Part shown: piece after piece, positions 1 to 64,000 of the stretch | Position numbering within the stretch: the first letter of the stretch is position 1 | Layout of the letters: each line of letters starts with the position of its first letter | Source: Streptomyces lincolnensis | GTDB taxonomy: Bacteria > Actinomycetota > Actinomycetes > Streptomycetales > Streptomycetaceae | Direction: 5' to 3' | NCBI RefSeq assembly: GCF_001685355.1 | Contig: NZ_CP016438.1 | Location: 8,990,001-9,054,000, forward strand | Length of the DNA stretch: 64,000 nt | Position numbers and translations under genes: made by a program | Notes under the pieces: generated by a model | Databases searched by the model: none | What the model saw: only the letters and a program-made list of their open reading frames with translations | Told to the model about the DNA's origin: nothing

Positions 1-1950
1 GTCGAGGTCGGCGCCGGAGACCTCCGCGCCCGCGGGCAGCCGGTAGGTGGCGGTGACACGGTGGTCGGCCACGTCGCGGACGGTGGCTTCGGAGCCGGTG
101 ACGGTGATGAGGGCGCGGCCCTGATCGGTGAGGAACCGCCGGGAGTTCTCGCCCGTCTGCGGGTCGGTGAACGCGTCCCGCTCCGGCCGGGCCTGGGCGT
201 CGAGCAGGGCCGAGCGGGACTCGGTCAGCGGGGCGAGCCGCCAGGCCGCGACGGAGAGCAGGGCGGCGGTGCGGGGGTCGGCGGAACGCAGACTGTCGGC
301 GACGGTGGCCAGGCGGCGGGCGGCCGCCTTCGCCGCCTCCTCGTCACTCGCCCGGTCGCGTTGCCAGGCCAGCAGACCCGCGGCCAGCGCCAGCACGAGG
401 AACGCGGAGAGTCCCACGGTGAGCAGGCGGGTACGGCGGGCCGCTCGCGTCCCGGCCTCCCGCTCGGCATCGCGCGCGGCGCGGGAGGCGTCGAGGAAGG
501 CCCGCTCCAGCTCGGCGAGGTCGTCCTCGGGCTGCCCGGCGAACAGCTCCTCGGCCTGGGCCAGCCGCGTGCCCCGGTACAGCGCTCCGGGGTCCCGATC
601 CAGCTGCTGCCAGGCACGGGCCGACTCTCCGAGGAACCGCTGCGCCCGCAGCCGCCCCCGGCTCTCCTCGATCCAGCCGGCCAGCCGGGGCCAGCCGGTG
701 ATCAGCACCTCGTGGGCCAGCTCGACCGTGTCACCGTCCAGGGTGACCAGCCGGGCGCCGGCGAGGCGTTCCAGCACGTCCTGCGCGTCGGGCCCCAGCT
801 CCTCCCGCGACGCCGGGCGGCGCGTGTCGGCGGCGCCGTCGCCGGGGGCGATGAGCCGCAGCAGGATACGGCGGGCGGTGCGGGCCTGCTCCGGCGAGAG
901 GTCGCCGTAGACCTGCTCGGCGGTGGTGGCGACCGACCCGCGCACACCGCCGGCCTCCTCGTACGCGGCCAGAGTGAGAGTACGGCCGCGGCGGCGGCGC
1001 CAGGTCTCCAGCAGGGCGTGCGAGAGCATCGGCAGGGCGCCGGGCCGGTCGGTGACCTCGTCGATGACGCGGGCGGTCAGCGCGCGCTCCACGTTCAGGC
1101 CCTCGGCGATCGCGGGCTGCGTGATCACGTCCCGCAGTTCCTCGCGACCCATCGGCCCGATCAGCAGGGTCGCCCGGCCGACCGACTCCGCCAGCCGCGG
1201 ATGGGTGCCGCAGTGGCCGTAGAAGTCGCCGCGCACGGCGATGGCCACGCGCAGTCGGCTCGCGGGACCGCGGGTGGACAGCAGCAGATCCAGGAAGCGG
1301 TCGCGCTCCGCGCGGTCGTGGCAGAGGGTGAACAGCTCCTCGAACTGGTCGACGATCACCCAGGTGTCCGGGCCGCTGTCCCCACCGTCTTTTGGCACGA
1401 AGGCCCGCTCGTGCGTGCGCGCGGGCTGTTCACCAGGGGTGAGCACCCGGATCACCGCCGGGCGGTCGGTGCCCTCCGCCTGCCGCAGAGCGGGGATCAG
1501 CCCGGCCCGCAACAGGGACGACTTGCCGCTGCCGGAGGGGCCCGACACGACCGCGAACCGGTGTGCGCGCACCAGGGTCAGCAGCTCCCCGACCTGCTTG
1601 TCCCGGCCGAAGAAGAGGGCACTGTCATCCGGTTCGAAGCGGGCCAGGCCCCGGTAGGGGGCCCGCTCCTCGTCCGAGGCCGCCCGGAGCTCCGCGTCCG
1701 CCTCCCGCCAGCGCCGCTCCCACTCGTCGGGGTCGGCGTCCAGCGCCTGGACGTACGCCCGCACCAAAGCGAGCGAGGGCAACTGGTCGCCGGCCGCCGC
1801 CTGCGACAGCGCGGTCGTCGAGTAGCCCGCCCGCTGGGCCATCTCCCGGTATGGCGGCTTTCCCGCCTTCTCGCGCAGCAGACGCAGTTCGTGCGCGAGC
1901 CGCTGCACGGGCCCGGCACCGGGGTCCACCGGCTTTTCTCGTCGTCCCAC
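1..1950 (-). CDS. HTH-STAND NTPase (nSTAND1), 3' end outside window
   Basis: This is a 650-codon reading frame open to the window edge, so the C-terminus is missing. I chose the GTG at 1950 because GAAAGG lies a few bases upstream. In order there is an XRE-like helix-turn-helix (about residues 15-60), a P-loop near residue 140 (GPSGSGKSS), a Walker B near residue 200 (WVIVDQFEEL), the helical part of a STAND ATPase, and one hydrophobic segment near residues 507-530 (LLTVGLSAFLVLALAAG). The last visible residues look like the start of a WD40 propeller, the usual sensor of this family. STAND proteins are signalling or defence switches; the role of this one is unknown. It is a single gene, downstream of the S8 protease on the same strand. 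Confidence 0.85.
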   Translation of the reverse strand, partial: MGRREKPVDPGAGPVQRLAHELRLLREKAGKPPYREMAQRAGYSTTALSQAAAGDQLPSLALVRAYVQALDADPDEWERRWREADAELRAASDEERAPYRGLARFEPDDSALFFGRDKQVGELLTLVRAHRFAVVSGPSGSGKSSLLRAGLIPALRQAEGTDRPAVIRVLTPGEQPARTHERAFVPKDGGDSGPDTWVIVDQFEELFTLCHDRAERDRFLDLLLSTRGPASRLRVAIAVRGDFYGHCGTHPRLAESVGRATLLIGPMGREELRDVITQPAIAEGLNVERALTARVIDEVTDRPGALPMLSHALLETWRRRRGRTLTLAAYEEAGGVRGSVATTAEQVYGDLSPEQARTARRILLRLIAPGDGAADTRRPASREELGPDAQDVLERLAGARLVTLDGDTVELAHEVLITGWPRLAGWIEESRGRLRAQRFLGESARAWQQLDRDPGALYRGTRLAQAEELFAGQPEDDLAELERAFLDASRAARDAEREAGTRAARRTRLLTVGLSAFLVLALAAGLLAWQRDRASDEEAAKAAARRLATVADSLRSADPRTAALLSVAAWRLAPLTESRSALLDAQARPERDAFTDPQTGENSRRFLTDQGRALITVTGSEATVRDVADHRVTATYRLPAGAEVSGADLD

Positions 1951-2070
1951 CGGGCCGTACCTTTCGCCCTGCAAACACACCAGTGATCGGCGCCCAACCT
2001 ACGTTCGGCCACGGAGCCGAGCCAATTCCGGCCCATTCCACGGACGCGGGCACCGACACTGGCCGTGGGG

Positions 2071-5000
2071 CTAGCGCACCGTGCGGTACGCCGTGCGGAT
2101 GGTCTCCGCGGCGGTGTTGCCGTCGGTGTCGGTCAGGGACGCCCGGAAGGAGACGGTGCCGGGCTTCCTCGGGTGGGTGAGGGTCAGGTACCGCTTGCCG
2201 GCGCGGTCCATGTGGATGCCGACCGTCTTCCAGGTGCGGCCGCCGTCGTACGACACACGCACGGTCAGTGCCTTCAGGTGGCCCTTGGCCGCGGCGGGGC
2301 CCTGGAGCGACAGCGGCACCGTGACGCGGGCGCCCGCCTTGGCGGTGTCGGTCAGGCTCAGCTTCGGGTGGAAGCGGACGACGGAGAGCGGGAAGGGGAC
2401 GCCCTTGGTCTCACCGTTGTCGCGGGAGGTGAAGGTCCACACCGCGTCCACGTGGCCGCTGGTCCGGTAGTCCTTGGTGCGGTCGGTGCTGATGGACAGC
2501 CGGTAGCGCGTCGAGGCGGCGGGCAGGCCGCCGTAGACGCTCAGGCAGGTGTCGTCGGTGGTGGAAAGGAAGACCCGGGAGCCGGAGCTGAGCCGTGTGG
2601 TGATCGTGGCCTGGGGGACGTAGGCGAAGTTGCCCGGGCCGTCGGAGAACATCGGCACGCATACGTAGGAGTACCCGCCGAGCCGTTTGGCCCCGGTTCC
2701 GGACGCCGGTGCGACGGCCGGGCCGTGCACGCCGCCGTTGAAGGCGACCCGGTACGTGCGGCCCGGCTCGAAGCGGCGGGCGGTGAGGAAGGAGGCCGTG
2801 TCCTCGTTGTGCGAGCCGTTGGCGATCCGGGCGCCCAGGTTCCAGCGCAGGCCGCGGTCGGTGCTCAGGTACTGCACGAGCGAGGCGGTCGGCGCCGGGC
2901 GCTGGAGGCCTTCCGAGAAGATGGACGCCCGGTCGAGCTCCGCCCAGGCCGGAGTGGACCAGCTCACCTGGGGAGCGGCGGCGGCCCGGGTCAGGGTGGT
3001 CGCGACCGAGGTGTTCACCCGGGCCATGTCCCGGGTGGTGGAGAAGGCGCGGTTCAGGCCGGTGAAGAAGGAGCCGGCACGGGTGGCGACCAGGTTGTAC
3101 GTCGGTGAGGTGGCGGTGCGCTGCCAGATCCCGCCGAACTGGGCGACGAAGGAGCCTGCCGCGGTGCCGGAGCCGATCTGGCCGAGGGCGGTGTCACCGG
3201 CGTCGACGGAGTTCCCGCCGACGTAGTCGTAGGCCGGCTTGGCACCGTGGGCCGCGAAGAGGACCTGTGCGTCGCGCGAGGTGGCCCGGCGGTCGGGGGC
3301 GGTGACCTTCACCGGCTTGGCCCTGCGCCCGTCGAGGGCGAGATCGGTGTCGTGGTCGAGCAGTAGGCGGGGGGCCACCAACAGGGCAGTCTTGCCCCGG
3401 GGGTCGATGGTCTGGGCGTCGATCACATAGTGGCCCTTGGGCAGCCGCACGCTCGCGGTGCCGTCGGGGTGGTTCCTGTCGTCGTCGAACGGCGTGTACT
3501 GCTTGCCGGTGTCCAGGTTCGCCACGGTGACACTGGGTGCGTCGTCCCGCTTGCCGTCGCGGCGGGTGACGGTCAGCTTCAGCTTGTACGACTCCACTTC
3601 ACGGATGACGCCCAGGGCGGTGCGCACGCTCTGCCCGTCGCCGCTCGCGGTCACCGCGCCGGAGTAGGCGCCGTCCACGCCGCCGAGCCGGGTGTCGGCG
3701 GTGACCGTGGCCTGCGCGGTGCCGCCGGCCGGGACGGTCAGCCGGGCCGGGGAGACCGTGAACATGCCGCCTGGTGCGCTGCCGCTGTCGGGGCCGGTGA
3801 CATCGGAGGTCAGGTCCAGGGTGACGGGCTCGGGGCCCGAGTTGCGGTACGTCAGCGTCCGGGCCCTCGGCCGGTCGTCGTCGTGCGGCCAGGAGGCGGT
3901 GCCGAAGCCGACGGAGGCCGGCTCGGTGGTGACGTCGGTGCCGGTTGCCCGGGTCAGGTCGACCCGGCCCGCCCCGACCTCGTACGCGGTGGTGCCGGTC
4001 AGCGGCTTCGCCGAGGCGGTCAGCGCGGCTTTGATCCGCTCGCCGGTCCAGTCGGGGTGCTCCTGGGCGAGGATCGCGGCGGCGCCCGCGGTGTGCGGGG
4101 TGGCCATCGAGGTGCCCGACATCGTCACGTATCCGGGCGCCACCTCCTCGCCCTCGCTGCCGTGGGCGGCCCTCGCGGCGACGATGTCGACACCGGGCGC
4201 GGCGATGTCCGGCTTCAGGGCGCTGTCCGCGGTCGGGCCGCGGCTGGAGAAGTCGGCGACCTTGTCGTGCCGGTCCACCGCGGCGACGGTCAGGGCCGAC
4301 GCGGCCGAGCCCGGAGTGCCGACCGTGCCCCCGGAGGGGCCCTCGTTGCCCGCGGCGATCACGAACAGGGCGTGGGAGGAGGCCGACAGGTCGTTCACGG
4401 CCTTCTCCAGCGGGTCCACCGCCGGGGTGTCCACGTCGCCCAGGCTCATGTTGACGACCTTGGCGCCCTGCGTCACGGCCCACTGCATACCGGCGATGAT
4501 CGCGGAGTCGGATCCGACGCCGGTGTCGTCCATGACCTTGCCGACCAGCAGCTTCGCGCCGGGCGCCACGCCCTTGTACGTGCCGTGGCTCTTCGCACCG
4601 GAGCCGACGATGGTGGAGGCGACGTGGGTGCCGTGTCCCTGCCTGTCGTCGGTGGAGCTCGTGCCGGTGTCGGAGTCGGAGAAGTTCTTGGCCTTGAGGA
4701 TGCTGCCCTTGAGGTCCGGGTGGGTGGCGTCGACACCGGTGTCCAGGACGGCGACCTTCACACCCTTGCCGTCGTAGCCCTGTTTCCAGGCCGCGGGGGC
4801 ACCGATCTGCGCTACCCCGCCCTGGGGATCGGGAGTGCCGCTGTCCTCTACGGCAGCCTCGACCCGCCCGTCGAGCCACACCCGGTCGATGCCGGGCGCG
4901 GCGGCCACGGCACTGCCACCGGTGACCGTGTCCGTCAGCGCCCGCCACACGTCGCCGGCGTCCGCCTTCTCGGCGGTCAGCGCCTCGCCGCGGACGGCGG

Positions 5001-5544
5001 GCAGCACCCGCTCGACCTCTGCGTCGGCTGCGGCCAGGGCATGCCGGGCACCAGCCTGGGCGCCGGTACCGCCCCGATAGGAGACGATCAGCGGCACCTG
5101 CTTACGGTGGGCGTCGTCGTAGCCGTCCTTGACGAGCTGCGTGATGTCGAACAGGCGGCGGTCCAGCCGCCCGCTGCCCAGCAGTTGGGTCGCGTCCTGC
5201 GGGACGACGTAGGTGTGCCCGGCGAACCGCCGTATCGAGAAGCCGATGTGCCCCCGGCCCTCGCCGCGCCGCATACCGGTCACCCGGCCCGTGCCGTCCA
5301 TGCTCACGGTGTCACCGGTCACCAGCGTCACCCGGGTACCGGCCCCGGCTGACCCGCTCGCCGCTCCGGCCGTCAGGTCCGCCGAGCGGTCCGCCGACGG
5401 GTCCGCTGCCACTGGGGTGACGGCGGTGACGGTGAGCCCGACAACCGCCAGCAGGGCCGGTATCCCGTATGCGGCACTCCGCGCCGTCAGTCTCTTGCCG
5501 ATGCGGCTGTGCTTGTTCCGCACTGTGCTCTCTCGCTTCCCCAT
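2071..5544 (-). CDS. Secreted subtilisin-family (S8) serine protease, 1157 aa
   Basis: This is a large extracellular peptidase. An N-terminal signal peptide (hydrophobic stretch about residues 27-47, ending AVTPVAA) is followed by a propeptide-like region and the S8 catalytic domain. The triad is clear: D268 in VAVLDTGVD, H304 in GHGTHVAS and S479 in GTSMATPH, with oxyanion N400 in IAAGNEG. About 650 residues follow the catalytic domain and look like beta-rich Ig/PA-type accessory modules, as in many Streptomyces S8 proteases of 1000-1250 residues. The ATG at 5544 gives a basic n-region; a GTG seven codons later is possible. It appears monocistronic. Substrate unknown. Confidence 0.93.
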   Translation of the reverse strand: MGKRESTVRNKHSRIGKRLTARSAAYGIPALLAVVGLTVTAVTPVAADPSADRSADLTAGAASGSAGAGTRVTLVTGDTVSMDGTGRVTGMRRGEGRGHIGFSIRRFAGHTYVVPQDATQLLGSGRLDRRLFDITQLVKDGYDDAHRKQVPLIVSYRGGTGAQAGARHALAAADAEVERVLPAVRGEALTAEKADAGDVWRALTDTVTGGSAVAAAPGIDRVWLDGRVEAAVEDSGTPDPQGGVAQIGAPAAWKQGYDGKGVKVAVLDTGVDATHPDLKGSILKAKNFSDSDTGTSSTDDRQGHGTHVASTIVGSGAKSHGTYKGVAPGAKLLVGKVMDDTGVGSDSAIIAGMQWAVTQGAKVVNMSLGDVDTPAVDPLEKAVNDLSASSHALFVIAAGNEGPSGGTVGTPGSAASALTVAAVDRHDKVADFSSRGPTADSALKPDIAAPGVDIVAARAAHGSEGEEVAPGYVTMSGTSMATPHTAGAAAILAQEHPDWTGERIKAALTASAKPLTGTTAYEVGAGRVDLTRATGTDVTTEPASVGFGTASWPHDDDRPRARTLTYRNSGPEPVTLDLTSDVTGPDSGSAPGGMFTVSPARLTVPAGGTAQATVTADTRLGGVDGAYSGAVTASGDGQSVRTALGVIREVESYKLKLTVTRRDGKRDDAPSVTVANLDTGKQYTPFDDDRNHPDGTASVRLPKGHYVIDAQTIDPRGKTALLVAPRLLLDHDTDLALDGRRAKPVKVTAPDRRATSRDAQVLFAAHGAKPAYDYVGGNSVDAGDTALGQIGSGTAAGSFVAQFGGIWQRTATSPTYNLVATRAGSFFTGLNRAFSTTRDMARVNTSVATTLTRAAAAPQVSWSTPAWAELDRASIFSEGLQRPAPTASLVQYLSTDRGLRWNLGARIANGSHNEDTASFLTARRFEPGRTYRVAFNGGVHGPAVAPASGTGAKRLGGYSYVCVPMFSDGPGNFAYVPQATITTRLSSGSRVFLSTTDDTCLSVYGGLPAASTRYRLSISTDRTKDYRTSGHVDAVWTFTSRDNGETKGVPFPLSVVRFHPKLSLTDTAKAGARVTVPLSLQGPAAAKGHLKALTVRVSYDGGRTWKTVGIHMDRAGKRYLTLTHPRKPGTVSFRASLTDTDGNTAAETIRTAYRTVR

Positions 5545-5775
5545 AGGTCGGTGGATGGGTCCGGACGAAGCCCGTCCGCACGGGCGGCCCCGGGCCCACG
5601 CAAGGGGGGCGCGTGAGCCGGGGCCGCTTGAGCCGTCGGCGGGGGAGTGCCGTCAGCCGTGATCGAGTCTTGGCCCGCGGGGGCATTGGTCAGTAGCCCC
5701 TCACGGGCGCTGAAAAATCGGGCCCGGCTCCTGTTCCTGACAGGTCTCGGCCGTTCGGCCGATCCCGCTGTGCCG

Positions 5776-6514
5776 GTGGGGGATCAAGGTCGCGCCGTGG
5801 ATCTCCTCAGCAGCGTGCGCGCCCTCGGCACGCCTTCCGGACCGGATGGCCGTCGCCGGGACCCTCTGAAGGTGTCCGGCATCGTCCTTCTGCTGGCGGC
5901 AGGCGCGGACGTGTTGTTGGCCGCTGTCGACGGCGGTTCGTGGTGGCCGCAGCCGGTGGTGTTGCCGATCGGCCTGGCCGCGCTCCTGTGGCCCGTCGCG
6001 CGGCGGCCGGCATGGCTCACCGTGACGGTGCACACCGCCGTGCCCGCGGTCTTCTCCGGGGCCGTGACGGCGGCCGTGTTCTGGTCCGGACAGGAGGCGC
6101 TGTCCGGACCGGGCGAACTCGCGATCCTGCTGTGCCTGCTCCTGGTCGCGGTGCGTGACTCCCCGTGCGGTGGGCGGCGTTGTGCGGTGTTCTGGACGGT
6201 GCGGCCGCCGGAGTTGACGGGTACCTGCGCGTGCTGGACCAACGCCGCGGCGTGGCGGTCACCGAGACCCAGCGGGCCGAACGCCTCGCCATGGCGGCCG
6301 ACCTGCACGACTTCGTGGCCCATCACGTCACCGGGATCCTGGTGCAGTCGCAGATGGCGGCCATGCGCTGGAGGTGGCGGTGCGCGACGACGGCCGTGGC
6401 GGCACTCGGCTGCCGCCCACCGCGCTCGGCGGCGAGCTCCGTACGGGACCCCGAGCCGACCGCCGGGGCTGGGAAGTCATGGCGATCCTGCCGACGGAGA
6501 AGACGTCGTCGTGA
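5776..6514 (+). pseudogene. Decayed NarL-type sensor histidine kinase
   Basis: Three pieces of one kinase lie in order in different frames. The first (about 5776-6160) encodes membrane helices ending LLVAVRDSP. The next (about 6162-6365) encodes the last helix and the HisKA_3 dimerisation box with phospho-acceptor histidine (AADLHDFVAHHVTG). The last (about 6370-6514) encodes remains of the ATPase domain (VAVRDDGRGGTRLPPTALGG, then WEVMAILP). A one-base loss after the SP codons explains the first break. The region between HisKA_3 and the ATPase domain, and part of the ATPase domain, have been deleted. The start is uncertain (GTG at 5776 or 5797). It would have been the partner of the response regulator at 6760. 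No functional kinase can be made. Confidence 0.82.
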
Positions 6515-6759
6515 GCGCCTAGGTACGCCCGGACCCGTGACGTTCCGTCATCCGTCCTCCGCCGTTCGGCCGAGGCCCCTCCCCTCGCGGTGATCGCTCG
6601 TGGCCGTTCGGCCGAGGTGGCGGTCCTGCCACGAGGGAAGAGTGGAGCCCGGTCCACGCCCCGACCGCATGAGTACGCGACGGCACCGCACGCATGCCCG
6701 CGCCGTCATGCGGCCCGGTCGCGTGGACTTTTCAGGTGACCGGAACAGGAGAGATGAAC

Positions 6760-7455
6760 ATGGTGATCCGGGTGGTCGTCGTGGACGACCAGGACATGGT
6801 GCGTTCGGGGTTCGCGGCGTTGCTGTCGGCGCAGAGCGACATCGACGTCGTGGGGGAGGCTCCCAACGGTCGCCTCGGCGTCGAGGTCAGCCGCGGCACA
6901 CACGCCGACGTGGTGCTGATGGACGTACGGATGCCGGAGATGGACGGGCTGGAGGCGGCGCGGCAGCTGCTCGATCCGCCGCCCGGCGTGGTGCACCGCC
7001 CCAAGGTCCTCATGCTGACCACCTTCGACATCGACGACTACGTCTACGAGGCCCTGCACGCCGGGGCCAGCGGCTTCCTCCTCAAGGACGCCCCGGTCGC
7101 CGAACTCGTCCAGGCGGTACGGGTGATCGCCGCAGGTGAGGCGCTACTCGCCCCGTCCGTCACCCGACGCCTCATCGAGGACGTGGCCCGGCGCCGCCCC
7201 GCCCCGCGCCGGAACCCGCGGGTGCGGCTGAACGGCCTCACACCCCGTGAGACGGAGGTGCTGATGCTGGTCGCGCAGGGCCTGTCGAACGCGGAGATCG
7301 CCGCGAGGCTGGTGGTGGCCGAGCAGACCGTCAAGACCCACATGACCCGGCTGCTCGCCAAGCTCGGCGCCCGCGACCGTGCGCAACTCGTGGTCATGGC
7401 CTACGAGTCGGGGCTCGTCGCCCCGGGCAGGCCGCACCCGGCCCCGGGCACGTAG
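6760..7455 (+). CDS. NarL/FixJ-family response regulator (LuxR HTH)
   Basis: This is a two-component response regulator of about 231 residues. The receiver domain has acidic D9/D10, phospho-acceptor D55 (VVLMDVRMP), a T in the MLTTFD strand and K in the FLLKD loop. A LuxR-type HTH occupies about residues 160-225 (LTPRETEVLMLVAQGLSNAEIA). I prefer the ATG at 6760, eight bases after AGGAG; an ATG at 6754 is in frame but too close to it. The upstream kinase gene is destroyed while this gene is intact, so the regulator is now an orphan, either cross-activated or working without phosphorylation. It resembles the regulator at 54236. Confidence 0.93.
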   Translation: MVIRVVVVDDQDMVRSGFAALLSAQSDIDVVGEAPNGRLGVEVSRGTHADVVLMDVRMPEMDGLEAARQLLDPPPGVVHRPKVLMLTTFDIDDYVYEALHAGASGFLLKDAPVAELVQAVRVIAAGEALLAPSVTRRLIEDVARRRPAPRRNPRVRLNGLTPRETEVLMLVAQGLSNAEIAARLVVAEQTVKTHMTRLLAKLGARDRAQLVVMAYESGLVAPGRPHPAPGT

Positions 7456-7564
7456 CACCCAGGTGGGACACCGGAGTTGGCACCCCGGTGTGACGTGTGC
7501 GCACCGCTCCGCGCCTTAGCGTCACCGCGCCCTGACCAACAGACCGGTTTCGCACGGAGCACGC

Positions 7565-8269
7565 ATGCACCAGCACATCGACATCGACATCGACCACATC
7601 ATCGGGCTCTACCGCACCTACGCCCATGATCTCGACCGGGTCCGCGAGCAGCAGCGGAAACTGCTCGCGCCGCCGACCTCGCTGAAGGCCCAACTCGACG
7701 ACCTGGAGGCGGAGATCACCTACCTCCTGCTGCGCGAGGCCCGCCCGGAGACGGTGGTGGAGATCGGCACCTTCCACGGCTGGTCCACCACCTGGCTCCT
7801 CCAGGCACTGAAGGACAACGGCACCGGCCACCTCTACTCGTACGACATCGTGGACCATGTCGCGCGCAACGTCCCCGAGCGGCTCCGCACCGGCCGCTGG
7901 ACGTTCACGCAGGGGGACGCGAAGGAGAACCTGGAGAAGATCCCGGACACCGCGGACTTCCTCTTCATCGACGCGGCCCACTCGGCGAGTTTCGCCCGCT
8001 GGTACATCCAGCACCTGCTGCCGCGCATGCGGCCCGGCATACCGGTGTGCGTCCACGACGTCTTCCACGGCCGCAGGCCGCTGCCGTTCACCGAGGGCGC
8101 GGTGGTCCTGCGCTGGCTCGCCGAACAGGAGAACCCCTACTTCACCGTCTCCCGGGCGCACGCCCCCGAGACACACCACCGCCTGAACGACGTCAAGAGG
8201 ACCCTGGCCCTGGGCCACCCCCTCCGGGACAGCAAGGACAACCCCATGATCTTCTTCACCCTGCGCTGA
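7565..8269 (+). CDS. Class I SAM-dependent methyltransferase
   Basis: This 234-residue protein has the Rossmann-type methyltransferase fold of the Methyltransf_24 type. SAM motif I is VVEIGTFHGWST (about residues 65-76), an acidic post-I strand follows (LYSYDIVD), and the strand-4 motif is FLFIDAAHS (about residues 136-144). The GGAG eight bases before the ATG supports the start. The N-terminus is rich in alternating His/Ile/Asp. Similar proteins modify small molecules or sugars, and nothing nearby reveals the substrate. It is transcribed alone, downstream of the orphan response regulator, which might control it; that is inference. Confidence 0.85.
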   Translation: MHQHIDIDIDHIIGLYRTYAHDLDRVREQQRKLLAPPTSLKAQLDDLEAEITYLLLREARPETVVEIGTFHGWSTTWLLQALKDNGTGHLYSYDIVDHVARNVPERLRTGRWTFTQGDAKENLEKIPDTADFLFIDAAHSASFARWYIQHLLPRMRPGIPVCVHDVFHGRRPLPFTEGAVVLRWLAEQENPYFTVSRAHAPETHHRLNDVKRTLALGHPLRDSKDNPMIFFTLR

Positions 8270-8323
8270 GGCACCGGAGTCAGAAACTGTCCTACCGCTC
8301 CAGCTCGGGCCTACCTGGCACAG

Positions 8324-8740
8324 GTGGCCGGGCTGACCGGGGCCGTCCACGTCGGCCGGGCCGGACATCGCACGCGACCTCATCCTCGGTCTCGACGTCC
8401 CCGACTACCGATCGCGGTGGCCAGCAACGGGCCTCGTGTCCTCCTGGACAAGTCGCTGGCCCACGGCGGGCTGTCCCGATGGCTGCCGGTCACGGTCTCG
8501 GGTGACGATGTCGCCTCGCCCAAGCCGCACCCCGCCTGTTACCTCGCCGCCTGCACGGCACTGGGCGTCGAGCCCGCGAGCGCGCTGGCTGTCGAGGACT
8601 CCCCGGTCGGCGCCCGTGCGGCCCACGCCGCCGGGATGACGGTGCTCGGCGTGGGCGGCCTGACCCGCGGACCGTACGTGCACGCCCACGCACCCGCCCT
8701 CGATGATGCCGCGCTGCGGAGCTGGTTCGCCGGGTGGTGA
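8324..8740 (+). pseudogene. HAD-family hydrolase, N-terminal half missing
   Basis: From about 8400 the frame encodes the C-terminal half of a beta-phosphoglucomutase-like HAD phosphatase. Visible are motif II (VASNGPR), motif III lysine and loop (DVASPKPHPACYLAACTALG) and motif IV (ALAVEDSPVGARAA). The N-terminal strand with the catalytic DxD nucleophile and the cap domain is absent. The roughly 25 residues before motif II are low-complexity and unlike the family. A GTG at 8324 opens the frame, but any product would lack the nucleophile. I read it as a 5'-truncated gene. Confidence 0.7.
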
Positions 8741-8831
8741 GCGGCGGCTGTCCGGCGCAGTGCGCTCGCTCGGCGCGGCACGTCCGGTAAGTACATCGCC
8801 GGCAGTGGTGTGACGCCGCCCGGAGCAGGGA

Positions 8832-9341
8832 TCAGGCAGTCGGTCCGCCGGTCCAGGCGGGGTGGGGGTTGATCGCGGCGCGGAGCCGCTGCTCCTCGGC
8901 CAGGGTCAGTGAGGTGTGCAGGAGGTCGCCGCCGTACGGGGCGATCCGGGGCAGCACCTTCTCCTCGGTGGCATCGATGACCAGGGCGATCACGGCGGCA
9001 CCGCCGGGCTGAAGGCGGTGGCCGAGCTGGTTGATGAAGTCCGTGTTGTCGTCCTCGTCCGCCGATACGGCCGCGGTGACACCGCCGGTGGCGGCGCCTG
9101 TCGCGGCTCCCAGCAGCGGCTGGAGCAGCAGCAGCCCGATGAGGCCGCCCCAGATCGCGCCGGAGACCGCTCCGTCGACCCCCGGGTTCTCCGAGGAGTG
9201 AATCTTCACCTTGCCGCCCTCGTCGCGGGTGACGAGGACCGCGTCGGCGAGGTGCGGGGAGCGTTCGGTCCTGAGGATGTGCAACTCGGCCGGCATCTGC
9301 TGAGCGGTGGTCTCGTCGCGGTAGGCCGGTGACGTCTTCAC
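8832..9341 (-). CDS. DUF1269 family membrane-associated protein
   Basis: This 169-residue protein matches the DUF1269 pattern: an N-terminal alpha/beta half (ADAVLVTRDEGGKVKIH), a Gly/Ala-rich hydrophobic middle (about residues 55-92, SGAIWGGLIGLLLLQPLLGA then GAATGG) and a C-terminal half (AAVIALVIDATEEKVLPRI). Function unknown. The start is a GTG at 9341. The N-terminal strand is shorter than usual, so it may have lost a few residues. It is divergent from the efflux gene at 9526, and the TetR-type operators at 9363-9428 lie between them, so the same repressor may control both. Confidence 0.8.
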   Translation of the reverse strand: MKTSPAYRDETTAQQMPAELHILRTERSPHLADAVLVTRDEGGKVKIHSSENPGVDGAVSGAIWGGLIGLLLLQPLLGAATGAATGGVTAAVSADEDDNTDFINQLGHRLQPGGAAVIALVIDATEEKVLPRIAPYGGDLLHTSLTLAEEQRLRAAINPHPAWTGGPTA

Positions 9342-9362
9342 TCCAGACTATGCCGAGCGACA

Positions 9363-9384
9363 AAGTCAATCACATGACAAAGTC
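9363..9384. promoter_or_regulatory. Weaker copy of the TetR operator
   Basis: The right half TGACAAAGTC (9375-9384) matches the strong operator at 9407. The left half (AAGTCAATCA) keeps only part of the pattern. It is nearest the DUF1269 start. Confidence 0.5.
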
Positions 9385-9406
9385 GCCTTCCCGGACTCGT
9401 TCTTTC

Positions 9407-9428
9407 GACTTGGTCAGGTGATAAAGTC
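9407..9428. promoter_or_regulatory. Predicted TetR operator upstream of the efflux pump
   Basis: Inverted repeat with left half GACTTGGTCA, a 2-base centre and right half TGATAAAGTC. The same pattern (GACTnnnTC, 4-base middle, GAnnnAGTC) recurs at 12781-12802 just upstream of the TetR gene, so the TetR protein probably binds both. Confidence 0.7.
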
Positions 9429-9525
9429 TGTCGAACGGAAGGCGCCGCATGCCTTTCGACCCGTGCGCCCACGCCTGCCCGTGAAGGCACCGCGCGGACC
9501 CCTCGGCGGAAGGACTGACCTGGCC

Positions 9526-11241
9526 ATGCGTGTATTCATGAACGAACCGGTCGAGAGGATGGACGGGCCCTACGCCCGGCGCTGGTGGGCTCTGCTCGTG
9601 CTCTGTCTGAGCCTGCTGATGATCGTGATGGCCAACACCGCTCTCACGGTCGCGGCCCCCTCCATGACCCAGGACCTCGACCTGACCAGCACGGACCTGC
9701 AGTGGGTCATCGACGGCTACACCATTCCGTACGCCGCGCTGATGCTGCTGTTCGCTGCGATCGGCGACAAGTACAGCCGGCGCGGTGCGCTCGTCCTCGG
9801 GCTCGTCCTGTTCGGTGGGGGAGCGATAGCGGGTTCACTCGTCGACAGCGCGGTGGGGGTCATCGCGGCCCGTGCCGTCATGGGTGTGGGCGCGGCGCTC
9901 ATCATGCCCGCCACGCTCTCCCTCGTCGCCGCGACCTTCCCGCGCGCCGAGCGGACCAAGGCGATCACCTTGTGGGCGGGCACCGCCGGTATCGCCATCG
10001 CAGCCGGCCCGCTGATCGCGGGCATGCTGCTGGAGAGCCACAGCTGGCAGTCCACCTTCCTGATCAACGTTCCCGTGACCGCCCTCGCCGTCGTCGGCGC
10101 CTTCGTCCTGGTACCGCCGTCCAAGGCCACGCAGAGCCCGCGGATCGACTACGTCGGTGGCCTGCTGTCGGTGGCGTGGATCGCCGCACTGGTCTTCACG
10201 CTCATCGAGGCCCCGCACGGCTGGGACGCCAAGACGGTCACGGCTACGGTCGTCACGGTCGTGGGACTCGTGGCGTTCGTCCTGTGGGAGCTGCACCACC
10301 CGTACCCCCTCCTCGACCTGCGCCACTTCGCGAGCCGCACGTTCACGGGTGCCAACATCGCCGTCGTACTGTTCCTCCTCGCGATCTTCGGCGCCTTCTA
10401 CTACGTCACCCAGCACCTCCAGTTCGTCCTGGCATACGACGCGTTGGAGACCGGCCTGCGCATGCTGCCGCTGGCCGGCGCGGTCTTCGCCGGCTCCGTG
10501 CTGACCGGCTACCTCACCCCGCACTTCGGCCAGAAGGTGACCATCGTCGCGGGCATGGTCGGCGGCACGGCGGCACTCGCGCTGCTCACCCAGATCGACA
10601 AGACGTCGTCGTACGGCGATTTCGTGGCGCCCCTCATCACGCTCGGGTTCGCGATGGGCCTGGCGCTCGCGCCCTGCACGGACGCGATCATGGGCACGTT
10701 CCCGGAGGAGGAGCTGGGCGTGGGCAGTGCGGTCAACGACACCTCGCAGGAGCTGGGCGGGGCGATCGGCATCGCCATCCTCGGTTCGGTGCTGTCGACC
10801 TCGTACTCGTCGGGCCTGTCGGACGCGACCGCGGGCAGCCGACTCCCCGCCGACGCACTGAGCCAGGCGCAGGACTCGGTCGCCGCCGGGTACGGGGTCG
10901 CCCAGGGCATCGGCGACCAGGCCCGCCGGCACGCCGAACAGGCGGCGCGGGTGAGTGACCCGCAGCAGGCCGCACAGCTCAAGGAGCAGTCCGGCCAACT
11001 CGCCGACGGCGCTCACCGGATGGCCGACGCGGTCGGCTCGTCCTTCGCGGACGCGGTGGCTCACACCAGCCTGGTGGGCGCGGCGATCCTGGGAGTGGGA
11101 ACGGTGTCCGTGGCCTTCCTGCTTCCCGGCAAGGGCCGTACTGCGAAGGCGGGAGCGGAGAGCGGTTCCGAACCCGGGGAAGGGACCGGGGCCTCGGCCG
11201 CCCTGGAGAAGGAGCCCGAGTTCACGGGACCGAACCCATGA
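9526..11241 (+). CDS. MFS drug efflux transporter, DHA2 (14-TM, EmrB/QacA) family
   Basis: This 571-residue membrane protein begins with a short cytoplasmic tail (RRWWALLVLCLSLLMIVMANT), followed by about 14 helices, the motif A loop DKYSRRGALVLGL, and the DHA2 signatures LQWVIDGYTI and LINVPVTALAVVGAFVLVP. It exports hydrophobic compounds by proton antiport. The frame extends upstream, but the GTG at 9418 lies inside the operator. I chose the ATG at 9526 behind GGAAGGA (9508-9514); the ATG at 9538 is an alternative. A Glu/Gln/Ala-rich loop of about 70 residues precedes the last helix. The shared operator at 12781 places it under the TetR protein at 12142. Confidence 0.92.
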   Translation: MRVFMNEPVERMDGPYARRWWALLVLCLSLLMIVMANTALTVAAPSMTQDLDLTSTDLQWVIDGYTIPYAALMLLFAAIGDKYSRRGALVLGLVLFGGGAIAGSLVDSAVGVIAARAVMGVGAALIMPATLSLVAATFPRAERTKAITLWAGTAGIAIAAGPLIAGMLLESHSWQSTFLINVPVTALAVVGAFVLVPPSKATQSPRIDYVGGLLSVAWIAALVFTLIEAPHGWDAKTVTATVVTVVGLVAFVLWELHHPYPLLDLRHFASRTFTGANIAVVLFLLAIFGAFYYVTQHLQFVLAYDALETGLRMLPLAGAVFAGSVLTGYLTPHFGQKVTIVAGMVGGTAALALLTQIDKTSSYGDFVAPLITLGFAMGLALAPCTDAIMGTFPEEELGVGSAVNDTSQELGGAIGIAILGSVLSTSYSSGLSDATAGSRLPADALSQAQDSVAAGYGVAQGIGDQARRHAEQAARVSDPQQAAQLKEQSGQLADGAHRMADAVGSSFADAVAHTSLVGAAILGVGTVSVAFLLPGKGRTAKAGAESGSEPGEGTGASAALEKEPEFTGPNP

Positions 11242-11262
11242 TTCCCGTGGCGCGGGTCGGCC

Positions 11263-11976
11263 CTACCGGGAGGCCGGCCTCCGGAGGATCAGGGAGGACA
11301 CCGGCGTGGGCAGGACGCGCAGGGCGCGGACCAGGGCCGCTGTGGTCCAGGGGAAGTACGCCTGTGCCGGTTCCTTCTCCAGGGCGCGTACGGCGTACCG
11401 CGCCGCACGCTCCTGGCTGATCTGGAAGGGCTTGGGCAGGCCGTCGGTGCTCACCCGGTCCGTCGCCACGAAACCCGGATGGAGAGAGGTGAACCGGATG
11501 CCTCGGGGCGCCAGTTCCACACGCGCCGCGTCGAGGAGCGTGCGCGCTGCCGCTTTCGCGGCACCGTAGGGCCCCTGGCGGGGGACACCGATGAGCCCGG
11601 CCGGCGAGTTGGTGTGGGCGATCAGACCTCCGCCTGGCTGGCTTCCCAACTGCTGGACCAATGGGACCAGGTAGTTGACGACGACGCCGTAGTTCAACGC
11701 CATGATCTGTGAGATCTCCGCCACGGAGACCTCGTCCATGGACATGTCCGGGCCCTGGCCGGCGTTGAGCAGTGCCACGTCGATGGAGCCGTACGTGTCG
11801 ACGGCGGCGGTCGCCACGTCGGCGGCCGATCGAGGATCGAGGGCATCGCCGGGAATGTCGAGGCACGCGCTGCCCGCGGCTCGCACCTCCTTTGCGGCGA
11901 GTAGGCGTGTCACCTCGGCACCGATGCCCGACGAGGCCCCGACGACCAGAATCGTCCGGCCGGTGATGCGCGCCAT
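11263..11976 (-). CDS. Short-chain dehydrogenase/reductase (shortened cofactor region)
   Basis: This 237-residue SDR has the nucleotide-binding VGASSGIG, the NAG strand (VALLNAGQG) and a catalytic S in NSPAG followed by YGAAK. It lies between the efflux pump and TetR genes, converging on the pump, so it may act in the same detoxification response. Oddly, the stretch between helix alpha-A (TRLLAAKE) and the acidic turn (CLDIPGD) is shorter than in typical SDRs, where the second strand helps choose NAD or NADP. The C-terminus has an extra basic/hydrophobic tail (SSLILRRPASR). Substrate unknown. Confidence 0.83.
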   Translation of the reverse strand: MARITGRTILVVGASSGIGAEVTRLLAAKEVRAAGSACLDIPGDALDPRSAADVATAAVDTYGSIDVALLNAGQGPDMSMDEVSVAEISQIMALNYGVVVNYLVPLVQQLGSQPGGGLIAHTNSPAGLIGVPRQGPYGAAKAAARTLLDAARVELAPRGIRFTSLHPGFVATDRVSTDGLPKPFQISQERAARYAVRALEKEPAQAYFPWTTAALVRALRVLPTPVSSLILRRPASR

Positions 11977-12141
11977 GGTGTCCCTTCGGCCAGAGGCTCA
12001 TCCGTCACAGGACGTGCCCGCCGCCGCCACGGTACGTGGGGACTGTCTCCGCCACCTCGTCGCCCTCACTCAGGGCGCACTGTGTCGTCGGCGGTGCCGT
12101 GGCCGGGGCGCACCAGGACCGTACGAGTGCGCCCGCCGCCG

Positions 12142-12765
12142 TCAGCTCGAAGGTGCGGACACCAGCTCCAGGCGGCCGCCGGCCATGGCCACCACGGCGG
12201 ACACGAACGCCTGGAGGCAGGCGTACTCGGCCTCCTCGTCGGGGTGTGAGAGGCGCTGCATCGTCAGCCCGTCGAAGCCGGCGAGGAAGAACCGCGCGAT
12301 CGTTTCGGCAGGCTGGGCGAGGGACAGACCGGTGCGCTCGGCCGCCTCGGCCACCAGACGCGCCGTCACCTCGGTCACGCCCCGGTTGTGACTTTCCAGA
12401 GCCTCACTCAGGGCGGGGGAGCGGAGCGCGAACATGGACAGTTCCGTGAGGAGCTGGTGGCTGGCGGGCTGCTCGCGGACCGTCTGCCACAGGGCGGCGG
12501 CCAGCGTGGCGACCGTCTCCTCGAACCCGGCGCCGGCCGGGGCCGCCCCCTCGACCTGCGCGATCAGATCCTGGGTGAGCTGCTCCATGACGGCGCGGTA
12601 CAGCCCTTCCTTCGTACCGAAGGTGTAGTGGACCGTGGCCTGGGCCACTCCCAGCTCGGCGGCGATGGCACGTGTACTTCCCGCAGCGACTCCCTCCCTG
12701 GTCATGTAGTCGATGGCCGCTTTGATCAGCTGAGGGCGGCGCTCGGCCGCGGGAACGTGAGCCAT
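12142..12765 (-). CDS. TetR-family repressor of the efflux locus
   Basis: This 207-residue regulator has an N-terminal HTH (about residues 23-50: AIAAELGVAQATVHYTFGTKE) and an all-helical ligand domain. The ATG at 12765 is 15 bases from the palindrome at 12781-12802, which matches the operator at 9407-9428 before the DHA2 efflux gene. This indicates autoregulation and control of the pump, with release by a transported compound. The ligand is unknown. The SDR gene lies about 165 bases downstream on the same strand and may be co-transcribed. Confidence 0.9.
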   Translation of the reverse strand: MAHVPAAERRPQLIKAAIDYMTREGVAAGSTRAIAAELGVAQATVHYTFGTKEGLYRAVMEQLTQDLIAQVEGAAPAGAGFEETVATLAAALWQTVREQPASHQLLTELSMFALRSPALSEALESHNRGVTEVTARLVAEAAERTGLSLAQPAETIARFFLAGFDGLTMQRLSHPDEEAEYACLQAFVSAVVAMAGGRLELVSAPSS

Positions 12766-12780
12766 GGCTGCATGATACGT

Positions 12781-12802
12781 GACTTAGTCTCATGAACCAG
12801 TC
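12781..12802. promoter_or_regulatory. TetR autoregulatory operator
   Basis: Inverted repeat with left half GACTTAGTCT, centre CA and right half TGAACCAGTC, beginning 15 bases upstream of the TetR start codon. The pattern matches 9407-9428. Confidence 0.7.
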
Positions 12803-12856
12803 GATCGATGAAGTCATTGGCAGCGGCGTCCGGCCGGCGCGGCCGCGCGGAGGCCA

Positions 12857-13825
12857 TTACGTGGAGGGGCGGGCGTGGTGCTGGTCGCGCCAGGTCCGAG
12901 GCGAGATTCCGTACGCCTGTTTGAACACCTTGCTGAAATGGGTCGCGTCCACGAAGCCCCAACTCCGTCCTATGGCTGCGATGGTCCGCAGCCGGCCGTT
13001 CGGGCCGGCCAACACTCGTCTGCATTCGGCCAGGCGGCGTGCGCGGATCCAGGCCCCGAGGCTGATGCCCGACCGGGACAGCACCGCGTAGAGGTGACGT
13101 ACGGAGATGCCGTGGGCGGCGGCTATCCGTGCCGCAGACAGATCGGGATCAGCGAGGTGCCTGCGGACGTACTGAGTGATCCGCAGGGTGAGCGTCGCTT
13201 CCAGTGGCTCCTTGGCCAGGTCGGCGCTGCCGTGCTGGGACGTCAGGACGGCCCGGAGGAGTTCGACGCTGGGTCCCACGACGGCGTCGGCGTGCACCCC
13301 CTGGTGCAATTCGTCGCTGACGGCCAGTTGGGAGAAGTAGGTGAAGGCGAGGCGCGCAACAGGGTTGTCGGGTCCCAGACGGACCGCGGTGATGTCGCGC
13401 AGCAACCGGTCGGGGAGCGCGAGCGCCGCGCGGGGGAAACGAATGAAGCGGTAGTCGACTTCCTCCTCGAAGACATGGGTGTAGGGAGCGACCGATTCGT
13501 AGACGGCGAATTCGCCCGCTCTCAGCAGACACTCGCGACCGTTCTGCACCACCATGCTGCTGCCCGTCATCTGCACGCCGAGGGTGACGGCCGGCTCCTC
13601 GTCCTCCCGGGCGAGCCGCTCCGTCCGACGGAGGGTGACCGCGGTCGCCCACGCCGAACAGATCCTGATGGGCCCCACGGAGCCGAGCCCTATGCGAACG
13701 GAGATGTCCTCTGCCGCAGGACGGTGGTCGATGTCGACCGCCACCATGGATTTCCACACCGCGTTCCGGACTACTTCCTCCCGGTCCCGCGGCGGTATGA
13801 ACGCCGTGTCCAGGACCGGGCTCAT
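12857..13825 (-). CDS. AraC-family transcriptional regulator
   Basis: This 322-residue protein has an N-terminal AraC-binding-like sensor domain (about residues 1-200) and a C-terminal pair of HTH motifs (about residues 215-315). HTH 1 is ARIAAAHGISVRHLYAVLSR. HTH 2 lies in TIAAIGRSWGFVDATHFSKV followed by FKQAYGISPRTWR, the classic AraC signature. It belongs to the group related to oxygenase and hydroxylase regulators. It is divergent from nothing recognisable (IS debris follows at 14.0 kb), so its target is not visible here. Confidence 0.9.
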   Translation of the reverse strand: MSPVLDTAFIPPRDREEVVRNAVWKSMVAVDIDHRPAAEDISVRIGLGSVGPIRICSAWATAVTLRRTERLAREDEEPAVTLGVQMTGSSMVVQNGRECLLRAGEFAVYESVAPYTHVFEEEVDYRFIRFPRAALALPDRLLRDITAVRLGPDNPVARLAFTYFSQLAVSDELHQGVHADAVVGPSVELLRAVLTSQHGSADLAKEPLEATLTLRITQYVRRHLADPDLSAARIAAAHGISVRHLYAVLSRSGISLGAWIRARRLAECRRVLAGPNGRLRTIAAIGRSWGFVDATHFSKVFKQAYGISPRTWRDQHHARPST

Positions 13826-14445
13826 GAGGCAGGCCCTCGTCCGCGTCGGTGACAGAGCCGGACTGGCATGACCGCAACCTGTTCCCCCACAAGTCCCCCC
13901 TCCATATGGGCAGTTCCCGACATCAGCTTGGCAGGACTCTCCCGCTGTGCAACGGCTTCGACGGGGGACACGCAGGGCCTGCCCTCAGGGCGCGTATCGG
14001 GTCTTGATCAATGAGCAGGCTTTTCCCTCACGCTGATCTTCGATCCGGTAGATCGTCTTGCACGACAACGTGCGCAACTGGCCGACGGAGAATGGGAGTT
14101 CATCGAGCCGTACCTGCCGATCGGCCTCGCGCGGGGGCGTCCTCGGTGTGCTGCCCCTTCCGCCCTTCCGAGGGCCCCTTCTTGCTGGGCCTTCTCCTCC
14201 TCGGCGATCAGGCCCTCCAGCAGGGCCTCGAAGACGTCGGCGTCGCGCGCTACGACAAGATCCCGGAAAGCTACCTCGCGGGCCTTCATCTGCGTGCCTC
14301 GGTGGTGATCGAGGAGCGTAGCTTGTCGGGATCGCAGGTGTGGACTCTCAGCGGCAGCCGCATGCCCGGACGTCGGGATGTCGGTGGCTCACTGCCGCCC
14401 GGGGAGTGGGATGGTGCGCCACCGGCGCCGCGCCGGCCCGCGGGC
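13826..14445. other. Gene-poor stretch with IS debris
   Basis: No complete gene is convincing here. It holds the transposase fragment at 14037-14130. On the minus strand, about 14180-14289 shows a short Glu-rich frame (starting MKAREVAFRDLVVARDADVF) that could be the remains of an unrecognised gene. Confidence 0.5.
14037..14130 (+). mobile_element. IS5-type transposase N-terminal fragment
   Basis: One frame reads FDPVDRLARQRAQLADGEWE followed by FIEPYLPIG. The WEFIEPYLPIG block is the conserved N-terminal box of IS5-group transposases. It stops being recognisable after about 30 residues, and no terminal inverted repeats or DDE domain are found beside it, so this is a relic. Confidence 0.7.
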
Positions 14446-14892
14446 TCAGGTGAGGGCGGCCGCCAGGCAGGCGAAGGCGGCGATGATGACGGCGACGCGG
14501 ACGTAGTGCCAGCGGTCCCAGCGCTTCATCTGCTCCTTCCAGTCGGCCGGCCGGCTGCCGGCGGTCCACGTCTTGACCCGGTTGTTGATCGGGACGAGCA
14601 CCAGGATCGACATGAGCACGCTGACGATCAGCAGCGCGGCGGCGGTCACGACGAGGCCGGTGCCATCGTCGTCCCATCCGGCGAGGGCCCAGGCCCCGAC
14701 GAGGACGAGCGAGCCGATGTACCAGAACGGCATCACGGCGCCGCCCAGTCGGGCCCCGTGGACGCGGCCGCGCAGGCCGTTGTCGCCGGGGAGTGCGTTG
14801 AGGATCGGGTTGCTGAAGAAGGGGACGGAGAACTCCACCCCCACCAGCACGCCGACGATCACGATGGTGGCGACCTCGAGTGCGTTGAGCAT
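14446..14892 (-). CDS. DUF1772 (anthrone oxygenase-like) membrane protein
   Basis: This 148-residue protein has four predicted membrane helices (residues about 5-25, 54-71, 80-101 and 128-146) and the family markers GVEFSVPFF near the N-terminus and PINNRVKTW before the last helix. DUF1772 members resemble small anthrone-oxygenase/noduliporin-type membrane proteins of unclear activity. It diverges from the TetR gene at 14985; the 92-base gap contains two identical-pattern palindromes, so it is almost certainly the repressor's target. A palindrome starts 19 bases from its start codon. Confidence 0.87.
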   Translation of the reverse strand: MLNALEVATIVIVGVLVGVEFSVPFFSNPILNALPGDNGLRGRVHGARLGGAVMPFWYIGSLVLVGAWALAGWDDDGTGLVVTAAALLIVSVLMSILVLVPINNRVKTWTAGSRPADWKEQMKRWDRWHYVRVAVIIAAFACLAAALT

Positions 14893-14910
14893 GATGACCC
14901 CTTTTGATAT

Positions 14911-14923
14911 CTAGCATCGCTAG
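14911..14923. promoter_or_regulatory. Operator palindrome 1 (CTAGC-3-GCTAG)
   Basis: Perfect inverted repeat CTAGCATCGCTAG close to the DUF1772 start. A matching palindrome lies at 14962 and a half-site (CGCTAG) at about 14936. Confidence 0.75.
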
Positions 14924-14961
14924 TGAATGAGGCAACGCTAGTACTGCTGCCGCTCGATTGT

Positions 14962-14974
14962 CTAGCGGTGCTAG
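14962..14974. promoter_or_regulatory. Operator palindrome 2 (CTAGC-3-GCTAG)
   Basis: Perfect inverted repeat CTAGCGGTGCTAG ending 10 bases before the TetR ATG, same arm sequence as 14911-14923. The centres are 51 bp apart. Confidence 0.75.
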
Positions 14975-14984
14975 GATCTGAATC

Positions 14985-15563
14985 ATGTCGGTACAGGAAC
15001 GCAAGCAGCGCGAACGGGCGGAGCGCGAGCGCCTCATCGTGGCCACGGCCCGCGAACTCGCCGAGCAGCAGGGCTGGGACGCGGTCACCACCCGGCGGCT
15101 CGCCGAACGCATCGAATACAGCCAGCCCGTCCTCTACAGCCACTTCCGCGGCAAGCGCGAGATCATCGGCGCCGTCGCTCTGCAGGGCGCTTCCGAGATG
15201 GCCGTGGCGATGCGGGCCGCGACCGCCGCCGCCGACGGCCCCCGCGCCCGGGTCACCGCGCTGGCCCGCGCCTACCTCGCCTTCGCCGAACGCCACCCGG
15301 CGGTCTACGACGCCCTGTTCCAGCTCGACGGCGGCCTGGCATACGCGCAGGAGGACACCCCCGAACCGTTGAAGGACGCCTTCGCCGCGCTGCTGGAGTG
15401 CCTCAGCGAGGTCGCCGGGGACGGCGTGCGCCCGGAGCTGTTCACCGAGACGTTCTGGGCGTCCCTGCACGGACTGGCCACCCTGACCCGAGCCGGACGG
15501 CTACCGCCGGAGGACACCGAGCGCAGGACGGAACTGCTGGTGGACCGGCTCGCCATGCTCTGA
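14985..15563 (+). CDS. TetR-family regulator (DUF1772 partner)
   Basis: This 192-residue protein has an N-terminal HTH about residues 25-50 (TTRRLAERIEYSQPVLYSHF) and a C-terminal domain of the WHG type (LARAYLAFAERHPAVYDALF). It is divergent from the DUF1772 gene, with two CTAGC-type palindromes between. The simple model is repression of both genes until a ligand binds. This two-gene arrangement of TetR plus DUF1772 is common in actinomycetes, though the ligand is unknown. The ATG at 14985 agrees with the alignment of the HTH to the usual distance from the N-terminus. Confidence 0.9.
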   Translation: MSVQERKQRERAERERLIVATARELAEQQGWDAVTTRRLAERIEYSQPVLYSHFRGKREIIGAVALQGASEMAVAMRAATAAADGPRARVTALARAYLAFAERHPAVYDALFQLDGGLAYAQEDTPEPLKDAFAALLECLSEVAGDGVRPELFTETFWASLHGLATLTRAGRLPPEDTERRTELLVDRLAML

Positions 15564-15755
15564 CACACCGTCCCGGACGGCACACGGCCGGCGTCCCCAC
15601 ACGGCGAGCCGCAGATCGCGAAAAGTGGTGGGCCTGGCCTGGTCAGCCGTCGGTGTCGTGCACGAGGCCGCCAGATAGCGGGACGCGGTCAGCCGCGTCA
15701 TCGCACGTGATAAACCCGGCGACGTCGGCGATCATCCCCGGGATACTGGTCGCCC

Positions 15756-16502
15756 ATGGATGAGGTCAAAGTCGTTGTCGCCCATTCCGAGCGCGCGACT
15801 CTGCGCGTCGGTGACGTGTTCCTGAAGGTGGACGCCGATCAGGCGCGCATCGATGTCGAGGTCGAGGCGATGGCCCTGGCGCCGGTCCCGACCCCGGAGG
15901 TCCTGTGGCACAAGCCGCACGTGCTCGCGATCGCCGCACTCCCGGGGGCGACGATCGGGCGCCTCGGCGGGCCGTCGACCGGGTCACCGGCGGCGTGGGC
16001 CGCGGCGGGCGCCGCCATCCGGAAGCTGCACGACGCGCCGCTGCCGCCCCGGCCCGGCGGGGCCGGCCGGAACATCGTCGCGCTGGCGGCGGAACTCGAC
16101 GACGAGTGCGAGTTGCTCGTGAGGAACGGCCTCCTGCCCGCCGACCTGGTCACCCGCAACCGCCAGGTCGCCGAGGCCGCGCTCCGACCGTGGACTCCAG
16201 TGTTCACGCACGGCGACCTGCAGATCGCGCACGTCTTCGTCGACGGCGATGAGGTCACGGGCATCATCGACTGGTCCGAGGCGGGCCAGGGTGATGCCCT
16301 GTACGACCTCGCCACCTTCACGCTCGGACACGAGGAGCATCTCGGTGACCTCGTCGCCGGCTATGGCACCGACGCCGACCTCGACGTGATCCGCGCGTGG
16401 TGGTCGTTGCGAAGCCTGCTGGTGGTTCGCTGGCTGAGCGAGCACGGCTTCGACCCGTTCGCGCCGGGCTGTGAGGTCGACGTGCTGAGATCCCGGATGT
16501 GA
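15756..16502 (+). CDS. Aminoglycoside phosphotransferase-like kinase
   Basis: This 248-residue protein has the APH/choline-kinase fold. The small N-lobe has a lysine in DVFLKVD, and the catalytic loop is FTHGDLQIAHVF (about residues 147-158). The DFG-like metal loop is GIIDWSEAG (about residues 166-174), followed by GDALYDLATFTLG. In the canonical HxDxxxxN loop the Asn helps bind Mg; here that position is His, a variant I believe recurs in a subgroup of uncharacterised APH proteins. True aminoglycoside resistance is therefore not assured; the substrate could be another small alcohol. It is flanked by IS debris downstream. Confidence 0.83.
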   Translation: MDEVKVVVAHSERATLRVGDVFLKVDADQARIDVEVEAMALAPVPTPEVLWHKPHVLAIAALPGATIGRLGGPSTGSPAAWAAAGAAIRKLHDAPLPPRPGGAGRNIVALAAELDDECELLVRNGLLPADLVTRNRQVAEAALRPWTPVFTHGDLQIAHVFVDGDEVTGIIDWSEAGQGDALYDLATFTLGHEEHLGDLVAGYGTDADLDVIRAWWSLRSLLVVRWLSEHGFDPFAPGCEVDVLRSRM

Positions 16503-16534
16503 GGCTGCGCGGGCCCGACTGCCACGTATGCGTT

Positions 16535-16820
16535 CTGACGCATTGAGCAGGCCATCGACGATCAGGTGGTGCTTGCTGCCGGCCTTGCCCCGGTCCGCCG
16601 GGGACGGACCGGTGGCTGGCCCGCCCTTCATCGCGCGGATGTGGCTGGAGTCGACCGCTGCGCGGGAGAAGGCCAGCATCTGCGGCCCGCAACTCGTCGT
16701 CGATCTCCCACGGCCTGGCAGCGGTCTTCCCCGTCTCGACTGGCTCGCACCCCCTTCGGCCAGCATCAACGAGGACTGGCACCCCGTCATTTCCGCAGGT
16801 CCAGAAGCCTTTTTTGTCAT
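16535..16820 (-). mobile_element. IS5-family transposase relic
   Basis: Reading the minus strand, one frame contains the N-terminal box ARPWEIDDEL. A shifted frame contains the DDE-domain segment FSRAAVDSSHIRAMKGGPAT, then GPSPADRGKAGSKHHLIVDG, typical of IS5-group transposases. The two pieces are joined by an internal deletion with frameshift. The catalytic C-terminal Glu region is missing, so it is inactive. The APH gene ends just beyond it. Confidence 0.82.
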
Positions 16821-16940
16821 GCACGGATGACAAATTCCGGCGCCCACGATGCTCCTAACGTAAAGGTCCATCGGCGAGGCCAGAGAAAGCGGAGTTGCCT
16901 GCGCGCCGAAGCCGCATTCTCGCTGTGGAGCCGGCCGGTG

Positions 16941-16979
16941 CGGTTCCCTCCGTTCATCGCACGTCAACGGAGGGAACCG
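16941..16979. repeat. 14-bp perfect inverted repeat before the PG-binding relic
   Basis: Arms CGGTTCCCTCCGTT (16941-16954) and AACGGAGGGAACCG (16966-16979) flank an 11-base loop. The right arm contains the GGAGGG ribosome-binding site of the ATG at 16981, so the stem would hide it in mRNA. Confidence 0.75.
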
Positions 16980-16980
16980 T

Positions 16981-17348
16981 ATGCGAGTCCCGCGCCGGCC
17001 CAGCAGCAGACGGTGACCGGTGAGGTCGGCACGCTCGCGGTGGTCAACCTGGGGCTGAGTAACCAGCAGGCGAAGTACTGGCAGTGCTACCTGCGCGATG
17101 AGGGTTACAGGCCCGGCACGATCGACGGGCACCTGGGTACCAACAGCTGGAAGGCGGCACAGAGGCTTTTCAAGGACCGCGGCCACTACAACGATTCCAT
17201 CGACGGAATCGTCGGACCCAACACGATCAAGGCGCTCCAGCGCATGCTGAACTCCCTCTGGGACCTTGACGTCGACGGGATCGCCGGACCGGAGACGAAG
17301 GCCCGGTTCGCGCAGTACGCCGACTTCCTCTGGTGGCACTGCGAGTGA
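16981..17348 (+). pseudogene. Peptidoglycan-binding protein that lost its signal peptide
   Basis: An intact GGAGGG and ATG (16981) begin a frame that stops after 11 codons. The real body is in another frame from about 16980: a linker (ASPAPAQQQTVTGEVGTLAV) followed by two PG_binding_1-type repeats (YLRDEGYRPGTIDGHLGTNS near 17091, then GIVGPNTIKALQRML and GIAGPETKARF). The usual secretion signal between start and linker is deleted, leaving a frameshift. The coding body and the terminator behind it (17375) are well preserved, so the loss looks recent. Confidence 0.75.
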
Positions 17349-17374
17349 GCTGACCCGAGAACCTGACATGCGCC

Positions 17375-17410
17375 GCGGCCCGTCCCCTTCCTGCCGAGGG
17401 GACGGGCCGC
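17375..17410 (+). terminator. Strong stem-loop after the PG-binding relic
   Basis: Perfect 14-bp stem: GCGGCCCGTCCCCT (17375-17388), loop of 8, and AGGGGACGGGCCGC (17397-17410), followed by GCGTGTTTCGTC. It lies 27 bases after the stop. The stretch from 17411 to 17688 beyond it holds nothing I can support. Confidence 0.75.
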
Positions 17411-17688
17411 GCGTGTTTCGTCAGACACCCGGAGCCGCTCGGGCATCCGGATGCCTGGCAGAGCCATGCCCGTCGCGCAGGAAGGGGTGGTGACGTAGAA
17501 CGTCATGACGTAGCCGGAATCCGCGTTGTTCCGTGCCCCGCTTGCTCGCTCCAGCACCGGGATGTCCGTGCGGTGGCCCGTGACCGGCCACCAGCCTTCG
17601 CGCCCCGACAAGGCGCCGGCAAGCGGTCGGCGTACGCCGACACCACCTGCCCATCCGGCCGACCGAGGTCTGTCCGCGGAGGGATCAA

Positions 17689-17847
17689 GTGCTTGACATC
17701 GTCAAAGAGTTGAGCCGATGGCTCGAGGAGGGCCGGGAGTTCGCCGTGGCCACTGTCGTCGGAGTCAGCGGCAGCGCACCACGGAGACTCGGGGCTTCGC
17801 CGTCGACCGTGGCGGCACCGATGTGTCACAGGTCCCGGCGCATGTAG
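17689..17847 (+). pseudogene. XdhC/CoxI-family N-terminal fragment
   Basis: GGAGGG (17679-17684) precedes a GTG that opens 52 codons reading LDIVKELSRWLEEGREFAVA, then TVVGVSGSAPRRLGAS. This is the conserved beginning of XdhC proteins, which insert the molybdenum cofactor into xanthine dehydrogenase and normally exceed 250 residues. It is cut at a TAG at 17845-17847 and overlaps the end of the GNAT gene. A second, frameshifted copy of the same segment lies at 20750. Confidence 0.72.
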
Positions 17848-18347
17848 ACCCGCGGCCACCGGTCCAGGCCGTGTGCCGCCTCGCGCCGACGGATCTCCCG
17901 CAGAGCAGGGGTGTGCCTGCTGTCGTCCAGGATCCGGAATCCCAGGCGCGCGTAGTAGGGGGCGTTCCACGGGACCTCGGTGAACGTGGTGAGGGTCAGT
18001 GCGGGCACTTTCTGGCTCGTGGCCCGGGCCGCCAGATGGTCCAGCAGCAACCGGCCGATGCCACGGCGCGCGCTGTCCGGGTGCACCGATACCTGCTCGA
18101 CGTGGAGGTTCCAGTCGACGCGGTCGGCGATCAGATAGGCGACCGGGATGTCGGTGTCGTTGGCCGCGACCCACGCCAGCCCGGCGTGGTGGTAGCGGGT
18201 GAGCTCGCCGAGCGTGAGTGGCTCGTCGTCGGCAATCTCCGGCATGCCGATCTCTCGGAAGCACTGGCCGGCGGCCCTCTCGATGTCCTGGAGGGCGGTC
18301 AGTTCGTCCAGGTGCACGGCTCGGATCTGCATGGATGCATTGTCCAA
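17826..18347 (-). CDS. GNAT-family N-acetyltransferase
   Basis: This 173-residue protein shows the GNAT fold. The acetyl-CoA pyrophosphate loop is VSVHPDSARRGIGRLLLDHL (about residues 92-111), and the C-terminal motif NAPYYARLGFRI is the usual Tyr-containing segment. The Met at residue 6 (18332) is an equally good start. It stands alone between an XdhC fragment and a gene-poor stretch. The acceptor substrate cannot be told from the sequence. Confidence 0.9.
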   Translation of the reverse strand: MDNASMQIRAVHLDELTALQDIERAAGQCFREIGMPEIADDEPLTLGELTRYHHAGLAWVAANDTDIPVAYLIADRVDWNLHVEQVSVHPDSARRGIGRLLLDHLAARATSQKVPALTLTTFTEVPWNAPYYARLGFRILDDSRHTPALREIRRREAAHGLDRWPRVYMRRDL

Positions 18348-18668
18348 GGCCGGCCGAATACCGCCACCGAATTAAGGGGCCGGTGACGGCGGTTCACCGG
18401 CGTTGGAGTCGGTGCCCGGGCGTCGCCCTATCCAGGCACTTCGGGCGTCAGCCGGGTCGAGGCTCGCTGCCCGAACCCCGACCAGTGGCCGACCTGGCGA
18501 GGCTGACCGAACTTCGACGCCCGACCCGCTGCGGCCGGGCCGACGGTCCGCTCACCCGCGGGTCAGGCCCAGTTCGCCCGCACGCATGCCGCATGCCGGC
18601 CGGCCCGCGTGGCCAGCCCATCCGGCGTGCCCGCATTCCGATCCCGCCGGTGCGTTGATTCTGGCGAG

Positions 18669-18699
18669 AGAACCAGTGATCTGTGACGTTCTGTGAGAG
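18669..18699 (+). repeat. Direct repeat copy 1
   Basis: Begins AGAACCAGTGATCTGTGACG and ends CTGTGAGAG. It matches 18747-18778 at most positions, with one base fewer; the copies start 78 bases apart. Confidence 0.6.
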
Positions 18700-18746
18700 T
18701 CCGTCTTCGGACCGCGGGCCCGGGCGGCCGTAGCAGTGCCTGTGTC

Positions 18747-18778
18747 AGAACCGCTGATCAGTGACGCTGCCGTGAGAG
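18747..18778 (+). repeat. Direct repeat copy 2
   Basis: Begins AGAACCGCTGATCAGTGACG and ends CCGTGAGAG; partner of 18669-18699. It may be an IS or integration scar. Confidence 0.6.
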
Positions 18779-19009
18779 AAGGGCGGCATCTCGTCGGTCG
18801 CCCGGACAGGAACGCTGCCCGGACCTACGCAGGGATCTCGACGGCGGCTGACGCCACCTGGGGCTGATGGGTTCGCCGCTAGAGCCGGGCGTGGGCACGT
18901 GGCCTGCGCCCCGGGCGCGGTACACGGCCGCGGCGGGCAACCGCTCCAACAGTTGCTCGTACACCTCGATATGAGCTCTGCCGACGGAAGGGTCCGGCCG
19001 GCCAGGAGG

Positions 19010-19888
19010 TCACGGCGCCGAGAACAGGCTGGGCCCCGGAGGCGAGGGGCCGTCGGCGCGGACGCCGCTCGCGACCCGCAGGAACTCCAGCTTCTCCGCG
19101 TCGGCGGAACCCGCGGCCACCGTGTAGACGACGAGGCGGACGTCGCAGCCCGGGACGGTGAGTACGTCGCAGTCGCACATCACCTCGCCGACCTGGGGGT
19201 GTACGACGGTTTTGCGGGCCGAGACGTGCGGACCGACCGCGCCTTCGTCCCACAGCCGGGTGAACTCGGCATTGGTGGAGCGCAGTTCCTCGACAAGGCT
19301 GATCAGTCCACGGTCGTGGGGATAGGAGACGAGAGCTGTGCGCAGATCGGCGACGAGGGCGGGGTTCAGGGCGTCGCCCTCCGGGAGCACGGGCCAGGCC
19401 GCGAGCCCTCCGGGTCCTGTGGCGAAGACCGCCCGCACCAGGTTGCGTTCGGTGGGTGTCCGCGCGCTGGGGTCGCCCAGCAGCGCCGCCCATGCGGGAG
19501 TCCAGGACAGCAACGTCCAGTCCGCGCTGAAGACGCCCACGGGGAACTCGCCGAGGCGGGCCAGCATCCGCTGGACCCCCGCTGGGACGTGCGTGGAGAT
19601 CGTCCCCTCCTGCGGCGGGAGGAGGCCGGCCAGCCGATAGGCGTGATCGCGCTCCAAGGGCTGGAGCTGAAGTGCCCTGGCCAGGCTCGCGATGACCTGT
19701 GCCGAAGGGCTCGTGGCGCGTCCCTGTTCCAGCCGTACCACGTAGTCGACCGACAGGCCCGCGAGGTCGGCCAGTTCCTCGCGTCGCAGCCCCGCCGCAC
19801 GGCGTCCGGGTCGTGCGGGCCGGCCGACATCGAGGGGAGAGAGCCGGTCGCGCCAGCGGCGCAGTGCCGTTCCAAGGGTCTCGTCCAC
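19010..19888 (-). CDS. XRE-family regulator with MmyB-like ligand domain
   Basis: This 292-residue protein has an XRE HTH (about residues 30-90: LRREELADLAGLSVDYVVRL) ending LERDHAYRLAGL. A PAS-like MmyB ligand-binding domain follows (GVFSADWTLLSWTPAWAALL; TERNLVRAVF; near the end LTVPGCDVRLVVYT). This architecture is common in Streptomyces, where the gene usually diverges from an SDR or similar enzyme that it represses. That is the arrangement here, with the SDR at 19991. A pair of direct repeats (19924, 19951) lies in the shared promoter. Confidence 0.92.
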   Translation of the reverse strand: MDETLGTALRRWRDRLSPLDVGRPARPGRRAAGLRREELADLAGLSVDYVVRLEQGRATSPSAQVIASLARALQLQPLERDHAYRLAGLLPPQEGTISTHVPAGVQRMLARLGEFPVGVFSADWTLLSWTPAWAALLGDPSARTPTERNLVRAVFATGPGGLAAWPVLPEGDALNPALVADLRTALVSYPHDRGLISLVEELRSTNAEFTRLWDEGAVGPHVSARKTVVHPQVGEVMCDCDVLTVPGCDVRLVVYTVAAGSADAEKLEFLRVASGVRADGPSPPGPSLFSAP

Positions 19889-19923
19889 TCGGCCATTGTG
19901 TCCGTCGGGCAGCCGATGTGCCT

Positions 19924-19965
19924 GGTACTGGCTGTCCTACCGTCGTGGAGGGCACTGGTTGTCCT
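19924..19965. promoter_or_regulatory. Candidate XRE operator: two direct repeats
   Basis: GGTACTGGCTGTCCT (19924-19938) and GGCACTGGTTGTCCT (19951-19965) are direct repeats 27 bases apart, midway between the divergent XRE and SDR starts. Confidence 0.55.
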
Positions 19966-19990
19966 CACGCCACGGGCCGAGGGTGAACGC

Positions 19991-20686
19991 ATGACGACAA
20001 CATTCATCACCGGAGCCAACAAGTCCCTCGGGTACGAGACCGCCCGCCGATTGATCGAGGCCGGCCACACCGTCCTCGTCGGCGCTCGCGATCCAGAGCG
20101 CGGCCAGGCGGCCGCCGACGCCCTCGGTGCCCGTTTCGTCCAGATCGACGTGACGGACGACGCGTCGGTGGCCGCGGCCGTCGCCGATGTCGGCGCTCAC
20201 GAGGGAGGCATCGACGTCCTCATCAACAACGCGGGGGTCAACCAACCTCACGTCTCCGCCGACCAGATCACGGCCGCTCACGCCAGCGCGGTGTACGACG
20301 TCAACGTCATCGGGCTCGTCCGGGTGACGCAGGCATTCCTGCCCCTGCTGCGCAAGGCCGCGAGCCCGGTGATCGTCAACGTGTCGAGCGGCATGGGGTC
20401 GTTCGCGGCGACCCACGACGCCGAGCGCGTCGAGTCGAAGCCCGTCGCGCCGCTGTACACATCGTCGAAGGCCGCCGTGACCATGCTGACCACGCAGTAC
20501 GCGAAGGCCTGGCCGGACGTGAAGGTGAACGCGGTCGACCCGGGCTACACCGCGACCGACTTCAACGGACACAGCGGACCGCAGACGGTGACCGAGGGAA
20601 CCGACACGATCGTCGAACTCGCCACCATCGGGCCGGACGGACCGACCGGGGCCTTCCGTGACCGTCACGGCACGGTGGCCTGGTGA
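19991..20686 (+). CDS. Short-chain dehydrogenase/reductase
   Basis: This 231-residue SDR has cofactor loop TGANKSLGYE (residues 6-15), a basic residue after strand 2 (VGARDPERG), suggesting NADP(H), the NNAG motif (VLINNAGVN), a catalytic Ser region VNVSSGMGSF and YTSSKAAV. It is the carbonyl-reductase-like type. The ATG at 19991 follows closely on the divergent promoter. It is probably repressed by the XRE protein at 19010. Substrate unknown. Confidence 0.92.
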   Translation: MTTTFITGANKSLGYETARRLIEAGHTVLVGARDPERGQAAADALGARFVQIDVTDDASVAAAVADVGAHEGGIDVLINNAGVNQPHVSADQITAAHASAVYDVNVIGLVRVTQAFLPLLRKAASPVIVNVSSGMGSFAATHDAERVESKPVAPLYTSSKAAVTMLTTQYAKAWPDVKVNAVDPGYTATDFNGHSGPQTVTEGTDTIVELATIGPDGPTGAFRDRHGTVAW

Positions 20687-20749
20687 GCACCGGCCGGTTC
20701 GGCCTCCGCCCCAGCCGGAGCGTCAGCGCGTAAGGGCGGCGAACTCGTG

Positions 20750-20815
20750 CCGGGAGTTCGGCCATGGCCGCCGTTTCCGGCGTCAGCGGCAGCGCGCCAC
20801 GCGGGCTCGGGGCGG
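20750..20815 (+). pseudogene. Second XdhC fragment, frameshifted
   Basis: DNA here resembles 17729-17795. Both contain CGGGAGTTCG, then a variable stretch, GTCAGCGGCAGCGC, CCACG and CTCGGGGC. This copy has one extra base before the conserved GVSGSAPRGLGA codons, so the frame is broken. No further XdhC sequence follows. The rest of 20687-21045 holds only the leader of the cold-shock gene. Confidence 0.6.
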
Positions 20816-20890
20816 GACGACGGCAGGCGGGCGCCGACAAGGCACGTGGCGATGCTGACGTGTTATCGCTGGCGGCAGCCGCCACGTCGG

Positions 20891-20896
20891 TATAGC
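20891..20896 (+). promoter_or_regulatory. Likely -10 element of the cold-shock gene
   Basis: TATAGC is an unusually AT-rich hexamer in this GC-rich stretch, about 150 bases before the cold-shock ATG. No clear -35 is spaced correctly, so the call is tentative. Confidence 0.35.
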
Positions 20897-20932
20897 GTTG
20901 GGATCCAGCAGTCGTGGTTCCGAAGTTCCGTT

Positions 20933-20956
20933 CGCCCGTGATCGCCATCACGGGCG
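20933..20956 (+). promoter_or_regulatory. Hairpin in the cold-shock gene leader
   Basis: Perfect 10-bp stem CGCCCGTGAT / ATCACGGGCG with the 4-base loop CGCC, followed by TTCTTG. It lies about 90 bases before the start of the cold-shock gene and could be an attenuator or mRNA stability element. Confidence 0.6.
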
Positions 20957-21045
20957 TTCTTGCTGTTCAGCTTCTCTCCGGACCAGGGCGATCACCTCCC
21001 GGGTGCGCAGGTCGCGGGCCCGGTTTTTTCTCGAAGGAGACGGTC

Positions 21046-21249
21046 ATGGCCACGGGCACTGTGAAGTGGTTCAACAGCGAAAAGGGCTTCGGTTTCATCG
21101 AGCAGGACGGCGGCGGCCCCGACGTGTTCGCCCACTACTCGAACATCGCCGCCCAGGGTTTCCGCGAGCTTCAGGAGGGCCAGAAGGTGACGTTCGACGT
21201 CACCCAGGGCCAGAAGGGCCCGCAGGCGGAGAACATCCGCCCCTCCTGA
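21046..21249 (+). CDS. Cold-shock domain protein (CspA family)
   Basis: This 67-residue single-domain protein binds single-stranded RNA and DNA as a chaperone. RNP1 is KGFGFIEQD (residues 13-21) and RNP2 is DVFAHYSNI (residues 26-34), with the basic/aromatic N-terminus [15 protein letters not shown] six bases before ATG 21046 fixes the start. A long leader (about 110-150 bases) with a perfect hairpin and a strong terminator behind the gene mark it as a single transcript, typical of csp genes. Confidence 0.97.
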
Positions 21250-21264
21250 TCCCGCAGCCTCGAT

Positions 21265-21298
21265 AAGGCCGGCTTCCCTACGGGAGCCGGCCTTTTCG
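21265..21298 (+). terminator. Rho-independent terminator of the cold-shock gene
   Basis: Stem AAGGCCGGCT (21265-21274), 10-base loop and AGCCGGCCTT (21285-21294), then a T run. Confidence 0.88.
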
Positions 21299-21351
21299 GT
21301 GAAGCTCGCCAGGGTGACGCACTGGGGCGGTGGGACCGACATGCGGGCCCG

Positions 21352-22260
21352 TCACCTGTGCCGCGCCGTGCCCAACTCGTCGGTGTACCGATTGAGGGCG
21401 TCTTCGGCCGTGGGGGCGGGGCCGAACAGCTGTTCCTGGCGGCGGGGGTCGGCGACGTAGCGGCCGGTGTCGAACCAGCCGAACATCGCGGCCATGTCCT
21501 TGACCAGGGGCATGAAACGGCCGAGGACGGCTCCTGCGGCGCGGACGGCGACGGAGGGGACGGCCCACACCTTGATCTTCTTTCCGGCCCGGTCACCCAT
21601 CAGGGTGGCCATCTCGCGCATGCTGACCGGACGGTCCCAGCCGATGTCGATGCGCTCACCGTCGGCGGCGTCGGCGTCGACGGCGGCCGCCAGGTAGGCC
21701 GCGAGGTCTGAGGTGTGGACGAAGGTCAGCGGGACGGTGGCCTTGGCCATCCAGATCAGGCGGCCCTTGTCGAGCGGGTTGCCCGCCATGGTCGCGATCT
21801 GGTCGAGGAAGGCACCGGGGCGCAGTGCGACGAACGGGACGCCGAGTTGTTCGAGCTTGTCCTCGGCGACCTTCTTGTGCCAGAAGTGCGGGACGTGGGG
21901 TGTCTGGTCGCTGGTGAGGATGCTGGTCAGGACGAACCGTCGGATGCCGGTGCGGTGGGCGGCCTCGGCGAGGTTGGCGTTGCCGAGGGTGTCTATGTCG
22001 TGTGCGTTCTTGCCGCCGCGGGTGTAGCCGGCTGCGGTGGTGATGACGGCGTCGGCGCCGGTCATGGCGGCGACGAGCGAGTCGAGGTCGAGCATGTCGC
22101 CACGGGCGATCTCGACGCCCCGCTTTTCGAGCTTGCCGGCGTCGGTGGTCGGCCGGACCAGGGCGCGGACGTGCTTGCCGCGCTTCAGCAGTTCGTCGAC
22201 GACTTTGCCGCCGAGGGAGCCGGTTGCGCCGACGACGAGGACGGGGAGGGTGGTGGGCAT
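21352..22260 (-). CDS. NmrA-like NAD(P)-binding protein (atypical SDR)
   Basis: This roughly 302-residue protein begins with the Rossmann motif VLVVGATGSLGGKVVDEL, followed by strand-2 VRALVRPTTDAGKLEKRGV, suggesting NADP. Later comes ADAVITTAAGYTRGGKNAHD, then RFVLTSILTSD and a C-terminal substrate domain. It belongs to the NmrA/NAD(P)H-binding group, used as redox sensors or reductases. The ATG at 22260 is the natural family start; an ATG at 22281 adds seven unlikely residues after an eight-G run. It ends close to the cold-shock terminator, convergently. Confidence 0.88.
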   Translation of the reverse strand: MPTTLPVLVVGATGSLGGKVVDELLKRGKHVRALVRPTTDAGKLEKRGVEIARGDMLDLDSLVAAMTGADAVITTAAGYTRGGKNAHDIDTLGNANLAEAAHRTGIRRFVLTSILTSDQTPHVPHFWHKKVAEDKLEQLGVPFVALRPGAFLDQIATMAGNPLDKGRLIWMAKATVPLTFVHTSDLAAYLAAAVDADAADGERIDIGWDRPVSMREMATLMGDRAGKKIKVWAVPSVAVRAAGAVLGRFMPLVKDMAAMFGWFDTGRYVADPRRQEQLFGPAPTAEDALNRYTDELGTARHR

Positions 22261-22818
22261 GGGGGGGGTCTCACTTTCCATCAGGTCAGGAGTGGGGGGA
22301 TTAGGTGGGCGGGGCAGTGGTGGCCGCGGACGTGGCTGCTGTCGACCCGACGCGCTCAGGGGCGGGCCTTGGGTGGGCGGATCCGCGGCGCGGGTCACCG
22401 CCGGCCTGCAGGAGCTTGCGGGGGTCGAGGCGCCCTGAACGCGGTGATGCGGCCATCCTCGATGTGCGGCAGGCCCGCGACATGAAAGGACTCGCTGGCC
22501 CCGCGAGGGTGATGCCCTGCCCCCCCGAATGAGTTCCGTCCTGCTTCGACCGGGACAGCTCGCGCTCACCCCTGAGCCGAGGCCCCGCTCACCCCGTTCT
22601 CCGTGACGCAGACGTACGGGGGTGAGCGGGCGGGTTCCGCCACATTCGCGGGCTTATTCGTCGGCTTGGCTCACCGGGCTTCTTCCAACAGCCGGGGAGC
22701 CTGGCTTCGTGCAGCACGGGCCTTCGTGAGCCGACTGCGTTCCAGCACTGTCCACTTCGCAGGAACGCCGGAAACGATTCGCACTCCGAGCCGGAACCGG
22801 GGTGCAAGCCGAGCGGAG
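22261..22818. other. Non-coding stretch with a possible NTF2-like fragment
   Basis: About 560 bases with no complete gene. On the minus strand near 22433-22492 one frame reads ESFHVAGLPHIEDGRITAFR, like the last strand of SnoaL/limonene-epoxide-hydrolase proteins. It is too short to name firmly. Confidence 0.4.
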
Positions 22819-23298
22819 TTACTCGGACTCTTCCCGCGGCAGGGCGCGGCTGTTGATCGCGTCTGCCATGGCATGGGCGATACGGACGAAGGACTCCGCC
22901 TCCTGTGCCGACAGGTTCCGCGCGGAGGTCTCCTCCAGGGCCCGCCACATGGCTGCCAGGGGTTCGCGCAGGGCACGGCCCTTGTCGGTGAGGTGGACGA
23001 CCATGACGCGCCGGTCGTGTACGGCCGACTCGCGCACGAGCAGGCCCGCGTCCTGCATACGGCGGAGGGACTTGGAGACGGTGGAGTGGTCCAGGCCGAC
23101 ACTGTCGAGCAACTCGGACTGGGTCTGGCCTTCCCGGTCGAGGAGGTGCATCAGCAGCAGCTCCTGTCCGGGATGCAGGTCCATCTCGCGGAGCATGGCG
23201 GCAGCGCGGGCGCGGTGGGCGCGGGCGAGCTGGAAGATCGCGTAGCTCATCGGCCCCTCGCTGGCCGTAGTGGGGGTGCGGGGTGTGGGCGCGGGCAT
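22819..23298 (-). CDS. MarR-family regulator
   Basis: This protein of up to 159 residues has the MarR winged helix: recognition helix LDSVGLDHSTVSKSLRRM, wing VHDRRVMVVHLTDKG. It is the last gene of a three-gene minus-strand run, 12 bases after the ene-reductase, so it probably controls its own operon from the promoter at 25381-25432. A Met at 23250 (MSYAIFQLAR) is the more usual family start than that at 23298. It likely senses an electrophile or phenolic compound, given its enzymes. Confidence 0.9.
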   Translation of the reverse strand: MPAPTPRTPTTASEGPMSYAIFQLARAHRARAAAMLREMDLHPGQELLLMHLLDREGQTQSELLDSVGLDHSTVSKSLRRMQDAGLLVRESAVHDRRVMVVHLTDKGRALREPLAAMWRALEETSARNLSAQEAESFVRIAHAMADAINSRALPREESE

Positions 23299-23310
23299 GG
23301 TGGGGGTTCC

Positions 23311-24372
23311 TCAGACGGTATGGGTGGGGTAGTCGGTGTATCCGGCCACTCCGCCGCCGTAGAAGGTCGCCGGGTCGGGGGTGTTCAGCGGCGCCTCAGA
23401 GCGTAGCCGCTCGACCAGGTCCGGGTTGGCGAGCGCGAGCGCGCCGACGGAGACGAGGTCGGCCGTGCCCTGGTCGATGTCCTTGGCGCGGGTGGGCAGG
23501 TCGGTGCCGGCCCGGTTGAGGATGAGCGTGGTCGGCCACAGCGCGCGCAGGGTGCCCAGCAGCTCGTCGTCGCCCAGGTGCATCACGTGGAGGTAGGCGA
23601 GACCGAGCGGGCCGAGGGCACGCAGGAGCGCCGGATACAGCTCGGCGGTGTCGGACTCGGCGATGTCGTTGTAGGGGTTGCCGGGGGAGATGCGCAGGCC
23701 TGTGCGGTCGGCGCCGATCTCCTCGGCCACGGCAGCGGCGACCTCGACGGCGAAGCGGATGCGGTTGTCGATCGAGCCGCCGTAGAGGTCGGTGCGCTGG
23801 TTGGTGCTGTCGGACAGGAACTGGTGCACAAGGTAGCCGTTGGCGCCGTGGATCTCCACGCCGTCGGCGCCTGCCGCGACGGCGGCCGCTGCGGCGCGGC
23901 GGAAGTCGTCGACGGTCGCCGCGACCTCCTGCGTCGACAGGGCGCGGGGTATCGGCATCTCCTGGGGCCCGGACGCGGTGAACATCACGCCCTGCGGCTG
24001 GATCGCCGAAGGGGCGACCGGCGGGCGCCCGTGGGGGGTGTTGTCGGGGTGGGCGATGCGCCCGGTGTGCATCAGCTGGACGACGATCCGGCCGTCGGCC
24101 GCGTGCACGGCGTCGGTGACCTTGCGCCACCCGGCGATCTGCTCGTCATTGTGGATACCGGGGGTGAGGAGGTAGCCCTGGCCGTCGGCGTTGGGCTGGG
24201 TGCCCTCGGTGATGATGAGCGCGTGCGAGGCCCGCTGGGCGTAGTACTCGGCGTTCAGCTCGGTCGGGACGCCCTCAGGTGTGGAGCGGTCACGGGTCAT
24301 GGGGGCCATGACCAGGCGGTGCGGGAGGGAGATGTCACCGACGGTGGTCGGCGTCCACAGGGAGTTCAACAT
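23311..24372 (-). CDS. Old Yellow Enzyme-family ene-reductase (NemA-like)
   Basis: This 353-residue FMN barrel reduces activated C=C bonds or nitro compounds with NAD(P)H. FMN contacts are in LVMAPMTRDRS and QLMHTGR. The substrate His/Asn pair is in VEIHGANGYLVHQF, with SDSTNQRTDLYGGS following. The phosphate-binding C-terminal part is DLVSVGALALANPDLV. The start at 24372 is set by MLNSLWTP, matching the family's conserved N-terminus. It is the middle gene of the operon quinone oxidoreductase, ene-reductase, MarR, a typical electrophile-detoxification set. Confidence 0.93.
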   Translation of the reverse strand: MLNSLWTPTTVGDISLPHRLVMAPMTRDRSTPEGVPTELNAEYYAQRASHALIITEGTQPNADGQGYLLTPGIHNDEQIAGWRKVTDAVHAADGRIVVQLMHTGRIAHPDNTPHGRPPVAPSAIQPQGVMFTASGPQEMPIPRALSTQEVAATVDDFRRAAAAAVAAGADGVEIHGANGYLVHQFLSDSTNQRTDLYGGSIDNRIRFAVEVAAAVAEEIGADRTGLRISPGNPYNDIAESDTAELYPALLRALGPLGLAYLHVMHLGDDELLGTLRALWPTTLILNRAGTDLPTRAKDIDQGTADLVSVGALALANPDLVERLRSEAPLNTPDPATFYGGGVAGYTDYPTHTV

Positions 24373-24448
24373 GATGGGTCCTTCGGTACGGCGATGGGCA
24401 GGGGGATGGTCAGGTGATGAGCGAAAATAGGGGGGAAGCCGGGCGGGA

Positions 24449-25354
24449 TCAGCCGAGGGTGAGGACGAGCTTGCCCCGGACATGACCGGCGTCGCTGACC
24501 TGCTGGGCCTTGGCGGCCTGGTCGAGCGGGTAGGCGGTGACGGTGGTGACGATCTTGCCGGTCGCGGCGTCCTGGGCCAGCGCGGCCAGACGGGCGACCG
24601 AGCGTTCCTGGCCGCCGCTGGCGAAGGTGACGCCGAGCTGGTGCGCGCGGAAGTCGGCGATGGTGACGATGCGCTCGGTGCCGCCCCGCAGGGTGATGGA
24701 GTCCTCCAGGGCTCCCTTCCCGGCCACGTCGAACACCGCGTTCACGCCGTCGGGGGCCAGCTCCCGGACCCGCTCGACCAGACCCTCGCCGTACACGGTC
24801 GCGGTGGCGCCGAGCGAGGTGAGGTAGTCCTGGTTGGCGGGGCCGGCGGTGGCGATGACCCGCGCTCCGCGGGCCGTGGCGAGCTGGACCGCCAGGGTGC
24901 CGACCGCTCCGGCCGCGCCGTGCATCAGCACGGTCTCCCCGGCGGCGACGCCGAGCAGATCCAGGACCCGCTCGGCCGTCTCGCTCGCCACCGGCAGCGC
25001 GACCGCGTGCTGCCAGTCGAGGCCGGCGGGCTTCGGTGCCACGGTGGTGGCCAGCGCGTACTCGGCGTACGAGCCGGTGTCCGACCAGCCCAGCACCTCG
25101 TCACCGACCTGTATGTCCCGCACGCCTTCACCCACGGCGTCCACCACGCCGGCGAGCTCGTGACCGGGCACGGAGGGGAGCGGCGTGGGGAACGCGGCCT
25201 CCATCGCCCCGGAACGGATCTTGCCGTCCAGCGCGTTCAACCCGGCCGCCTCGACACGGACGCGGACCTGCCCGGGACCGGGCCGCGGGACCTCGATGTC
25301 CGCCTCGTGGAGTACTTCCGTGCCGCCGAAACGGTCGAATTGGATGGCCTTCAT
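24449..25354 (-). CDS. Zinc-free MDR-family NADPH quinone oxidoreductase
   Basis: This 301-residue protein of the medium-chain dehydrogenase superfamily begins MKAIQFDRFGGTEVL. The GroES-like domain includes PSVPGHELAGVVDAVG, and the NADP-binding motif is VLMHGAAGAVGTLAVQLA (about residues 140-157). The catalytic zinc-binding Cys/His set is absent, as in quinone reductases. GAGGAG sits seven bases before its ATG. It is the first gene of the operon with the ene-reductase and MarR, and has a well-formed promoter (25404-25432). Confidence 0.92.
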   Translation of the reverse strand: MKAIQFDRFGGTEVLHEADIEVPRPGPGQVRVRVEAAGLNALDGKIRSGAMEAAFPTPLPSVPGHELAGVVDAVGEGVRDIQVGDEVLGWSDTGSYAEYALATTVAPKPAGLDWQHAVALPVASETAERVLDLLGVAAGETVLMHGAAGAVGTLAVQLATARGARVIATAGPANQDYLTSLGATATVYGEGLVERVRELAPDGVNAVFDVAGKGALEDSITLRGGTERIVTIADFRAHQLGVTFASGGQERSVARLAALAQDAATGKIVTTVTAYPLDQAAKAQQVSDAGHVRGKLVLTLG

Positions 25355-25380
25355 GACTGCTCCTCTCGTGTCGCCACCCA

Positions 25381-25432
25381 GTTAGGTGGCTGGACACATA
25401 TTTAACGTAGCAGCAATTACGTGGCTAGCCAA
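25381..25432 (-). promoter_or_regulatory. Promoter and candidate MarR operators
   Basis: On the minus strand, TTGGCT (25427-25432) and TACGTT (25404-25409) are separated by 17 bases, a good sigma-70-type promoter. The -35 overlaps the palindrome TGGCTAGCCA (25422-25431). On the plus strand GTTAGGTGGCTGG (25381) and ATTACGTGGCTAG (25417) are direct repeats 36 bases apart. These bracket the promoter and suit the MarR protein. Confidence 0.68.
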
Positions 25433-25602
25433 CTATTTGCTTCTGCCCCGCCGCGCAGGCTTCTGACAGCGGGATGACCTGGTCGGCCACCCGCTCAGGG
25501 CTCGGGTCGGGTCGCGGTTGGTCCGCCCGCGTCCTCGCACAGACTCATCGCGAGAGGACCGGTCTCGGTCTCAGCGCCACCACCAGCCGGGCGCGCGGCA
25601 CC

Positions 25603-28600
25603 TCACCCCTGCCCGTCACCCCGCGCCGGGCGGACCGCGTGCCGTGCTGTCGGGTTCGCGATGAGGTGGCTCGGGGCGATGGCGCGGTTGATCGCCGTCT
25701 CTACGGCGGCGATCCGGTCGCCGAGCAGGCCGAGCGCGGCGACTGCCCGGGCGATCTGGTCGCCTTCCGGGTCTCCGAGCGCCTGCGTGCGCACGTACGC
25801 CGCTTTCAACTCGGCCCAGCGCGCCCGCTGTTCGGCGGTGAGAGTGCCGCGCAGCTCCGCCAGTTTCAGCAGGTTGGCCTCGGTGCCGGTGCCGGTGCCG
25901 GTGCCGGTGCCGGTGGTGAGGGTCTGGGCCTCGGCGGTGTAGTGGTCGTCGATCAGCGCGGCCAGCTCGGCGTCGTTCATGACCGGCTGGATGCGCTGGG
26001 CGATCTTGTTCATGGTGCGGTAGGAGCCCTGGAGCTGGAACGGCGGCTCGGTGCGGGTGGCGTCGGACCGGGCGGCGGAGGCGATGTAGGCGGCGTTCAC
26101 CGCCAGGACTGTCTCCCGGGCCGTCAGCAGGTGGCGCAGCACGGCGAGGATGCGCTCCACCTCGGCGGTCGCGTACGGATGGGTGAGCCGGTCGGCGCGG
26201 GCCGTGGAGTCGCCCTGGGCCAGGCCGATCAGCAGCTCCAGGTCGGCGCGCTCGCGGCCGGCGAGTGCAGCCAGAACCGGGTTCGCTGTCAGCGCGTTCT
26301 CGATGAAACTGAGCCCGAAGACGTGCTCCTTGCCGGTCAGGACGTCGCCGAGGTTCCACACGTCGGCGCGGTTGGCGAGCATGTCGGGGACGCGGAAGCG
26401 GCTGCCGGACTCGGTGTAGGGGTTGCCGGTCATGCAGACCGCGAAGCGCTTGCCGCGCAGGTCGTAGGTGCGCGGCTCGCCGTTCCACACGCCCTCGACG
26501 CGGCGGGTGGCGTCACACAGCGGGATGAACCTCTGTAGCAGCTCGGGCGAGGTGTGCTGGATGTCGTCCAGATGGAGGAGGGTGTTGTTGCCCGCCTCCA
26601 GCGCGAAGTTGATCTTCTCGATCTCCTGGCGGGCGGTGGCGTTCGGGGCCTCGGCCGGGTCGAGTGAGGTGACGGAGTGGCCCAGAGCCGGGCCGCTGAT
26701 TTTCACCAGGAGCTGGCCGAGGCGGTCGGCGACGTACTCCACGAGGGTCGTCTTGCCGTAGCCGGGCGGGGAGATGAGCAGGAGCAGGCCGCCGGTGTCG
26801 GTGCGCTTCGACTCACCGGTCGTGCCGAGCTGCTTGGCCAGACTGTCGCCGACAAGCGGCAGGTACACCTCGTCGATGAGTCTGCTGCGCACGAACGCCG
26901 ACATCACCCGCGGCCGGTACTCGTCCAGGCGCAGCCGCGTGCGCTCGGCGGCCACCAGCGCCGAACGGTGCCGCTGATAGGCGCGGTGGGCGGGGACCTC
27001 GTGGGCGCGGAACCGCCTTGTGCGGGCCAGGAGTTCATCGACGCGGACCGTCAGCGTGCGACCGTCGATGCGCGGGTGGCTACCGAGCAGGCCCTCGACG
27101 GTCTCGGTCAGCGGCGCGTCGGACTCGTGGCGCACCAGGTCGGGGCACAGCTCGGCGGCCACCGCCTCGGCCAGGTCGCCGGGGGTGACATCCGTGCCGG
27201 TCGCGGTGGTGTACGACGTCAGCCACACGTCGACCAGTTGCTTGCGGGCGTCCAGGTCGCCGAGTGCGGCGACATCGTCGTCGTAGGACGAAGTGCCCAC
27301 CGTGCGGCGGAACTTGTCGAGCAGGGTCCGGGTGCCGCCGCTGATGACGAAGCCCTCGGGGCCGCTGGTCAGCTCCTCGAAGAGGTAGGCGGCCGAGGCG
27401 TCCGAGGTGACTGTGCCGATGGCCTGCGCCAGCTCGGCCCGCAGGTCGGTGATTGCGGGCGCCAGTCCGAAGGTGTCCCGGGCCCGGGCCATGGACACCG
27501 CGCGCCGGGTCCAGCTCTCGCGTGCCTCGGGTGTCGTCGCGTGAGCCCAGAACATCTGGGCGGCGGCGCGGGCGGCCGGTTCGTGGCGGAGCGGGCCGGC
27601 GCCCTCGTACAGGCGCAGGAGCGCGGCGAGGACCAGGGCCGCGTCGTGGTCGTGGACCCCGCGCTCGTATCCCTCGTCGTACGCCGTCTCCGCCGCCCGC
27701 GTGACCAGGCCGGGCAGGTCGTCGGCCGCCGCGAGGACCGCCGGACCGTGCTCGTCGAGCAGCCGGACGGCGAGGTGTTCGGCGCGGTAGACCTCCGGTG
27801 ACTCCGAGGGCAGGGGACGGTCCCAGTACGCGCGGGTGGCCGCGAACCCGGGATCCGTGATCGGCGCGCGGTAGTCGGTGCCGGTGAGCGCGAACGCGAG
27901 GGTGTCGCCGTGGGGGACCAGCGTGAGGTCCAGGGGCTGGGCGTTGACGGCGAAACGGTGGGAGCCCAGCCGCAGGGTGCGGCCGCCGTCCGTGTACAGG
28001 TCGGTGCGGTCGCGCAGGGCGCGCAGCGCCTCCTGCCGCGCGGACTTCAGGCGGCCGTCCAGTTCCTCCGCCCTGACCTGGTCGCCGAGTTCACGCAGTT
28101 CGCCGGCGGCGCGGCGTACCTTGGCGGGCATCGGGTCGGAGGTGAAGTACGTGGCGACGGCGTCCGCGTCGGGGAGCGTGGAGGCGCGGCGGGTGACCGT
28201 CCGCAGGACGCGGGCGGCGGAGTCCGCCAGGCGCTCGGCACGACGGGCCCGGGCGTCGGCGAGGGTCTGCTTGCGGGCGGAGAACGCCTCGTGGACCTCG
28301 TCGCGCTTGTCCGAGAGCTCGCCGAGGAAGTCGTCGTACTCGGCGAACCGGGACTCCAGGTTCTCCAACTGCACCAGCAGGTGGGTGAGTTGCTCCTCGC
28401 ATGCCTCGGGACTGTGGGCGGCCGCGAGTGCGCCGGTGACGGCCTGGCCGAGGAGGGCGAACTCGGCGGCGAACTCCGCGCGCCCCTCGCGGTCGAGGAG
28501 GGTGCGGCGGCGGGCGTCGAGGGTGGCGCGGGCGCGGTTGACGCCGCCGAGCACCTCGGCGGTCCGCTCCAGGACGGAGGTACGGACGGTCGCGTCGCCG

Positions 28601-30519
28601 ATGTCCAGTCCGGCCACCACCTCGGTCACCGTGCGCAGTTGGTCCGCGAGCCCGTCCAGACGGGCGGCGACGGGCCCGGCCTCGGCGACGGTGGCGATCG
28701 CCTCGGCGTCCGCGACCAGCCGCTCGATGTCGGCCCGCTGCTCGGCGAAGGCGTCCTCGCCGGCGAGGTGGGCGACGGCCCTGTGACCGAAGGCGGCGAG
28801 GTCGGCTCCGGCGTCGGCGGCGAGCTCGTCGATGCGGGCGGTGTCCGCGTACCGCAGGTCCTTGAGGGTGAGCAGATGGCCCTGGGCGTGCCGGAGTTCG
28901 GTCAGACCGGTCACCCAGGCGGCGGCACTGCGCGGGGCCTCGCCACGCAGGCGTCGAACGACCGCGGCGACCCGGGCCGCTGCCTCCGTGAGTGCGTCGG
29001 CGGCTCGGCGGGTGAGGGCCTGGACGGTCTCGAACTCGGCGAGCACCTGCTCGGCGGTGGCTCTGAGATGCTCCAACGGCTCACGCAGATCGCCGAGTTC
29101 GGGCTCGCCCAGCCAGTGGTGGGAGTCGGCGGCCCGGACACACGCGGCGGCCAGCGCCTCGTACACCTCGATCGTCGGGGTCGTCTCGGCCACGGCGCGC
29201 GTGATGGACAGGCAGTCGGCGATGCCGCGGACGAGGTCGGCGTTGCCGACGCGGGCGAGCGGGCCGGTGCCGACGCTCCGGGCGGCGGCGTGGGTGTCGG
29301 AGACGTACGGGGAGTGCCACAGCTGCACGGGGTGCACGCGCTGCGGTTCGTCACTGTCGGCGCGCAGCGCGATCAGCGTGCCGTCGTCGAACAGGGCCCA
29401 GCCGTGGCAGGAGAGCGGGGCCGCGACCTCCCTGCGGATCATGTTGTAGGAGAGCAGCAGGCTGCGTCCCGCCACGCGCGTGTGGAAGGCGAAGAGGACG
29501 TCCTCGCCGTTCGGCGAGCGCACCTCGTGCTCGAACTCCAGGCCCTCGGTGTCGAGGTCGTACGTCTTGTGCGCGCCGGTGGCCAGGCAGTAGCCGCCGG
29601 GGAAGACGATGCCCTGGTCCTCGGGCAGGCGACGGCAGGCCCGGCCGATGCCGTCTAGGCGGACGACCGTCCTGGTGAGGGTGTTGAAGACCAGGTAGCG
29701 GTGGACAACCTCCTTGTAGGGGAGGATGTCCAGCAGGATCAGGGCACCCACGCGCGCGTACGCGATGTCGGCATCGGCGAGGGACTGCAAGGGCTCGTCG
29801 ACCGGCTCCGAGTAGATGCCCTCGCCCGTCTCGGCGGTGTCCTCGACCTTGACGGTCAGCGTCCCTCCGGACGTCCCGACGAAGACCTCACCGTCGACCG
29901 AGACGTGCGGGTGACGGCCCAGGACGTGGTCCTCGCGAGTCGTGTGCGTCCAGGTGAAGTCGTGGGAGGGCGGGAAGACATGGTCGCGCTCGCCGCGCGC
30001 GTCCAGGAAGGCGGCCTGTCCGTCGTCGGTCACCGCCCAGCGTAGAACGCGGATGTCCCCGGCCTTCTCGCCGGTCTGGAAGACCGCGAGCAACCTGCCG
30101 TCGACACGGCGGAGTTGCAGCAGATGGGCCTGGCGGTAGTAGCGGTAGAGGGCGGCGAACTCCCGTAGGAAGGCGGGGTCGTCGAGCAGGCCGGGCACGG
30201 CGTCGTCGGGCAGCCGGTTCAGATCGCGGTCGTACAGCGCGAAGACGTCGGCGACGGTCGTCTCCGGTTTCAGGCCGAGGAACACGTTGTGGCCGAAGAA
30301 CAGCGTGTCACCGACCGGGACGAGGTCGCGGGGCACGCAGGTGTGCTCGGTGCGCAGCCGCTCGGTGCCCGTCAGCTCCAGCCTGGTGGAGCCGAACTCC
30401 TCGATTCGGCGGGCGTTGACCGTCTCGGCGCGGCGGGCGAGCTCGGCGGCCTGCGCGCTGAGGCGGTCACGCAGGATCTCGTACGTGCCGGTGTCCAGGC
30501 CGGTGGTCCCGGTGGTCAT
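25603..30519 (-). CDS. Giant AAA ATPase ('DNA repair ATPase' type), 1638 aa
   Basis: The N-terminal about 420 residues are beta-rich and look like a propeller or sensor domain (FFGHNVFLGLKPETTVADVF near the start). A long Ala/Glu/Arg helical and coiled-coil region follows (about 430-900), then a linker. The AAA domain has Walker A SPPGYGKTTL (about 1250), Walker B LLHLDDIQ (about 1315; DD rather than DE) and sensor TGNP (about 1362). The name 'DNA repair ATPase' is used in annotations, but I know of no proven repair role. It is the last gene after the membrane protein and flotillin on one strand. A Thr-Gly dipeptide repeat lies near 1540. Confidence 0.88.
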   Translation of the reverse strand: MTTGTTGLDTGTYEILRDRLSAQAAELARRAETVNARRIEEFGSTRLELTGTERLRTEHTCVPRDLVPVGDTLFFGHNVFLGLKPETTVADVFALYDRDLNRLPDDAVPGLLDDPAFLREFAALYRYYRQAHLLQLRRVDGRLLAVFQTGEKAGDIRVLRWAVTDDGQAAFLDARGERDHVFPPSHDFTWTHTTREDHVLGRHPHVSVDGEVFVGTSGGTLTVKVEDTAETGEGIYSEPVDEPLQSLADADIAYARVGALILLDILPYKEVVHRYLVFNTLTRTVVRLDGIGRACRRLPEDQGIVFPGGYCLATGAHKTYDLDTEGLEFEHEVRSPNGEDVLFAFHTRVAGRSLLLSYNMIRREVAAPLSCHGWALFDDGTLIALRADSDEPQRVHPVQLWHSPYVSDTHAAARSVGTGPLARVGNADLVRGIADCLSITRAVAETTPTIEVYEALAAACVRAADSHHWLGEPELGDLREPLEHLRATAEQVLAEFETVQALTRRAADALTEAAARVAAVVRRLRGEAPRSAAAWVTGLTELRHAQGHLLTLKDLRYADTARIDELAADAGADLAAFGHRAVAHLAGEDAFAEQRADIERLVADAEAIATVAEAGPVAARLDGLADQLRTVTEVVAGLDIGDATVRTSVLERTAEVLGGVNRARATLDARRRTLLDREGRAEFAAEFALLGQAVTGALAAAHSPEACEEQLTHLLVQLENLESRFAEYDDFLGELSDKRDEVHEAFSARKQTLADARARRAERLADSAARVLRTVTRRASTLPDADAVATYFTSDPMPAKVRRAAGELRELGDQVRAEELDGRLKSARQEALRALRDRTDLYTDGGRTLRLGSHRFAVNAQPLDLTLVPHGDTLAFALTGTDYRAPITDPGFAATRAYWDRPLPSESPEVYRAEHLAVRLLDEHGPAVLAAADDLPGLVTRAAETAYDEGYERGVHDHDAALVLAALLRLYEGAGPLRHEPAARAAAQMFWAHATTPEARESWTRRAVSMARARDTFGLAPAITDLRAELAQAIGTVTSDASAAYLFEELTSGPEGFVISGGTRTLLDKFRRTVGTSSYDDDVAALGDLDARKQLVDVWLTSYTTATGTDVTPGDLAEAVAAELCPDLVRHESDAPLTETVEGLLGSHPRIDGRTLTVRVDELLARTRRFRAHEVPAHRAYQRHRSALVAAERTRLRLDEYRPRVMSAFVRSRLIDEVYLPLVGDSLAKQLGTTGESKRTDTGGLLLLISPPGYGKTTLVEYVADRLGQLLVKISGPALGHSVTSLDPAEAPNATARQEIEKINFALEAGNNTLLHLDDIQHTSPELLQRFIPLCDATRRVEGVWNGEPRTYDLRGKRFAVCMTGNPYTESGSRFRVPDMLANRADVWNLGDVLTGKEHVFGLSFIENALTANPVLAALAGRERADLELLIGLAQGDSTARADRLTHPYATAEVERILAVLRHLLTARETVLAVNAAYIASAARSDATRTEPPFQLQGSYRTMNKIAQRIQPVMNDAELAALIDDHYTAEAQTLTTGTGTGTGTGTEANLLKLAELRGTLTAEQRARWAELKAAYVRTQALGDPEGDQIARAVAALGLLGDRIAAVETAINRAIAPSHLIANPTARHAVRPARGDGQG
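25881..25915. repeat. Hexanucleotide repeat inside the AAA ATPase gene
   Basis: Five perfect CGGTGC units (25881-25910) plus a partial one encode an alternating Thr-Gly run in the AAA protein. Length changes keep the frame. Confidence 0.92.
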
Positions 30520-30599
30520 GGATTGCCTCTCAGGAAGTCGGAGAACGCCTGGTCCGGAGCTGCCGTCCCCTCGTGCGGCAGCTCCGGACCCTGGGACGG

Positions 30600-32645
30600 T
30601 CAGCGCCCGGCGCTGCCGTTCAGGGCAGTGAGGGACGTATCGGCGAGCCCCAACTCACCAGCCCTGTCCAGTAGTTGCTGGAGCTTCCCGGCGTTCGTGC
30701 CGCCGGACCTCATCAGCTTCATCAGCAGGGCGGAGACGGTCAGGTTCTGCACGTCGGCCGTGGAGACCGAGCCGAGGACACGGCCGAGGTCGTCGGTGAA
30801 GCTCGCCGTGCCGTCCAGCCAGGGCTTCGCGAGCGCCTGTGCCGTCTCGGAGTGCTGCATGAAGCCGTCGACACCCTTGCCGAGCGCGATGGAGGACACC
30901 AGCCTGTCGAAGAAGACCGAGTCTCCGCCGACGATGTTGATGTCGGCGTTCTCCAGCCCGGTGGCCAACACCGTGGCCTGCGCCTCGGCAACCTGCCGCT
31001 GCACGTCCAGACCGGCGAGCCGCACCTCCTTCTCGGCCTCCAGACGCAGTCGGTACTCCTCGTGGCCGCGAGACGCCTCATCCAGCGCGGCCATGGCCGC
31101 CGCCTTCTCGGTCAGTCCGGCCGCCTCGGCCTTCAGCTTCTCGCCGATGCCTTCCGCCTCGGCGAGCGCCTTGGCCCGGGCCCCCTCGGCGTCGGCCCGC
31201 ATCCGCGCCCCGGCCGCCTCGGCCTCGGCCCGGCCGGCCTTCTCGATGACCTCCGCCTCCTTGTCGCGGACCTGGACGGCGGCGAGCCCCTCGGCGGCGG
31301 ACTCGGCCTGGATGCCTTCGGCGAGCCGCAACTTGGCCCGGGCATCGAGATCGGCGCTCTTCAACCTGGCGTCCGCGAGGGTGAGTTCCTCGGCCGCCCG
31401 ATGCACGGCGGCCTGCTCGGCCGCCTCGGCGGCCTTGATGTCCTTGACCAGCCTCTCCTGCGCCTGGGCCTCGGCCGCGATGATCACGGTCTGCCGGCCG
31501 CGCTCCGCCTCCTCCACGGCACGCAGCCTCTTGATGGCCTCCTCCTGCTCGGCGACCGTACGGTCCACGGCCACCCGCTCGCGGATGACCTCGGCGATGT
31601 CCCGCTTCTCCGCCTCCACCTCCTTCGACGCGGCGATCCGGGTCAGCTCGGTTTCCCGCTCCCGCGCGATGACTTCGAGGAGGCGGTCCTTCTCGATGCG
31701 CTCGCTCTCGATGGCGATGACCCGCTCGCGGTTCTTGGCCGCGACGGCCACCTCGCGGGCCTGGTTCTCGCGCTGGATGCCGAGCTGCTCCTCGGTCCTC
31801 AGGAACGCGCCCTGCGAGCGCAGCCGCTCCTCCTCGACCACCCGCGCCGTCTCGGCCTCCTCGCGGGCCCGCACGGTGTCGATCTCCCGGCGCTGCTTGA
31901 TCTCGGCATCCGCCTGGCGCCGCTCCAGTTCCAGAATGGCCTCGCGGGCGTCCACGTTCTGGCGGGTGATCTCCTTCTCCTCGGTGCGCCGGAACTCGTT
32001 GGTGCGCACATGCTCGATGGCCGTCAGCTCGGTGATCTTACGGATGCCCTGGGCGTCGAGGACGTTGGCGGGGTCGAGCTGGGTGAGCGGCGTCTGCTCC
32101 AGGTAGTCGATCGCCGCGTCCTCCAGGTGGTAGCCGTTGAGGTCGACGCCGATGACCTCGATGATCCGGTACCGCAGTTCCTCGCGCTTGGTGTACAGGT
32201 CGGTGAAGTCCAGCTGCTTGCCGACCGTCTTCAGGGCCTCGGAGAACTTCGCGTGGAACAGCTCCTGCAACGTGTTCCGGTCACTCGCCCGAGCGGTGCC
32301 GACGGCCTGGGCGACCTTGATGACGTCCTCGACGGTCTTGTTGACCTTGACGAAGAACGAGATCCGGATGTCGGCGCGGATGTTGTCCCGGCAGATCAGC
32401 CCTTCCTTGCCGACCCGGGTGATCTCGATGGTCTTCACCGAGATGTCCATCACCTCGGCCTTGTGCAGCACCGGAAGCACGACCTGCCCGGTGAAGGTCA
32501 CATCCACCTTGCGCATCTTGGAGACGATGAGCGCCTTGCCCTGCTCCACCTTGCGGAACAACCGGGCTACGACGAACAACACGACGACGGTGACAAGCAG
32601 GACGGCGGCGACTGTCGCGCCGATGCCCATGGCGGTGGCATCCAT
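30600..32645 (-). CDS. Flotillin-family (SPFH) membrane scaffold protein, 681 aa
   Basis: A short N-terminal membrane segment (about residues 7-28, IGATVAAVLLVTVVVLFVVA) precedes the SPFH/band 7 domain (about 30-200, with VMDISVKTIEITRVGKEGL). A roughly 300-residue Glu/Ala/Arg coiled-coil stalk follows, including several EAE-type repeats, then a C-terminal flotillin tail (VGGDSVFFDRLVSSIALGKG). Such proteins oligomerise on the inner membrane face and organise microdomains. It is related in layout to E. coli YqiK. Gaps of about 80 and 113 bases to the AAA gene and the small membrane gene suggest one operon. Confidence 0.94.
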   Translation of the reverse strand: MDATAMGIGATVAAVLLVTVVVLFVVARLFRKVEQGKALIVSKMRKVDVTFTGQVVLPVLHKAEVMDISVKTIEITRVGKEGLICRDNIRADIRISFFVKVNKTVEDVIKVAQAVGTARASDRNTLQELFHAKFSEALKTVGKQLDFTDLYTKREELRYRIIEVIGVDLNGYHLEDAAIDYLEQTPLTQLDPANVLDAQGIRKITELTAIEHVRTNEFRRTEEKEITRQNVDAREAILELERRQADAEIKQRREIDTVRAREEAETARVVEEERLRSQGAFLRTEEQLGIQRENQAREVAVAAKNRERVIAIESERIEKDRLLEVIARERETELTRIAASKEVEAEKRDIAEVIRERVAVDRTVAEQEEAIKRLRAVEEAERGRQTVIIAAEAQAQERLVKDIKAAEAAEQAAVHRAAEELTLADARLKSADLDARAKLRLAEGIQAESAAEGLAAVQVRDKEAEVIEKAGRAEAEAAGARMRADAEGARAKALAEAEGIGEKLKAEAAGLTEKAAAMAALDEASRGHEEYRLRLEAEKEVRLAGLDVQRQVAEAQATVLATGLENADINIVGGDSVFFDRLVSSIALGKGVDGFMQHSETAQALAKPWLDGTASFTDDLGRVLGSVSTADVQNLTVSALLMKLMRSGGTNAGKLQQLLDRAGELGLADTSLTALNGSAGR

Positions 32646-32758
32646 ACGGAATCCTTGAAGTCGGCGAAGAGATGACGCCTCGACGACGAGGCGAAGCGGC
32701 CCGCCGGCCGCGGGAACGTGCGTCAGGAGTGGCCGAGCCGGTGGAGGGGGCGGGCGAC

Positions 32759-33244
32759 TCAGCCGCGAGCGCGGCGATTGTCGGGAGCGAGGCGATTACC
32801 GCGAGCGCGGCGACCAGCGGAGTCGAGGCGACTACCGGGGTCGAACGGAGTACCGCTCGCCAAGTCCCGCTGTCGCGACCGGTGTTCGCCCCGGAACAGC
32901 TTGGTGGCCGAAGCCGCGAGGCCGTGCGCCACGGCCCCGGCGATGAGCGCGGACAGCGCGAGCAAGGTGACGCGGGCCAGGGCGGCGCCGAGTCCCGTCA
33001 GACCGACCCGGTCCACCACGACGTTCCCGGACAGACTCACGAGCCAGCCGCTCACCGTGACGACGGAGGCGGCGACGGCAACCGGCACTCCTTTGAACAC
33101 CCTGGCCAGCGCCGGGGCATCGGCATCGAAGTCGCGCACGCCGGCCCGGCCCAGCAGGACCAGCAACCAGAACCCGAGCACGACCACGAGAGCAGAGGTG
33201 AAGATGACGGTGGGGAACCGCCCGACAGCGCCGATGACGTCCAA
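32759..33244 (-). CDS. YqiJ/NfeD-like membrane protein with eroded C-terminus
   Basis: Several hydrophobic segments (FPTVIFTSALVVVLGFWLLV, VAVAASVVTVSGWLVSL, LLALSALIAGAVAHGL) match the membrane half of small flotillin partners (YqiJ/DUF1449 type). Those partners end in a soluble OB-fold of about 60 residues. Here, after HRSRQRDL, the frame runs into two 12-residue Arg-rich repeats made by a 36-bp DNA duplication and then stops. I chose the TTG at 33244 behind a G-rich run; the GTG at 33271 is possible. It is the first gene of the flotillin operon. Truncated, so function is uncertain. Confidence 0.7.
   Translation of the reverse strand: MDVIGAVGRFPTVIFTSALVVVLGFWLLVLLGRAGVRDFDADAPALARVFKGVPVAVAASVVTVSGWLVSLSGNVVVDRVGLTGLGAALARVTLLALSALIAGAVAHGLAASATKLFRGEHRSRQRDLASGTPFDPGSRLDSAGRRARGNRLAPDNRRARG
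32765..32836. repeat. 36-bp tandem repeat, two units
   Basis: Unit 1 (32765-32800) and unit 2 (32801-32836) both start GCGAGCGCGGCGA and end ACTACC or ATTACC. They lie where the partner protein's OB domain should be encoded. Confidence 0.85.
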
Positions 33245-33513
33245 CGTTCCCCACCCCCCCCAAGACCTCACTGTGGCGTCCAGACACTCTCGGCCGTTGC
33301 CGGAGCCTGGCATCGGGTCACGCCCGGCATGTGCGCCAAGGCCATTGTGAAGGGGCGCTGTTCCTTGCCGCATTGCCGTGTTCCGGCAGTCTTGTCGTCT
33401 CTTTGATGCCGGACTGCGGTACTCGGGTGGCCCACCGAGTTGGGAGCGCGTCGTGTCGGGCGCTCCCAGCGGATCATCTTCACGAACCTGTGCCGCCTGG
33501 ATACGGTGGCGGC

Positions 33514-33885
33514 ATGGCGACGAACCTGTGGCATCCTCGGCCTGGGTTCGAGTGGAATTGGTGGGCGGTCGACGCTCAGGGCTTCCTCGTGCAGTTCAGC
33601 GGCGGGCCCGCTCCCGTGCAGCTGCTGGCGCATGTGGATCGTGTCGACGCCGCGGCTGCGTGGGCGGAGGAGAACCTCCCTGCGTGGTTCGACGACGGTC
33701 CCCTACCGCTCCACGTCTTCAGTTGTAACGGCGAGTTGCCGACCTACACCCGGCACGATGTCCCGGACTCCCCGTTGCGGCTGTCCGACGCGCCGGCAGT
33801 CATCGCAGACGTCGCGGCCTTGGTCGAACTGCGCCGGGCAGTGGGAGACACCTGGACGATCTACCTCGACGAGGGATGGATCTAG
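33514..33885 (+). CDS. Hypothetical Trp-rich small protein
   Basis: This 123-residue protein of no family I recognise begins MATNLWHPRPGFEWNWWAVD and ends TWTIYLDEGWI. It is acidic and tryptophan-rich (clusters WNWW, AAAWAEENLPAW) with no signal peptide or membrane segment, so probably a compact cytoplasmic protein. The ATG at 33514 follows GGTGGCGGC; reading further upstream gives unlikely sequence. It diverges from the flotillin operon and is followed by IS debris, so its neighbourhood is rearranged. Small proteins of this composition include immunity proteins, but nothing here supports that beyond size. Confidence 0.65.
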   Translation: MATNLWHPRPGFEWNWWAVDAQGFLVQFSGGPAPVQLLAHVDRVDAAAAWAEENLPAWFDDGPLPLHVFSCNGELPTYTRHDVPDSPLRLSDAPAVIADVAALVELRRAVGDTWTIYLDEGWI

Positions 33886-33895
33886 GCAGCGCATC

Positions 33896-33962
33896 CCCTC
33901 CAGCATCCTGGGTCGCGCCGTGCTGATGGACGCGCACGATCGTGGAGTCCACGTCTCATCCG
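33896..33962 (-). mobile_element. IS5-family transposase scar
   Basis: The minus strand reads DVDSTIVRVHQHGA followed by TQDAGGDALP. VDSTIVRxHQHxAGA is the catalytic Asp motif of IS5-type DDE transposases. Only about 22 residues remain, immediately after the hypothetical gene. Confidence 0.7.
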
Positions 33963-34079
33963 AGATCACGTCACGCGACACAAGCACAAGGCGCGTCCGA
34001 CGAATTCGACGACCCTCCAGCAGCACGGTCCAAGGCTGACCGGGACTCGTGGCCGTGCGCACCACGAAGCGTCTACTGG

Positions 34080-34403
34080 TTAGAAGGGATCGGTGAACGA
34101 GATCGGCTTGCCGGTGGCGTGGGCGTATGCGATCTCCCTGCTCGTGGACTCGCCGATATACCCGCCCGGGTTGACGACCAGAACCCGGTCAGCCAGGTCG
34201 ATCTTGCGCAGGTGGAGTGAGGCCAGCGCGGTCTTCTGCTCGTTGGTGATCGACTCGTCTGCTTCGTGATCCTCGGCGCGCAGGAAGACGCTTGGCGCGA
34301 CGACGATGACACCTGCGAAGGTCAGATCACGGTTCGCCGCGCTCATCTCGTCCGCGAACCGGGTAGAGCCGCAGATGCAGACAATCTCAGGTCGGTCGGG
34401 CAC
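34080..34403 (-). CDS. Nucleoside 2-deoxyribosyltransferase-like protein
   Basis: This 107-residue protein begins with a CGSTRF loop (residues 10-16), as in nucleoside deoxyribosyltransferase and DUF4406 proteins. The second half has DLADRVLVVNPGGYIGESTS, then REIAYAHATGKPI, the family's nucleotide-binding strand with catalytic Glu. It is shorter than true enzymes (about 140-160), like the small versions common in phages and integrated elements. It starts with a GTG at 34403, only a few bases after an upstream minus-strand frame ends (34407), suggesting translational coupling. Substrate unproven. Confidence 0.72.
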   Translation of the reverse strand: MPDRPEIVCICGSTRFADEMSAANRDLTFAGVIVVAPSVFLRAEDHEADESITNEQKTALASLHLRKIDLADRVLVVNPGGYIGESTSREIAYAHATGKPISFTDPF

Positions 34404-34847
34404 GGCTCAGTCCTTCGGGGCGAACGGGAAACCGTCAGGGTGCGCGCAGCCATCACAGACGGGCATACGAGCCAACGGTTTACGCAGCGAGATGGACACC
34501 ACGCGGCTGCACCGTCGCAGGCGGGAGGCGTGGCCCGTGCTGGGAATCACGCTGCTCGACGCCGAAGTCTTAGCCGGTGGTTGTGCGGACCCCTTCGGCT
34601 TGCGCATCCTGTCCCGGGCGCGCGCCGCGGTCGACGAGCGGGGTTTGGCGGTGACCCGCAAATACCGTGCGACGGCATGCATCGCGAGGCTCATCCGGTC
34701 CTCCAGGAGCACGATGCAGGAGCGACGATGCGTCAGCGTATCCGCGTGCATCCGGACCCGCCACCGATCACCGGCCCGACCGGCCCGTCGGTCGTCGGCG
34801 CGTTGCCGGCAGCCCCCACCCTGCTGCCACACTCCGCCCGGCCGGGT
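34404..34847. other. Uncertain stretch; possible upstream partner frame
   Basis: The minus strand here is open from about 34690 to 34407 and ends RMPVCDGCAHPDGFPFAPKD, including a CDGC pair. It stops right before the deoxyribosyltransferase-like gene. This may be a real small gene or the remains of one. I recognise no family. Confidence 0.35.
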
Positions 34848-36056
34848 CTACTCACCGCCCAGCCACAGATCGGGGCCGAAGACCTCGTAGTGCACGGCGT
34901 GCGCGGGCAGGCCCCGGCGGAGCAGGTCGCCGCGCACCGCGCGCATGAAGGGCAGCGGGCCGCACAGGTACGCGGTCGCCTCGGCGGGCAGGTCGAGCGT
35001 GGACACGTCGGCCTGGCCCGGCGACGCCTCCGGTGCGGCGGCACCCGGCTCCTCGTACCAGAGGTGCAGCCGGGCGTTCGGAAGCGACTCGACGAGTCGG
35101 CGCTGTTCGTCGCGGTGGGCGTGGTCGGCCGGGGTGCGGTCGGCGTGCATCACGATGACCCGGCGGGTGGTGCCCGTGGCGGCCAGGTGGTGAAGCATGG
35201 GCAGCATCGGGGTGATGCCGATCCCCGCGGACGCCAGCAGCAGGGGCCCGTCGCCGTCCGGCAGGACAAGGTCCCCGAAGGGGGCGGAGACGCCGAGCGC
35301 GTCACCGGGGCGGGCGTGCTCGTGCAGCCAGGACGACACCTCGCCCTCCGGTCCCGCTCCGGCCCGCACCCGCTTGACGGTGATGCGCCAACGCGGGTCC
35401 TCCGGCGCGCCGGAGAGGCTGTACTGCCGTATCTGGCGGGCGCCGTCGGGGAGTTCGCCCCGGACGCTGACGTACTGGCCCGGGCGGAAGGCTCCCGCAG
35501 GGGTGCCGTCGGTGGGGCGCAGCAGGAGGGAGACCGCGTCGCGGGTCTCCTCGTGCCGCTCGACGATGTCCAACTGCCGCCATGCCCCGCCTTCCACGGT
35601 GCCGGCCTCCTGGTACAGCCGGGCCTCCAGGGCGATCAGGGCGTTGGCCATCAGCCAGTACACCTCGTCCCAGGCGGTGGCCACCTCGGGCGTGACCGCG
35701 TCACCGAGGACGTCGCCGATCGCCGCGAAGAGATGCTGGTGGACGAGCTTGTACTGGCCGGAGGCGATGCCGAGCGAGGCGTGCTTGTGGGCGATCCGGG
35801 AGAGCATCGTGTCCGGCCGGGACCCGGGGTGTTCGATCAGCATGCCCGCGAAGGCCGCGATGGAGCCCGCCAAGGCCTTCTGCTGTTCCCCGGTGGCCTG
35901 GTTGCCCCGGTTGAACAGGTCCCGCAGCAACTCGGGTCGGTCCTCGAAGAGTCTGGCGTAGAACCCCTCGGTGATCTCGCCGATGGCAGCGCCGACGACG
36001 GGCAGCGTGGCGCGGACGACCGGAACGGACTGCTCGGACAGCACAGTGTTGCTCAT
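34848..36056 (-). CDS. hmp: Flavohaemoglobin, nitric oxide dioxygenase
   Basis: This 402-residue protein oxidises NO to nitrate using O2 and NAD(P)H. The globin domain carries the proximal His at about residue 92 (IAHKHASLG), distal Tyr at about 33 (GFYARLF) and Gln at about 53 (NRGNQ). The reductase domain has the FAD motif RQYSLSG, the NAD(P) loop LLASAGIGITPMLPML and the C-terminal YEVFGPD. The ATG at 36056 has almost no room for a ribosome-binding site: an NsrR palindrome (36058-36080) sits directly upstream, so the message may be leaderless. Repressed by NsrR (36121), with derepression by NO. Confidence 0.97.
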   Translation of the reverse strand: MSNTVLSEQSVPVVRATLPVVGAAIGEITEGFYARLFEDRPELLRDLFNRGNQATGEQQKALAGSIAAFAGMLIEHPGSRPDTMLSRIAHKHASLGIASGQYKLVHQHLFAAIGDVLGDAVTPEVATAWDEVYWLMANALIALEARLYQEAGTVEGGAWRQLDIVERHEETRDAVSLLLRPTDGTPAGAFRPGQYVSVRGELPDGARQIRQYSLSGAPEDPRWRITVKRVRAGAGPEGEVSSWLHEHARPGDALGVSAPFGDLVLPDGDGPLLLASAGIGITPMLPMLHHLAATGTTRRVIVMHADRTPADHAHRDEQRRLVESLPNARLHLWYEEPGAAAPEASPGQADVSTLDLPAEATAYLCGPLPFMRAVRGDLLRRGLPAHAVHYEVFGPDLWLGGE

Positions 36057-36057
36057 T

Positions 36058-36080
36058 AATAGGTAGATGATCTTCGTATT
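36058..36080. promoter_or_regulatory. NsrR box at the hmp promoter
   Basis: 11-1-11 inverted repeat: left AATAGGTAGAT, centre G, right ATCTTCGTATT. Nine of eleven positions pair, and the repeat extends outward with TT and AA. It abuts the hmp start codon. Confidence 0.85.
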
Positions 36081-36120
36081 AAAGGAGAGGGTGGAGGTCG
36101 ACGCTGGGACCTACTCCCGC

Positions 36121-36564
36121 TCAGGTGGCGCGGCGGCCGACCAGTCCCACGAGGACGGGGCCGGTGGGCGACGTCACCAGATCGGTCACCGTCAACGGGT
36201 CGAGAGTGGCGTAGAAGGCTTCCTGGGCCTCGCGCAGGGCCCGGCGCAGTCGGCACGCCGCCCGCAGTGGGCACGGTGGATCGTCGTCGCAGGCCACGAC
36301 CTCACCCTCGCCCTCCAACTCCCGCACCAGCCAGCCGACCGAAGCATGCCGACCCAGCTCGGTCAGCTCCAACCCGCCACCGCGCCCCCGTCGGGCCTCC
36401 AGGACGCCGAGGTGTTGCAGGCGGGTGATCGCCTTCGCCATGTGGGTGGCGGGCACGCCCATGGTCTCCGCCACCTCTCGGGTGGTCAGAGGCTCGTCCT
36501 GCTCGGAGACCGCCAGGCGCATCACGGCACGGAGCGCCAGGTCGGTGAACTTCGTCAGTCGCAC
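36121..36564 (-). CDS. nsrR: Rrf2-family NO sensor NsrR
   Basis: This 147-residue iron-sulphur repressor has an N-terminal winged HTH (LTTREVAETMGVPATHMAKA, residues 26-45). The three cluster cysteines are C92, C98 and C104 in ACDDDPPCPLRAACRL, the spacing of Streptomyces coelicolor NsrR, whose [4Fe-4S] cluster is destroyed by NO. It sits upstream of hmp on the same strand, with separate 11-1-11 boxes before each gene. The box at 36580-36602 before nsrR indicates autoregulation. The regulon in this organism is likely restricted to NO detoxification. Confidence 0.95.
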   Translation of the reverse strand: MRLTKFTDLALRAVMRLAVSEQDEPLTTREVAETMGVPATHMAKAITRLQHLGVLEARRGRGGGLELTELGRHASVGWLVRELEGEGEVVACDDDPPCPLRAACRLRRALREAQEAFYATLDPLTVTDLVTSPTGPVLVGLVGRRAT

Positions 36565-36579
36565 GCAAGGACGCTATCA

Positions 36580-36602
36580 AATGCGAGTTTCAGACTCGTG
36601 TT
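36580..36602. promoter_or_regulatory. NsrR box at the nsrR promoter
   Basis: Left arm AATGCGAGTTT and right arm AGACTCGTGTT around one base; 8 of 11 positions pair. It overlaps the stop codon of the upstream membrane protein gene. Confidence 0.78.
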
Positions 36603-37906
36603 TTGGGGGCTCGCCGCTCCGCAGCCTTCTCGGGCTCCGCCTCAGCGGGGATGCGGTGCAGCCCTTTGCGGTCGTACCAGTTCGTCACGCCGAAGCCGAA
36701 CAGCGCGGCCGCCGCGAGGCCGACGGCCATCATGACCCAGCCCCGGGTCAGGCCGGCGTCGCCCTGGGCGTCGTAGTAGAGGATCGAGCGGAGGCCGCCG
36801 GTGAGCTGGCGCAGGGGCTCGAACTCCGCGAGGAAGCGGTAGAAGCCGGGCAGCGCCTCGACCGGTGTGGTGGCGCCGGCTGTCGGTACCGCCATCGCGA
36901 TGAAGACGAGTGTGACCACCAGCATGCCGGGGGTGCCGAAGACGGCGAGGAGGGTGAGCGCACCGATTCCGGAGACCGCGATGGCGCACACCGAGTACAG
37001 CCACAGCAGGGGCAGGTGCGAGGCGTCCATGCCCATGAGGCCGACCGCGCCCGCCAGGACCAGGGTTCCCATCAGCAGGGACAGGGCGGCCATGAGGGTG
37101 CTGCCGAGGGCGAGGGTCTGCACGCGGGTGGCCCGGATCAGCGGGCGGTGCAGGCGCAGGGGGCCCATGTCGTTGTGGGTGTAGCCGAGGGCGTGGTCCA
37201 CCTGGCCGCTGATGACGTTGGCGGAGAGCATGCCGCAGACCACCAGGACGAGCGCGTAGTAGAACGCGGTCAGGCCCAGGCCGCTGTGCGAGTCGAGGGG
37301 ATGGCCGTCCTCGACGGTGACGGCGGCCGGGTCGGTGAGCAGGAGGCGTGCCGCGGCGGGCAGTTGCGCCTGCGTCGTCCCGCCCTGGGATGTGAGCTCC
37401 TTGCCCACCTGGAGCGAGGCACGCTCGGCCGCCTGTGTCGTCGCCGTCCGGGCCAGGCTTGAACCCATGCTGCCGGCGGACTGGTTGGTCAGCACCGTCA
37501 AGGTCGGGCGGGTCGGCGCCCCGGTGGTCGCGGTGCCGGTCAGCGCGGTGGTGGCGGAAGTGAAATCGGCGGGGATGACGAGCGCGCCGTACAGCTTGCC
37601 CTTGCCGAGTTGTTCCTTCATCTCCTTCTCGTCCATCACCTTCCAGTCGATCTTGTCACCGCTCGCGGTGGACTTCTTGATCGACCCGGTGATCTGTGCC
37701 CCCAAGTTGACCCGCTCGCCGCCGACAGCGGCCCCCTTGTCGGCGTTGACCAGCCCGACGGGCAGGTTCTTCAGGTGGCCGACCGGATCGATGTTGGCGC
37801 CGACGTAGAACACGGTGAACAGCAGCGCGAGTACGCCCGTGATGACGCCGTTGGCGATCCACAGCGGTTTGGCGCGCAGGACGCGGAAGGGGTGAATGCC
37901 ACTCAT
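36590..37906 (-). CDS. YhgE/Pip-type (DUF3533) membrane protein
   Basis: This 438-residue protein has one helix at the N-terminus (about residues 18-38), a large extracytoplasmic domain (about 40-220, with VGLVNADKGAAV) and five or six helices at the C-terminus. It belongs to the SNG1/YhgE/Pip group related to ABC-2 permeases, often linked to export or phage adsorption. It has lost the long coiled-coil middle of classical Pip and is compact. Its ATG overlaps the ferredoxin-like gene's stop by 4 bases (37903-37906), so the two are translationally coupled. Transported compound unknown. Confidence 0.88.
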   Translation of the reverse strand: MSGIHPFRVLRAKPLWIANGVITGVLALLFTVFYVGANIDPVGHLKNLPVGLVNADKGAAVGGERVNLGAQITGSIKKSTASGDKIDWKVMDEKEMKEQLGKGKLYGALVIPADFTSATTALTGTATTGAPTRPTLTVLTNQSAGSMGSSLARTATTQAAERASLQVGKELTSQGGTTQAQLPAAARLLLTDPAAVTVEDGHPLDSHSGLGLTAFYYALVLVVCGMLSANVISGQVDHALGYTHNDMGPLRLHRPLIRATRVQTLALGSTLMAALSLLMGTLVLAGAVGLMGMDASHLPLLWLYSVCAIAVSGIGALTLLAVFGTPGMLVVTLVFIAMAVPTAGATTPVEALPGFYRFLAEFEPLRQLTGGLRSILYYDAQGDAGLTRGWVMMAVGLAAAALFGFGVTNWYDRKGLHRIPAEAEPEKAAERRAPKTRV

Positions 37907-39027
37907 GACGTACGGGTCTCTCGCTCGGGGGACGCGGAAGGTTTGGCCGGGGGCTGCCAGCCGCCGGTGACTTCCTTGACGGGCTTGTGGGGGAAGCGGC
38001 GTCGGGCGTACTCCTGCGCGTGGGAGTCCGGCAGGACGTAGAGGGTCTCCTTCTTGTCCTGGAGCGGCCGCAGCACGGTGTCCATGAAGGTCTTGCGGTC
38101 GTCCAGGTAGGGGCCGAGGACATCCTCGCCGCCGGGGCAGACGGCCAGGCAGTAGCCGGACTTGTAGCCGGGGGGAGAGGTCAGGCTCTGCCACATGGAG
38201 GCGCTCTCGGAGTCGGTGACCCGGGAGCGGTAGTCGGCGGCGTCCTCGCTGTCGGCCACGGTCTGCGCCCAGTCGGTGAACCCGCTCATGAACTCGCGGT
38301 AGTTGTGTGTGGTGCAGGCCAGTGCGTCGAAGGCGCCGTCCTTGGCGATGGCCCCGACCGGGCAGGCGGCGACGCACAGTTTGCAGTCGATGCAGGGGTT
38401 GTAGTCGAGCGCCTGTCCGTACGCGCTGACCTCGGCGTCCACCAGGACGGTCGCCAGCAGGATGAAGTTGCCGAATTTGGGGTGGATGACGTTGCGGTGC
38501 AGGCCCATCACGCCGAGCCCGGCGGCCACGGCGACCGTCTTGTGCGCCACCACCCAGATCCGTTCGCTGGGGAAGCGGTCCATCTCCTGGGGGAAGCCGA
38601 CCGACGGGTTGAGCGCGCGGTGGCCGGCGTCCTGGAGCGCCTGAGTGACGCTGCGGGCGGCGTGGTTGGCCTGCTCGTCGGTCTGATGGAACTCCTGGTT
38701 GGCCACGCTGCGGGCGGGAGAGCGGCAGTTGTCGCGGTTCATCCGGAAGGCCATCGCGATCAGGGTGCGGGTGCCGGGCAGCGCGGACCGCACGTGCTCG
38801 CGCTCGCCGGCCAGGTCGGGGTGGTCCAGGCTCACCGCGGCGGCGTCGTCCGCACCGGCGGACAGGCACAGTTCGCGCAGCCAGGCCGCGTCGATCACCG
38901 GCGGCGGGCTCGCGACATCACCCGCCGCGCGCCGGGCGAGCACGGCCCGCACGGACGGGTGGGCGGCCAACTTGGCGGGAAGCCTGGGACCCGACGGGTG
39001 CCCCTCGGGGTCGCGCGCGGCAGTCAT
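37903..39027 (-). CDS. 4Fe-4S reductase, QueG-like/reductive-dehalogenase-like
   Basis: This 374-residue protein has an N-terminal region of the QueG/reductive dehalogenase type (RTLIAMAFRMNRDN; GVMGLHRNVIHPKFGNFI). A ferredoxin domain follows with CIDCKLCVAACPVGAI (about residues 240-255) and a second half-motif GYCLAVCPGGED. No obvious cobalamin histidine motif is visible. It is co-transcribed with the DUF3533 membrane protein through a 4-base overlap, an unusual pairing. The tandem palindromes at 39074-39111 lie in its promoter. It may reduce a xenobiotic that the partner exports; that is inference. Confidence 0.8.
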   Translation of the reverse strand: MTAARDPEGHPSGPRLPAKLAAHPSVRAVLARRAAGDVASPPPVIDAAWLRELCLSAGADDAAAVSLDHPDLAGEREHVRSALPGTRTLIAMAFRMNRDNCRSPARSVANQEFHQTDEQANHAARSVTQALQDAGHRALNPSVGFPQEMDRFPSERIWVVAHKTVAVAAGLGVMGLHRNVIHPKFGNFILLATVLVDAEVSAYGQALDYNPCIDCKLCVAACPVGAIAKDGAFDALACTTHNYREFMSGFTDWAQTVADSEDAADYRSRVTDSESASMWQSLTSPPGYKSGYCLAVCPGGEDVLGPYLDDRKTFMDTVLRPLQDKKETLYVLPDSHAQEYARRRFPHKPVKEVTGGWQPPAKPSASPERETRTS

Positions 39028-39073
39028 CCGGTGCTCCTGGTGGCTCTGGTGCAGGACTCGCCCGCACGGCAAG

Positions 39074-39111
39074 AAACCGATCGGTTTTCACCACCGTAAA
39101 CCGATCGTTTT
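39074..39111 (-). promoter_or_regulatory. Two-palindrome promoter module, copy A
   Basis: Palindromes AAACCGATCGGTTT (39074-39087) and AAACCGATCGTTTT (39098-39111) have centres 24 bp apart. On the minus strand, TTGCCC, 18 bases and TACGGT form a -35/-10 pair enclosing the upstream palindrome. It matches 42690-42738 in layout and sequence. Confidence 0.8.
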
Positions 39112-39217
39112 TCGCGGGCAAGTCTGAGGATGCCAAGCCGTGGGCCGTTCCCGGGGCGACAGTGTGATGGCCTTGGGTCGACAGTGTGATGGCCCTGGGG
39201 CGGACGCGGCCCCGCGT

Positions 39218-39928
39218 CTACGCCGAGGACTCGCCCTGTCGGCAGGCGCGGCGATGGTGGCGACGGTGGTTCGCGTCCTCCTGGGCCAGCCGTCGCAGGA
39301 GCCTGACGACCGGCTCGAAGAGGGCGGACAGGAGCACCGCTCGCTCGGCCAGGGCGATCCGGTCCTCGATACCGTCGAGTTGGGCGAAATCCAGGTCCGC
39401 GGTGGAGGTGGCGAGCCGCGCGTAGGGGAGGAGGTCGTCGGCCGTGTAGTCGGCGCCGAGGCGCCCCAGTGCCGCGAGACTTTCGGCCAGCGCCGGGCGG
39501 TGCGGCGACGCGTCGGAGATCTGCCAGCCCATGCTCGCGATGAGCGTCTCGACCCGTGCGGCGGGCTCATCGCCCGACGTTGCCTCGTCTGCGGCGCTGT
39601 CGGGGTCGGTATCGCCGCGGTCGCCCCGGTCGCCCGGTCCGCTCTTGTCCGCGGAGGGCACCGGCAGGGCGTGGTGGACGACGCCCAGGGTCTCGAACGC
39701 GTCCAGCGGACGGTCGACGGCGTCGAGCACTTCACGGGTCCGGGCGACGGACAGTCCGCCGAGCTGGATGAGGGAACGGATCAGGCGAAGTCGCTGGATG
39801 TGCTCCTCGCCGTACTCGACCGCTGTCGGGTTCAGCGCGCGGCCCTCGGGGAGCAGTCCCTCCCGCCGGTAGTACTTGATGGTCGCCACCGGCACCCCGG
39901 ACCGCCGGCTGAGCTCTGAAATCCTCAT
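39218..39928 (-). CDS. MerR-family regulator
   Basis: This roughly 236-residue protein has an N-terminal MerR HTH and wing (MRISELSRRSGVPVATIKYY; REGLLPEG; EEHIQRLRLIRSLIQLGGLS). The effector domain includes a charged Asp/Gly linker (GDRGDRGDTD). GAGGGAG sits just before the ATG at 39928, which I prefer to the ATG at 39955. It faces away from the DUF6230 operon, with palindromes at 39992-40036 between them. The ligand domain is longer than in metal-sensing MerR proteins and lacks paired cysteines, so a small organic effector is more likely. Confidence 0.9.
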   Translation of the reverse strand: MRISELSRRSGVPVATIKYYRREGLLPEGRALNPTAVEYGEEHIQRLRLIRSLIQLGGLSVARTREVLDAVDRPLDAFETLGVVHHALPVPSADKSGPGDRGDRGDTDPDSAADEATSGDEPAARVETLIASMGWQISDASPHRPALAESLAALGRLGADYTADDLLPYARLATSTADLDFAQLDGIEDRIALAERAVLLSALFEPVVRLLRRLAQEDANHRRHHRRACRQGESSA

Positions 39929-39991
39929 GCGCTCCCTCACGCTCAACTGTCCCATCAGTATCGCGTTACCGGGGGTTGCCCCACCCCTCTC

Positions 39992-40036
39992 GATAGTGCC
40001 ACTATCAGGCACTCGGTAGTGACACTATCGAGTGCC
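39992..40036. promoter_or_regulatory. Palindromes between MerR and the DUF6230 operon
   Basis: GATAGTGCCACTATC (39992-40006) is a palindrome around a 3-base centre. A 29-base inverted repeat (40008-40036; arms GGCACTCGGTAGTG and CACTATCGAGTGCC) has one mismatch. Both share GATAGTG/CACTATC, centres 23 bp apart. Confidence 0.7.
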
Positions 40037-40265
40037 TCTCCGGTATGCCCGCTCATCGGTATGCCCGCTCTTCCGTACGCGCGGACCACACGCTCCCGCG
40101 CCGCGGAGGACATCGGCGTCACCGCGGCGCACCCAGCCGCCGTTCCCCCCCCCACCCCCATCCAGTCGCCGTTCCCTCACCCCGTCCCGGGCCGGTCAGC
40201 CCTGGGCCCGGTCACCGCGTACGCCTCGTATACCTCGTACGCCTCGAACAACGGAGGACCACCCC

Positions 40266-40880
40266 ATGTCCCAGCGCATCGGCAAGACCCACTGGAAGCG
40301 TTTCGCGGTCGGTGTGGTGCCGACCGCGGCCGCCACGGCGGCGGTCGCCGTTTCCATGGCCCAGGGCGCGCTGGCCGCTTCGTTCAGCATCTCCGGTTCC
40401 GACTTCCAGGTCTCGGCCGGCAAGTTGAGCGGCACCGGATTCGGCAACTACGCCACCGTGGACGTCGCCAAGAACGGCAAGCGCGTGCCCGTCTCCGTCT
40501 CGTCCATCAAGGACGCGAGGGTCACCGACATGTGCCAGTCCGTGCCGGTGGACATTCCCATGCTCGGGATCTACACGATGACGCTCAAGGCCGGCGGGTC
40601 GGGCACCCCGGTCAAGGCCAAGAACCTGTTCATCGACATGACCGACCTCCAGGCCAAGTCCGGCACCTTCAGGAACATCGACATCGGCGTCGCCGCCGGC
40701 TCCATGACCAAGGGGCAGCTCAACCCGAAGGACCACGTCGACCCCAACGGCTACGCGCAGGAGGCGGAGTCGGTCGAGATCATCGACGCCCACCAGCGGG
40801 TCTGGGCCACGACCGCCGGCACGTTCGAACTGTCGGGACTGCACATGAACATCGCGGCCGGCCGTCACGACTGCTTCTGA
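40266..40880 (+). CDS. DUF6230 secreted protein
   Basis: This 204-residue protein has a basic start, a hydrophobic stretch (VVPTAAATAAVAVSMAQGAL) and a cut near ALAAS. The mature part is beta-rich and ends GLHMNIAAGRHDCF. Old annotations call such proteins cholesterol esterases, without catalytic residues to support it. GGAGG eight bases before ATG 40266 sets the start. It heads an operon with DUF6114 and a Pro-rich protein. The trio recurs in Streptomyces; its role is unknown and probably cell-surface. Confidence 0.9.
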   Translation: MSQRIGKTHWKRFAVGVVPTAAATAAVAVSMAQGALAASFSISGSDFQVSAGKLSGTGFGNYATVDVAKNGKRVPVSVSSIKDARVTDMCQSVPVDIPMLGIYTMTLKAGGSGTPVKAKNLFIDMTDLQAKSGTFRNIDIGVAAGSMTKGQLNPKDHVDPNGYAQEAESVEIIDAHQRVWATTAGTFELSGLHMNIAAGRHDCF

Positions 40881-40937
40881 CCACGCTCCGCCCCCCCCAC
40901 GGACGCCATCGCCCCCTCACGACTTGAGAGCTGCCCC

Positions 40938-41423
40938 ATGACGAGTGCCGCCGCGCCCGCGCACCCCCACAGTGACAGCGGCTTCACCCGCATCCGCCGG
41001 AACTTCCGGGCCTGGCGGCACACCCGGCCCTTCTGGGCGGGTCTGCTGGTGCTCCTCGCCGCCGCGCCCATCATCTACTTCCCGTACTTCAACCTCTCCC
41101 TCGGCGCCCTGTCCGTGGCGATGTCCACCACGGCGGGAGCCGGGTCCCTGGTCATCGGCCTCACGCTGATCGTCCTCGGCGGGCTCCTGTGGTTCCAGCC
41201 GGTCATCAGGTTCTTCGCAGGCTGCGTCGCCGTCTTCCTCGGAGTGCTGTCGCTTCCCATCTCCAACTTCGGCGGGTTCTTCGCCGGCACGCTGCTCGCC
41301 GCCACGGGCGGGCTCCTGGCCCTGGCGTGGGGGACGGTGGACGGGCCCGCGCAGGACATACCCGACGACACGGTGACGGCGTCGGCCACCGACGACCGGG
41401 AGGGAGGGCGGGGGAGTGAGTGA
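40938..41423 (+). CDS. DUF6114 membrane protein
   Basis: This 161-residue protein has four hydrophobic helices (residues about 32-48, 53-75, 78-98 and 103-130) after a cytoplasmic start rich in His and Arg (RIRRNFRAWRHTRPFWAGLL). The acidic tail ends just as the next gene begins, with an 8-base overlap. DUF6114 proteins almost always follow DUF6230 genes, as here, so they probably act together at the membrane. No function has been shown. Confidence 0.9.
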   Translation: MTSAAAPAHPHSDSGFTRIRRNFRAWRHTRPFWAGLLVLLAAAPIIYFPYFNLSLGALSVAMSTTAGAGSLVIGLTLIVLGGLLWFQPVIRFFAGCVAVFLGVLSLPISNFGGFFAGTLLAATGGLLALAWGTVDGPAQDIPDDTVTASATDDREGGRGSE

Positions 41424-42678
41424 CCAGTCGCCCGACACCGGCGGTCAGACCGCGCCACCCCGCCTCGTCCGGCCGCCGAGAGGTCGCCACGCCATCCCTC
41501 GTGCGTCCGCGCTGACGCGCCTGCGCCTGCCCGTCGGCAAGGCTCTCGCGCTGACCACGTTGCCGACCGCTCTCATCCTGGGAAGCCAACGCCTGCCCGT
41601 CGCCGACACGAGCGCCACCGTGGCCCACTCGGCACGCGAAAAGGCACCGGGCGGTGGACCCGGAGCCGACGCCGTCGACTGCGCTCGTCCCGACGACGCA
41701 CCACCCTCGGCCGCCGCGACGTCCCCAAGTCCCACTCCGTCCGCCGACCCCGCCAAGTCCGGCGCCTCCCTGAGCGGAGCCCCCGCCGATCCGTCGGAGC
41801 GCCTGGGCGACGAGGAAACGGGCCCCGCCCCGGCTACGACCGCCACCCCGACTCCCTCGCCGAGCCCGAGCTCCGCCACCACCGGCCTCGCGGATCTCCT
41901 CGGCCCTCTCTTCCAGGACGACACCGAGCGGAACACCCCGGCCCCCGACGCGAACCCCTCGCCGGTCTCGCCCCCTCCCACGGCACAGCCCACATCGCCG
42001 TCCGTCCCGCGGCTGCCCGCGCCCCACCCGCCACCTTCACCCACCCACCGCACCGCCGAGCGGTCGCCCAAGCCGTCACCGTCGCCCGATCCGTCGCTCA
42101 GGACGGACTCCCCCCGAGGAGACGCCCGCAACGCCCGCACCTGCGACATCAGCGATCTCAAGGCCCCCGAGGACCGGCGGGCCGGCCGCTTCTCCGCCGA
42201 GCCGTGGACGATGCGGGGGAGCCGCCTCGACCTGCACGGCCTCGTCTTCCACGGCGTGGTGACCGTGGACACGGCCGCCGGCCCCAAGCGGGTGCTCAAG
42301 TTCTCCGCCACCGCCGTCTCGATCCGCGACCTGAGGATGTCGGTGCCCGTCGGTCCGCAGATCCAGCACATCGACGGAGCGCCGGGCTCCACGTCCACGC
42401 TGCGAGGCGACGAGATCACCATGTATGTCGAAAGTCTGACGGGCACCCTCGCCAGCGTCGAGAACCTGCCCACGCCGCCCGTCCTCCGGCTGCACCTCAC
42501 GCCCGACACCGTGCCGGAGTGGCTCTACGACACGGTCGGCAAGCTCGGTGCCACCCTGCGGCTCGGCCTGAACGACGCCGAGATCGACCAGGCGGGACAG
42601 ACCGGTGGGGAACTCATCGTGCCGGGGATCCACGGGTACGGCACGCCCCGCGGAGCATCCCACGAGACGCCCCGGTGA
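41416..42678 (+). CDS. Proline-rich secreted protein of the DUF6230/DUF6114 operon
   Basis: This 420-residue protein starts at GTG 41416, inside the end of the DUF6114 gene. An N-terminal Arg-rich region and a hydrophobic segment (LALTTLPTALILG) may anchor or export it. A low-complexity Pro/Ser/Thr stretch (about residues 80-230) precedes a folded C-terminal domain (about 240-410, including LHGLVFHGVVTVDTAAGPKR and SIRDLRMSVPVG). That domain resembles the DUF6230 style of beta-rich fold in composition. Likely a wall-spanning partner of the two proteins before it. Confidence 0.82.
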   Translation: MSDQSPDTGGQTAPPRLVRPPRGRHAIPRASALTRLRLPVGKALALTTLPTALILGSQRLPVADTSATVAHSAREKAPGGGPGADAVDCARPDDAPPSAAATSPSPTPSADPAKSGASLSGAPADPSERLGDEETGPAPATTATPTPSPSPSSATTGLADLLGPLFQDDTERNTPAPDANPSPVSPPPTAQPTSPSVPRLPAPHPPPSPTHRTAERSPKPSPSPDPSLRTDSPRGDARNARTCDISDLKAPEDRRAGRFSAEPWTMRGSRLDLHGLVFHGVVTVDTAAGPKRVLKFSATAVSIRDLRMSVPVGPQIQHIDGAPGSTSTLRGDEITMYVESLTGTLASVENLPTPPVLRLHLTPDTVPEWLYDTVGKLGATLRLGLNDAEIDQAGQTGGELIVPGIHGYGTPRGASHETPR

Positions 42679-42689
42679 AGCAGCCGCAC

Positions 42690-42738
42690 TTGCATTTTGA
42701 AAACCGATCGGTTTACGGTTGTGGAAACTGTTCGGTTT
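42690..42738 (+). promoter_or_regulatory. Two-palindrome promoter module, copy B
   Basis: TTGCAT (42690), 18 bases and TACGGT (42714) form the promoter. AAACCGATCGGTTT (42701-42714) and AAACTGTTCGGTTT (42725-42738) have centres 24 bp apart. This mirrors the minus-strand module at 39074-39111, including the spacer sequence. Confidence 0.8.
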
Positions 42739-42757
42739 CTCGTTTGTGGAGGCAGTC

Positions 42758-43459
42758 ATGACCGCACTGAAGGGTGCCCACGTCCTCGTCACCGGTGGCA
42801 GCCGCGGTATAGGCAAGGCCCTGGTGGAGGAGCTCTACGCGCGCGGCGCCGGCAAGGTCTACGCCACGGCCCGCGACCCGCGTGCCGTGACGCACCCCGA
42901 CGCCGTCCCGGTGGCGCTGGAGGTCACCGACCCGGCGTCCGTGGCGGCCGCCGCCGCCCAGGCGGAGGACGTCACCGTACTGATCAACAACGCCGGGGCG
43001 GTCGTCGGCGCGTCCTTCCTGGATTCCCCGGTCGACGACGTGCGCCGGGAGTTCGAGACCAACTTCTACGGCCCGCTGCTTGTCGCCCGCGCCTTCGTGC
43101 CGGTCATCGAGCGCAACGGCGGCGGCCACATCCTCAACGTGCACTCCGTGCTGTCCTGGCTGGCCCTCGGCGGCTCCTACAGCGCCTCCAAGGCCGCCCT
43201 GTGGTCGCAGACCAACTCCCTGCGTCTGGAGTTGCTGCCGCGCGGCATCGCCGTCACCGGACTGCACGTGGGGTACGTCGACACGGACCTGGCGGCGAGC
43301 GTCGACGCCCCCAAGGCCGACCCGCGTGACGTCGCCGCACTCGCCCTCGACGGCATCGAGGCGGGGGCCCACGAGGTGCTCGCCGACGACATCTCCCGGC
43401 AGGTCAAGGCGGGCCTGGCCGGGGACCTCGCCGGCCTGTACCCCGAGCTGGCGAAGTAG
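42758..43459 (+). CDS. Short-chain dehydrogenase/reductase
   Basis: This 233-residue SDR has cofactor loop VTGGSRGIGKAL, NNAG in VLINNAGAVV, Ser in HSVLSWLA and YSASKAAL. GGAGG five bases before ATG 42758 fixes the start. Its promoter is the two-palindrome module that also controls the 4Fe-4S/DUF3533 operon 3.6 kb away, so all three should respond to the same repressor. A xenobiotic or quinone substrate would suit both transcripts. It is followed by galU with its own start signals. Confidence 0.93.
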   Translation: MTALKGAHVLVTGGSRGIGKALVEELYARGAGKVYATARDPRAVTHPDAVPVALEVTDPASVAAAAAQAEDVTVLINNAGAVVGASFLDSPVDDVRREFETNFYGPLLVARAFVPVIERNGGGHILNVHSVLSWLALGGSYSASKAALWSQTNSLRLELLPRGIAVTGLHVGYVDTDLAASVDAPKADPRDVAALALDGIEAGAHEVLADDISRQVKAGLAGDLAGLYPELAK

Positions 43460-43635
43460 AGAGGCAGAGCGGACGGCACGGTGCTGCGTTCGGACGTCTA
43501 CTGGTCGCCCGGTAGACACTCGCGTCGAGGCTCGCGCACTCCAGAGGCGCCCGTGCCGGTCGGGCGGTGGACGTTGTAGCGTCGGCGTGTGCTGTGCCGA
43601 CCGGTGCGGTGTCCCGCTCGACCAGGAGTGACGTG

Positions 43636-44538
43636 ATGTCCCCGACGATTCGCAGGGCCGTGATCCCCGCCGCCGGACTCGGCTCCCGTCTGCTGCCCCT
43701 GACGAAGGCGACACCGAAGGAGATGCTCCCCGTCGGCGACAAGCCGGTCATCGAACACACCGTGCGGGAGCTGGTGGACTCCGGTATCACCGACATCACC
43801 ATCGTCGTCTCCGGCGGCAAGAGCCTCATCCAGGACCACTTCCGCCCCAACCCCGCCCTCGTCGACCAACTCCGCGAGGACGGCAAGACGGCCTACGCGG
43901 ACGCCGTACAGGAGATCGCGGACCTGGCCCGCCAGGGCCACATCACCTACCTCGACCAGTACGGCCCGTACGGCAACGGCACCCCGGTCCTGAACGCCGC
44001 CCGCTCCTTCGGCGACGAACCGGTGCTGGTGCTGTGGCCCGACGACGTCTTCGTGGCCGAGGTCCCCCGCGCCCAGCAGCTGATCCGCGCCTACGAGCAG
44101 ACCGGCTGCCCGGTGCTGGCCCTCATGCCGATGGACCCCACCGAGTCCCAGCGCTACGGCGTGCCCATCGTCAAGGAAGACCTCGGGGACGGCCAGCTGC
44201 GGATCACCGGCCTGGTCGAAAAACCCGAGCCGAACGCGGCCCCGTCGTCGTACGCGGCCATCGGCGGCTACGTCGTCACCCCCGGCATCATCGACGAGCT
44301 GCGCGAGCAGACCCGCCGCTGGTACGAGCACCGGACCGGCGAGGTCTACCTGACCGACGCCGTCAACGCCTACGCCGCCACCCGCGCGGTGTACGGGCAG
44401 GTCATCAAGGGCCGCTGGTACGACACCGGAAACCCGGCCGACTACCTGGTCGCCCAGATGGCCTTCGCCCTGTCCCACCCCGAGTACGGCCCCCTCCTGC
44501 GCGACCTGGTCGCCGGACTCGACGAAGACCGCGACTGA
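43636..44538 (+). CDS. galU: UTP-glucose-1-phosphate uridylyltransferase
   Basis: This 300-residue enzyme makes UDP-glucose for cell-wall and capsule glycans. The nucleotide-binding signature is AAGLGSRLLPLTKATPKEML (residues 10-29), with the GlxK-type LVEKPEP near residue 195 and TGNPADYL near the end. An AGGAG lies about 10 bases before the ATG at 43636. It is monocistronic, with a hairpin at 44558 between it and the convergent regulator gene. Confidence 0.95.
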   Translation: MSPTIRRAVIPAAGLGSRLLPLTKATPKEMLPVGDKPVIEHTVRELVDSGITDITIVVSGGKSLIQDHFRPNPALVDQLREDGKTAYADAVQEIADLARQGHITYLDQYGPYGNGTPVLNAARSFGDEPVLVLWPDDVFVAEVPRAQQLIRAYEQTGCPVLALMPMDPTESQRYGVPIVKEDLGDGQLRITGLVEKPEPNAAPSSYAAIGGYVVTPGIIDELREQTRRWYEHRTGEVYLTDAVNAYAATRAVYGQVIKGRWYDTGNPADYLVAQMAFALSHPEYGPLLRDLVAGLDEDRD

Positions 44539-44557
44539 GCCGGTGCGCCCGCGCTGA

Positions 44558-44578
44558 ACACTGTCATCGGCACAGTGT
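44558..44578. terminator. Hairpin between galU and the convergent gene
   Basis: ACACTGT, 7-base loop, ACAGTGT. It has no T run, so it may be a bidirectional weak terminator. Confidence 0.45.
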
Positions 44579-44605
44579 CGGGAAACCAACGGTGTGGCGG
44601 GCCTA

Positions 44606-45022
44606 TCAGCGCTTGGCGCGGTACAGACCTCGGCCCGCGCGCTGGACACGGGACGTGCCGACGAGGCGGTCGAGCGTGCTGCGCACCGCGTTGATGCTTC
44701 CGCTGTCGGTGTCACGGCCGAGTGCCGCCGCGACATCCCGGGCCCGCACGTCGACGTCTCCGACCTCGGCGAAGTACTCCATGATCTGTTCGGTGAGCCT
44801 GCCGTACTTCTTGTGACCGTCGGTGTCGATGCCGGTGGCGGCCGGGTGGAGCATCACGGTCTCCAGGGCGCCGAGGGCCCGCCGCACCGAGCCGAGATGG
44901 GCGACGACCGCGGCCAGCTCCCTCTCCAGAGCCTGCTTCTGGATCTCCAGGCGAGCCAGGTCCGCCTGAAGACTCTCGGCGGTGCTCTCGATGTCGCGTG
45001 CCGTGTGGGGTGCAGAGACCAT
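44606..45022 (-). CDS. Small coiled-coil/winged-helix regulator-like protein
   Basis: This 138-residue protein has a coiled coil at about residues 12-50 (SLQADLARLEIQKQALEREL) and a C-terminal winged-helix-like part (about 75-138: RLTEQIMEYFAEVGDVDVRA; then VRSTLDRLVGTSRVQRAGRG). Such proteins occur in actinomycetes as DNA-binding accessory regulators, but I cannot name this one. It follows the sigma factor gene on the same strand with a 12-base gap, suggesting co-transcription and a possible modulatory role on it. Confidence 0.72.
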   Translation of the reverse strand: MVSAPHTARDIESTAESLQADLARLEIQKQALERELAAVVAHLGSVRRALGALETVMLHPAATGIDTDGHKKYGRLTEQIMEYFAEVGDVDVRARDVAAALGRDTDSGSINAVRSTLDRLVGTSRVQRAGRGLYRAKR

Positions 45023-45034
45023 GTGTTTCTCTCC

Positions 45035-45931
45035 TCAGGAGTTCAGGGACTCCACGTACGGCAGCAGCTTGGCCGGATTCATCACCCACATGATCCGGTC
45101 GATGCCCTCGGCGGACGCGTCGACGGACAACAGGGCCACGGCGTTGCCGTCGGCGGAGACGAGAACGGCCGGTCGCCCGTTGGCCTCCACCCAGCGCGTG
45201 TCCATCGGGGGCCAGAACCGGGGCGCGAAGGCCACGAGGTACTTGGAGACATGCGGACGGCCGACGACCGGGATCCTCGACGCGCCGCGCATCCCGCCGC
45301 CGTCGGTGTAACTCACGACGTCCGCGGCGAGGACGTTCTCCAGCACCGCCAGTTCGCCCGTCCGCGCGGCGGCGAGGAACACTTCCAGCAGCCGCTTGTG
45401 CTCGGCCGGGTCGACGCGCTCCCTGCGCTCGGAGGACAGGTGCTTGCGCGCCCGGCTCACCAGCTGGCGGGAGTTGGCCTCGCTCGTCTCCAGGATGTCG
45501 GCGACCTGGTGGTAGGGGTAGTCGAAGGCTTCCCTCAGGACATAGGCCGCCCGTTCCACCGGGTTCAGCTTCTCCAGGAGGAAGAGGACCGCCAGTTCGA
45601 GCGCCTCGGCCCGCTCCGCCCCCACCTGCGGGTCCGGGCTGGTGTCCACCGGCTCCGGCAGCCACGGGCCGACGTACGACTCGCGCCGTACCCGGGCGGA
45701 CTGGGCGAAGTTGATGGCCAGCCGGGTGGTGATCGTCGTCAGGAAGGCCACCGGCTCGCGGACGGTGACACGGTCGGTGTTCTGCCACCGCAGCCATGTC
45801 TCCTGGAGGATGTCCTCGGCCTCCACCGCGCTGCCGAGCACGCGGTACGCGATACCGAAGAGCCGCGGACGCGCCGCGAGGAACTCCTTCGTCGCCTGGT
45901 CCAGAGCACCGGTGTCATCCCCAGCGAGCAT
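45035..45931 (-). CDS. ECF41-like sigma factor with SnoaL-type C-terminal domain
   Basis: This 298-residue protein has sigma-70 region 2 (about residues 15-85; GIAYRVLGSAVEAEDILQET then WLRW) and region 4 (about 130-190; LNPVERAAYVLREAFDYPYH; ILETSEANSRQLVSRARKHL). A SnoaL/NTF2-like extension of about 100 residues (LEVFLAAARTGELAVLENVL) follows, as in ECF41 proteins. ECF41 promoters carry TGTCACA; this heptamer occurs on the minus strand at 45960-45966, upstream of the gene, supporting autoregulation. The divergent neighbour is an alpha/beta hydrolase rather than the usual carboxymuconolactone decarboxylase. Confidence 0.88.
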   Translation of the reverse strand: MLAGDDTGALDQATKEFLAARPRLFGIAYRVLGSAVEAEDILQETWLRWQNTDRVTVREPVAFLTTITTRLAINFAQSARVRRESYVGPWLPEPVDTSPDPQVGAERAEALELAVLFLLEKLNPVERAAYVLREAFDYPYHQVADILETSEANSRQLVSRARKHLSSERRERVDPAEHKRLLEVFLAAARTGELAVLENVLAADVVSYTDGGGMRGASRIPVVGRPHVSKYLVAFAPRFWPPMDTRWVEANGRPAVLVSADGNAVALLSVDASAEGIDRIMWVMNPAKLLPYVESLNS

Positions 45932-46000
45932 GGCCGTCCCTTCGGCTGCGGTAGGAGACTGTGACACGATGTTATTCGTCCATGATGAAGGGCTCTCTCC

Positions 46001-46726
46001 ATGCCTGCGATTCTGGTCCACGGCGTCCCCGACACTCATCGCGTGTGGGACGGCGTACGCCGACACCTGACCCGCAGCGACGTGGAGGCCTGGGATCTGC
46101 CCGGGTTCGGCGCGCCGCGCCCGGCCGGTTTCGGCTCCACCAAGGAGGAGTACGTCGACCGGCTCATCGAACGGCTGGAGCGGATCGGCGAGCCGGTGGA
46201 CCTGGTCGGCCACGACTGGGGCTGCATCCTCACCGCCCGCATCGCATCCCTGCGACCTGACCTGGTCCGTACGTGGGCCGGCGGGAACGGGCCGATCAGC
46301 GCCGAGTACGTGTGGCATCCGGCCGCCAAGGTGTGGCAGGACCAGGTCGAGGGCGACCGATTCATGGCGGAGTTGAAGGCGGAGCCGTTCGCCGCAGGCA
46401 TGGTGGCGGGCTTCGATGTGCCCGAGGGACTGGCCGAGGAGACGGCCGGCAGGGTGGACGGCCCGATGAAGGACAGCATCCTCAGGCTCTACCGCTCCGC
46501 CGTGACCATGGGCGCGGAGTGGGAACCGGCCCTGGCGCAGGTGTCCGCGCCGTCCCTGGTGTTCTGGGGAGCGTCCGACCCGGCCTGTCCGATCGAGTTC
46601 GGCCGCGAACTGGGTGCCTCGCTGCGCGCGAGGAAGGTCGCCGAACTCGACTGCAACCACTGGACGGTGCTCCAGAAGCCGGCGGAGGTGGCCGCCCTCC
46701 TGGAGGCGCACTGGAGCGCGACGTAA
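46001..46726 (+). CDS. Alpha/beta-hydrolase, Asp-nucleophile type
   Basis: This 241-residue hydrolase has the nucleophile elbow VGHDWGCIL (about residues 70-78) with Asp, as in haloalkane dehalogenases and epoxide hydrolases. The oxyanion loop is HGVPDTHRVW, and the C-terminal His is in DCNHWTVLQKP. A cap domain fills the middle. It diverges from the ECF41-like sigma gene (70 bases apart) and may belong to its regulon. The true substrate is unknown; the Asp elbow argues against a plain esterase. Confidence 0.88.
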   Translation: MPAILVHGVPDTHRVWDGVRRHLTRSDVEAWDLPGFGAPRPAGFGSTKEEYVDRLIERLERIGEPVDLVGHDWGCILTARIASLRPDLVRTWAGGNGPISAEYVWHPAAKVWQDQVEGDRFMAELKAEPFAAGMVAGFDVPEGLAEETAGRVDGPMKDSILRLYRSAVTMGAEWEPALAQVSAPSLVFWGASDPACPIEFGRELGASLRARKVAELDCNHWTVLQKPAEVAALLEAHWSAT

Positions 46727-46814
46727 GGGTTTCGTCATCTCGTGGCGGCTGTGCGTCGGCCGCGCGTCCCGTTGGATGGGTGGTGACGGGACGTTCTTAC
46801 GAAGCGAGGCCGGA

Positions 46815-47426
46815 ATGGGACGCGTGGGGAAGCTGCTGGGCAGACCGTGGGTCATCGGGATGTTGGTGGTGGCTGTCGTCGGTGTCGGCTCGGGGCTCTA
46901 CTGGTTCCAGCCGTGGAAGCTGTGGCAGGACGAGAGGGTGGACGAGGCCCTGCCCGGCCTGGTGGTGACGCCGGAGCCCGAGGCGTCCGCGCCTCCTGAG
47001 ACCGACGCCCCCTCCCGAACACCGACACCGACACCGACGCCGACGCCGACACCGACTTCCGAACCCGGGCCCCAGACGGTGGCCGGCGGCGAGCTGATCA
47101 GCCACGAGCACGCCACCTCGGGCACGGTGAAGCTCGTACGACTCGCCGATGGCTCCCACGTCGTACGGCTGGAGAACCTCGACACCAGCAACGGCCCGGA
47201 CCTGCGTGTGTGGTTGACCGACGCGCCCGTGAAGGAAGGGCGGGCGGGCTGGCACGTCTTCGACGACGGCGCGTACGTCAGCCTCGGCAAGCTCAAGGGC
47301 AACAAGGGCAGCCAGAACTACACCCTGCCCGCGGACGTCGACCCGGCCGACTTCACCAGCGTCAGCATCTGGTGCGACCGGTTCGACGTGTCCTTCGGCG
47401 CGGCCGAACTGGCGCGCGGAGTCTAG
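46815..47426 (+). CDS. DM13-domain protein with N-terminal membrane anchor
   Basis: This 203-residue protein has one N-terminal membrane segment (VIGMLVVAVVGVGSGLYWF), a (Thr-Pro)n linker of about 14 residues and a C-terminal DM13 domain (GGELISHEHATSGTVKLVRL; later SIWCDRFDVSFGAAEL). DM13 domains are predicted redox or electron-transfer domains in membrane proteins and carry a conserved Cys, here in IWCDRF. The ATG at 46815 follows GCGAGG. It is convergent with the F420-like gene, and the two stops are 14 bases apart. Confidence 0.88.
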   Translation: MGRVGKLLGRPWVIGMLVVAVVGVGSGLYWFQPWKLWQDERVDEALPGLVVTPEPEASAPPETDAPSRTPTPTPTPTPTPTSEPGPQTVAGGELISHEHATSGTVKLVRLADGSHVVRLENLDTSNGPDLRVWLTDAPVKEGRAGWHVFDDGAYVSLGKLKGNKGSQNYTLPADVDPADFTSVSIWCDRFDVSFGAAELARGV

Positions 47427-47439
47427 GCGGAGCCGGCGT

Positions 47440-48066
47440 CTAGGCGGAGGCGCGGGGCACCACGTTGATGTTGAACGTGTGGGACCCCAGACCGTTCGCG
47501 ATGCCCATGAAGAGCAGGGCGAAGTGTTCCTGGCCGCGGGCGGTGGTGAGGTCGCCGATGTCCAGCTGGGACGAGGGCGGCCAGCCGAGGTCGGTCAGCA
47601 GGCGGCCGGTGGTCCGTTTGGCTTCGGTGTCGTTGCCGGAGAGGAAGACGGTGCTCGGGCCCTCCAGGTCGCCCGGGGCGATCATCACGGTGGAGTCCAT
47701 GGTGCACAGCGTCTTGACGACGGGGGTGCGGGGGAAGGCCTCCTGGATCCGTTCGGCCAGACTGTCGTTGGGGTGCGAGAGCTCGGTGAAGTCGTCGGAG
47801 AGACCGACCCCGACGTCGATCAGGAGGGTGCCGGCCAGCGCCGGCGCCCCGATGGAGCGCAGCAGGTCCACGGAGACGGTCCCCGGGGTGGCGTTGACCA
47901 GCACCTCCGCGTGGGCGGCCGTCTCGGTCAGACCCTCCACGGGGAAGCCGAGATCCGTCCGCTCCTTGGGACGGCGTGAACCGAGGAGTACGTCGTGTCC
48001 TGCCGCGCTCCAGCCACGGGCCAGTGCTCGGGCGACATTGCCGGTGCCAAGTAGTCCTATACGCAT
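47440..48066 (-). CDS. F420/NADP oxidoreductase-like (NpdG-like) protein
   Basis: This 208-residue protein starts MRIGLLGTGNVARALARGWS, the nucleotide-binding loop of NADP-binding proteins such as F420-dependent NADP oxidoreductase, including an SRR segment (LLGSRRPKERTD) that prefers NADP. Catalytic-domain markers AEVLVNATPGTV and VVKTLCTMDS follow. The NpdG family transfers hydride between F420 and NADP, but members can be other dehydrogenases. It is monocistronic, and the F420 link is not proven here. Confidence 0.82.
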   Translation of the reverse strand: MRIGLLGTGNVARALARGWSAAGHDVLLGSRRPKERTDLGFPVEGLTETAAHAEVLVNATPGTVSVDLLRSIGAPALAGTLLIDVGVGLSDDFTELSHPNDSLAERIQEAFPRTPVVKTLCTMDSTVMIAPGDLEGPSTVFLSGNDTEAKRTTGRLLTDLGWPPSSQLDIGDLTTARGQEHFALLFMGIANGLGSHTFNINVVPRASA

Positions 48067-48150
48067 GGTGCGACGCTAACCGCCCTGGCGGGACGGCGGA
48101 TCGGGCTGCGGGCCCAGACGGGACCGGCACCAAAGACGTAGTTCCGTGGG

Positions 48151-48873
48151 CTACGGCCGGGCGCTGTTCCGGCGTCGGACGGCGAAGACCACCGCCGCGA
48201 GCGCGATGAGGAACACGACGGCGATACCGCTCCAGGCGACGGCGGACATGCCGCTGTCGTCGTCGTTCGTGGTGTCGGCGGCGGCCTGGGTGTCCGGTGA
48301 GACCGTCGGCTCGGCGGCCGGGGTCGGGGACGCCGACGGGGTGGTCGGTGCGGTGGGGGAGGGGCTGACGGGCTTCGCGCCCGGGGCGGCCGCCTTGAGG
48401 TCGAGCACCGGCGCCTCGTTGCCGTGCCCGTGGCCGCCGCCGGAGTCGCCCAGTTCGATCCAGCGGTCGACCTTGCCGTCGCTGTAGGACTGGAGCGTCT
48501 TGAACACCAGCTCCTCGGCGTCGGGCAGTTGACGGACCACGACGGAGTGCGCGACATCGGCGCCGACCTTCACGGCCGGACCCTTGACGGCGTAACCGTC
48601 GGGAGTGGTGCTGAACTTCCAGCCCTTGGGGCCCTTGCCGTAGGCCACGTCGGCGGGCGTGATGCCCTTGGGCAGGATCACCCGGAGCTCGCTGATCCCG
48701 GCCGTGCCGGACTCCGACTCGGCCGTGAAGGTGAGCTCGACGTTCTGCGCGAGGGCCTGGGCGTTGTCGGACTCGACCTCCACATGGGCGGCGGCCGGAA
48801 CGGCGGTGAGCAGGATGGCGGTTGCCGCGGCGGCCACGGCAACCGCCGTACGCGACAGGGTGATACGGGACAT
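48151..48873 (-). CDS. YcnI/DUF1775 copper-binding secreted protein
   Basis: This 240-residue protein has a signal peptide (SRTAVAVAAAATAILLTAVP), predicted to be cut at AAA before H30. An N-terminal His with AHVEVES is the copper site known for YcnI proteins. The DUF1775 domain (about residues 30-165) is followed by a Pro/Thr/Ser linker and one C-terminal helix (SGIAVVFLIALAAVVFAV) anchoring it. It lies 70 bases after the membrane gene 48944 on the same strand, so a small copper-handling operon is likely. Confidence 0.9.
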   Translation of the reverse strand: MSRITLSRTAVAVAAAATAILLTAVPAAAHVEVESDNAQALAQNVELTFTAESESGTAGISELRVILPKGITPADVAYGKGPKGWKFSTTPDGYAVKGPAVKVGADVAHSVVVRQLPDAEELVFKTLQSYSDGKVDRWIELGDSGGGHGHGNEAPVLDLKAAAPGAKPVSPSPTAPTTPSASPTPAAEPTVSPDTQAAADTTNDDDSGMSAVAWSGIAVVFLIALAAVVFAVRRRNSARP

Positions 48874-48943
48874 GGGTGACTCCAGGCACGGGATGGGGCG
48901 GACGGCCGTACGGCGGCGGGTACGAACCGCCGCTCGGCCAGGG

Positions 48944-49627
48944 TCAGTTGACGGGAGCTGCCGCTGCCGGGGGCGGGCCGCGCCGTGTCACCGCGTCCGC
49001 GAGGATCCGGTTCATGGCGGGCCGTCGCTCGCGCTCGGCCGGCACCAGGACCGGCACCTCGGGGCACGCGGCCGCGGCCTGTCGTCCCGTGACCAGGGTG
49101 CGGACGACGGTGAGGTGGGCCCTGATCCTGCCGAACACCGCCGTCACCTCGCGGGCCGGCGTCCAGCAGGCCGCGTCCGCCCGGTGCAGCAGGATCGCGA
49201 CGAGTACGGCGGCCAGCGTGTGCGCGACCGTCATGGTCACGGAGTCATGGAGCCGCTCCTGCCAGGGCGAGCCGGGGCTGTGTCCGATTTCGTGCGCGGA
49301 CCCGGGGCCGTGATGTGGCTCGTCCGCCCCGGGCCGGGCGTGCACGGTGAGCGTCAGCCACAGGTGCAGCCCCGACTGACCGGCGACGCCCCAGACGACG
49401 ACCGTGGCCGCGTGCCGGGGGCGGCGCGTGCCGATGAGCCCCAGCCCGAAGAGCACGGCGGCCGCGGCCGCACCCTGCGCCCAGGGCGGCGGGCCGGGGG
49501 AGAGCAGGTGGTGGGCGCTCACGCCCAGCATGGTGCCGACGGCGGCGAACACCGCCGCCCGGAGGACGGGCAGCGGTGCGCGCGGCGACGTGATCGGCTG
49601 GTGCATGGCCCGCTCATCATGGGCCAT
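48944..49627 (-). CDS. Putative membrane protein upstream of YcnI
   Basis: This 227-residue protein has about five hydrophobic segments (residues 21-38, 50-66, 72-92, 130-148 and weaker ones). Histidines cluster in the periplasmic loops (SAHHLLSP, DEPHHGPGSAHEIGHSPG), which suits metal handling next to YcnI. The C-terminal 60 residues are basic and cytoplasmic. I recognise no named family; proteins in this position near YcnI are common in actinomycetes and uncharacterised. Confidence 0.78.
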   Translation of the reverse strand: MAHDERAMHQPITSPRAPLPVLRAAVFAAVGTMLGVSAHHLLSPGPPPWAQGAAAAAVLFGLGLIGTRRPRHAATVVVWGVAGQSGLHLWLTLTVHARPGADEPHHGPGSAHEIGHSPGSPWQERLHDSVTMTVAHTLAAVLVAILLHRADAACWTPAREVTAVFGRIRAHLTVVRTLVTGRQAAAACPEVPVLVPAERERRPAMNRILADAVTRRGPPPAAAAPVN

Positions 49628-49761
49628 CGCTCATACGCTCGGCAGGCAGGTCGGGGAAAGAGGCCGAGACCTCACACACAGCCCACCGAACAGAAGGCCC
49701 CAGGACCGGCAGTCCCCGAACCGGCAGCCCACCGTCGCTTCACCGGCAGCTCACCGTCGCC

Positions 49762-51888
49762 TCACCGGCGTACACCCCGTGCCCGAACCGGAACCGCCGA
49801 GGCCGCCGGAGCCCGGACGGCCGCTCCCGCTCCGTCGTCCGCACCGTGACCGAATCGGCGGAAAAGCTTCCCCGGCCACCAGAACCACCGTCCCAGGTCG
49901 ATGGCGAGGGCGGGCACGAGGACCGTGCGGACCAGGAAGGTGTCCAGCAGGACGCCGACGCCGACGAGCACACCCATCTGGGCCATGGTGACCAGCGGCA
50001 GCCCGGCGAAGACGGCGAAGGTCGCGGCGAGGACGACACCGGCCGAGGTGATCACACCGCCGGTGCTCGTCAGGCCCTCCAGGACGCCCCGGGCCGGGCC
50101 GAGGCGCGCCGCCTCCTCCTTCACCCGGTGCATGAGGAAGATGTTGTAGTCGATGCCGAGCGCGACCAGGAACACGAAGCCCAGCAGCGGGATCGACCAG
50201 TCGACGCCCGCGTGGCCCAGGACCTGTTCGAAGAGGAGGTTCGAGGCGCCCAGGGCGGCGAGGTACGACAGCACCACCGTGGCCAGGAGCAGCAGCGGGG
50301 CGACGAGGGACCGCAGCAGCCCGATCAGGACACCGAGGACGACCAGCAGCACGATCGGGATCACGGTGGTGAGGTCGCGGTCGGCGGCCCGCTGGGTGTC
50401 CAGCGTCTCGGCGGTGGTGCCGCCGACGAGCGCGTCCATCGGCCCCACGGCCGCCCGCAGCCCGTCGACGGTGTCCTTGGCCGCCGCGCTGTCCGGTGCG
50501 TCGGCCAACACCACGGACAGCGTGGTGAGTTCGCCGTCCGGGGTGCGGTCGACGGCGTCGTTCACGCGCGCGACCCCGTCGACCGCGGCGGCGGCCGTAC
50601 GGACCTCGGCCGCCCGGTCCGTGCCGGTGACGATCTTCGCGGGGTCGGAGGCCCCCGACGGGTAGTGCGCGGAGATCCGCTCTTGGGCGACGACCGACTC
50701 GGGCTTGTCCTGGAACATCTCGGCCTGCGTGAGACCCATGGACATGCCGGCCGCGCTCAGCGCGAGCACCCCGGTGACGGCGATGGACATCAGCCACGAC
50801 CAGCGGGGCCGCAGAGCGACGGCGGCACCGATCCGGGACCACACCGTGTGCGCCTTGCGGGCGGGCGTGCCGTGGCGCGGAACCAGGGGCCAGAACACCC
50901 AGCGGCCCGCGACGACGAGCAGCGCCGGCAGCACGGTGACCATCGCGAGGAGGGCGCAGACGACCCCGACCGCGCCGACCAGGCCCAGCGACCGCGAGGA
51001 GTTGATGTCGGCGAAGGCCAGACACGCCAGTCCCACGGCGATGGTGGCGGCCGAGGCCAGGATCGCCGGGCCAGAGCGGCGCAGCGCGATACGCATGGCC
51101 GTGTGTCGGTCCTCGTGGCGGTGGAGTTCCTCGCGGTAGCGGGCGATCAGCAGTAGCGCGTAGTCGGTGCCGACGCCGAAGACGAGCACCATCAGCACGC
51201 CCGCGCTCTGCGGATTCACCGGCAGGCCGGCGTACTTGGCCAGCAGGTAGGTGCAGACCTGCGTGAGGACGGCCGCGAAGCCGACCGAGAACAGCGGCAG
51301 CAGCCACAGCACCGGACTGCGGTAGGTGATCAGCAGAAGCACGGCCACCACCAGGCCCGTGGCGAGCAGCAGCGTCGAGTCGAGGCTGTCGAAGACGGCC
51401 ACGGAGTCGGTGAGGGAGCCGGCGGGACCGCCGACCTCGACGTGCACGCCGGGCGGGGCGTTGGCGTGGGCGATCTCGCGCAGTTCGTCGACCTTGGTGG
51501 TGACCTCGTCCTCGCTGTCCAGCGGGACCACTGTCATCAGGGCCTTGCCGTCGTCCGACGGGACCGGCCGCGCGACCTCCTCGCCGGCGGGCGTGAACTT
51601 CGCGAACGCGGTCCGGTCGGCGGCCGCCTTGGCGCCCGGGTCCGTGCCGGTGTAGACGACCACGGCCGGCACGACCGTGTCCGTACGGAACTTCTCCAGC
51701 TCGGTGTTGACACGCGCGGACTCGGCCCCGCGCGGCAGGAAGGTGTTGGCACTCGTGTCCTCGACGTCACCGAGCTTTCCGGCCAGCGGGCCGAGGGCGA
51801 CGACCACGATCAGCCAGGCCGCCAGCACCAGCCACTTGCCGCCCCGCCCGCCGGGCGCACGGGCGACGCGCTGCAACAGCGCACGCAT
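49762..51888 (-). CDS. MMPL/RND-superfamily lipid or drug transporter
   Basis: This 708-residue protein has about 12 helices in two halves and two large extracytoplasmic loops. The key proton-relay motifs are VFGVGTDYALLLIARY in the first half (about residues 225-240) and LVALGIDYNIFLMHRV in the second half. MMPL proteins export lipids or hydrophobic compounds with proton antiport. The ATG at 51888 follows AGGAGAT. It lies downstream of the ArsR/coiled-coil pair on the same strand, with a 184-base gap, and could be under the same control. Confidence 0.94.
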   Translation of the reverse strand: MRALLQRVARAPGGRGGKWLVLAAWLIVVVALGPLAGKLGDVEDTSANTFLPRGAESARVNTELEKFRTDTVVPAVVVYTGTDPGAKAAADRTAFAKFTPAGEEVARPVPSDDGKALMTVVPLDSEDEVTTKVDELREIAHANAPPGVHVEVGGPAGSLTDSVAVFDSLDSTLLLATGLVVAVLLLITYRSPVLWLLPLFSVGFAAVLTQVCTYLLAKYAGLPVNPQSAGVLMVLVFGVGTDYALLLIARYREELHRHEDRHTAMRIALRRSGPAILASAATIAVGLACLAFADINSSRSLGLVGAVGVVCALLAMVTVLPALLVVAGRWVFWPLVPRHGTPARKAHTVWSRIGAAVALRPRWSWLMSIAVTGVLALSAAGMSMGLTQAEMFQDKPESVVAQERISAHYPSGASDPAKIVTGTDRAAEVRTAAAAVDGVARVNDAVDRTPDGELTTLSVVLADAPDSAAAKDTVDGLRAAVGPMDALVGGTTAETLDTQRAADRDLTTVIPIVLLVVLGVLIGLLRSLVAPLLLLATVVLSYLAALGASNLLFEQVLGHAGVDWSIPLLGFVFLVALGIDYNIFLMHRVKEEAARLGPARGVLEGLTSTGGVITSAGVVLAATFAVFAGLPLVTMAQMGVLVGVGVLLDTFLVRTVLVPALAIDLGRWFWWPGKLFRRFGHGADDGAGAAVRAPAASAVPVRARGVRR

Positions 51889-52072
51889 GAGTAATCTCCT
51901 TGTGTGGGAAGCGCGCCGCCGGTCGGTGACCGGCATCGGGGCGCACGGGACCCGCACCACGGCGCACAGGGTGTGACGACCTGCCGTGGCGTACGGGATG
52001 GGTGTGACCGATAGGTGTTCTTCCTCGGTACGGCCGGGAGTTGCCGCTCCCGGCCGTACCTCTGCCCCGGTG

Positions 52073-52387
52073 CTACTCGATCTCGCGCATCATCTTCTCC
52101 ATCGAGCCGACCGCCAGCCGGGTCTGCGTCAGCTCGTCCAGGGTCTGCCGCTGCTCCTCGACCGTCCGGCGCTGCAACTCCACCGTGTCCTCCAGGAGTC
52201 GGGCGTACTTGGCGGCGAGTTCCTTGTACTGCTCCTCACGTGCCGCCAGCATGCGGGCCCGCCAGGTGGCGGCGACCTGCCAGACGATCACGATGAGCAG
52301 GGCGAAGAGCCCGGCCGCGCCGACGGCGCCGACCAGCACCCCCCACTCGTCCTCAGTGGCGGCGAGGGTCACCAGTTGCTCCTTCAC
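52073..52387 (-). CDS. Small membrane-anchored coiled-coil protein
   Basis: This 104-residue protein has an N-terminal acidic part, one membrane helix (about residues 18-38, VGAVGAAGLFALLIVIVWQV) and a C-terminal coiled coil (ARLLEDTVELQRRTVEEQRQ). Its GTG start overlaps the last codons of the ArsR gene (GTGA), so translation is coupled. It most likely partners the regulator at the membrane. No family named. Confidence 0.75.
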   Translation of the reverse strand: MKEQLVTLAATEDEWGVLVGAVGAAGLFALLIVIVWQVAATWRARMLAAREEQYKELAAKYARLLEDTVELQRRTVEEQRQTLDELTQTRLAVGSMEKMMREIE

Positions 52388-52737
52388 TTCGCTTCCTCTT
52401 TCTCGGTCCGATCGGCGGACTCGGTGATCGTCGCGGCCGCCCGGGCGATGACCTGGGGCGTCAACTCGTAGAAGAAGGGCGCGACTTCGAAGTACTTCAT
52501 CGCCTTGCCGTCCTCGGCGAGTTCGAGCGTGCCGACGACCAGTCCGGCCGCCTCCAGGCGCTGTAGGTGCATGTGCAGCAGCGGGCGGCCCATGCCGATC
52601 TCGCGGGCCAGCGCGCTGACGTAGTTCCGGCGCTCCACGAGTGCCGCGACGATCCGCAGACGGTGCGGATTGCCGAGCGCGGAGAGCACCTTCAGCAAGG
52701 TGTCGCCCGTCGGTGCCGGAGGCGGGACCTCGGGCAT
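52384..52737 (-). CDS. ArsR-type winged-helix regulator
   Basis: This 117-residue protein has the winged helix LSALGNPHRLRIVAALVERR, recognition helix VSALAREIGMGRPLLHMHLQ and wing ELAEDGKAMKYFEV. No Cys pair is present, so it probably senses something other than a metal. It is divergent from the two-component system at 52970. Paired TGTCA/TGACA palindromes lie between (52759-52809). It heads a minus-strand unit with the membrane coiled-coil protein and possibly the MMPL exporter. Confidence 0.9.
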   Translation of the reverse strand: MPEVPPPAPTGDTLLKVLSALGNPHRLRIVAALVERRNYVSALAREIGMGRPLLHMHLQRLEAAGLVVGTLELAEDGKAMKYFEVAPFFYELTPQVIARAAATITESADRTEKEEAK

Positions 52738-52758
52738 TGCGGCCCCTTTCCGTCGTAC

Positions 52759-52809
52759 CTGTCAGAAAAGGCTGACAGGCGCGGGGAGTACCTGTCAAAG
52801 TTTTCTGAC
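52759..52809. promoter_or_regulatory. Two operators TGTCA-N8-TGACA
   Basis: TGTCA, 8 bases, TGACA at 52759-52776 and again at 52792-52809, centres 33 bp apart (about three helix turns). The first extends to an 8-6-8 palindrome (CCTGTCAG...CTGACAGG). Both share a TGTCAGAAAA half (inverted in the second). Confidence 0.8.
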
Positions 52810-52969
52810 ACCTCTCGGGGAAGATGGGGGACGGATGGGGGACATCTCAGGGTCGGCTCAGGGTCAGTGCGAGGCTCGGCTCGGATTCGCCTCCGGGCCC
52901 CACGGTCGCCGACCGCGGATACTCCCGCCGTCGTATACGCCCCCGCATCCCCCCTCCTACGGTGGAAAG

Positions 52970-54154
52970 GTGACGACCTTCGACCGTCCGGCCGCCCGCT
53001 TCAGGGCACTGCCGCCGCGCGCCGTGGACCTGCTGGTGGTGGCCGTGGTCGCCTGGTTCACCGGACTGGACGCGGCGGCGAACGACCCGCAGTACCAGCA
53101 GGCCGACTCGTTCACCTGGCTGCTGCTGGCGGTCTCGCTGGCGGTCCTTGCATGGCGGCGGCGGTGGCCGGTGCCGGTGGCGCTGGTGACCGGGGCGGCC
53201 TGCGCGGGCTGGGCGCTGCACGGGCACATCGGCGAACTGCTGAACCTGCCGACGATCGTGGCGCTGTACACGGTCGCCGTGCGGGGCGACCGCACCCGCA
53301 CCCTGTGGACGGGTCTCGCCGCTTCACTCGCCTCCGGGGCGGTCGCGCTGGCCGTGGGCCACGACGTGGTCAACCCGCAGGGGCTGCCGGTACTGGAGAT
53401 GCTGTGGCCGCTCGTGCCGCTGCTGCTCGGTGAAGTCGTACGCACCCGGCGGCAATTGCTCGACGAGTACACCGCCCGCGCAGCCCGCGCCGAGCAGGAC
53501 CGGGAACGCGAGACGGCCCGCCGGGTGAACGAGGAGCGGGTACGGATCGCCCGTGAGCTGCACGACGTCGTCGCGCACACGGTCACGGCGATGACCGTCC
53601 AGGCGGGCGTCGCGCTCGACGCGTTCGACGTACGGCCGGAGGTGGCGCGGCGGGCCCTGCGGCAGGTGCGGAACTCCGGCAAGGATGCGGTGCGCGAACT
53701 GCGGGCGACGGTCACCGTGCTGCGGGACCCGGGCGGCGACCCGGCGGAACCCGCCCCCGGGGTGGACCGGATCCCGGAGCTGGTCGAGCGGTTCGCGGGC
53801 GGGGACGTGGAGATCACACTCCGCCGGCAGGGGGAGCCGGAGCGAGCGGCGCCGGTGGTGGGGCTCGCCGCCTACCGGATCGTCCAGGAGGCACTGACGA
53901 ACGTCGTCAAGCACGCGGGAGCCCGGCACGCGACGGTCACGGTCGTCCGGGAGAACGACCGGCTGACGGTGGAGGTCGTGGACGACGGCGGGCCCTCCGG
54001 GACGGCGGAGGGCGGCTTCGGGCTGATCGGAATGCGGGAGCGCGCGCTCGCCGCCGGCGGCACGATCGACCACGGGCCGCGTCCCGAGGGCGGTTTCCGG
54101 GTACGGGCGGTGTTCCGGGCCGACGGTGAGGGTGACGGAGGACGGCGATGGTGA
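52970..54154 (+). CDS. NarL-type sensor histidine kinase
   Basis: This roughly 394-residue kinase has about four or five N-terminal helices and a HisKA_3 box with H198 (RIARELHDVVAHTV). An HATPase domain follows with an N box (ALTNVVKHAGARHATV), G1 VVDDGGPSG and G2 GGFGLIGMRER. The GTG at 52970 is the best start, although its ribosome-binding site (GGTGG) is weak. It is followed 81 bases later by its response regulator. This pair is complete, unlike the one at 5.8-7.5 kb. A 24-base duplication surrounds its stop codon. Confidence 0.92.
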   Translation: MTTFDRPAARFRALPPRAVDLLVVAVVAWFTGLDAAANDPQYQQADSFTWLLLAVSLAVLAWRRRWPVPVALVTGAACAGWALHGHIGELLNLPTIVALYTVAVRGDRTRTLWTGLAASLASGAVALAVGHDVVNPQGLPVLEMLWPLVPLLLGEVVRTRRQLLDEYTARAARAEQDRERETARRVNEERVRIARELHDVVAHTVTAMTVQAGVALDAFDVRPEVARRALRQVRNSGKDAVRELRATVTVLRDPGGDPAEPAPGVDRIPELVERFAGGDVEITLRRQGEPERAAPVVGLAAYRIVQEALTNVVKHAGARHATVTVVRENDRLTVEVVDDGGPSGTAEGGFGLIGMRERALAAGGTIDHGPRPEGGFRVRAVFRADGEGDGGRRW

Positions 54155-54183
54155 CGGGGGACGGAGGACGGCGATGGTGACGG
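54134..54183. repeat. 24-bp tandem-type repeat at the kinase 3' end
   Basis: Copies at 54134-54157 and 54160-54183 start GACGGAGGACGGCGATGG. The kinase stop codon lies inside the first copy. Confidence 0.88.
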
Positions 54184-54235
54184 CGGAGGTCGCGGACGGC
54201 GGCAAGGGAGGGTTGATCGTGACCGGAGGTGGACG

Positions 54236-54904
54236 ATGACCGTGCGGATCGTGCTCGCGGACGACCAGACCGTCGTCCGCGCCGGGTTCCGCGCCCTGCT
54301 GGACCTGACCGACGACCTCGTGGTGGTCGCGGAGGCCGCCGACGGGAAGCAGGCCGTGGAGGCGGTACGCCTGACCCGGCCCGACGTCGTCCTGATGGAC
54401 ATCCGCATGCCCGGCGTCGACGGCATCGAGGCCACCCGTCGCATCGCCGCCGACCCCGACCTGGACGCCGTACGGGTGCTGGTGCTCACGACGTACCAGG
54501 TCGACGCGTATGTCTTCGAGGCGCTGCGGCACGGCGCGGCCGGCTTTCTGCTGAAGGACGTCGAGCCGGACGAACTGCGGGCGGCGATCCGCGCGGTCGC
54601 GGACGGAGGGAGCCTGCTCGCGCCGGCCGTCACGCGCGCGGTGGTGGAGGAGTTCGCCCGGCTGAAGGCGCCCGAGGCGGCGGGCCGGGAGCGGCTGGCG
54701 GTGCTGACCGCGCGGGAGCGCGAGGTGATGGCCCTGGTCGCGGGCGGGCTCGGCAACGAGGAGATCGGCGCGGCCCTCCTGATGAGCCCGCTGACCGCGA
54801 AGACCCATGTGAGCCGGGCGATGACCAAGCTCGGCGCACGGGACCGGGCCCAGCTGGTGGTGCTGGCGTACGAGACGGGGCTGGTCAGGCCGGGCGAGCG
54901 CTGA
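54236..54904 (+). CDS. NarL/FixJ-family response regulator
   Basis: This 222-residue regulator has a receiver domain with D9/D10, phospho-acceptor D55 (VVLMDIRMP) and K in FLLKDVEP. The LuxR HTH includes LTAREREVMALVAGGLGNEE, then HVSRAMTKLG. GGAGGTGG precedes ATG 54236. It pairs with the kinase at 52970. The divergent ArsR-type gene shares the promoter region, so the system may tie cell-envelope signals to the MMPL exporter; that link is inference. Confidence 0.95.
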   Translation: MTVRIVLADDQTVVRAGFRALLDLTDDLVVVAEAADGKQAVEAVRLTRPDVVLMDIRMPGVDGIEATRRIAADPDLDAVRVLVLTTYQVDAYVFEALRHGAAGFLLKDVEPDELRAAIRAVADGGSLLAPAVTRAVVEEFARLKAPEAAGRERLAVLTAREREVMALVAGGLGNEEIGAALLMSPLTAKTHVSRAMTKLGARDRAQLVVLAYETGLVRPGER

Positions 54905-55041
54905 CCCTCGCCGCGAGCCCGGCCCGGGCCCCTGCTCCCTTGGGAGTAGCCACCGACTCCCGGCGGCGGATGTCCGGATCGTGCGGTCTTCCTACGGTCG
55001 TGGGCATGGACCAAGAGCCTTTCCGTGAACGGAGTTTCACC

Positions 55042-56964
55042 ATGCCGTGGACCCCCGCCCGCCTGCGGCTGCTGCTCGTCCTGGTCGTCGCCGACCTCCT
55101 GCTGTCGGCCGGAGTCTCCCGCGCTCACGCCGGGGAGACCCGGCCCGCGTCCCACGGAGCGCGGATCACGGCCGAGGACGAGGTGGGCGAGCGCCTGGTC
55201 GACCTCACCGTCGACTCGCCCGCCCTGGGCCGCACCGCGAAGGTCCGGCTGCTGACACCGGACGGCTGGGAGGACCGCGAACCGGGCGACACCTGGCCGA
55301 CGCTGTACCTGCTGGTCGGCGGCGACGGCAACCACAAGGCCTGGACCGAGGACTACGACGCCCGCCTCAAGGGCCTGCGCCAGCTGCGGGACGTCCTCGT
55401 GGTGATGCCGGAGATGCCGCTGTTCGGTTTCTACAGCGACTGGTTCAACCGCGGCCGGGGCGGCCCGCCCGCCGTGGAGACCTTCCACCTGCGCGAAGTG
55501 CGCCCCCTCCTGGAGCACCAGTACGGGGCGGGCACGCGTCGTGCGGCCGCGGGGGAGTCGCAGGGCGGGTTCGGGGCCCTCTCCTATGCGGCACGTCACC
55601 CGGGCCTGTTCCGCGCGGCGGCGAGCTACAGCGGCTTCGTGCATCCCAGCCGGCACCCGCACGCGGTCAAGGCCGCGATGACCTATCTGGGCCTGGACTG
55701 GCAGGCCCTGTGGGGTGACCCGGTCGACCAGCGCGCCGTCTGGCGGGCCCACGACCCCTACCACCTGGCCCACCGGTTGCGCACCACACCGGTGTACCTC
55801 TCCAGCGGCGACGGCCGGGCCGGCGTCCTCGACCCACCGGGCACCGAACCCGACCCGGAGATCCCGGGACTGGAGGACCCGGCCGACCCGTTCCCCGAGG
55901 ACGCCATCTCCCCGACGGAGACCCTCATGCACCGCGAGTCGCAGGCGGTGGCCACCCGTCTGAGGGCCCTCGGCACCCCGGTGACGACACACTTCTACGC
56001 GGGCACGCACTCCCCGCCGTACTGGGCCCGCGAGTTCCACCGCTCGCTGCCCCTCCTCCTGGATGCGCTGCGCGAGCCGGAGGTGCGAGCGCAGGAGCGC
56101 GTGGGGCACCGTCAGGTCGACCTCACCGTCGACTCCCCCGCCCTCGGCGGGACCGCCAAGGTGCGGTTGCTGACCCCGGACGGCTGGGAGCGGCGGCGGC
56201 CCGGCGACACCTGGCCCGTGCTCTACCTCCTGCACGGCGGGTTCGAGCCGGAGACGTACAAGACCTGGATCCGCGAGTCCGACATCGAGGAACTGCCCGC
56301 GCTGCGGGACGTCCTCGTGGTGATGCCGGAGGGCGGGCAGGTCGGGTTCTACAGCGACTGGTGGAACCACGGCCGGGGCGGCCCGCCCGCCTGGCAGACC
56401 TTCCATCTGGACGAACTGCGCCCGCTGCTCGAACATCACTACGGCGCCGGAACACGCCGTGCCGTGGCCGGACTGTCGATGGGCGGCTTCGGCGCGGTGT
56501 CCTACGCGGCCCGCCGCCCGGACCTGTTCCGCGCGGCCGCGAGCTTCAGCGGGCCCGTCCACCTCCTCCACCCCCGCATGCGCGAGGTCTGGCCACAGAT
56601 GGAGGAGGCCTACGGCGACGACCTGGACGCACTCTGGGGCGACCCGGACGCCCAGCGCGCCGTCTGGCAGGCACACGACCCGCACCACCTGGCCGAACGC
56701 CTGCGCCGTACGCCGGTGTACCTGTCCACGGGAGACGGCACGCCCGGACCGCTGGACCCACCGGGCAGCGCGTACGACCCGGCCGAAGCCGTCATCCACG
56801 ACCTGACCCGGTCCCTGCACACCCGGCTACGACAGCTCGGCGCACCGGTGACCGGCCACTTCCACACCGGCTCCCACCATCCGGCTTACGGGGAGCGGGA
56901 GTTGCGCCACGCGCTGCCCCGGCTGCTGCGGGCCCTCGCCCCGGTGTCAGGAGGTCATGCGTGA
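55042..56964 (+). CDS. Secreted double esterase (two tandem Ag85/esterase-D domains)
   Basis: This 640-residue protein has a signal peptide (ARLRLLLVLVVADLLLSAGV) and two homologous alpha/beta-hydrolase domains. In the first (about residues 40-335) the nucleophile is S173 in AGESQGGFGAL. In the second (about 350-640) it is S479 in AGLSMGGFGAV. Both repeat VDLTVDSPALG, KVRLLTPDGWE and FYSDWxNxGRGG. Domain 1 has the variant GESQGG rather than GLSMGG. I chose ATG 55042 behind GGAG; 55006 is possible. Likely cell-wall or polyketide esterases. Confidence 0.9.
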   Translation: MPWTPARLRLLLVLVVADLLLSAGVSRAHAGETRPASHGARITAEDEVGERLVDLTVDSPALGRTAKVRLLTPDGWEDREPGDTWPTLYLLVGGDGNHKAWTEDYDARLKGLRQLRDVLVVMPEMPLFGFYSDWFNRGRGGPPAVETFHLREVRPLLEHQYGAGTRRAAAGESQGGFGALSYAARHPGLFRAAASYSGFVHPSRHPHAVKAAMTYLGLDWQALWGDPVDQRAVWRAHDPYHLAHRLRTTPVYLSSGDGRAGVLDPPGTEPDPEIPGLEDPADPFPEDAISPTETLMHRESQAVATRLRALGTPVTTHFYAGTHSPPYWAREFHRSLPLLLDALREPEVRAQERVGHRQVDLTVDSPALGGTAKVRLLTPDGWERRRPGDTWPVLYLLHGGFEPETYKTWIRESDIEELPALRDVLVVMPEGGQVGFYSDWWNHGRGGPPAWQTFHLDELRPLLEHHYGAGTRRAVAGLSMGGFGAVSYAARRPDLFRAAASFSGPVHLLHPRMREVWPQMEEAYGDDLDALWGDPDAQRAVWQAHDPHHLAERLRRTPVYLSTGDGTPGPLDPPGSAYDPAEAVIHDLTRSLHTRLRQLGAPVTGHFHTGSHHPAYGERELRHALPRLLRALAPVSGGHA

Positions 56965-58055
56965 GCCGGAGCCGACTTCCTGTCGCGGCGGAACGCCCAG
57001 TCCATCCCCGGCTCCATCACGCACCGGAAGACCCGCCGCACGGGAGAGGTGCACAGGACGGTCACGACCACGCCGGCGACCAGGGTGACGGCGATCGTGC
57101 CCAGCGGGGAGTGGGGCCAGTCGTGACGGAACCACTCCCAGTGGTTGCCGGCCTGGATGAAGAAGCCGTGCAGGAGATAGCCGTAGAGGGTGCCGGCGCC
57201 CAGGGTGGTGAACCACATCCGCCGTCCCGGCACCCAGGAGAGGAAGCAGGCGACCAGGGTCAGGGAGCAGCCGAACAGGGCGAGTGCCATCAGGGGCCCG
57301 TACCACGCGGGCACACCGAACTCCTGGGCGCTGGCGCGGTGGAAGAACCAGGCGTAGTCCATCCGCGGCACCGCCCAGTAGGCGAAGGCCAGCGCGGACA
57401 GGAGGACCGGCACCGCCAGCAGCCGCGTCCGCCAGGTGCGCACGAGCTGGAAGTGCTCCGGGCGCAGGCACAGGCCCAGCACGAAGTAGGGCAGGAACTG
57501 CAAGGTGCGCTGGAGGTCGAGGTCCGCGCCGATGGTCGGTGACAGCGACGCCAGTGCCGCTACGGTGAGCGCGACCGGCAGCGGGTGGCGCAGCTTGTTC
57601 CAGATGGGCGTGGTCAGCCGCCAGATGAACAGCGCCGCCAGGAACCACGTCAGATACAGCGGGTCCAGCAGGCTGACCGGCCGGTCCGGGACGCCGTCGG
57701 ACCACCGGGTGAAGTAGGTGTACGCCGTCTCGAACACGACGTAGGGGACGACGACCCCGGTGACCAGGCGCTTGATCTTCCGCGGACTCGCGTCGAAGCT
57801 CCGCGAGAAGTAGCCGGAGATGATGATGAACGCCGGCATGTGGAAGGCGTAGACGACCGTGTAGAGCGCGGTGACGGTACGGCTGTCGGAGCGCAGCGGC
57901 TCCCAGGCGTGCCCCATCGCCACCAGAACGATCGCCAGGTACTTGGCGTTGTCGAAGAACGCGTCGCGCCGTGCCGTTCTGGCCGTCGGACGCACCGGCC
58001 CCTCGGATGCGCGGGGGACGGAGGTCGAGACCGGGGAGGGGGAGAACGACGACAT
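56955..58055 (-). CDS. Acyltransferase-3-family membrane protein
   Basis: This 366-residue integral membrane protein has about ten helices. Near the N-terminus is the conserved FFDNAKYLAIVLVAMGHAWE, with the His of the active site. This family O-acylates wall glycans or antibiotics using acyl-CoA from the cytoplasm. It converges with the esterase gene, and the two stop codons overlap by 10 bases. ATG 58055 (MSSFSP) is preferred over the upstream ATG. Confidence 0.88.
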   Translation of the reverse strand: MSSFSPSPVSTSVPRASEGPVRPTARTARRDAFFDNAKYLAIVLVAMGHAWEPLRSDSRTVTALYTVVYAFHMPAFIIISGYFSRSFDASPRKIKRLVTGVVVPYVVFETAYTYFTRWSDGVPDRPVSLLDPLYLTWFLAALFIWRLTTPIWNKLRHPLPVALTVAALASLSPTIGADLDLQRTLQFLPYFVLGLCLRPEHFQLVRTWRTRLLAVPVLLSALAFAYWAVPRMDYAWFFHRASAQEFGVPAWYGPLMALALFGCSLTLVACFLSWVPGRRMWFTTLGAGTLYGYLLHGFFIQAGNHWEWFRHDWPHSPLGTIAVTLVAGVVVTVLCTSPVRRVFRCVMEPGMDWAFRRDRKSAPAHA

Positions 58056-58291
58056 CCGCCGCGCCTGACCGTTTCCGGGCGGTCCCAAACCCCTGCGGCG
58101 GTGAGAGGCCGGTCATACCCTGACGGGCGAATGCCGACCAGCAGCCGACAGAGGGCGCCAGACGGAGGAAAGGCGCTGGTCAGGGCCGCCTCGCGGGCCG
58201 TCCCGGCGGCGCGCGGGCGCTGGGACCGGTTGCGGCGGGGTGTGGGCCTTCTCACGGTGGGCCCAGGACAACGCAATCGAAAGGAACGCGC

Positions 58292-58897
58292 ATGCGCCCC
58301 CTGGTATCCCGCGGTCTCCTCCTGCCGCCCCTGTTGTGCTCGGCCCTGCTGTTCGTGCCGGTCGGCACCGCCGCGGCAGTGAGCGACATCCACGCGGAGA
58401 CCGCGGACCGGACCACCGTGGCGTGGTCCGCCCCGGCCGCGGAAGCGATCGCGGGGCGGCTCGACGTACTGGAGAGGGCGGACCACGAGGACGTGTTCGC
58501 CCCGCTGGTCGACGCGGTGAACTCCATCGCCCTGACGGAGGACGGCCGCCTCGACCCGGCCGAGGCCACGCGGTACGCCGAGTCCGTACGGGCCGCGCAC
58601 GCCACCGTGCAGCAGCGGCTGATCGCCGCCGGCCTCCCCGAGACGGCCCCGGAGTCCAGGGCGGCCGCGGACCCCGTGTCGGACCTGCTCGCGTCGCTCC
58701 AGAAGGCGGTCGAGGGGCTGCTCGGCTCGCTCACCAAGCTCGACCTGGGCGGGGTCCTGGGCGCCGTCACCGGCCTGCTGACGCCGGTTCTCGGCCTGGT
58801 CACGGGGCTGCTCGGCGGCGGACTGCCCAAGCTCCCGGCCGAGCTGCCCGCGGACCTGCCGGCGGACCTCCCGGCCGCGGGCGCCCCAGCCGGCTGA
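58292..58897 (+). CDS. Secreted helical hypothetical protein
   Basis: This 201-residue protein has a signal peptide (LLLPPLLCSALLFVPVGTAA) cut near AAAVS. The mature part is rich in Ala/Leu/Asp, with helices and an aliphatic repeat (LLGSLTKLDLGGVLGAVTGL), then a Pro-rich tail (LPKLPAELPADLPADLPAAG). AAAGGAA lies about 10 bases before the ATG at 58292. I know of no named family; similar small secreted proteins are widespread in Streptomyces and often adjacent to secreted enzymes. Confidence 0.8.
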   Translation: MRPLVSRGLLLPPLLCSALLFVPVGTAAAVSDIHAETADRTTVAWSAPAAEAIAGRLDVLERADHEDVFAPLVDAVNSIALTEDGRLDPAEATRYAESVRAAHATVQQRLIAAGLPETAPESRAAADPVSDLLASLQKAVEGLLGSLTKLDLGGVLGAVTGLLTPVLGLVTGLLGGGLPKLPAELPADLPADLPAAGAPAG

Positions 58898-58980
58898 CCC
58901 ACCGTCAGAAAGCGGCAACCCGCCGGGCGTCGGCGGCGACCTGAAGGTGAAATCCCGTCCCCCACCGAGGGAGTTCACCT

Positions 58981-59844
58981 GTGCGCACCCATCTCGCACG
59001 TCTGGTCGCCGTCCTCGCCGCCGTGGCCGCGCTCCTCGCCGCGCCCGGCACGGCCGCGGCGGAGGTGTCGGCCCCACGGCAGGCAGCCGCCGACTGGAAC
59101 CCGCCCGCGAACCTGGTCCAGCCCCTGAACGAGGTCTGGAACCACGTCGAGTCGACCTACCCGAACCTCTACGGCTTCCGCAACTACGGCTGGGACCAGC
59201 TGGTCGCCAACCGGGGAAGCGTCAACTACTGCGTCCGCTGGGAATCCGACGCACCCGTCTCCGCCGCCCTGCGCGACCGCGTCCACACCGGCCTGAAGAA
59301 GCAGTTCGGCAAGTGGATGGCGGCCATGGTGGACAACGGCACCGGCCACAACGCCTGGCCCTACTCCACCGTCCCCGTCAACATCGTCGGCTGGGCGGTG
59401 AAGAACCGCTCGACCCTCCAGTGGACCGACAACTCCGTCGACATCTACGCCGGGAACCTCGACGGCGGCGGAGCCCCGCAGTGCGCCCCCGACTGCGGGC
59501 GCTTCTTCCACCAGGACGGCAACTACTCCAAGTGCCCGGGCGGCGCCGCCCGCCACTACGACCAGTCGCTGTGGCTGACCAAGGGCTTCCAGGGCGGCGC
59601 GGGCGGCGACTGGGGCCAGCGGGTCGGCCAGGAGTACTTCACCGGGGCGCTGGACCAGGAGAACATCCACATCTATCTGCACGAAGTCGGCCACACCTTC
59701 GGCCTCGACGACTTCTACGACTGGACTCCCACCGGCCAGTGCTGCTTCCTGATGAAGGCGGGCAGCGCGGCGCAGATCACGGAGTTCGACAAGTGGATGC
59801 TCCGCGACTTCTGGCGCCACCTGAAGAGCCGCTACGGGCTCTGA
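58981..59844 (+). CDS. Secreted zinc metalloprotease-like protein (HExxH)
   Basis: This 287-residue protein has a signal peptide (LVAVLAAVAALLAAPGTAAA). The zinc motif HEVGH (H234, E235, H238) is followed by TFGLDDFYDW, where the Asp pair could supply the third ligand. Six cysteines suggest disulphides (SVNYCVRW, APQCAPDCGRF, SKCPGG, GQCCFLM). It resembles small extracellular actinomycete metallopeptidases. The start is a GTG at 58981, and the substrate is unproven. It stands alone after the secreted helical protein. Confidence 0.87.
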   Translation: MRTHLARLVAVLAAVAALLAAPGTAAAEVSAPRQAAADWNPPANLVQPLNEVWNHVESTYPNLYGFRNYGWDQLVANRGSVNYCVRWESDAPVSAALRDRVHTGLKKQFGKWMAAMVDNGTGHNAWPYSTVPVNIVGWAVKNRSTLQWTDNSVDIYAGNLDGGGAPQCAPDCGRFFHQDGNYSKCPGGAARHYDQSLWLTKGFQGGAGGDWGQRVGQEYFTGALDQENIHIYLHEVGHTFGLDDFYDWTPTGQCCFLMKAGSAAQITEFDKWMLRDFWRHLKSRYGL

Positions 59845-59893
59845 CGTTCACAGCGTGCTCCTCATGGTCCACCGGGTCGCGTCGTACGAACCA

Positions 59894-59923
59894 TTGACGC
59901 GGCCCGGTGTCGCCTGTCACTGT
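59894..59923 (+). promoter_or_regulatory. Promoter of the LacI gene
   Basis: TTGACG (59894-59899), 18 bases, CACTGT (59918-59923). The LacI operator begins three bases later. Confidence 0.5.
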
Positions 59924-59925
59924 CC

Positions 59926-59985
59926 TGACTACGTAGTCAACGGCTTCCGTCGGCACTTGTGCGAGGCGCGTTGACTACGTAGTCC
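59926..59985. promoter_or_regulatory. Two LacI operators
   Basis: Perfect palindrome GACTACGTAGTC at 59927-59938 (extended to TGACTACGTAGTCA) and again at 59973-59984, centres 46 bp apart. Both lie in the 160 bases before the LacI start. Confidence 0.82.
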
Positions 59986-60002
59986 GACGACAGGGAGACC
60001 TC

Positions 60003-61052
60003 ATGACGGCATCCGGCCCCACCCCCGGCCGCCGGCGGCGCGGTCCCGGTATGACCGAGGTCGCGCGGGCCGCCGGGGTCTCGCAGAAGACGGTGTCACG
60101 GGTCGTCAACGGCGAACCGCACGTCAGCCCGCAGGTGCGCGACCGCGTCCTGCGGGTCATCCGCGAACTGGACTACCGTCCGAACAACGCGGCGCGCGCC
60201 CTGCTCCTGGGCCGCTACCGGCGGATCGGCGTCGTCTCCCTGGGTACCGCCCTGTACGGCCCGTCGACCCTGCTCATCGCGCTGGAACGGGCGATGCAGC
60301 GGGCCGGCTACTCCTTCGCCCTGGCCGGCACCCTGGAGGGGCAGCAGATCTCCGTCGCCGTCGAGGCACTTCTGGAACAAGGCGTGGACGGCATCGTGCT
60401 GTCCGAGCCGATCGACGACGGCACACCGCTCAGGATCGGCGCGGACGTGCCCGTGGTCAGCCTCGCCGAGGGCGTCGAACTCACCGAGGGAGCGGGCGCG
60501 GTGGTCGGCGCCGACGGCGTCGCGGCCGCCCGCCTCGCGACCGAGCACCTGCTCTCCCTGGGCCACCGCACCGTCTGGCACATTCCGGGACCGCAGAACT
60601 GGTGGGCCGCCCGCGACCGCCTGCGCGGCTGGCGCGAGGCACTGGCGGCCGCCGGCATCCCCGAACCACCCCTGCCCACCGCGGGCGACTGGAGCCCGGC
60701 GTCCGGGTACGCCGCCGGCCGGCAGCTCGCCCGCCTCGCCGACGTCACCGCCGTGTTCGCCGCCAATGACGACATGGCCCTCGGCGCCCTGCGCGCGTTC
60801 GCCGAGGCCGGACTGACCGTCCCCGACGACGTCAGCGTCGTCGGATACGACGACATCCCCGCCGCCGCCTACACCTCACCGCCCCTGACCACCGTCCACC
60901 ACGACACGGCCGCCCTCGCGGACCATGCCGTCGACGTGCTGATCGCGATGATCGAGGGCAGCCCTCGCCCGGACCGACCCACCGGCCTCGCCGTCGAGTT
61001 GACCGTACGAGCCTCCAGCGGACCGGTGCGCGACCAGGCCCCCGTCGCCTGA
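60003..61052 (+). CDS. LacI-family repressor
   Basis: This 349-residue protein has a LacI HTH at about residues 17-60 (MTEVARAAGVSQKTVSRVVN; GEPHVSPQVRDRVLRVI) and a hinge helix (NNAARALLLG). A periplasmic-binding-protein-like sugar domain follows (GVDGIVLSEP; AVFAANDDMALGALRAF; VVGYDDIP). GGGAG lies seven bases before ATG 60003. Its operators sit at 59927 and 59973. It controls itself and the sugar ABC system that follows 85 bases downstream. The inducing sugar is unknown. Confidence 0.95.
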   Translation: MTASGPTPGRRRRGPGMTEVARAAGVSQKTVSRVVNGEPHVSPQVRDRVLRVIRELDYRPNNAARALLLGRYRRIGVVSLGTALYGPSTLLIALERAMQRAGYSFALAGTLEGQQISVAVEALLEQGVDGIVLSEPIDDGTPLRIGADVPVVSLAEGVELTEGAGAVVGADGVAAARLATEHLLSLGHRTVWHIPGPQNWWAARDRLRGWREALAAAGIPEPPLPTAGDWSPASGYAAGRQLARLADVTAVFAANDDMALGALRAFAEAGLTVPDDVSVVGYDDIPAAAYTSPPLTTVHHDTAALADHAVDVLIAMIEGSPRPDRPTGLAVELTVRASSGPVRDQAPVA

Positions 61053-61137
61053 CCCGCGCACCACCCTGCCCGCGTGCACCGCCCGGGACGGCGGCGCGAC
61101 GCGCCGACCAGTAGCCGCACCACGTGAGGAGTCACGT

Positions 61138-62475
61138 GTGTTCACCGCACCCCCATCCCGTCGCACCCTGCTGCGCGGGGCCCTCGGCCTCGGCACCGCG
61201 GCCGCCCTCACCGCCTGCGGGGGCGGCAGCACCACCGCCCGCACCTCCGGAGACGTCACCCTCTCCCTGTGGACCCACGACCCCGGATACGAGGCATTCT
61301 TCCGCAAGGGCATCCCCGAGGCCGACCGGCTCACCGACTTCCGCTACCACCTCGACGTCACCCGTGCCGGACCCGCCGACCTCGTCACCAAACTGCTCGC
61401 CCAGGCCGTCGCCGGCCGCGGCACCCCCGACACCATCGGCTTCGAGATCGGCAGCTTCCCCAGGATGCTGCGCGGCGACATCGCCCCGCGCCTGCTGCGC
61501 GACCTCACCCCCGACCTCGCCGCCGTCCCCGGCCTCAAGGACGACCTGCTGCCCGCCCGGCTCGCCCCCTTCGGCAAGGACGGCAAGGTCTACGCCCTCG
61601 ACTCGGACACCCCGATGGTCGTCTACTACTACCGCGACGACCTGTTCACCCGGTGGAAACTCCCCAAGTCCACAGAGACCTGGGAGGAGTTCGCCGAACT
61701 CGGCACCCGCGTGCACCAGGACCACGGCGCCTCGCTCTGCGTCGTCTCCACCGCCGGCAGCGACGCCGGACAGATCGTCCAGTCCTTCCAGATGCTCCTC
61801 TACCAGCGCGGCGGCGCCTTCTTCGACGCCGAGCAGAACCTCGTCCTCGACTCACCGGAGGCCGAGGAGACGCTGCGCTTCCTGTGCGACGGGCTGCGCA
61901 CCGGCTTCGTCATCGACATCTCCGACTACTACGGCGCCGCCATGCAGGCGGCCCTGAAGAGCGGCAAGGTCGTCGGCCTGCCCATGGCCATCTGGTACAA
62001 GAACTACGGCCTGATCGCCAACGTGCCCGAACAGAAGGGGAGATGGCGGGTGCGGGCCCTGCCCCGCTTCACCAAGGGCGGCGGAGTGACCGCCGCGCTG
62101 GGCGGCACCGGATTCGGCGTCGTCAAGGACAAGGCCAACACGGTGGCGGCCACCGACTTCCTGCTGAAGACCTGGCTCACCCACGACGGCCAGGTCCGCC
62201 GCTTCACCGAGACCGGCTACCTGCCCACCCGCCGCTCCGTCTACGCGGACCCCGGACTCAACGCCACCACCGACGACTTCTGCGGCGGCCAGCACCTCTT
62301 CCGCCTCTACCGCTCGCTGCTGCCCGACGTGCCGGCGTTCCACCAGAGCCCCGACCAGTCGATCCTCTTCGACGTCCTCGCCGGCAACCTCCTGCGCGCC
62401 TACCGCGGCGACGCCACCCCCCGCCAGGCACTCAAACAGACCGCGGCCGACTACCGCGACCAGGCCGGACGCTAG
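61138..62475 (+). CDS. Sugar ABC-transporter substrate-binding lipoprotein
   Basis: This 445-residue protein has a twin-arginine signal (SRRTLLRGALGLGTAAALTA) and lipobox cysteine C27 (LTACGGG), so it is a Tat-exported lipoprotein. The solute-binding fold covers the rest (DVTLSLWTHDPGYEAFF; MAIWYKNYGLIANVPEQKGR; LGGTGFGVVKDKANTVA). GTG 61138 follows GAGGAG. It is the binding subunit of the importer encoded by the next two genes. No hydrolase genes are in view to reveal the sugar. Confidence 0.95.
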   Translation: MFTAPPSRRTLLRGALGLGTAAALTACGGGSTTARTSGDVTLSLWTHDPGYEAFFRKGIPEADRLTDFRYHLDVTRAGPADLVTKLLAQAVAGRGTPDTIGFEIGSFPRMLRGDIAPRLLRDLTPDLAAVPGLKDDLLPARLAPFGKDGKVYALDSDTPMVVYYYRDDLFTRWKLPKSTETWEEFAELGTRVHQDHGASLCVVSTAGSDAGQIVQSFQMLLYQRGGAFFDAEQNLVLDSPEAEETLRFLCDGLRTGFVIDISDYYGAAMQAALKSGKVVGLPMAIWYKNYGLIANVPEQKGRWRVRALPRFTKGGGVTAALGGTGFGVVKDKANTVAATDFLLKTWLTHDGQVRRFTETGYLPTRRSVYADPGLNATTDDFCGGQHLFRLYRSLLPDVPAFHQSPDQSILFDVLAGNLLRAYRGDATPRQALKQTAADYRDQAGR

Positions 62476-62486
62476 GAGGCCCCGCC

Positions 62487-63428
62487 ATGACCACCGCCGT
62501 AGCGGGCCCCACCCGCACCGATGACCAGCGCGCGAAAGCGGACACCGCCGCCCGCCGTCCGCGCCGCCCCTGGGCGCCGTACCTGTTCATCTCGCCCTTC
62601 TATCTCCTCTACGTCCTGTTTCTGCTGGTCCCGGTCGCCGTCTCGGTGTGGCTCAGCCTGACCGAGTGGGTCGGCCTCGGCACCCCGCACTGGGTGGGCC
62701 TGCGCAACTACCGGCTCCTCGCCACCGACATCAGCTTCCACCGGGCCCTCGGCAACACGGCCGTCTTCGTGCTCGTCGCGGTCTGCGTCGTCGTCCCGCT
62801 CGCCCTGCTGATCGCCCAGGCCCTCAACACCCGCGGCCTGCGTGCCCGGGACCTGTGGCGCACCGCCTACTTCGTGCCGATCGTCGTCTCCCCGATCCTC
62901 GTCGCGCTCATCTTCGGCCTGCTCTTCGACCGGCAGTTCGGGCTCGTCAACTCGGTGCTGCGCGCCCTGTTCGGCACCGGCGGCGTCGACTGGCTCGGCG
63001 ACCCGAGCCTGGCCAAGGTGAGCATCGCGCTCGTCATGCTGTGGCGCTGGACCGGCTACCTCACCGTGTTCTTCCTCGCCGGACTCCAGAGCGTGCCACG
63101 GGAGTTGTACGAGGCCGCCGCCATCGACGGCGCCGGACGGCTGCGCACCTTCACCACCGTCACCCTCCCGGCGCTCAAGCCGGTGACGGCGTTCGTCGTC
63201 GTCACCTCCTTCATCGGCGCGGCCCAGATCTTCGAGGAGCCCTACCTGCTGACCGGCGGCGGCCCGGCCGAATCCACGCTCTCGGTGACGATGTTCATCT
63301 ACCGGGCCGCCTTCCAGCGCCAGCAGTTCGGCTACGCGGCCGCCGCGGCCGTCGTCCTGTTCGTCCTGGTCTTCGGTCTCAGCCAGCTCTTCAACCGCCT
63401 CCTCGGCATCGGGAGGGCCACCTCATGA
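62487..63428 (+). CDS. Sugar ABC-transporter permease 1
   Basis: This 313-residue permease (MalF-type) has six helices. The EAA motif for the ATPase contact is YEAAAIDGAGRLRTFTTVTL followed by PALKPV. AGGAGG 7 bases before ATG 62487 is an excellent start. It sits 11 bases after the binding-protein gene and overlaps the next permease by 4 bases, so the three form one operon. No ATPase gene is seen in the window; Streptomyces often use a shared MsiK. Confidence 0.95.
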   Translation: MTTAVAGPTRTDDQRAKADTAARRPRRPWAPYLFISPFYLLYVLFLLVPVAVSVWLSLTEWVGLGTPHWVGLRNYRLLATDISFHRALGNTAVFVLVAVCVVVPLALLIAQALNTRGLRARDLWRTAYFVPIVVSPILVALIFGLLFDRQFGLVNSVLRALFGTGGVDWLGDPSLAKVSIALVMLWRWTGYLTVFFLAGLQSVPRELYEAAAIDGAGRLRTFTTVTLPALKPVTAFVVVTSFIGAAQIFEEPYLLTGGGPAESTLSVTMFIYRAAFQRQQFGYAAAAAVVLFVLVFGLSQLFNRLLGIGRATS

Positions 63429-64000
63429 CACGCGCACGCATCCCGCTCTACGGCGTTCTGGTCCTGCTGCTCCTGGCCTTCCTGGCCCCGCTGCTGTGGG
63501 CGCTGAGCGGCTCGTTCAAGCCGCGCGGCGACATCTTCGGCTATCCGCCGCAGCCGGTCCCCGACCCGTTCACCCTCGACAACTACCAACGCCTGTTCTC
63601 CGGGCAGCCGTTCTGGCGCTGGTTCCTGATGAGCACGGTGGTCGCCCTCGTCGCCACCACCGTCTCGGTCTTCGTCTGCGCCCTGGCCGGCTACGCCTTC
63701 GCCAAGTTCCGCTTCGCGGGGAAGGAACTGCTGTTCGGCGTGATGTTCAGCTCGCTGTCGATCCCCTTCGCGGTGATCCTCGTGCCGCTGTTCGTGATCC
63801 TCGTCAAGACCGGCCTCGGCAGCCCCTGGTTCGCGCTGATCGTGCCGTGGGTGGCGCCCGCCTTCGGGATCTTCATGATGCAGCAGTACATCGTGCAGTC
63901 CGTCCCGGACTCGGTCCTGGAGGCCGCCCGCATCGACGGGGCGAGCGAGTTCGGCATCTTCCGCACCATCGTGCTGCCCCTGCTGCGGCCCGCGCTCGGC
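63425..64000 (+). CDS. Sugar ABC-transporter permease 2 (MalG-type), 3' end outside window
   Basis: The first 192 codons of a MalG-type permease are visible, running off the window. Visible are the N-terminal helix (YGVLVLLLLAFLAPLLWALS), the GSFKPRGDI and DNYQRLF loops and the EAA motif EAARIDGASEFGIFRTIVLP. The ATG overlaps the previous gene's stop (ATGA). It forms the second half of the importer channel. Confidence 0.93.
   Translation, partial: MTRARIPLYGVLVLLLLAFLAPLLWALSGSFKPRGDIFGYPPQPVPDPFTLDNYQRLFSGQPFWRWFLMSTVVALVATTVSVFVCALAGYAFAKFRFAGKELLFGVMFSSLSIPFAVILVPLFVILVKTGLGSPWFALIVPWVAPAFGIFMMQQYIVQSVPDSVLEAARIDGASEFGIFRTIVLPLLRPALG

Follow-up and report, generated by a model that had tools for sequence, protein, structure and literature searches.

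A TetR-type repressor circuit with paired operators predicted for two divergent promoters of Streptomyces lincolnensis

Two divergent promoters in a 64-kb stretch of the Streptomyces lincolnensis chromosome (hereinafter, the window) seem to be components of a TetR-repressor circuit present in many actinomycetes. As judged from sequence comparison, the two cassettes are very probably part of a regulon in which the repressor restrains its own gene via one operator and the target genes via two. The regulon looks ownerless in one window because the regulator lies elsewhere in the genome: the regulator genes are located elsewhere on the same chromosome in S. lincolnensis and beside the target genes in some related species. 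The operator, the design of the promoter and the regulon can now be predicted for a TetR subfamily of 1647 proteins at an E-value of 1e-25 or better (a count of similarity, not of operator use, with the best 120 of the 1647 listed), including a solved structure (PDB 3JSJ) for which neither a paper naming it nor an operator or target assignment was found in the open-access literature searched. The system could supply Streptomyces with a tight promoter-repressor pair, and the bounded gene set offers a starting point for finding the inducer.

Two promoter modules in the window

A scan of the window for the palindrome AAACCGATCGGTTT with up to three mismatches yields five matches, four of which make up the pairs 39074/39098 and 42701/42725, compared with a mean of 0.67 and a maximum of 3 matches in 100 shuffled versions of the window. 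The paired palindromes described in the initial annotation, with centers 24 bp apart at both promoters, are therefore real. Each pair includes one imperfect palindrome, AAAACGATCGGTTT (one mismatch) and AAACTGTTCGGTTT (two mismatches), respectively, and the bases between the palindromes of the two modules are ACGGTGGTGA and ACGGTTGTGG. The promoters diverge (39.07 kb, minus strand; 42.70 kb, plus strand), with the palindromes set around TTGCNN-17/18-TACGGT; the 18-bp spacer originally given for both copies is present in the plus-strand copy, whereas that of the minus-strand copy is 17 bp. The elements of the two promoters are:

39116..39121, minus strand: -35 element TTGCCC of promoter 1, 17 bp from the -10 element
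39098..39111, minus strand: predicted operator O1 of promoter 1, AAAACGATCGGTTT, filling the gap between -35 and -10
39093..39098, minus strand: -10 element TACGGT of promoter 1, overlapping the last base of O1
39074..39087, minus strand: predicted operator O2 of promoter 1, AAACCGATCGGTTT, lying on the expected transcription start or directly after it
42690..42695, plus strand: -35 element TTGCAT of promoter 2, 18 bp from the -10 element
42701..42714, plus strand: predicted operator O1 of promoter 2, AAACCGATCGGTTT
42714..42719, plus strand: -10 element TACGGT of promoter 2
42725..42738, plus strand: predicted operator O2 of promoter 2, AAACTGTTCGGTTT

The genes at and between the promoters are listed below; the last four form the inter-promoter block 39218..42678 which, as far as seen, lies outside the regulon.

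37903..39027, minus strand: RED, encoding a 4Fe-4S relative of epoxyqueuosine reductase (QueG) and heading the target operon
36590..37906, minus strand: DUF3533/YhgE-Pip-like membrane protein, whose start overlaps the RED stop (ATGA)
42758..43459, plus strand: SDR oxidoreductase (NCBIfam NF006119, PRK08264.1-5), the second target
39218-39928, minus strand: MerR gene
40266-40880, plus strand: DUF6230 gene
40938-41423, plus strand: DUF6114 gene
41416-42678, plus strand: gene of a 420-aa protein

The TetR regulator family

The window contains no TetR gene of this family, in agreement with the original description of a regulon with no visible regulator. Genome-wide, that description fails: S. lincolnensis encodes three TetR paralogues, each with its own upstream palindrome, and in relatives such genes occur in the same cluster as the targets. 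One of the paralogues belongs to a TetR-doublet-NmrA unit (L017) located 0.54 Mb from the window, and the other two show 71% and 59% identity to the L017 TetR. All three score above the gathering cut-off of 24 for the TetR_N helix-turn-helix domain (Pfam PF00440; 37.6, 34.1 and 39.4 bits). The presumed recognition helix is identical in the three paralogues and near-invariant across 74 clade-A and 31 clade-B TetR proteins; all five outgroup TetRs with a different helix are associated with different paired palindromes.

Upstream of the TetR genes, the palindrome occurs as a single copy. It is perfect and precedes the start codon at 27 of 30 TetR loci fetched by a protein similarity search (85 matches; own genome included), and the other three carry 2-3 mismatches with a gap of 31-34 bp, compared with 6-7 mismatches for the in-gene control. 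In a larger set of 105 TetR genes, the palindrome is present with no more than one mismatch in 96; among the other nine, four have no recognizable site, and of these four, one is a fragment and another a locus-edge case.

The doublet and the TetR gene co-occur in 46 of 199 genomes of the same genus, with TetR only in 8 (three of these with weaker palindrome pairs near TetR), neither in 145 and the doublet only in none. The respective numbers are 14, 3, 279 and 0 for 296 genomes of the class, and 5, 2, 261 and 0 for 268 genomes from outside the genus; the surveyed genomes are related by descent, so that Fisher values for this co-occurrence overstate independence. With the palindrome preceding the three TetR paralogues, and the family present in every module-bearing genome of both samples, the genomes support a TetR-type regulator, as first proposed.

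Module architecture and the proposed circuit

In 131 of 135 modules, a TTG lies 17 or 18 bp from TACNNT, and the -35 TTG was absent from all search patterns. Likewise, all 70 same-genus modules have TTTACNNT after the first palindrome, which the search pattern did not request; of the five modules from other genera, one (G386) has TATGTT in place of TACNNT. The next gene is closest to the SDR of the window in 82 of the 135 modules. Left out of these comparisons were four of 74 module places that lack the ATC core (G034, G062 twice and one of two in G079), four modules too close to the locus end for a visible gene, duplicates (identical protein or module) and homologues aligned only after residue 30.

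The 70 same-genus modules fall into two spacing classes, 23-25 and 30-37 bp, with none at 26-29 bp; in the wider set, 11 of 135 are spaced by 26, 28 or 29 bp, so the spacing is not strict. A helical-phase reading, based on the difference of about one turn between 24 and 34 bp, is not claimed because the most frequent spacing in the second class is 31 bp and because of these 11 modules.

Under the proposed mechanism, a 189-aa TetR repressor, closest to 3JSJ, would bind AAACCGATCGGTTT as a dimer. The promoter of its own gene carries a single palindrome, the end of which is about 32 bp upstream of the start codon; from this we infer that TetR limits its own synthesis. In the target promoters, O1 would fill the TTGCNN-TACNNT spacer, and O2, about 24 bp beyond O1, would cover the transcription start, resulting in a tighter double lock. 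Release of the repressor by a small molecule would induce the SDR, the RED-DUF3533 operon, an alpha/beta hydrolase and an NmrA-like protein, and the two transcripts that start in the window would be co-expressed. These targets point to a role in enzymatically detoxifying a reactive and hydrophobic compound, combined with a membrane/export response; the predicted structure of RED (mean pLDDT 50) is too poor for use, so this role rests on family names.

Because the operator is common to the three paralogues, any of them may act on the window promoters. The paralogues might split the regulon, so that the window promoters answer different inducers despite the common operator, a scheme that we deem possible but on balance doubtful. 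It is compatible with the presence of three proteins that share the presumed recognition helix at 71% and 59% identity, each behind its own palindrome, and with the placement of the L020 TetR in clade B, many genomes of which have modules with 30-37 bp spacing. However, spacings of 24-25 bp are possible in genomes with clade B only (G016, G020, G033, G045 and G146) and spacings of 30-34 bp in those with clade A only (G068, G107 and G108), second-type SDR genes occur with both spacings, and the G159 cluster has one clade-A TetR among RED, SDR and NmrA (a clade-B TetR is encoded elsewhere in that genome). A broader and equally tentative extension is that the doublet is a self-contained cassette conserved across actinomycete families, its two main spacings (about 24 and 31 bp) stemming from two modes of dimer contact, and that paralogues with one recognition helix and diverged ligand pockets feed several signals into one dispersed detoxification regulon.

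TetR proteins are mostly repressors, and it is improbable that the doublet acts as a site for activation or as a tetramer platform instead of comprising two independent operators for a repressor. The limited spacings, in two classes among the 70 same-genus modules, suggest contact between bound dimers, but O1 in the -35/-10 spacer and O2 over the expected start region would block the polymerase, and, with 11 of the 135 modules at intermediate distances, the spacing is not strict.

Gene order and history in relatives

In G159, the gene order of the window is found with TetR adjoining DUF3533, and both the TetR site and NmrA are kept. Thus, the two window modules are best interpreted as promoters of a once-clustered regulon. 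Recent duplication of the module is rejected, and the word duplicated in its initial description is not apt, given that each promoter has its own counterparts in relatives. In the lineage of the window, the TetR-NmrA end of a G159-like cluster is missing beside DUF3533, and the TetR-doublet-NmrA unit was presumably relocated to its present position.

The doublet precedes every one of the 14 RED genes (that of the window among them) whose products share at least 80% identity and whose start is readable, although this is not an unbiased draw because the RED loci were mostly fetched for a nearby module or TetR. For 10 of the 13 relatives, the RED doublet does not satisfy the strict scan pattern, which therefore cannot have selected it. 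Two RED-like proteins at 58% identity are without the site. Among 15 NmrA rows, 13 lack a doublet of their own, and the other two represent one place, in the S. lincolnensis genome.

The MerR-DUF6230 block also lies between RED and SDR in G159, which rules out an insertion in this lineage alone; it is inverted nearby in G068, located elsewhere in G110, and absent between RED and SDR at three loci (L127, L119 and L048). Notwithstanding the position of the MerR gene between the two promoters in both the window and G159, binding of both modules by the MerR protein, or by another local regulator, is highly improbable. MerR homologues (E-value of 1e-40 or better) are present in 36 and modules in 46 of the 199 genomes, with only 7 in common; close MerR orthologues (81-85%) are found in three other genomes, and in one of these, G110, no site lies in the 16-kb segment around MerR. 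The MerR promoter carries its own dyads, GATAGTG/CACTATC, bearing out the earlier claim of separate, different palindromes. MerR-controlled promoters have the dyad within a 19-20 bp spacer between -35 and -10, compared with 17/18 bp in the modules.

Comparison with known systems

The gamma-butyrolactone receptors (ScbR type) are Streptomyces TetR repressors with palindromic operators, but the three paralogues score only 20.8, 21.5 and 25.6 bits against the NCBIfam NF041196 cut-off of 150 and are not of this type. The best solved relative of all three is 3JSJ ('Putative TetR-family transcriptional regulator'; E-values of 4e-87, 8e-95 and 6e-63), which, in a tree of 110 sequences, falls inside clade A, paired with the G107 TetR; full-length similarity and this placement assign the paralogues to the 3JSJ-type subfamily. 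For the L020 TetR, the best PDB relatives are 3jsj, 3g7r and 3dpj, and QdoR is not named among the best 60 of 131 matches.

LmrA is a paralogue of QdoR, with common operators. According to the accessible part of the source, QdoR (YxaF) of Bacillus subtilis is a TetR-type repressor whose own promoter has one operator and whose target promoter has two, and the two operators increase repression (PMC8481877). To the extent covered there, the predicted S. lincolnensis regulon resembles the QdoR/LmrA system in having one operator before the regulator and two before the targets; the hosts and target enzymes differ, and the inducer of QdoR is quercetin.

TTHB023, a TetR protein of Thermus thermophilus, has the consensus DNA CTGACCGATCGGTCAG and two promoters with two sites each, in the part of the source available (PMC7022988). 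As far as this account goes, the TTHB023 consensus and the S. lincolnensis operator share the core ACCGATCGGT and differ in the outer bases (CTG..CAG versus AAA..TTT), and the TTHB023 sites are associated with fatty-acid biosynthesis genes in another phylum. Apart from TTHB023, the open-access literature searched gave no relevant match for the operator or the regulator.

Sites across the S. lincolnensis genome

Mismatch searches of the 10.3-Mb genome detect 12 sites with no more than one mismatch, compared with 0.24 expected from base composition (71% G+C; 70.9% in the window), and all 12 belong to five doublets or are single copies before the three paralogous TetR genes. With up to two mismatches, there are 22 sites, against one for the reversed control pattern. 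These excesses argue against a pair that is common and randomly placed, the outcome named at the outset as a refutation. An origin of the palindromes by chance, or as repeats without a regulatory role, is hardly credible: of the ten 2-mismatch sites, only one is part of a clear doublet and another part of a weak pair, and the remaining ones may be chance matches, but the 12 closer sites far exceed expectation, and the palindromes are conserved before RED genes and co-occur with one TetR family.

The weak pair, at genome position 4346527 (L014), precedes a flavin monooxygenase-like gene; its two palindromes, AATCCGATCTGTTT and AAGCTGGTCAGTTT, are 24 bp apart, and no TACNNT element accompanies them. 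At L018, the gene read from the ATG at 3659 reaches a stop after 37 codons and so looks broken beside its 123-aa relative in L198.

Two promoters of one build

Palindrome pairs lie at 39074/39098 and 42701/42725 of the window with 24 bp between the centres in both, and five palindrome matches were seen in the window against a mean of 0.67 in shuffled sequence. The initial annotation is right on this spacing, and the spacer bases that it gave as shared are nearly identical beside each pair; its TTGCxx-18-TACGGT promoter holds for the plus-strand copy, but the minus-strand copy has a 17-bp spacer.

Promoter 1, minus strand: TTGCCC-17-TACGGT, drives the gene for a QueG-related 4Fe-4S protein (RED)
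Promoter 2, plus strand: TTGCAT-18-TACGGT, drives the SDR oxidoreductase gene

The RED stop is overlapped by the start of the DUF3533 membrane protein gene. Immediately after DUF3533, at 34848-36564, lie a flavohaemoglobin-like gene and a gene for an Rrf2 family regulator.

Across 135 non-redundant modules (promoters with two such palindromes), the distance from TTG to TACNNT is 17 bp in 103, 18 bp in 28 and 16 bp in one, with three lacking it; the -35 TTG was part of no search pattern. All 70 same-genus modules have TACNNT after palindrome 1 and in one orientation only; genome G386, from outside the genus, has TATGTT at this place. From these positions, palindrome 1 therefore occupies the -35/-10 spacer and palindrome 2 lies over the expected start. 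The palindrome spacing in the same-genus modules is 23-25 bp (46) or 30-37 bp (24), with none in between. Among the 135 modules, the spacings (in bp, with counts) are 22 (1), 23 (6), 24 (63), 25 (11), 26 (7), 28 (2), 29 (2), 30 (5), 31 (15), 32 (6), 33 (7), 34 (5), 35 (4) and 37 (1).

Operators across the genome

The window maps to 8990001-9054000 of a single 10.32-Mb contig, which contains 12 sites with at most one mismatch compared with 0.24 expected from base composition. All 12 are assigned, nine to five doublets and three to single sites before TetR genes (L numbers denote fetched loci).

Sites with at most one mismatch in the genome
Window: two doublets, 24 bp; the fourth half-site has 2 mismatches
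L016: doublet, 24 bp, upstream of an alpha/beta hydrolase gene
L017: doublet, 25 bp, upstream of an NmrA-like gene
L018:3554-3989: doublet, 23 bp, upstream of a short, broken-looking gene
L017: single site before the TetR gene 3955-4524
L019: single site before the TetR gene 3289-3858, minus strand
L020: single site before the TetR gene 3528-4097

The frame of the short L018 gene, from 3659, ends after 37 codons; in its relative L198, a 123-aa gene follows the module. The ten 2-mismatch sites include the window half-site and one member of a weak pair; no explanation was found for the other eight in the genome. The weak pair (AATCCGATCTGTTT / AAGCTGGTCAGTTT, L014:1501-1538, 24 bp spacing) precedes a flavin monooxygenase-like gene and lacks TACNNT. 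An intergenic gap at L013:1501-1514, also in this genome, contains a symmetric variant, ATACCGATCGGTAT, possibly the operator of another TetR.

The regulator

A search of related genomes for a TetR gene preceded by the palindrome was successful. The protein search (85 matches, this genome counted in) yielded 30 TetR loci. A perfect AAACCGATCGGTTT lies upstream at 27 of them and the remaining three have 2, 2 and 3 mismatches, with 31-34 bp between palindrome and gene start; applied within the genes, this test gave 6-7 mismatches. In a larger set of 105, which takes in loci picked via the module, the palindrome is perfect in 83 and within one mismatch in 96, and a recognisable site is missing at four. 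A TAACCT-like -10 near the start suggests that the TetR message may be leaderless.

Residues 38-43 (GVSKRS) and Y45, which by analogy with the TetR family should lie in the recognition helix, hardly vary across 74 clade-A and 31 clade-B proteins. Five outgroup TetRs (43-46% identity) have VARRSLY(E/Q)HF in their place. At all five loci (L202-L206), paired palindromes starting AGACC or AGAAC, read by eye, lie upstream, spaced by 26 or 33-35 bp, again in two classes, and no AAACCGATCGGTTT within 2 mismatches was found; no outgroup members beyond these five genomes were found among the 199 same-genus genomes. Operator specificity is thus predicted to follow the presumed recognition helix.

The strict pair pattern, permitting spacings of 14 to 42 bp, matched 74 places in 48 of these 199 genomes, and a control pattern matched in none; exclusion of four places missing the ATC core left 70 modules in 46 genomes. 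TetR homologues (>150 bits) are present in 54 genomes: 46 have both, none the module alone, 8 the TetR alone and 145 neither (Fisher 3e-37, a descriptive value only because the genomes are related). The stretches fetched from the eight TetR-only genomes contain weaker pairs in three (L208, L210, L213) and no pair in five. Class-wide, among 296 genomes, the module is found in 14 (9 of the same genus), all with the TetR, which totals 17; outside the genus, all five module genomes have the TetR and two genomes have it alone. Among the 80 listed of at least 119 matching stretches, the module occurs in Streptomyces, Kitasatospora, Streptacidiphilus, Nonomuraea, Actinomadura, Nocardiopsis, Glycomyces, Frankia, Pseudonocardia, Jiangella, Paractinoplanes, Plantactinospora and Lentzea.

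The proposal of one TetR-like regulator for both promoters thus gains a candidate family, identified by sequence and present in every module genome of both samples, and the conserved TetR regulon appears to be real. The regulator was described as not visible: within the window this stands, as none of the three genome matches (E 1e-30; the L017, L019 and L020 genes only) lies there, but not genome-wide, where these three paralogues are found elsewhere.

For QdoR of Bacillus subtilis, one operator is reported before the regulator and two before the target, and two operators raise repression (PMC8481877). To that extent the design is the same here, with a single operator at the regulator and two at the target, and the regulon is a further example of an already known kind. 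No publication describing this operator was found among the literature matches listed, save for the TTHB023 site, which differs.

Target genes

In 82 of the 135 modules, the downstream gene is most similar to the window SDR. A second SDR type accounts for 25 modules, the hydrolase for 16 and RED for 6; the remaining 6 precede something else. A doublet lies upstream of all 14 RED proteins with at least 80% identity and a readable start (window counted), most of these loci having been fetched owing to a nearby module or TetR; 10 of the relatives' 13 pairs fall short of the strict pattern. Two RED-like proteins at 58% identity have no doublet. NmrA with its own doublet was found in this genome only, with none in 13 other rows.

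The regulon members are redox and hydrolytic enzymes and a YhgE/Pip-like membrane protein. The best solved relative of RED is epoxyqueuosine reductase (partial length, E 3.5e-9). RED-like 4Fe-4S proteins with a fused SCP-2 sterol-carrier domain occur at module-bearing loci (L085:1-1224, L093:122-1744). A putative role in handling a hydrophobic reactive compound would fit these features.

Gene order in relatives

RED and SDR are both present in seven fetched relatives. In L127 (S. coacervatus), L119 (S. hokutonensis) and L048 they are adjacent and divergently oriented, and the gap between them contains one or two doublets; they lie farther apart in L066, L091 (RED fragmented), L155 and L163. 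Another genome, G159, has in sequence NmrA, doublet, TetR, site, DUF3533, RED, doublet, MerR-DUF6230-DUF6114-420-aa protein, doublet, SDR, hydrolase, i.e. the window order plus the TetR/NmrA end, with 3.4 kb more separating the RED doublet from MerR. By this comparison, RED-DUF3533 and SDR with their promoters flank the same block in the window, which is without the TetR-NmrA end. The TetR-doublet-NmrA unit of this genome lies at 9.569 Mb, and we infer that it originated in the cluster; the place of the L017 TetR in the TetR tree is not settled.

G159, G068 and G110 also carry the MerR-DUF6230-DUF6114-420-aa block (39218-42678 in the window) as a unit; it is inverted nearby in G068 and present without sites in G110. 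The MerR promoter of the window has, as first described, different palindromes of its own, GATAGTG/CACTATC dyads at about 39992-40030.
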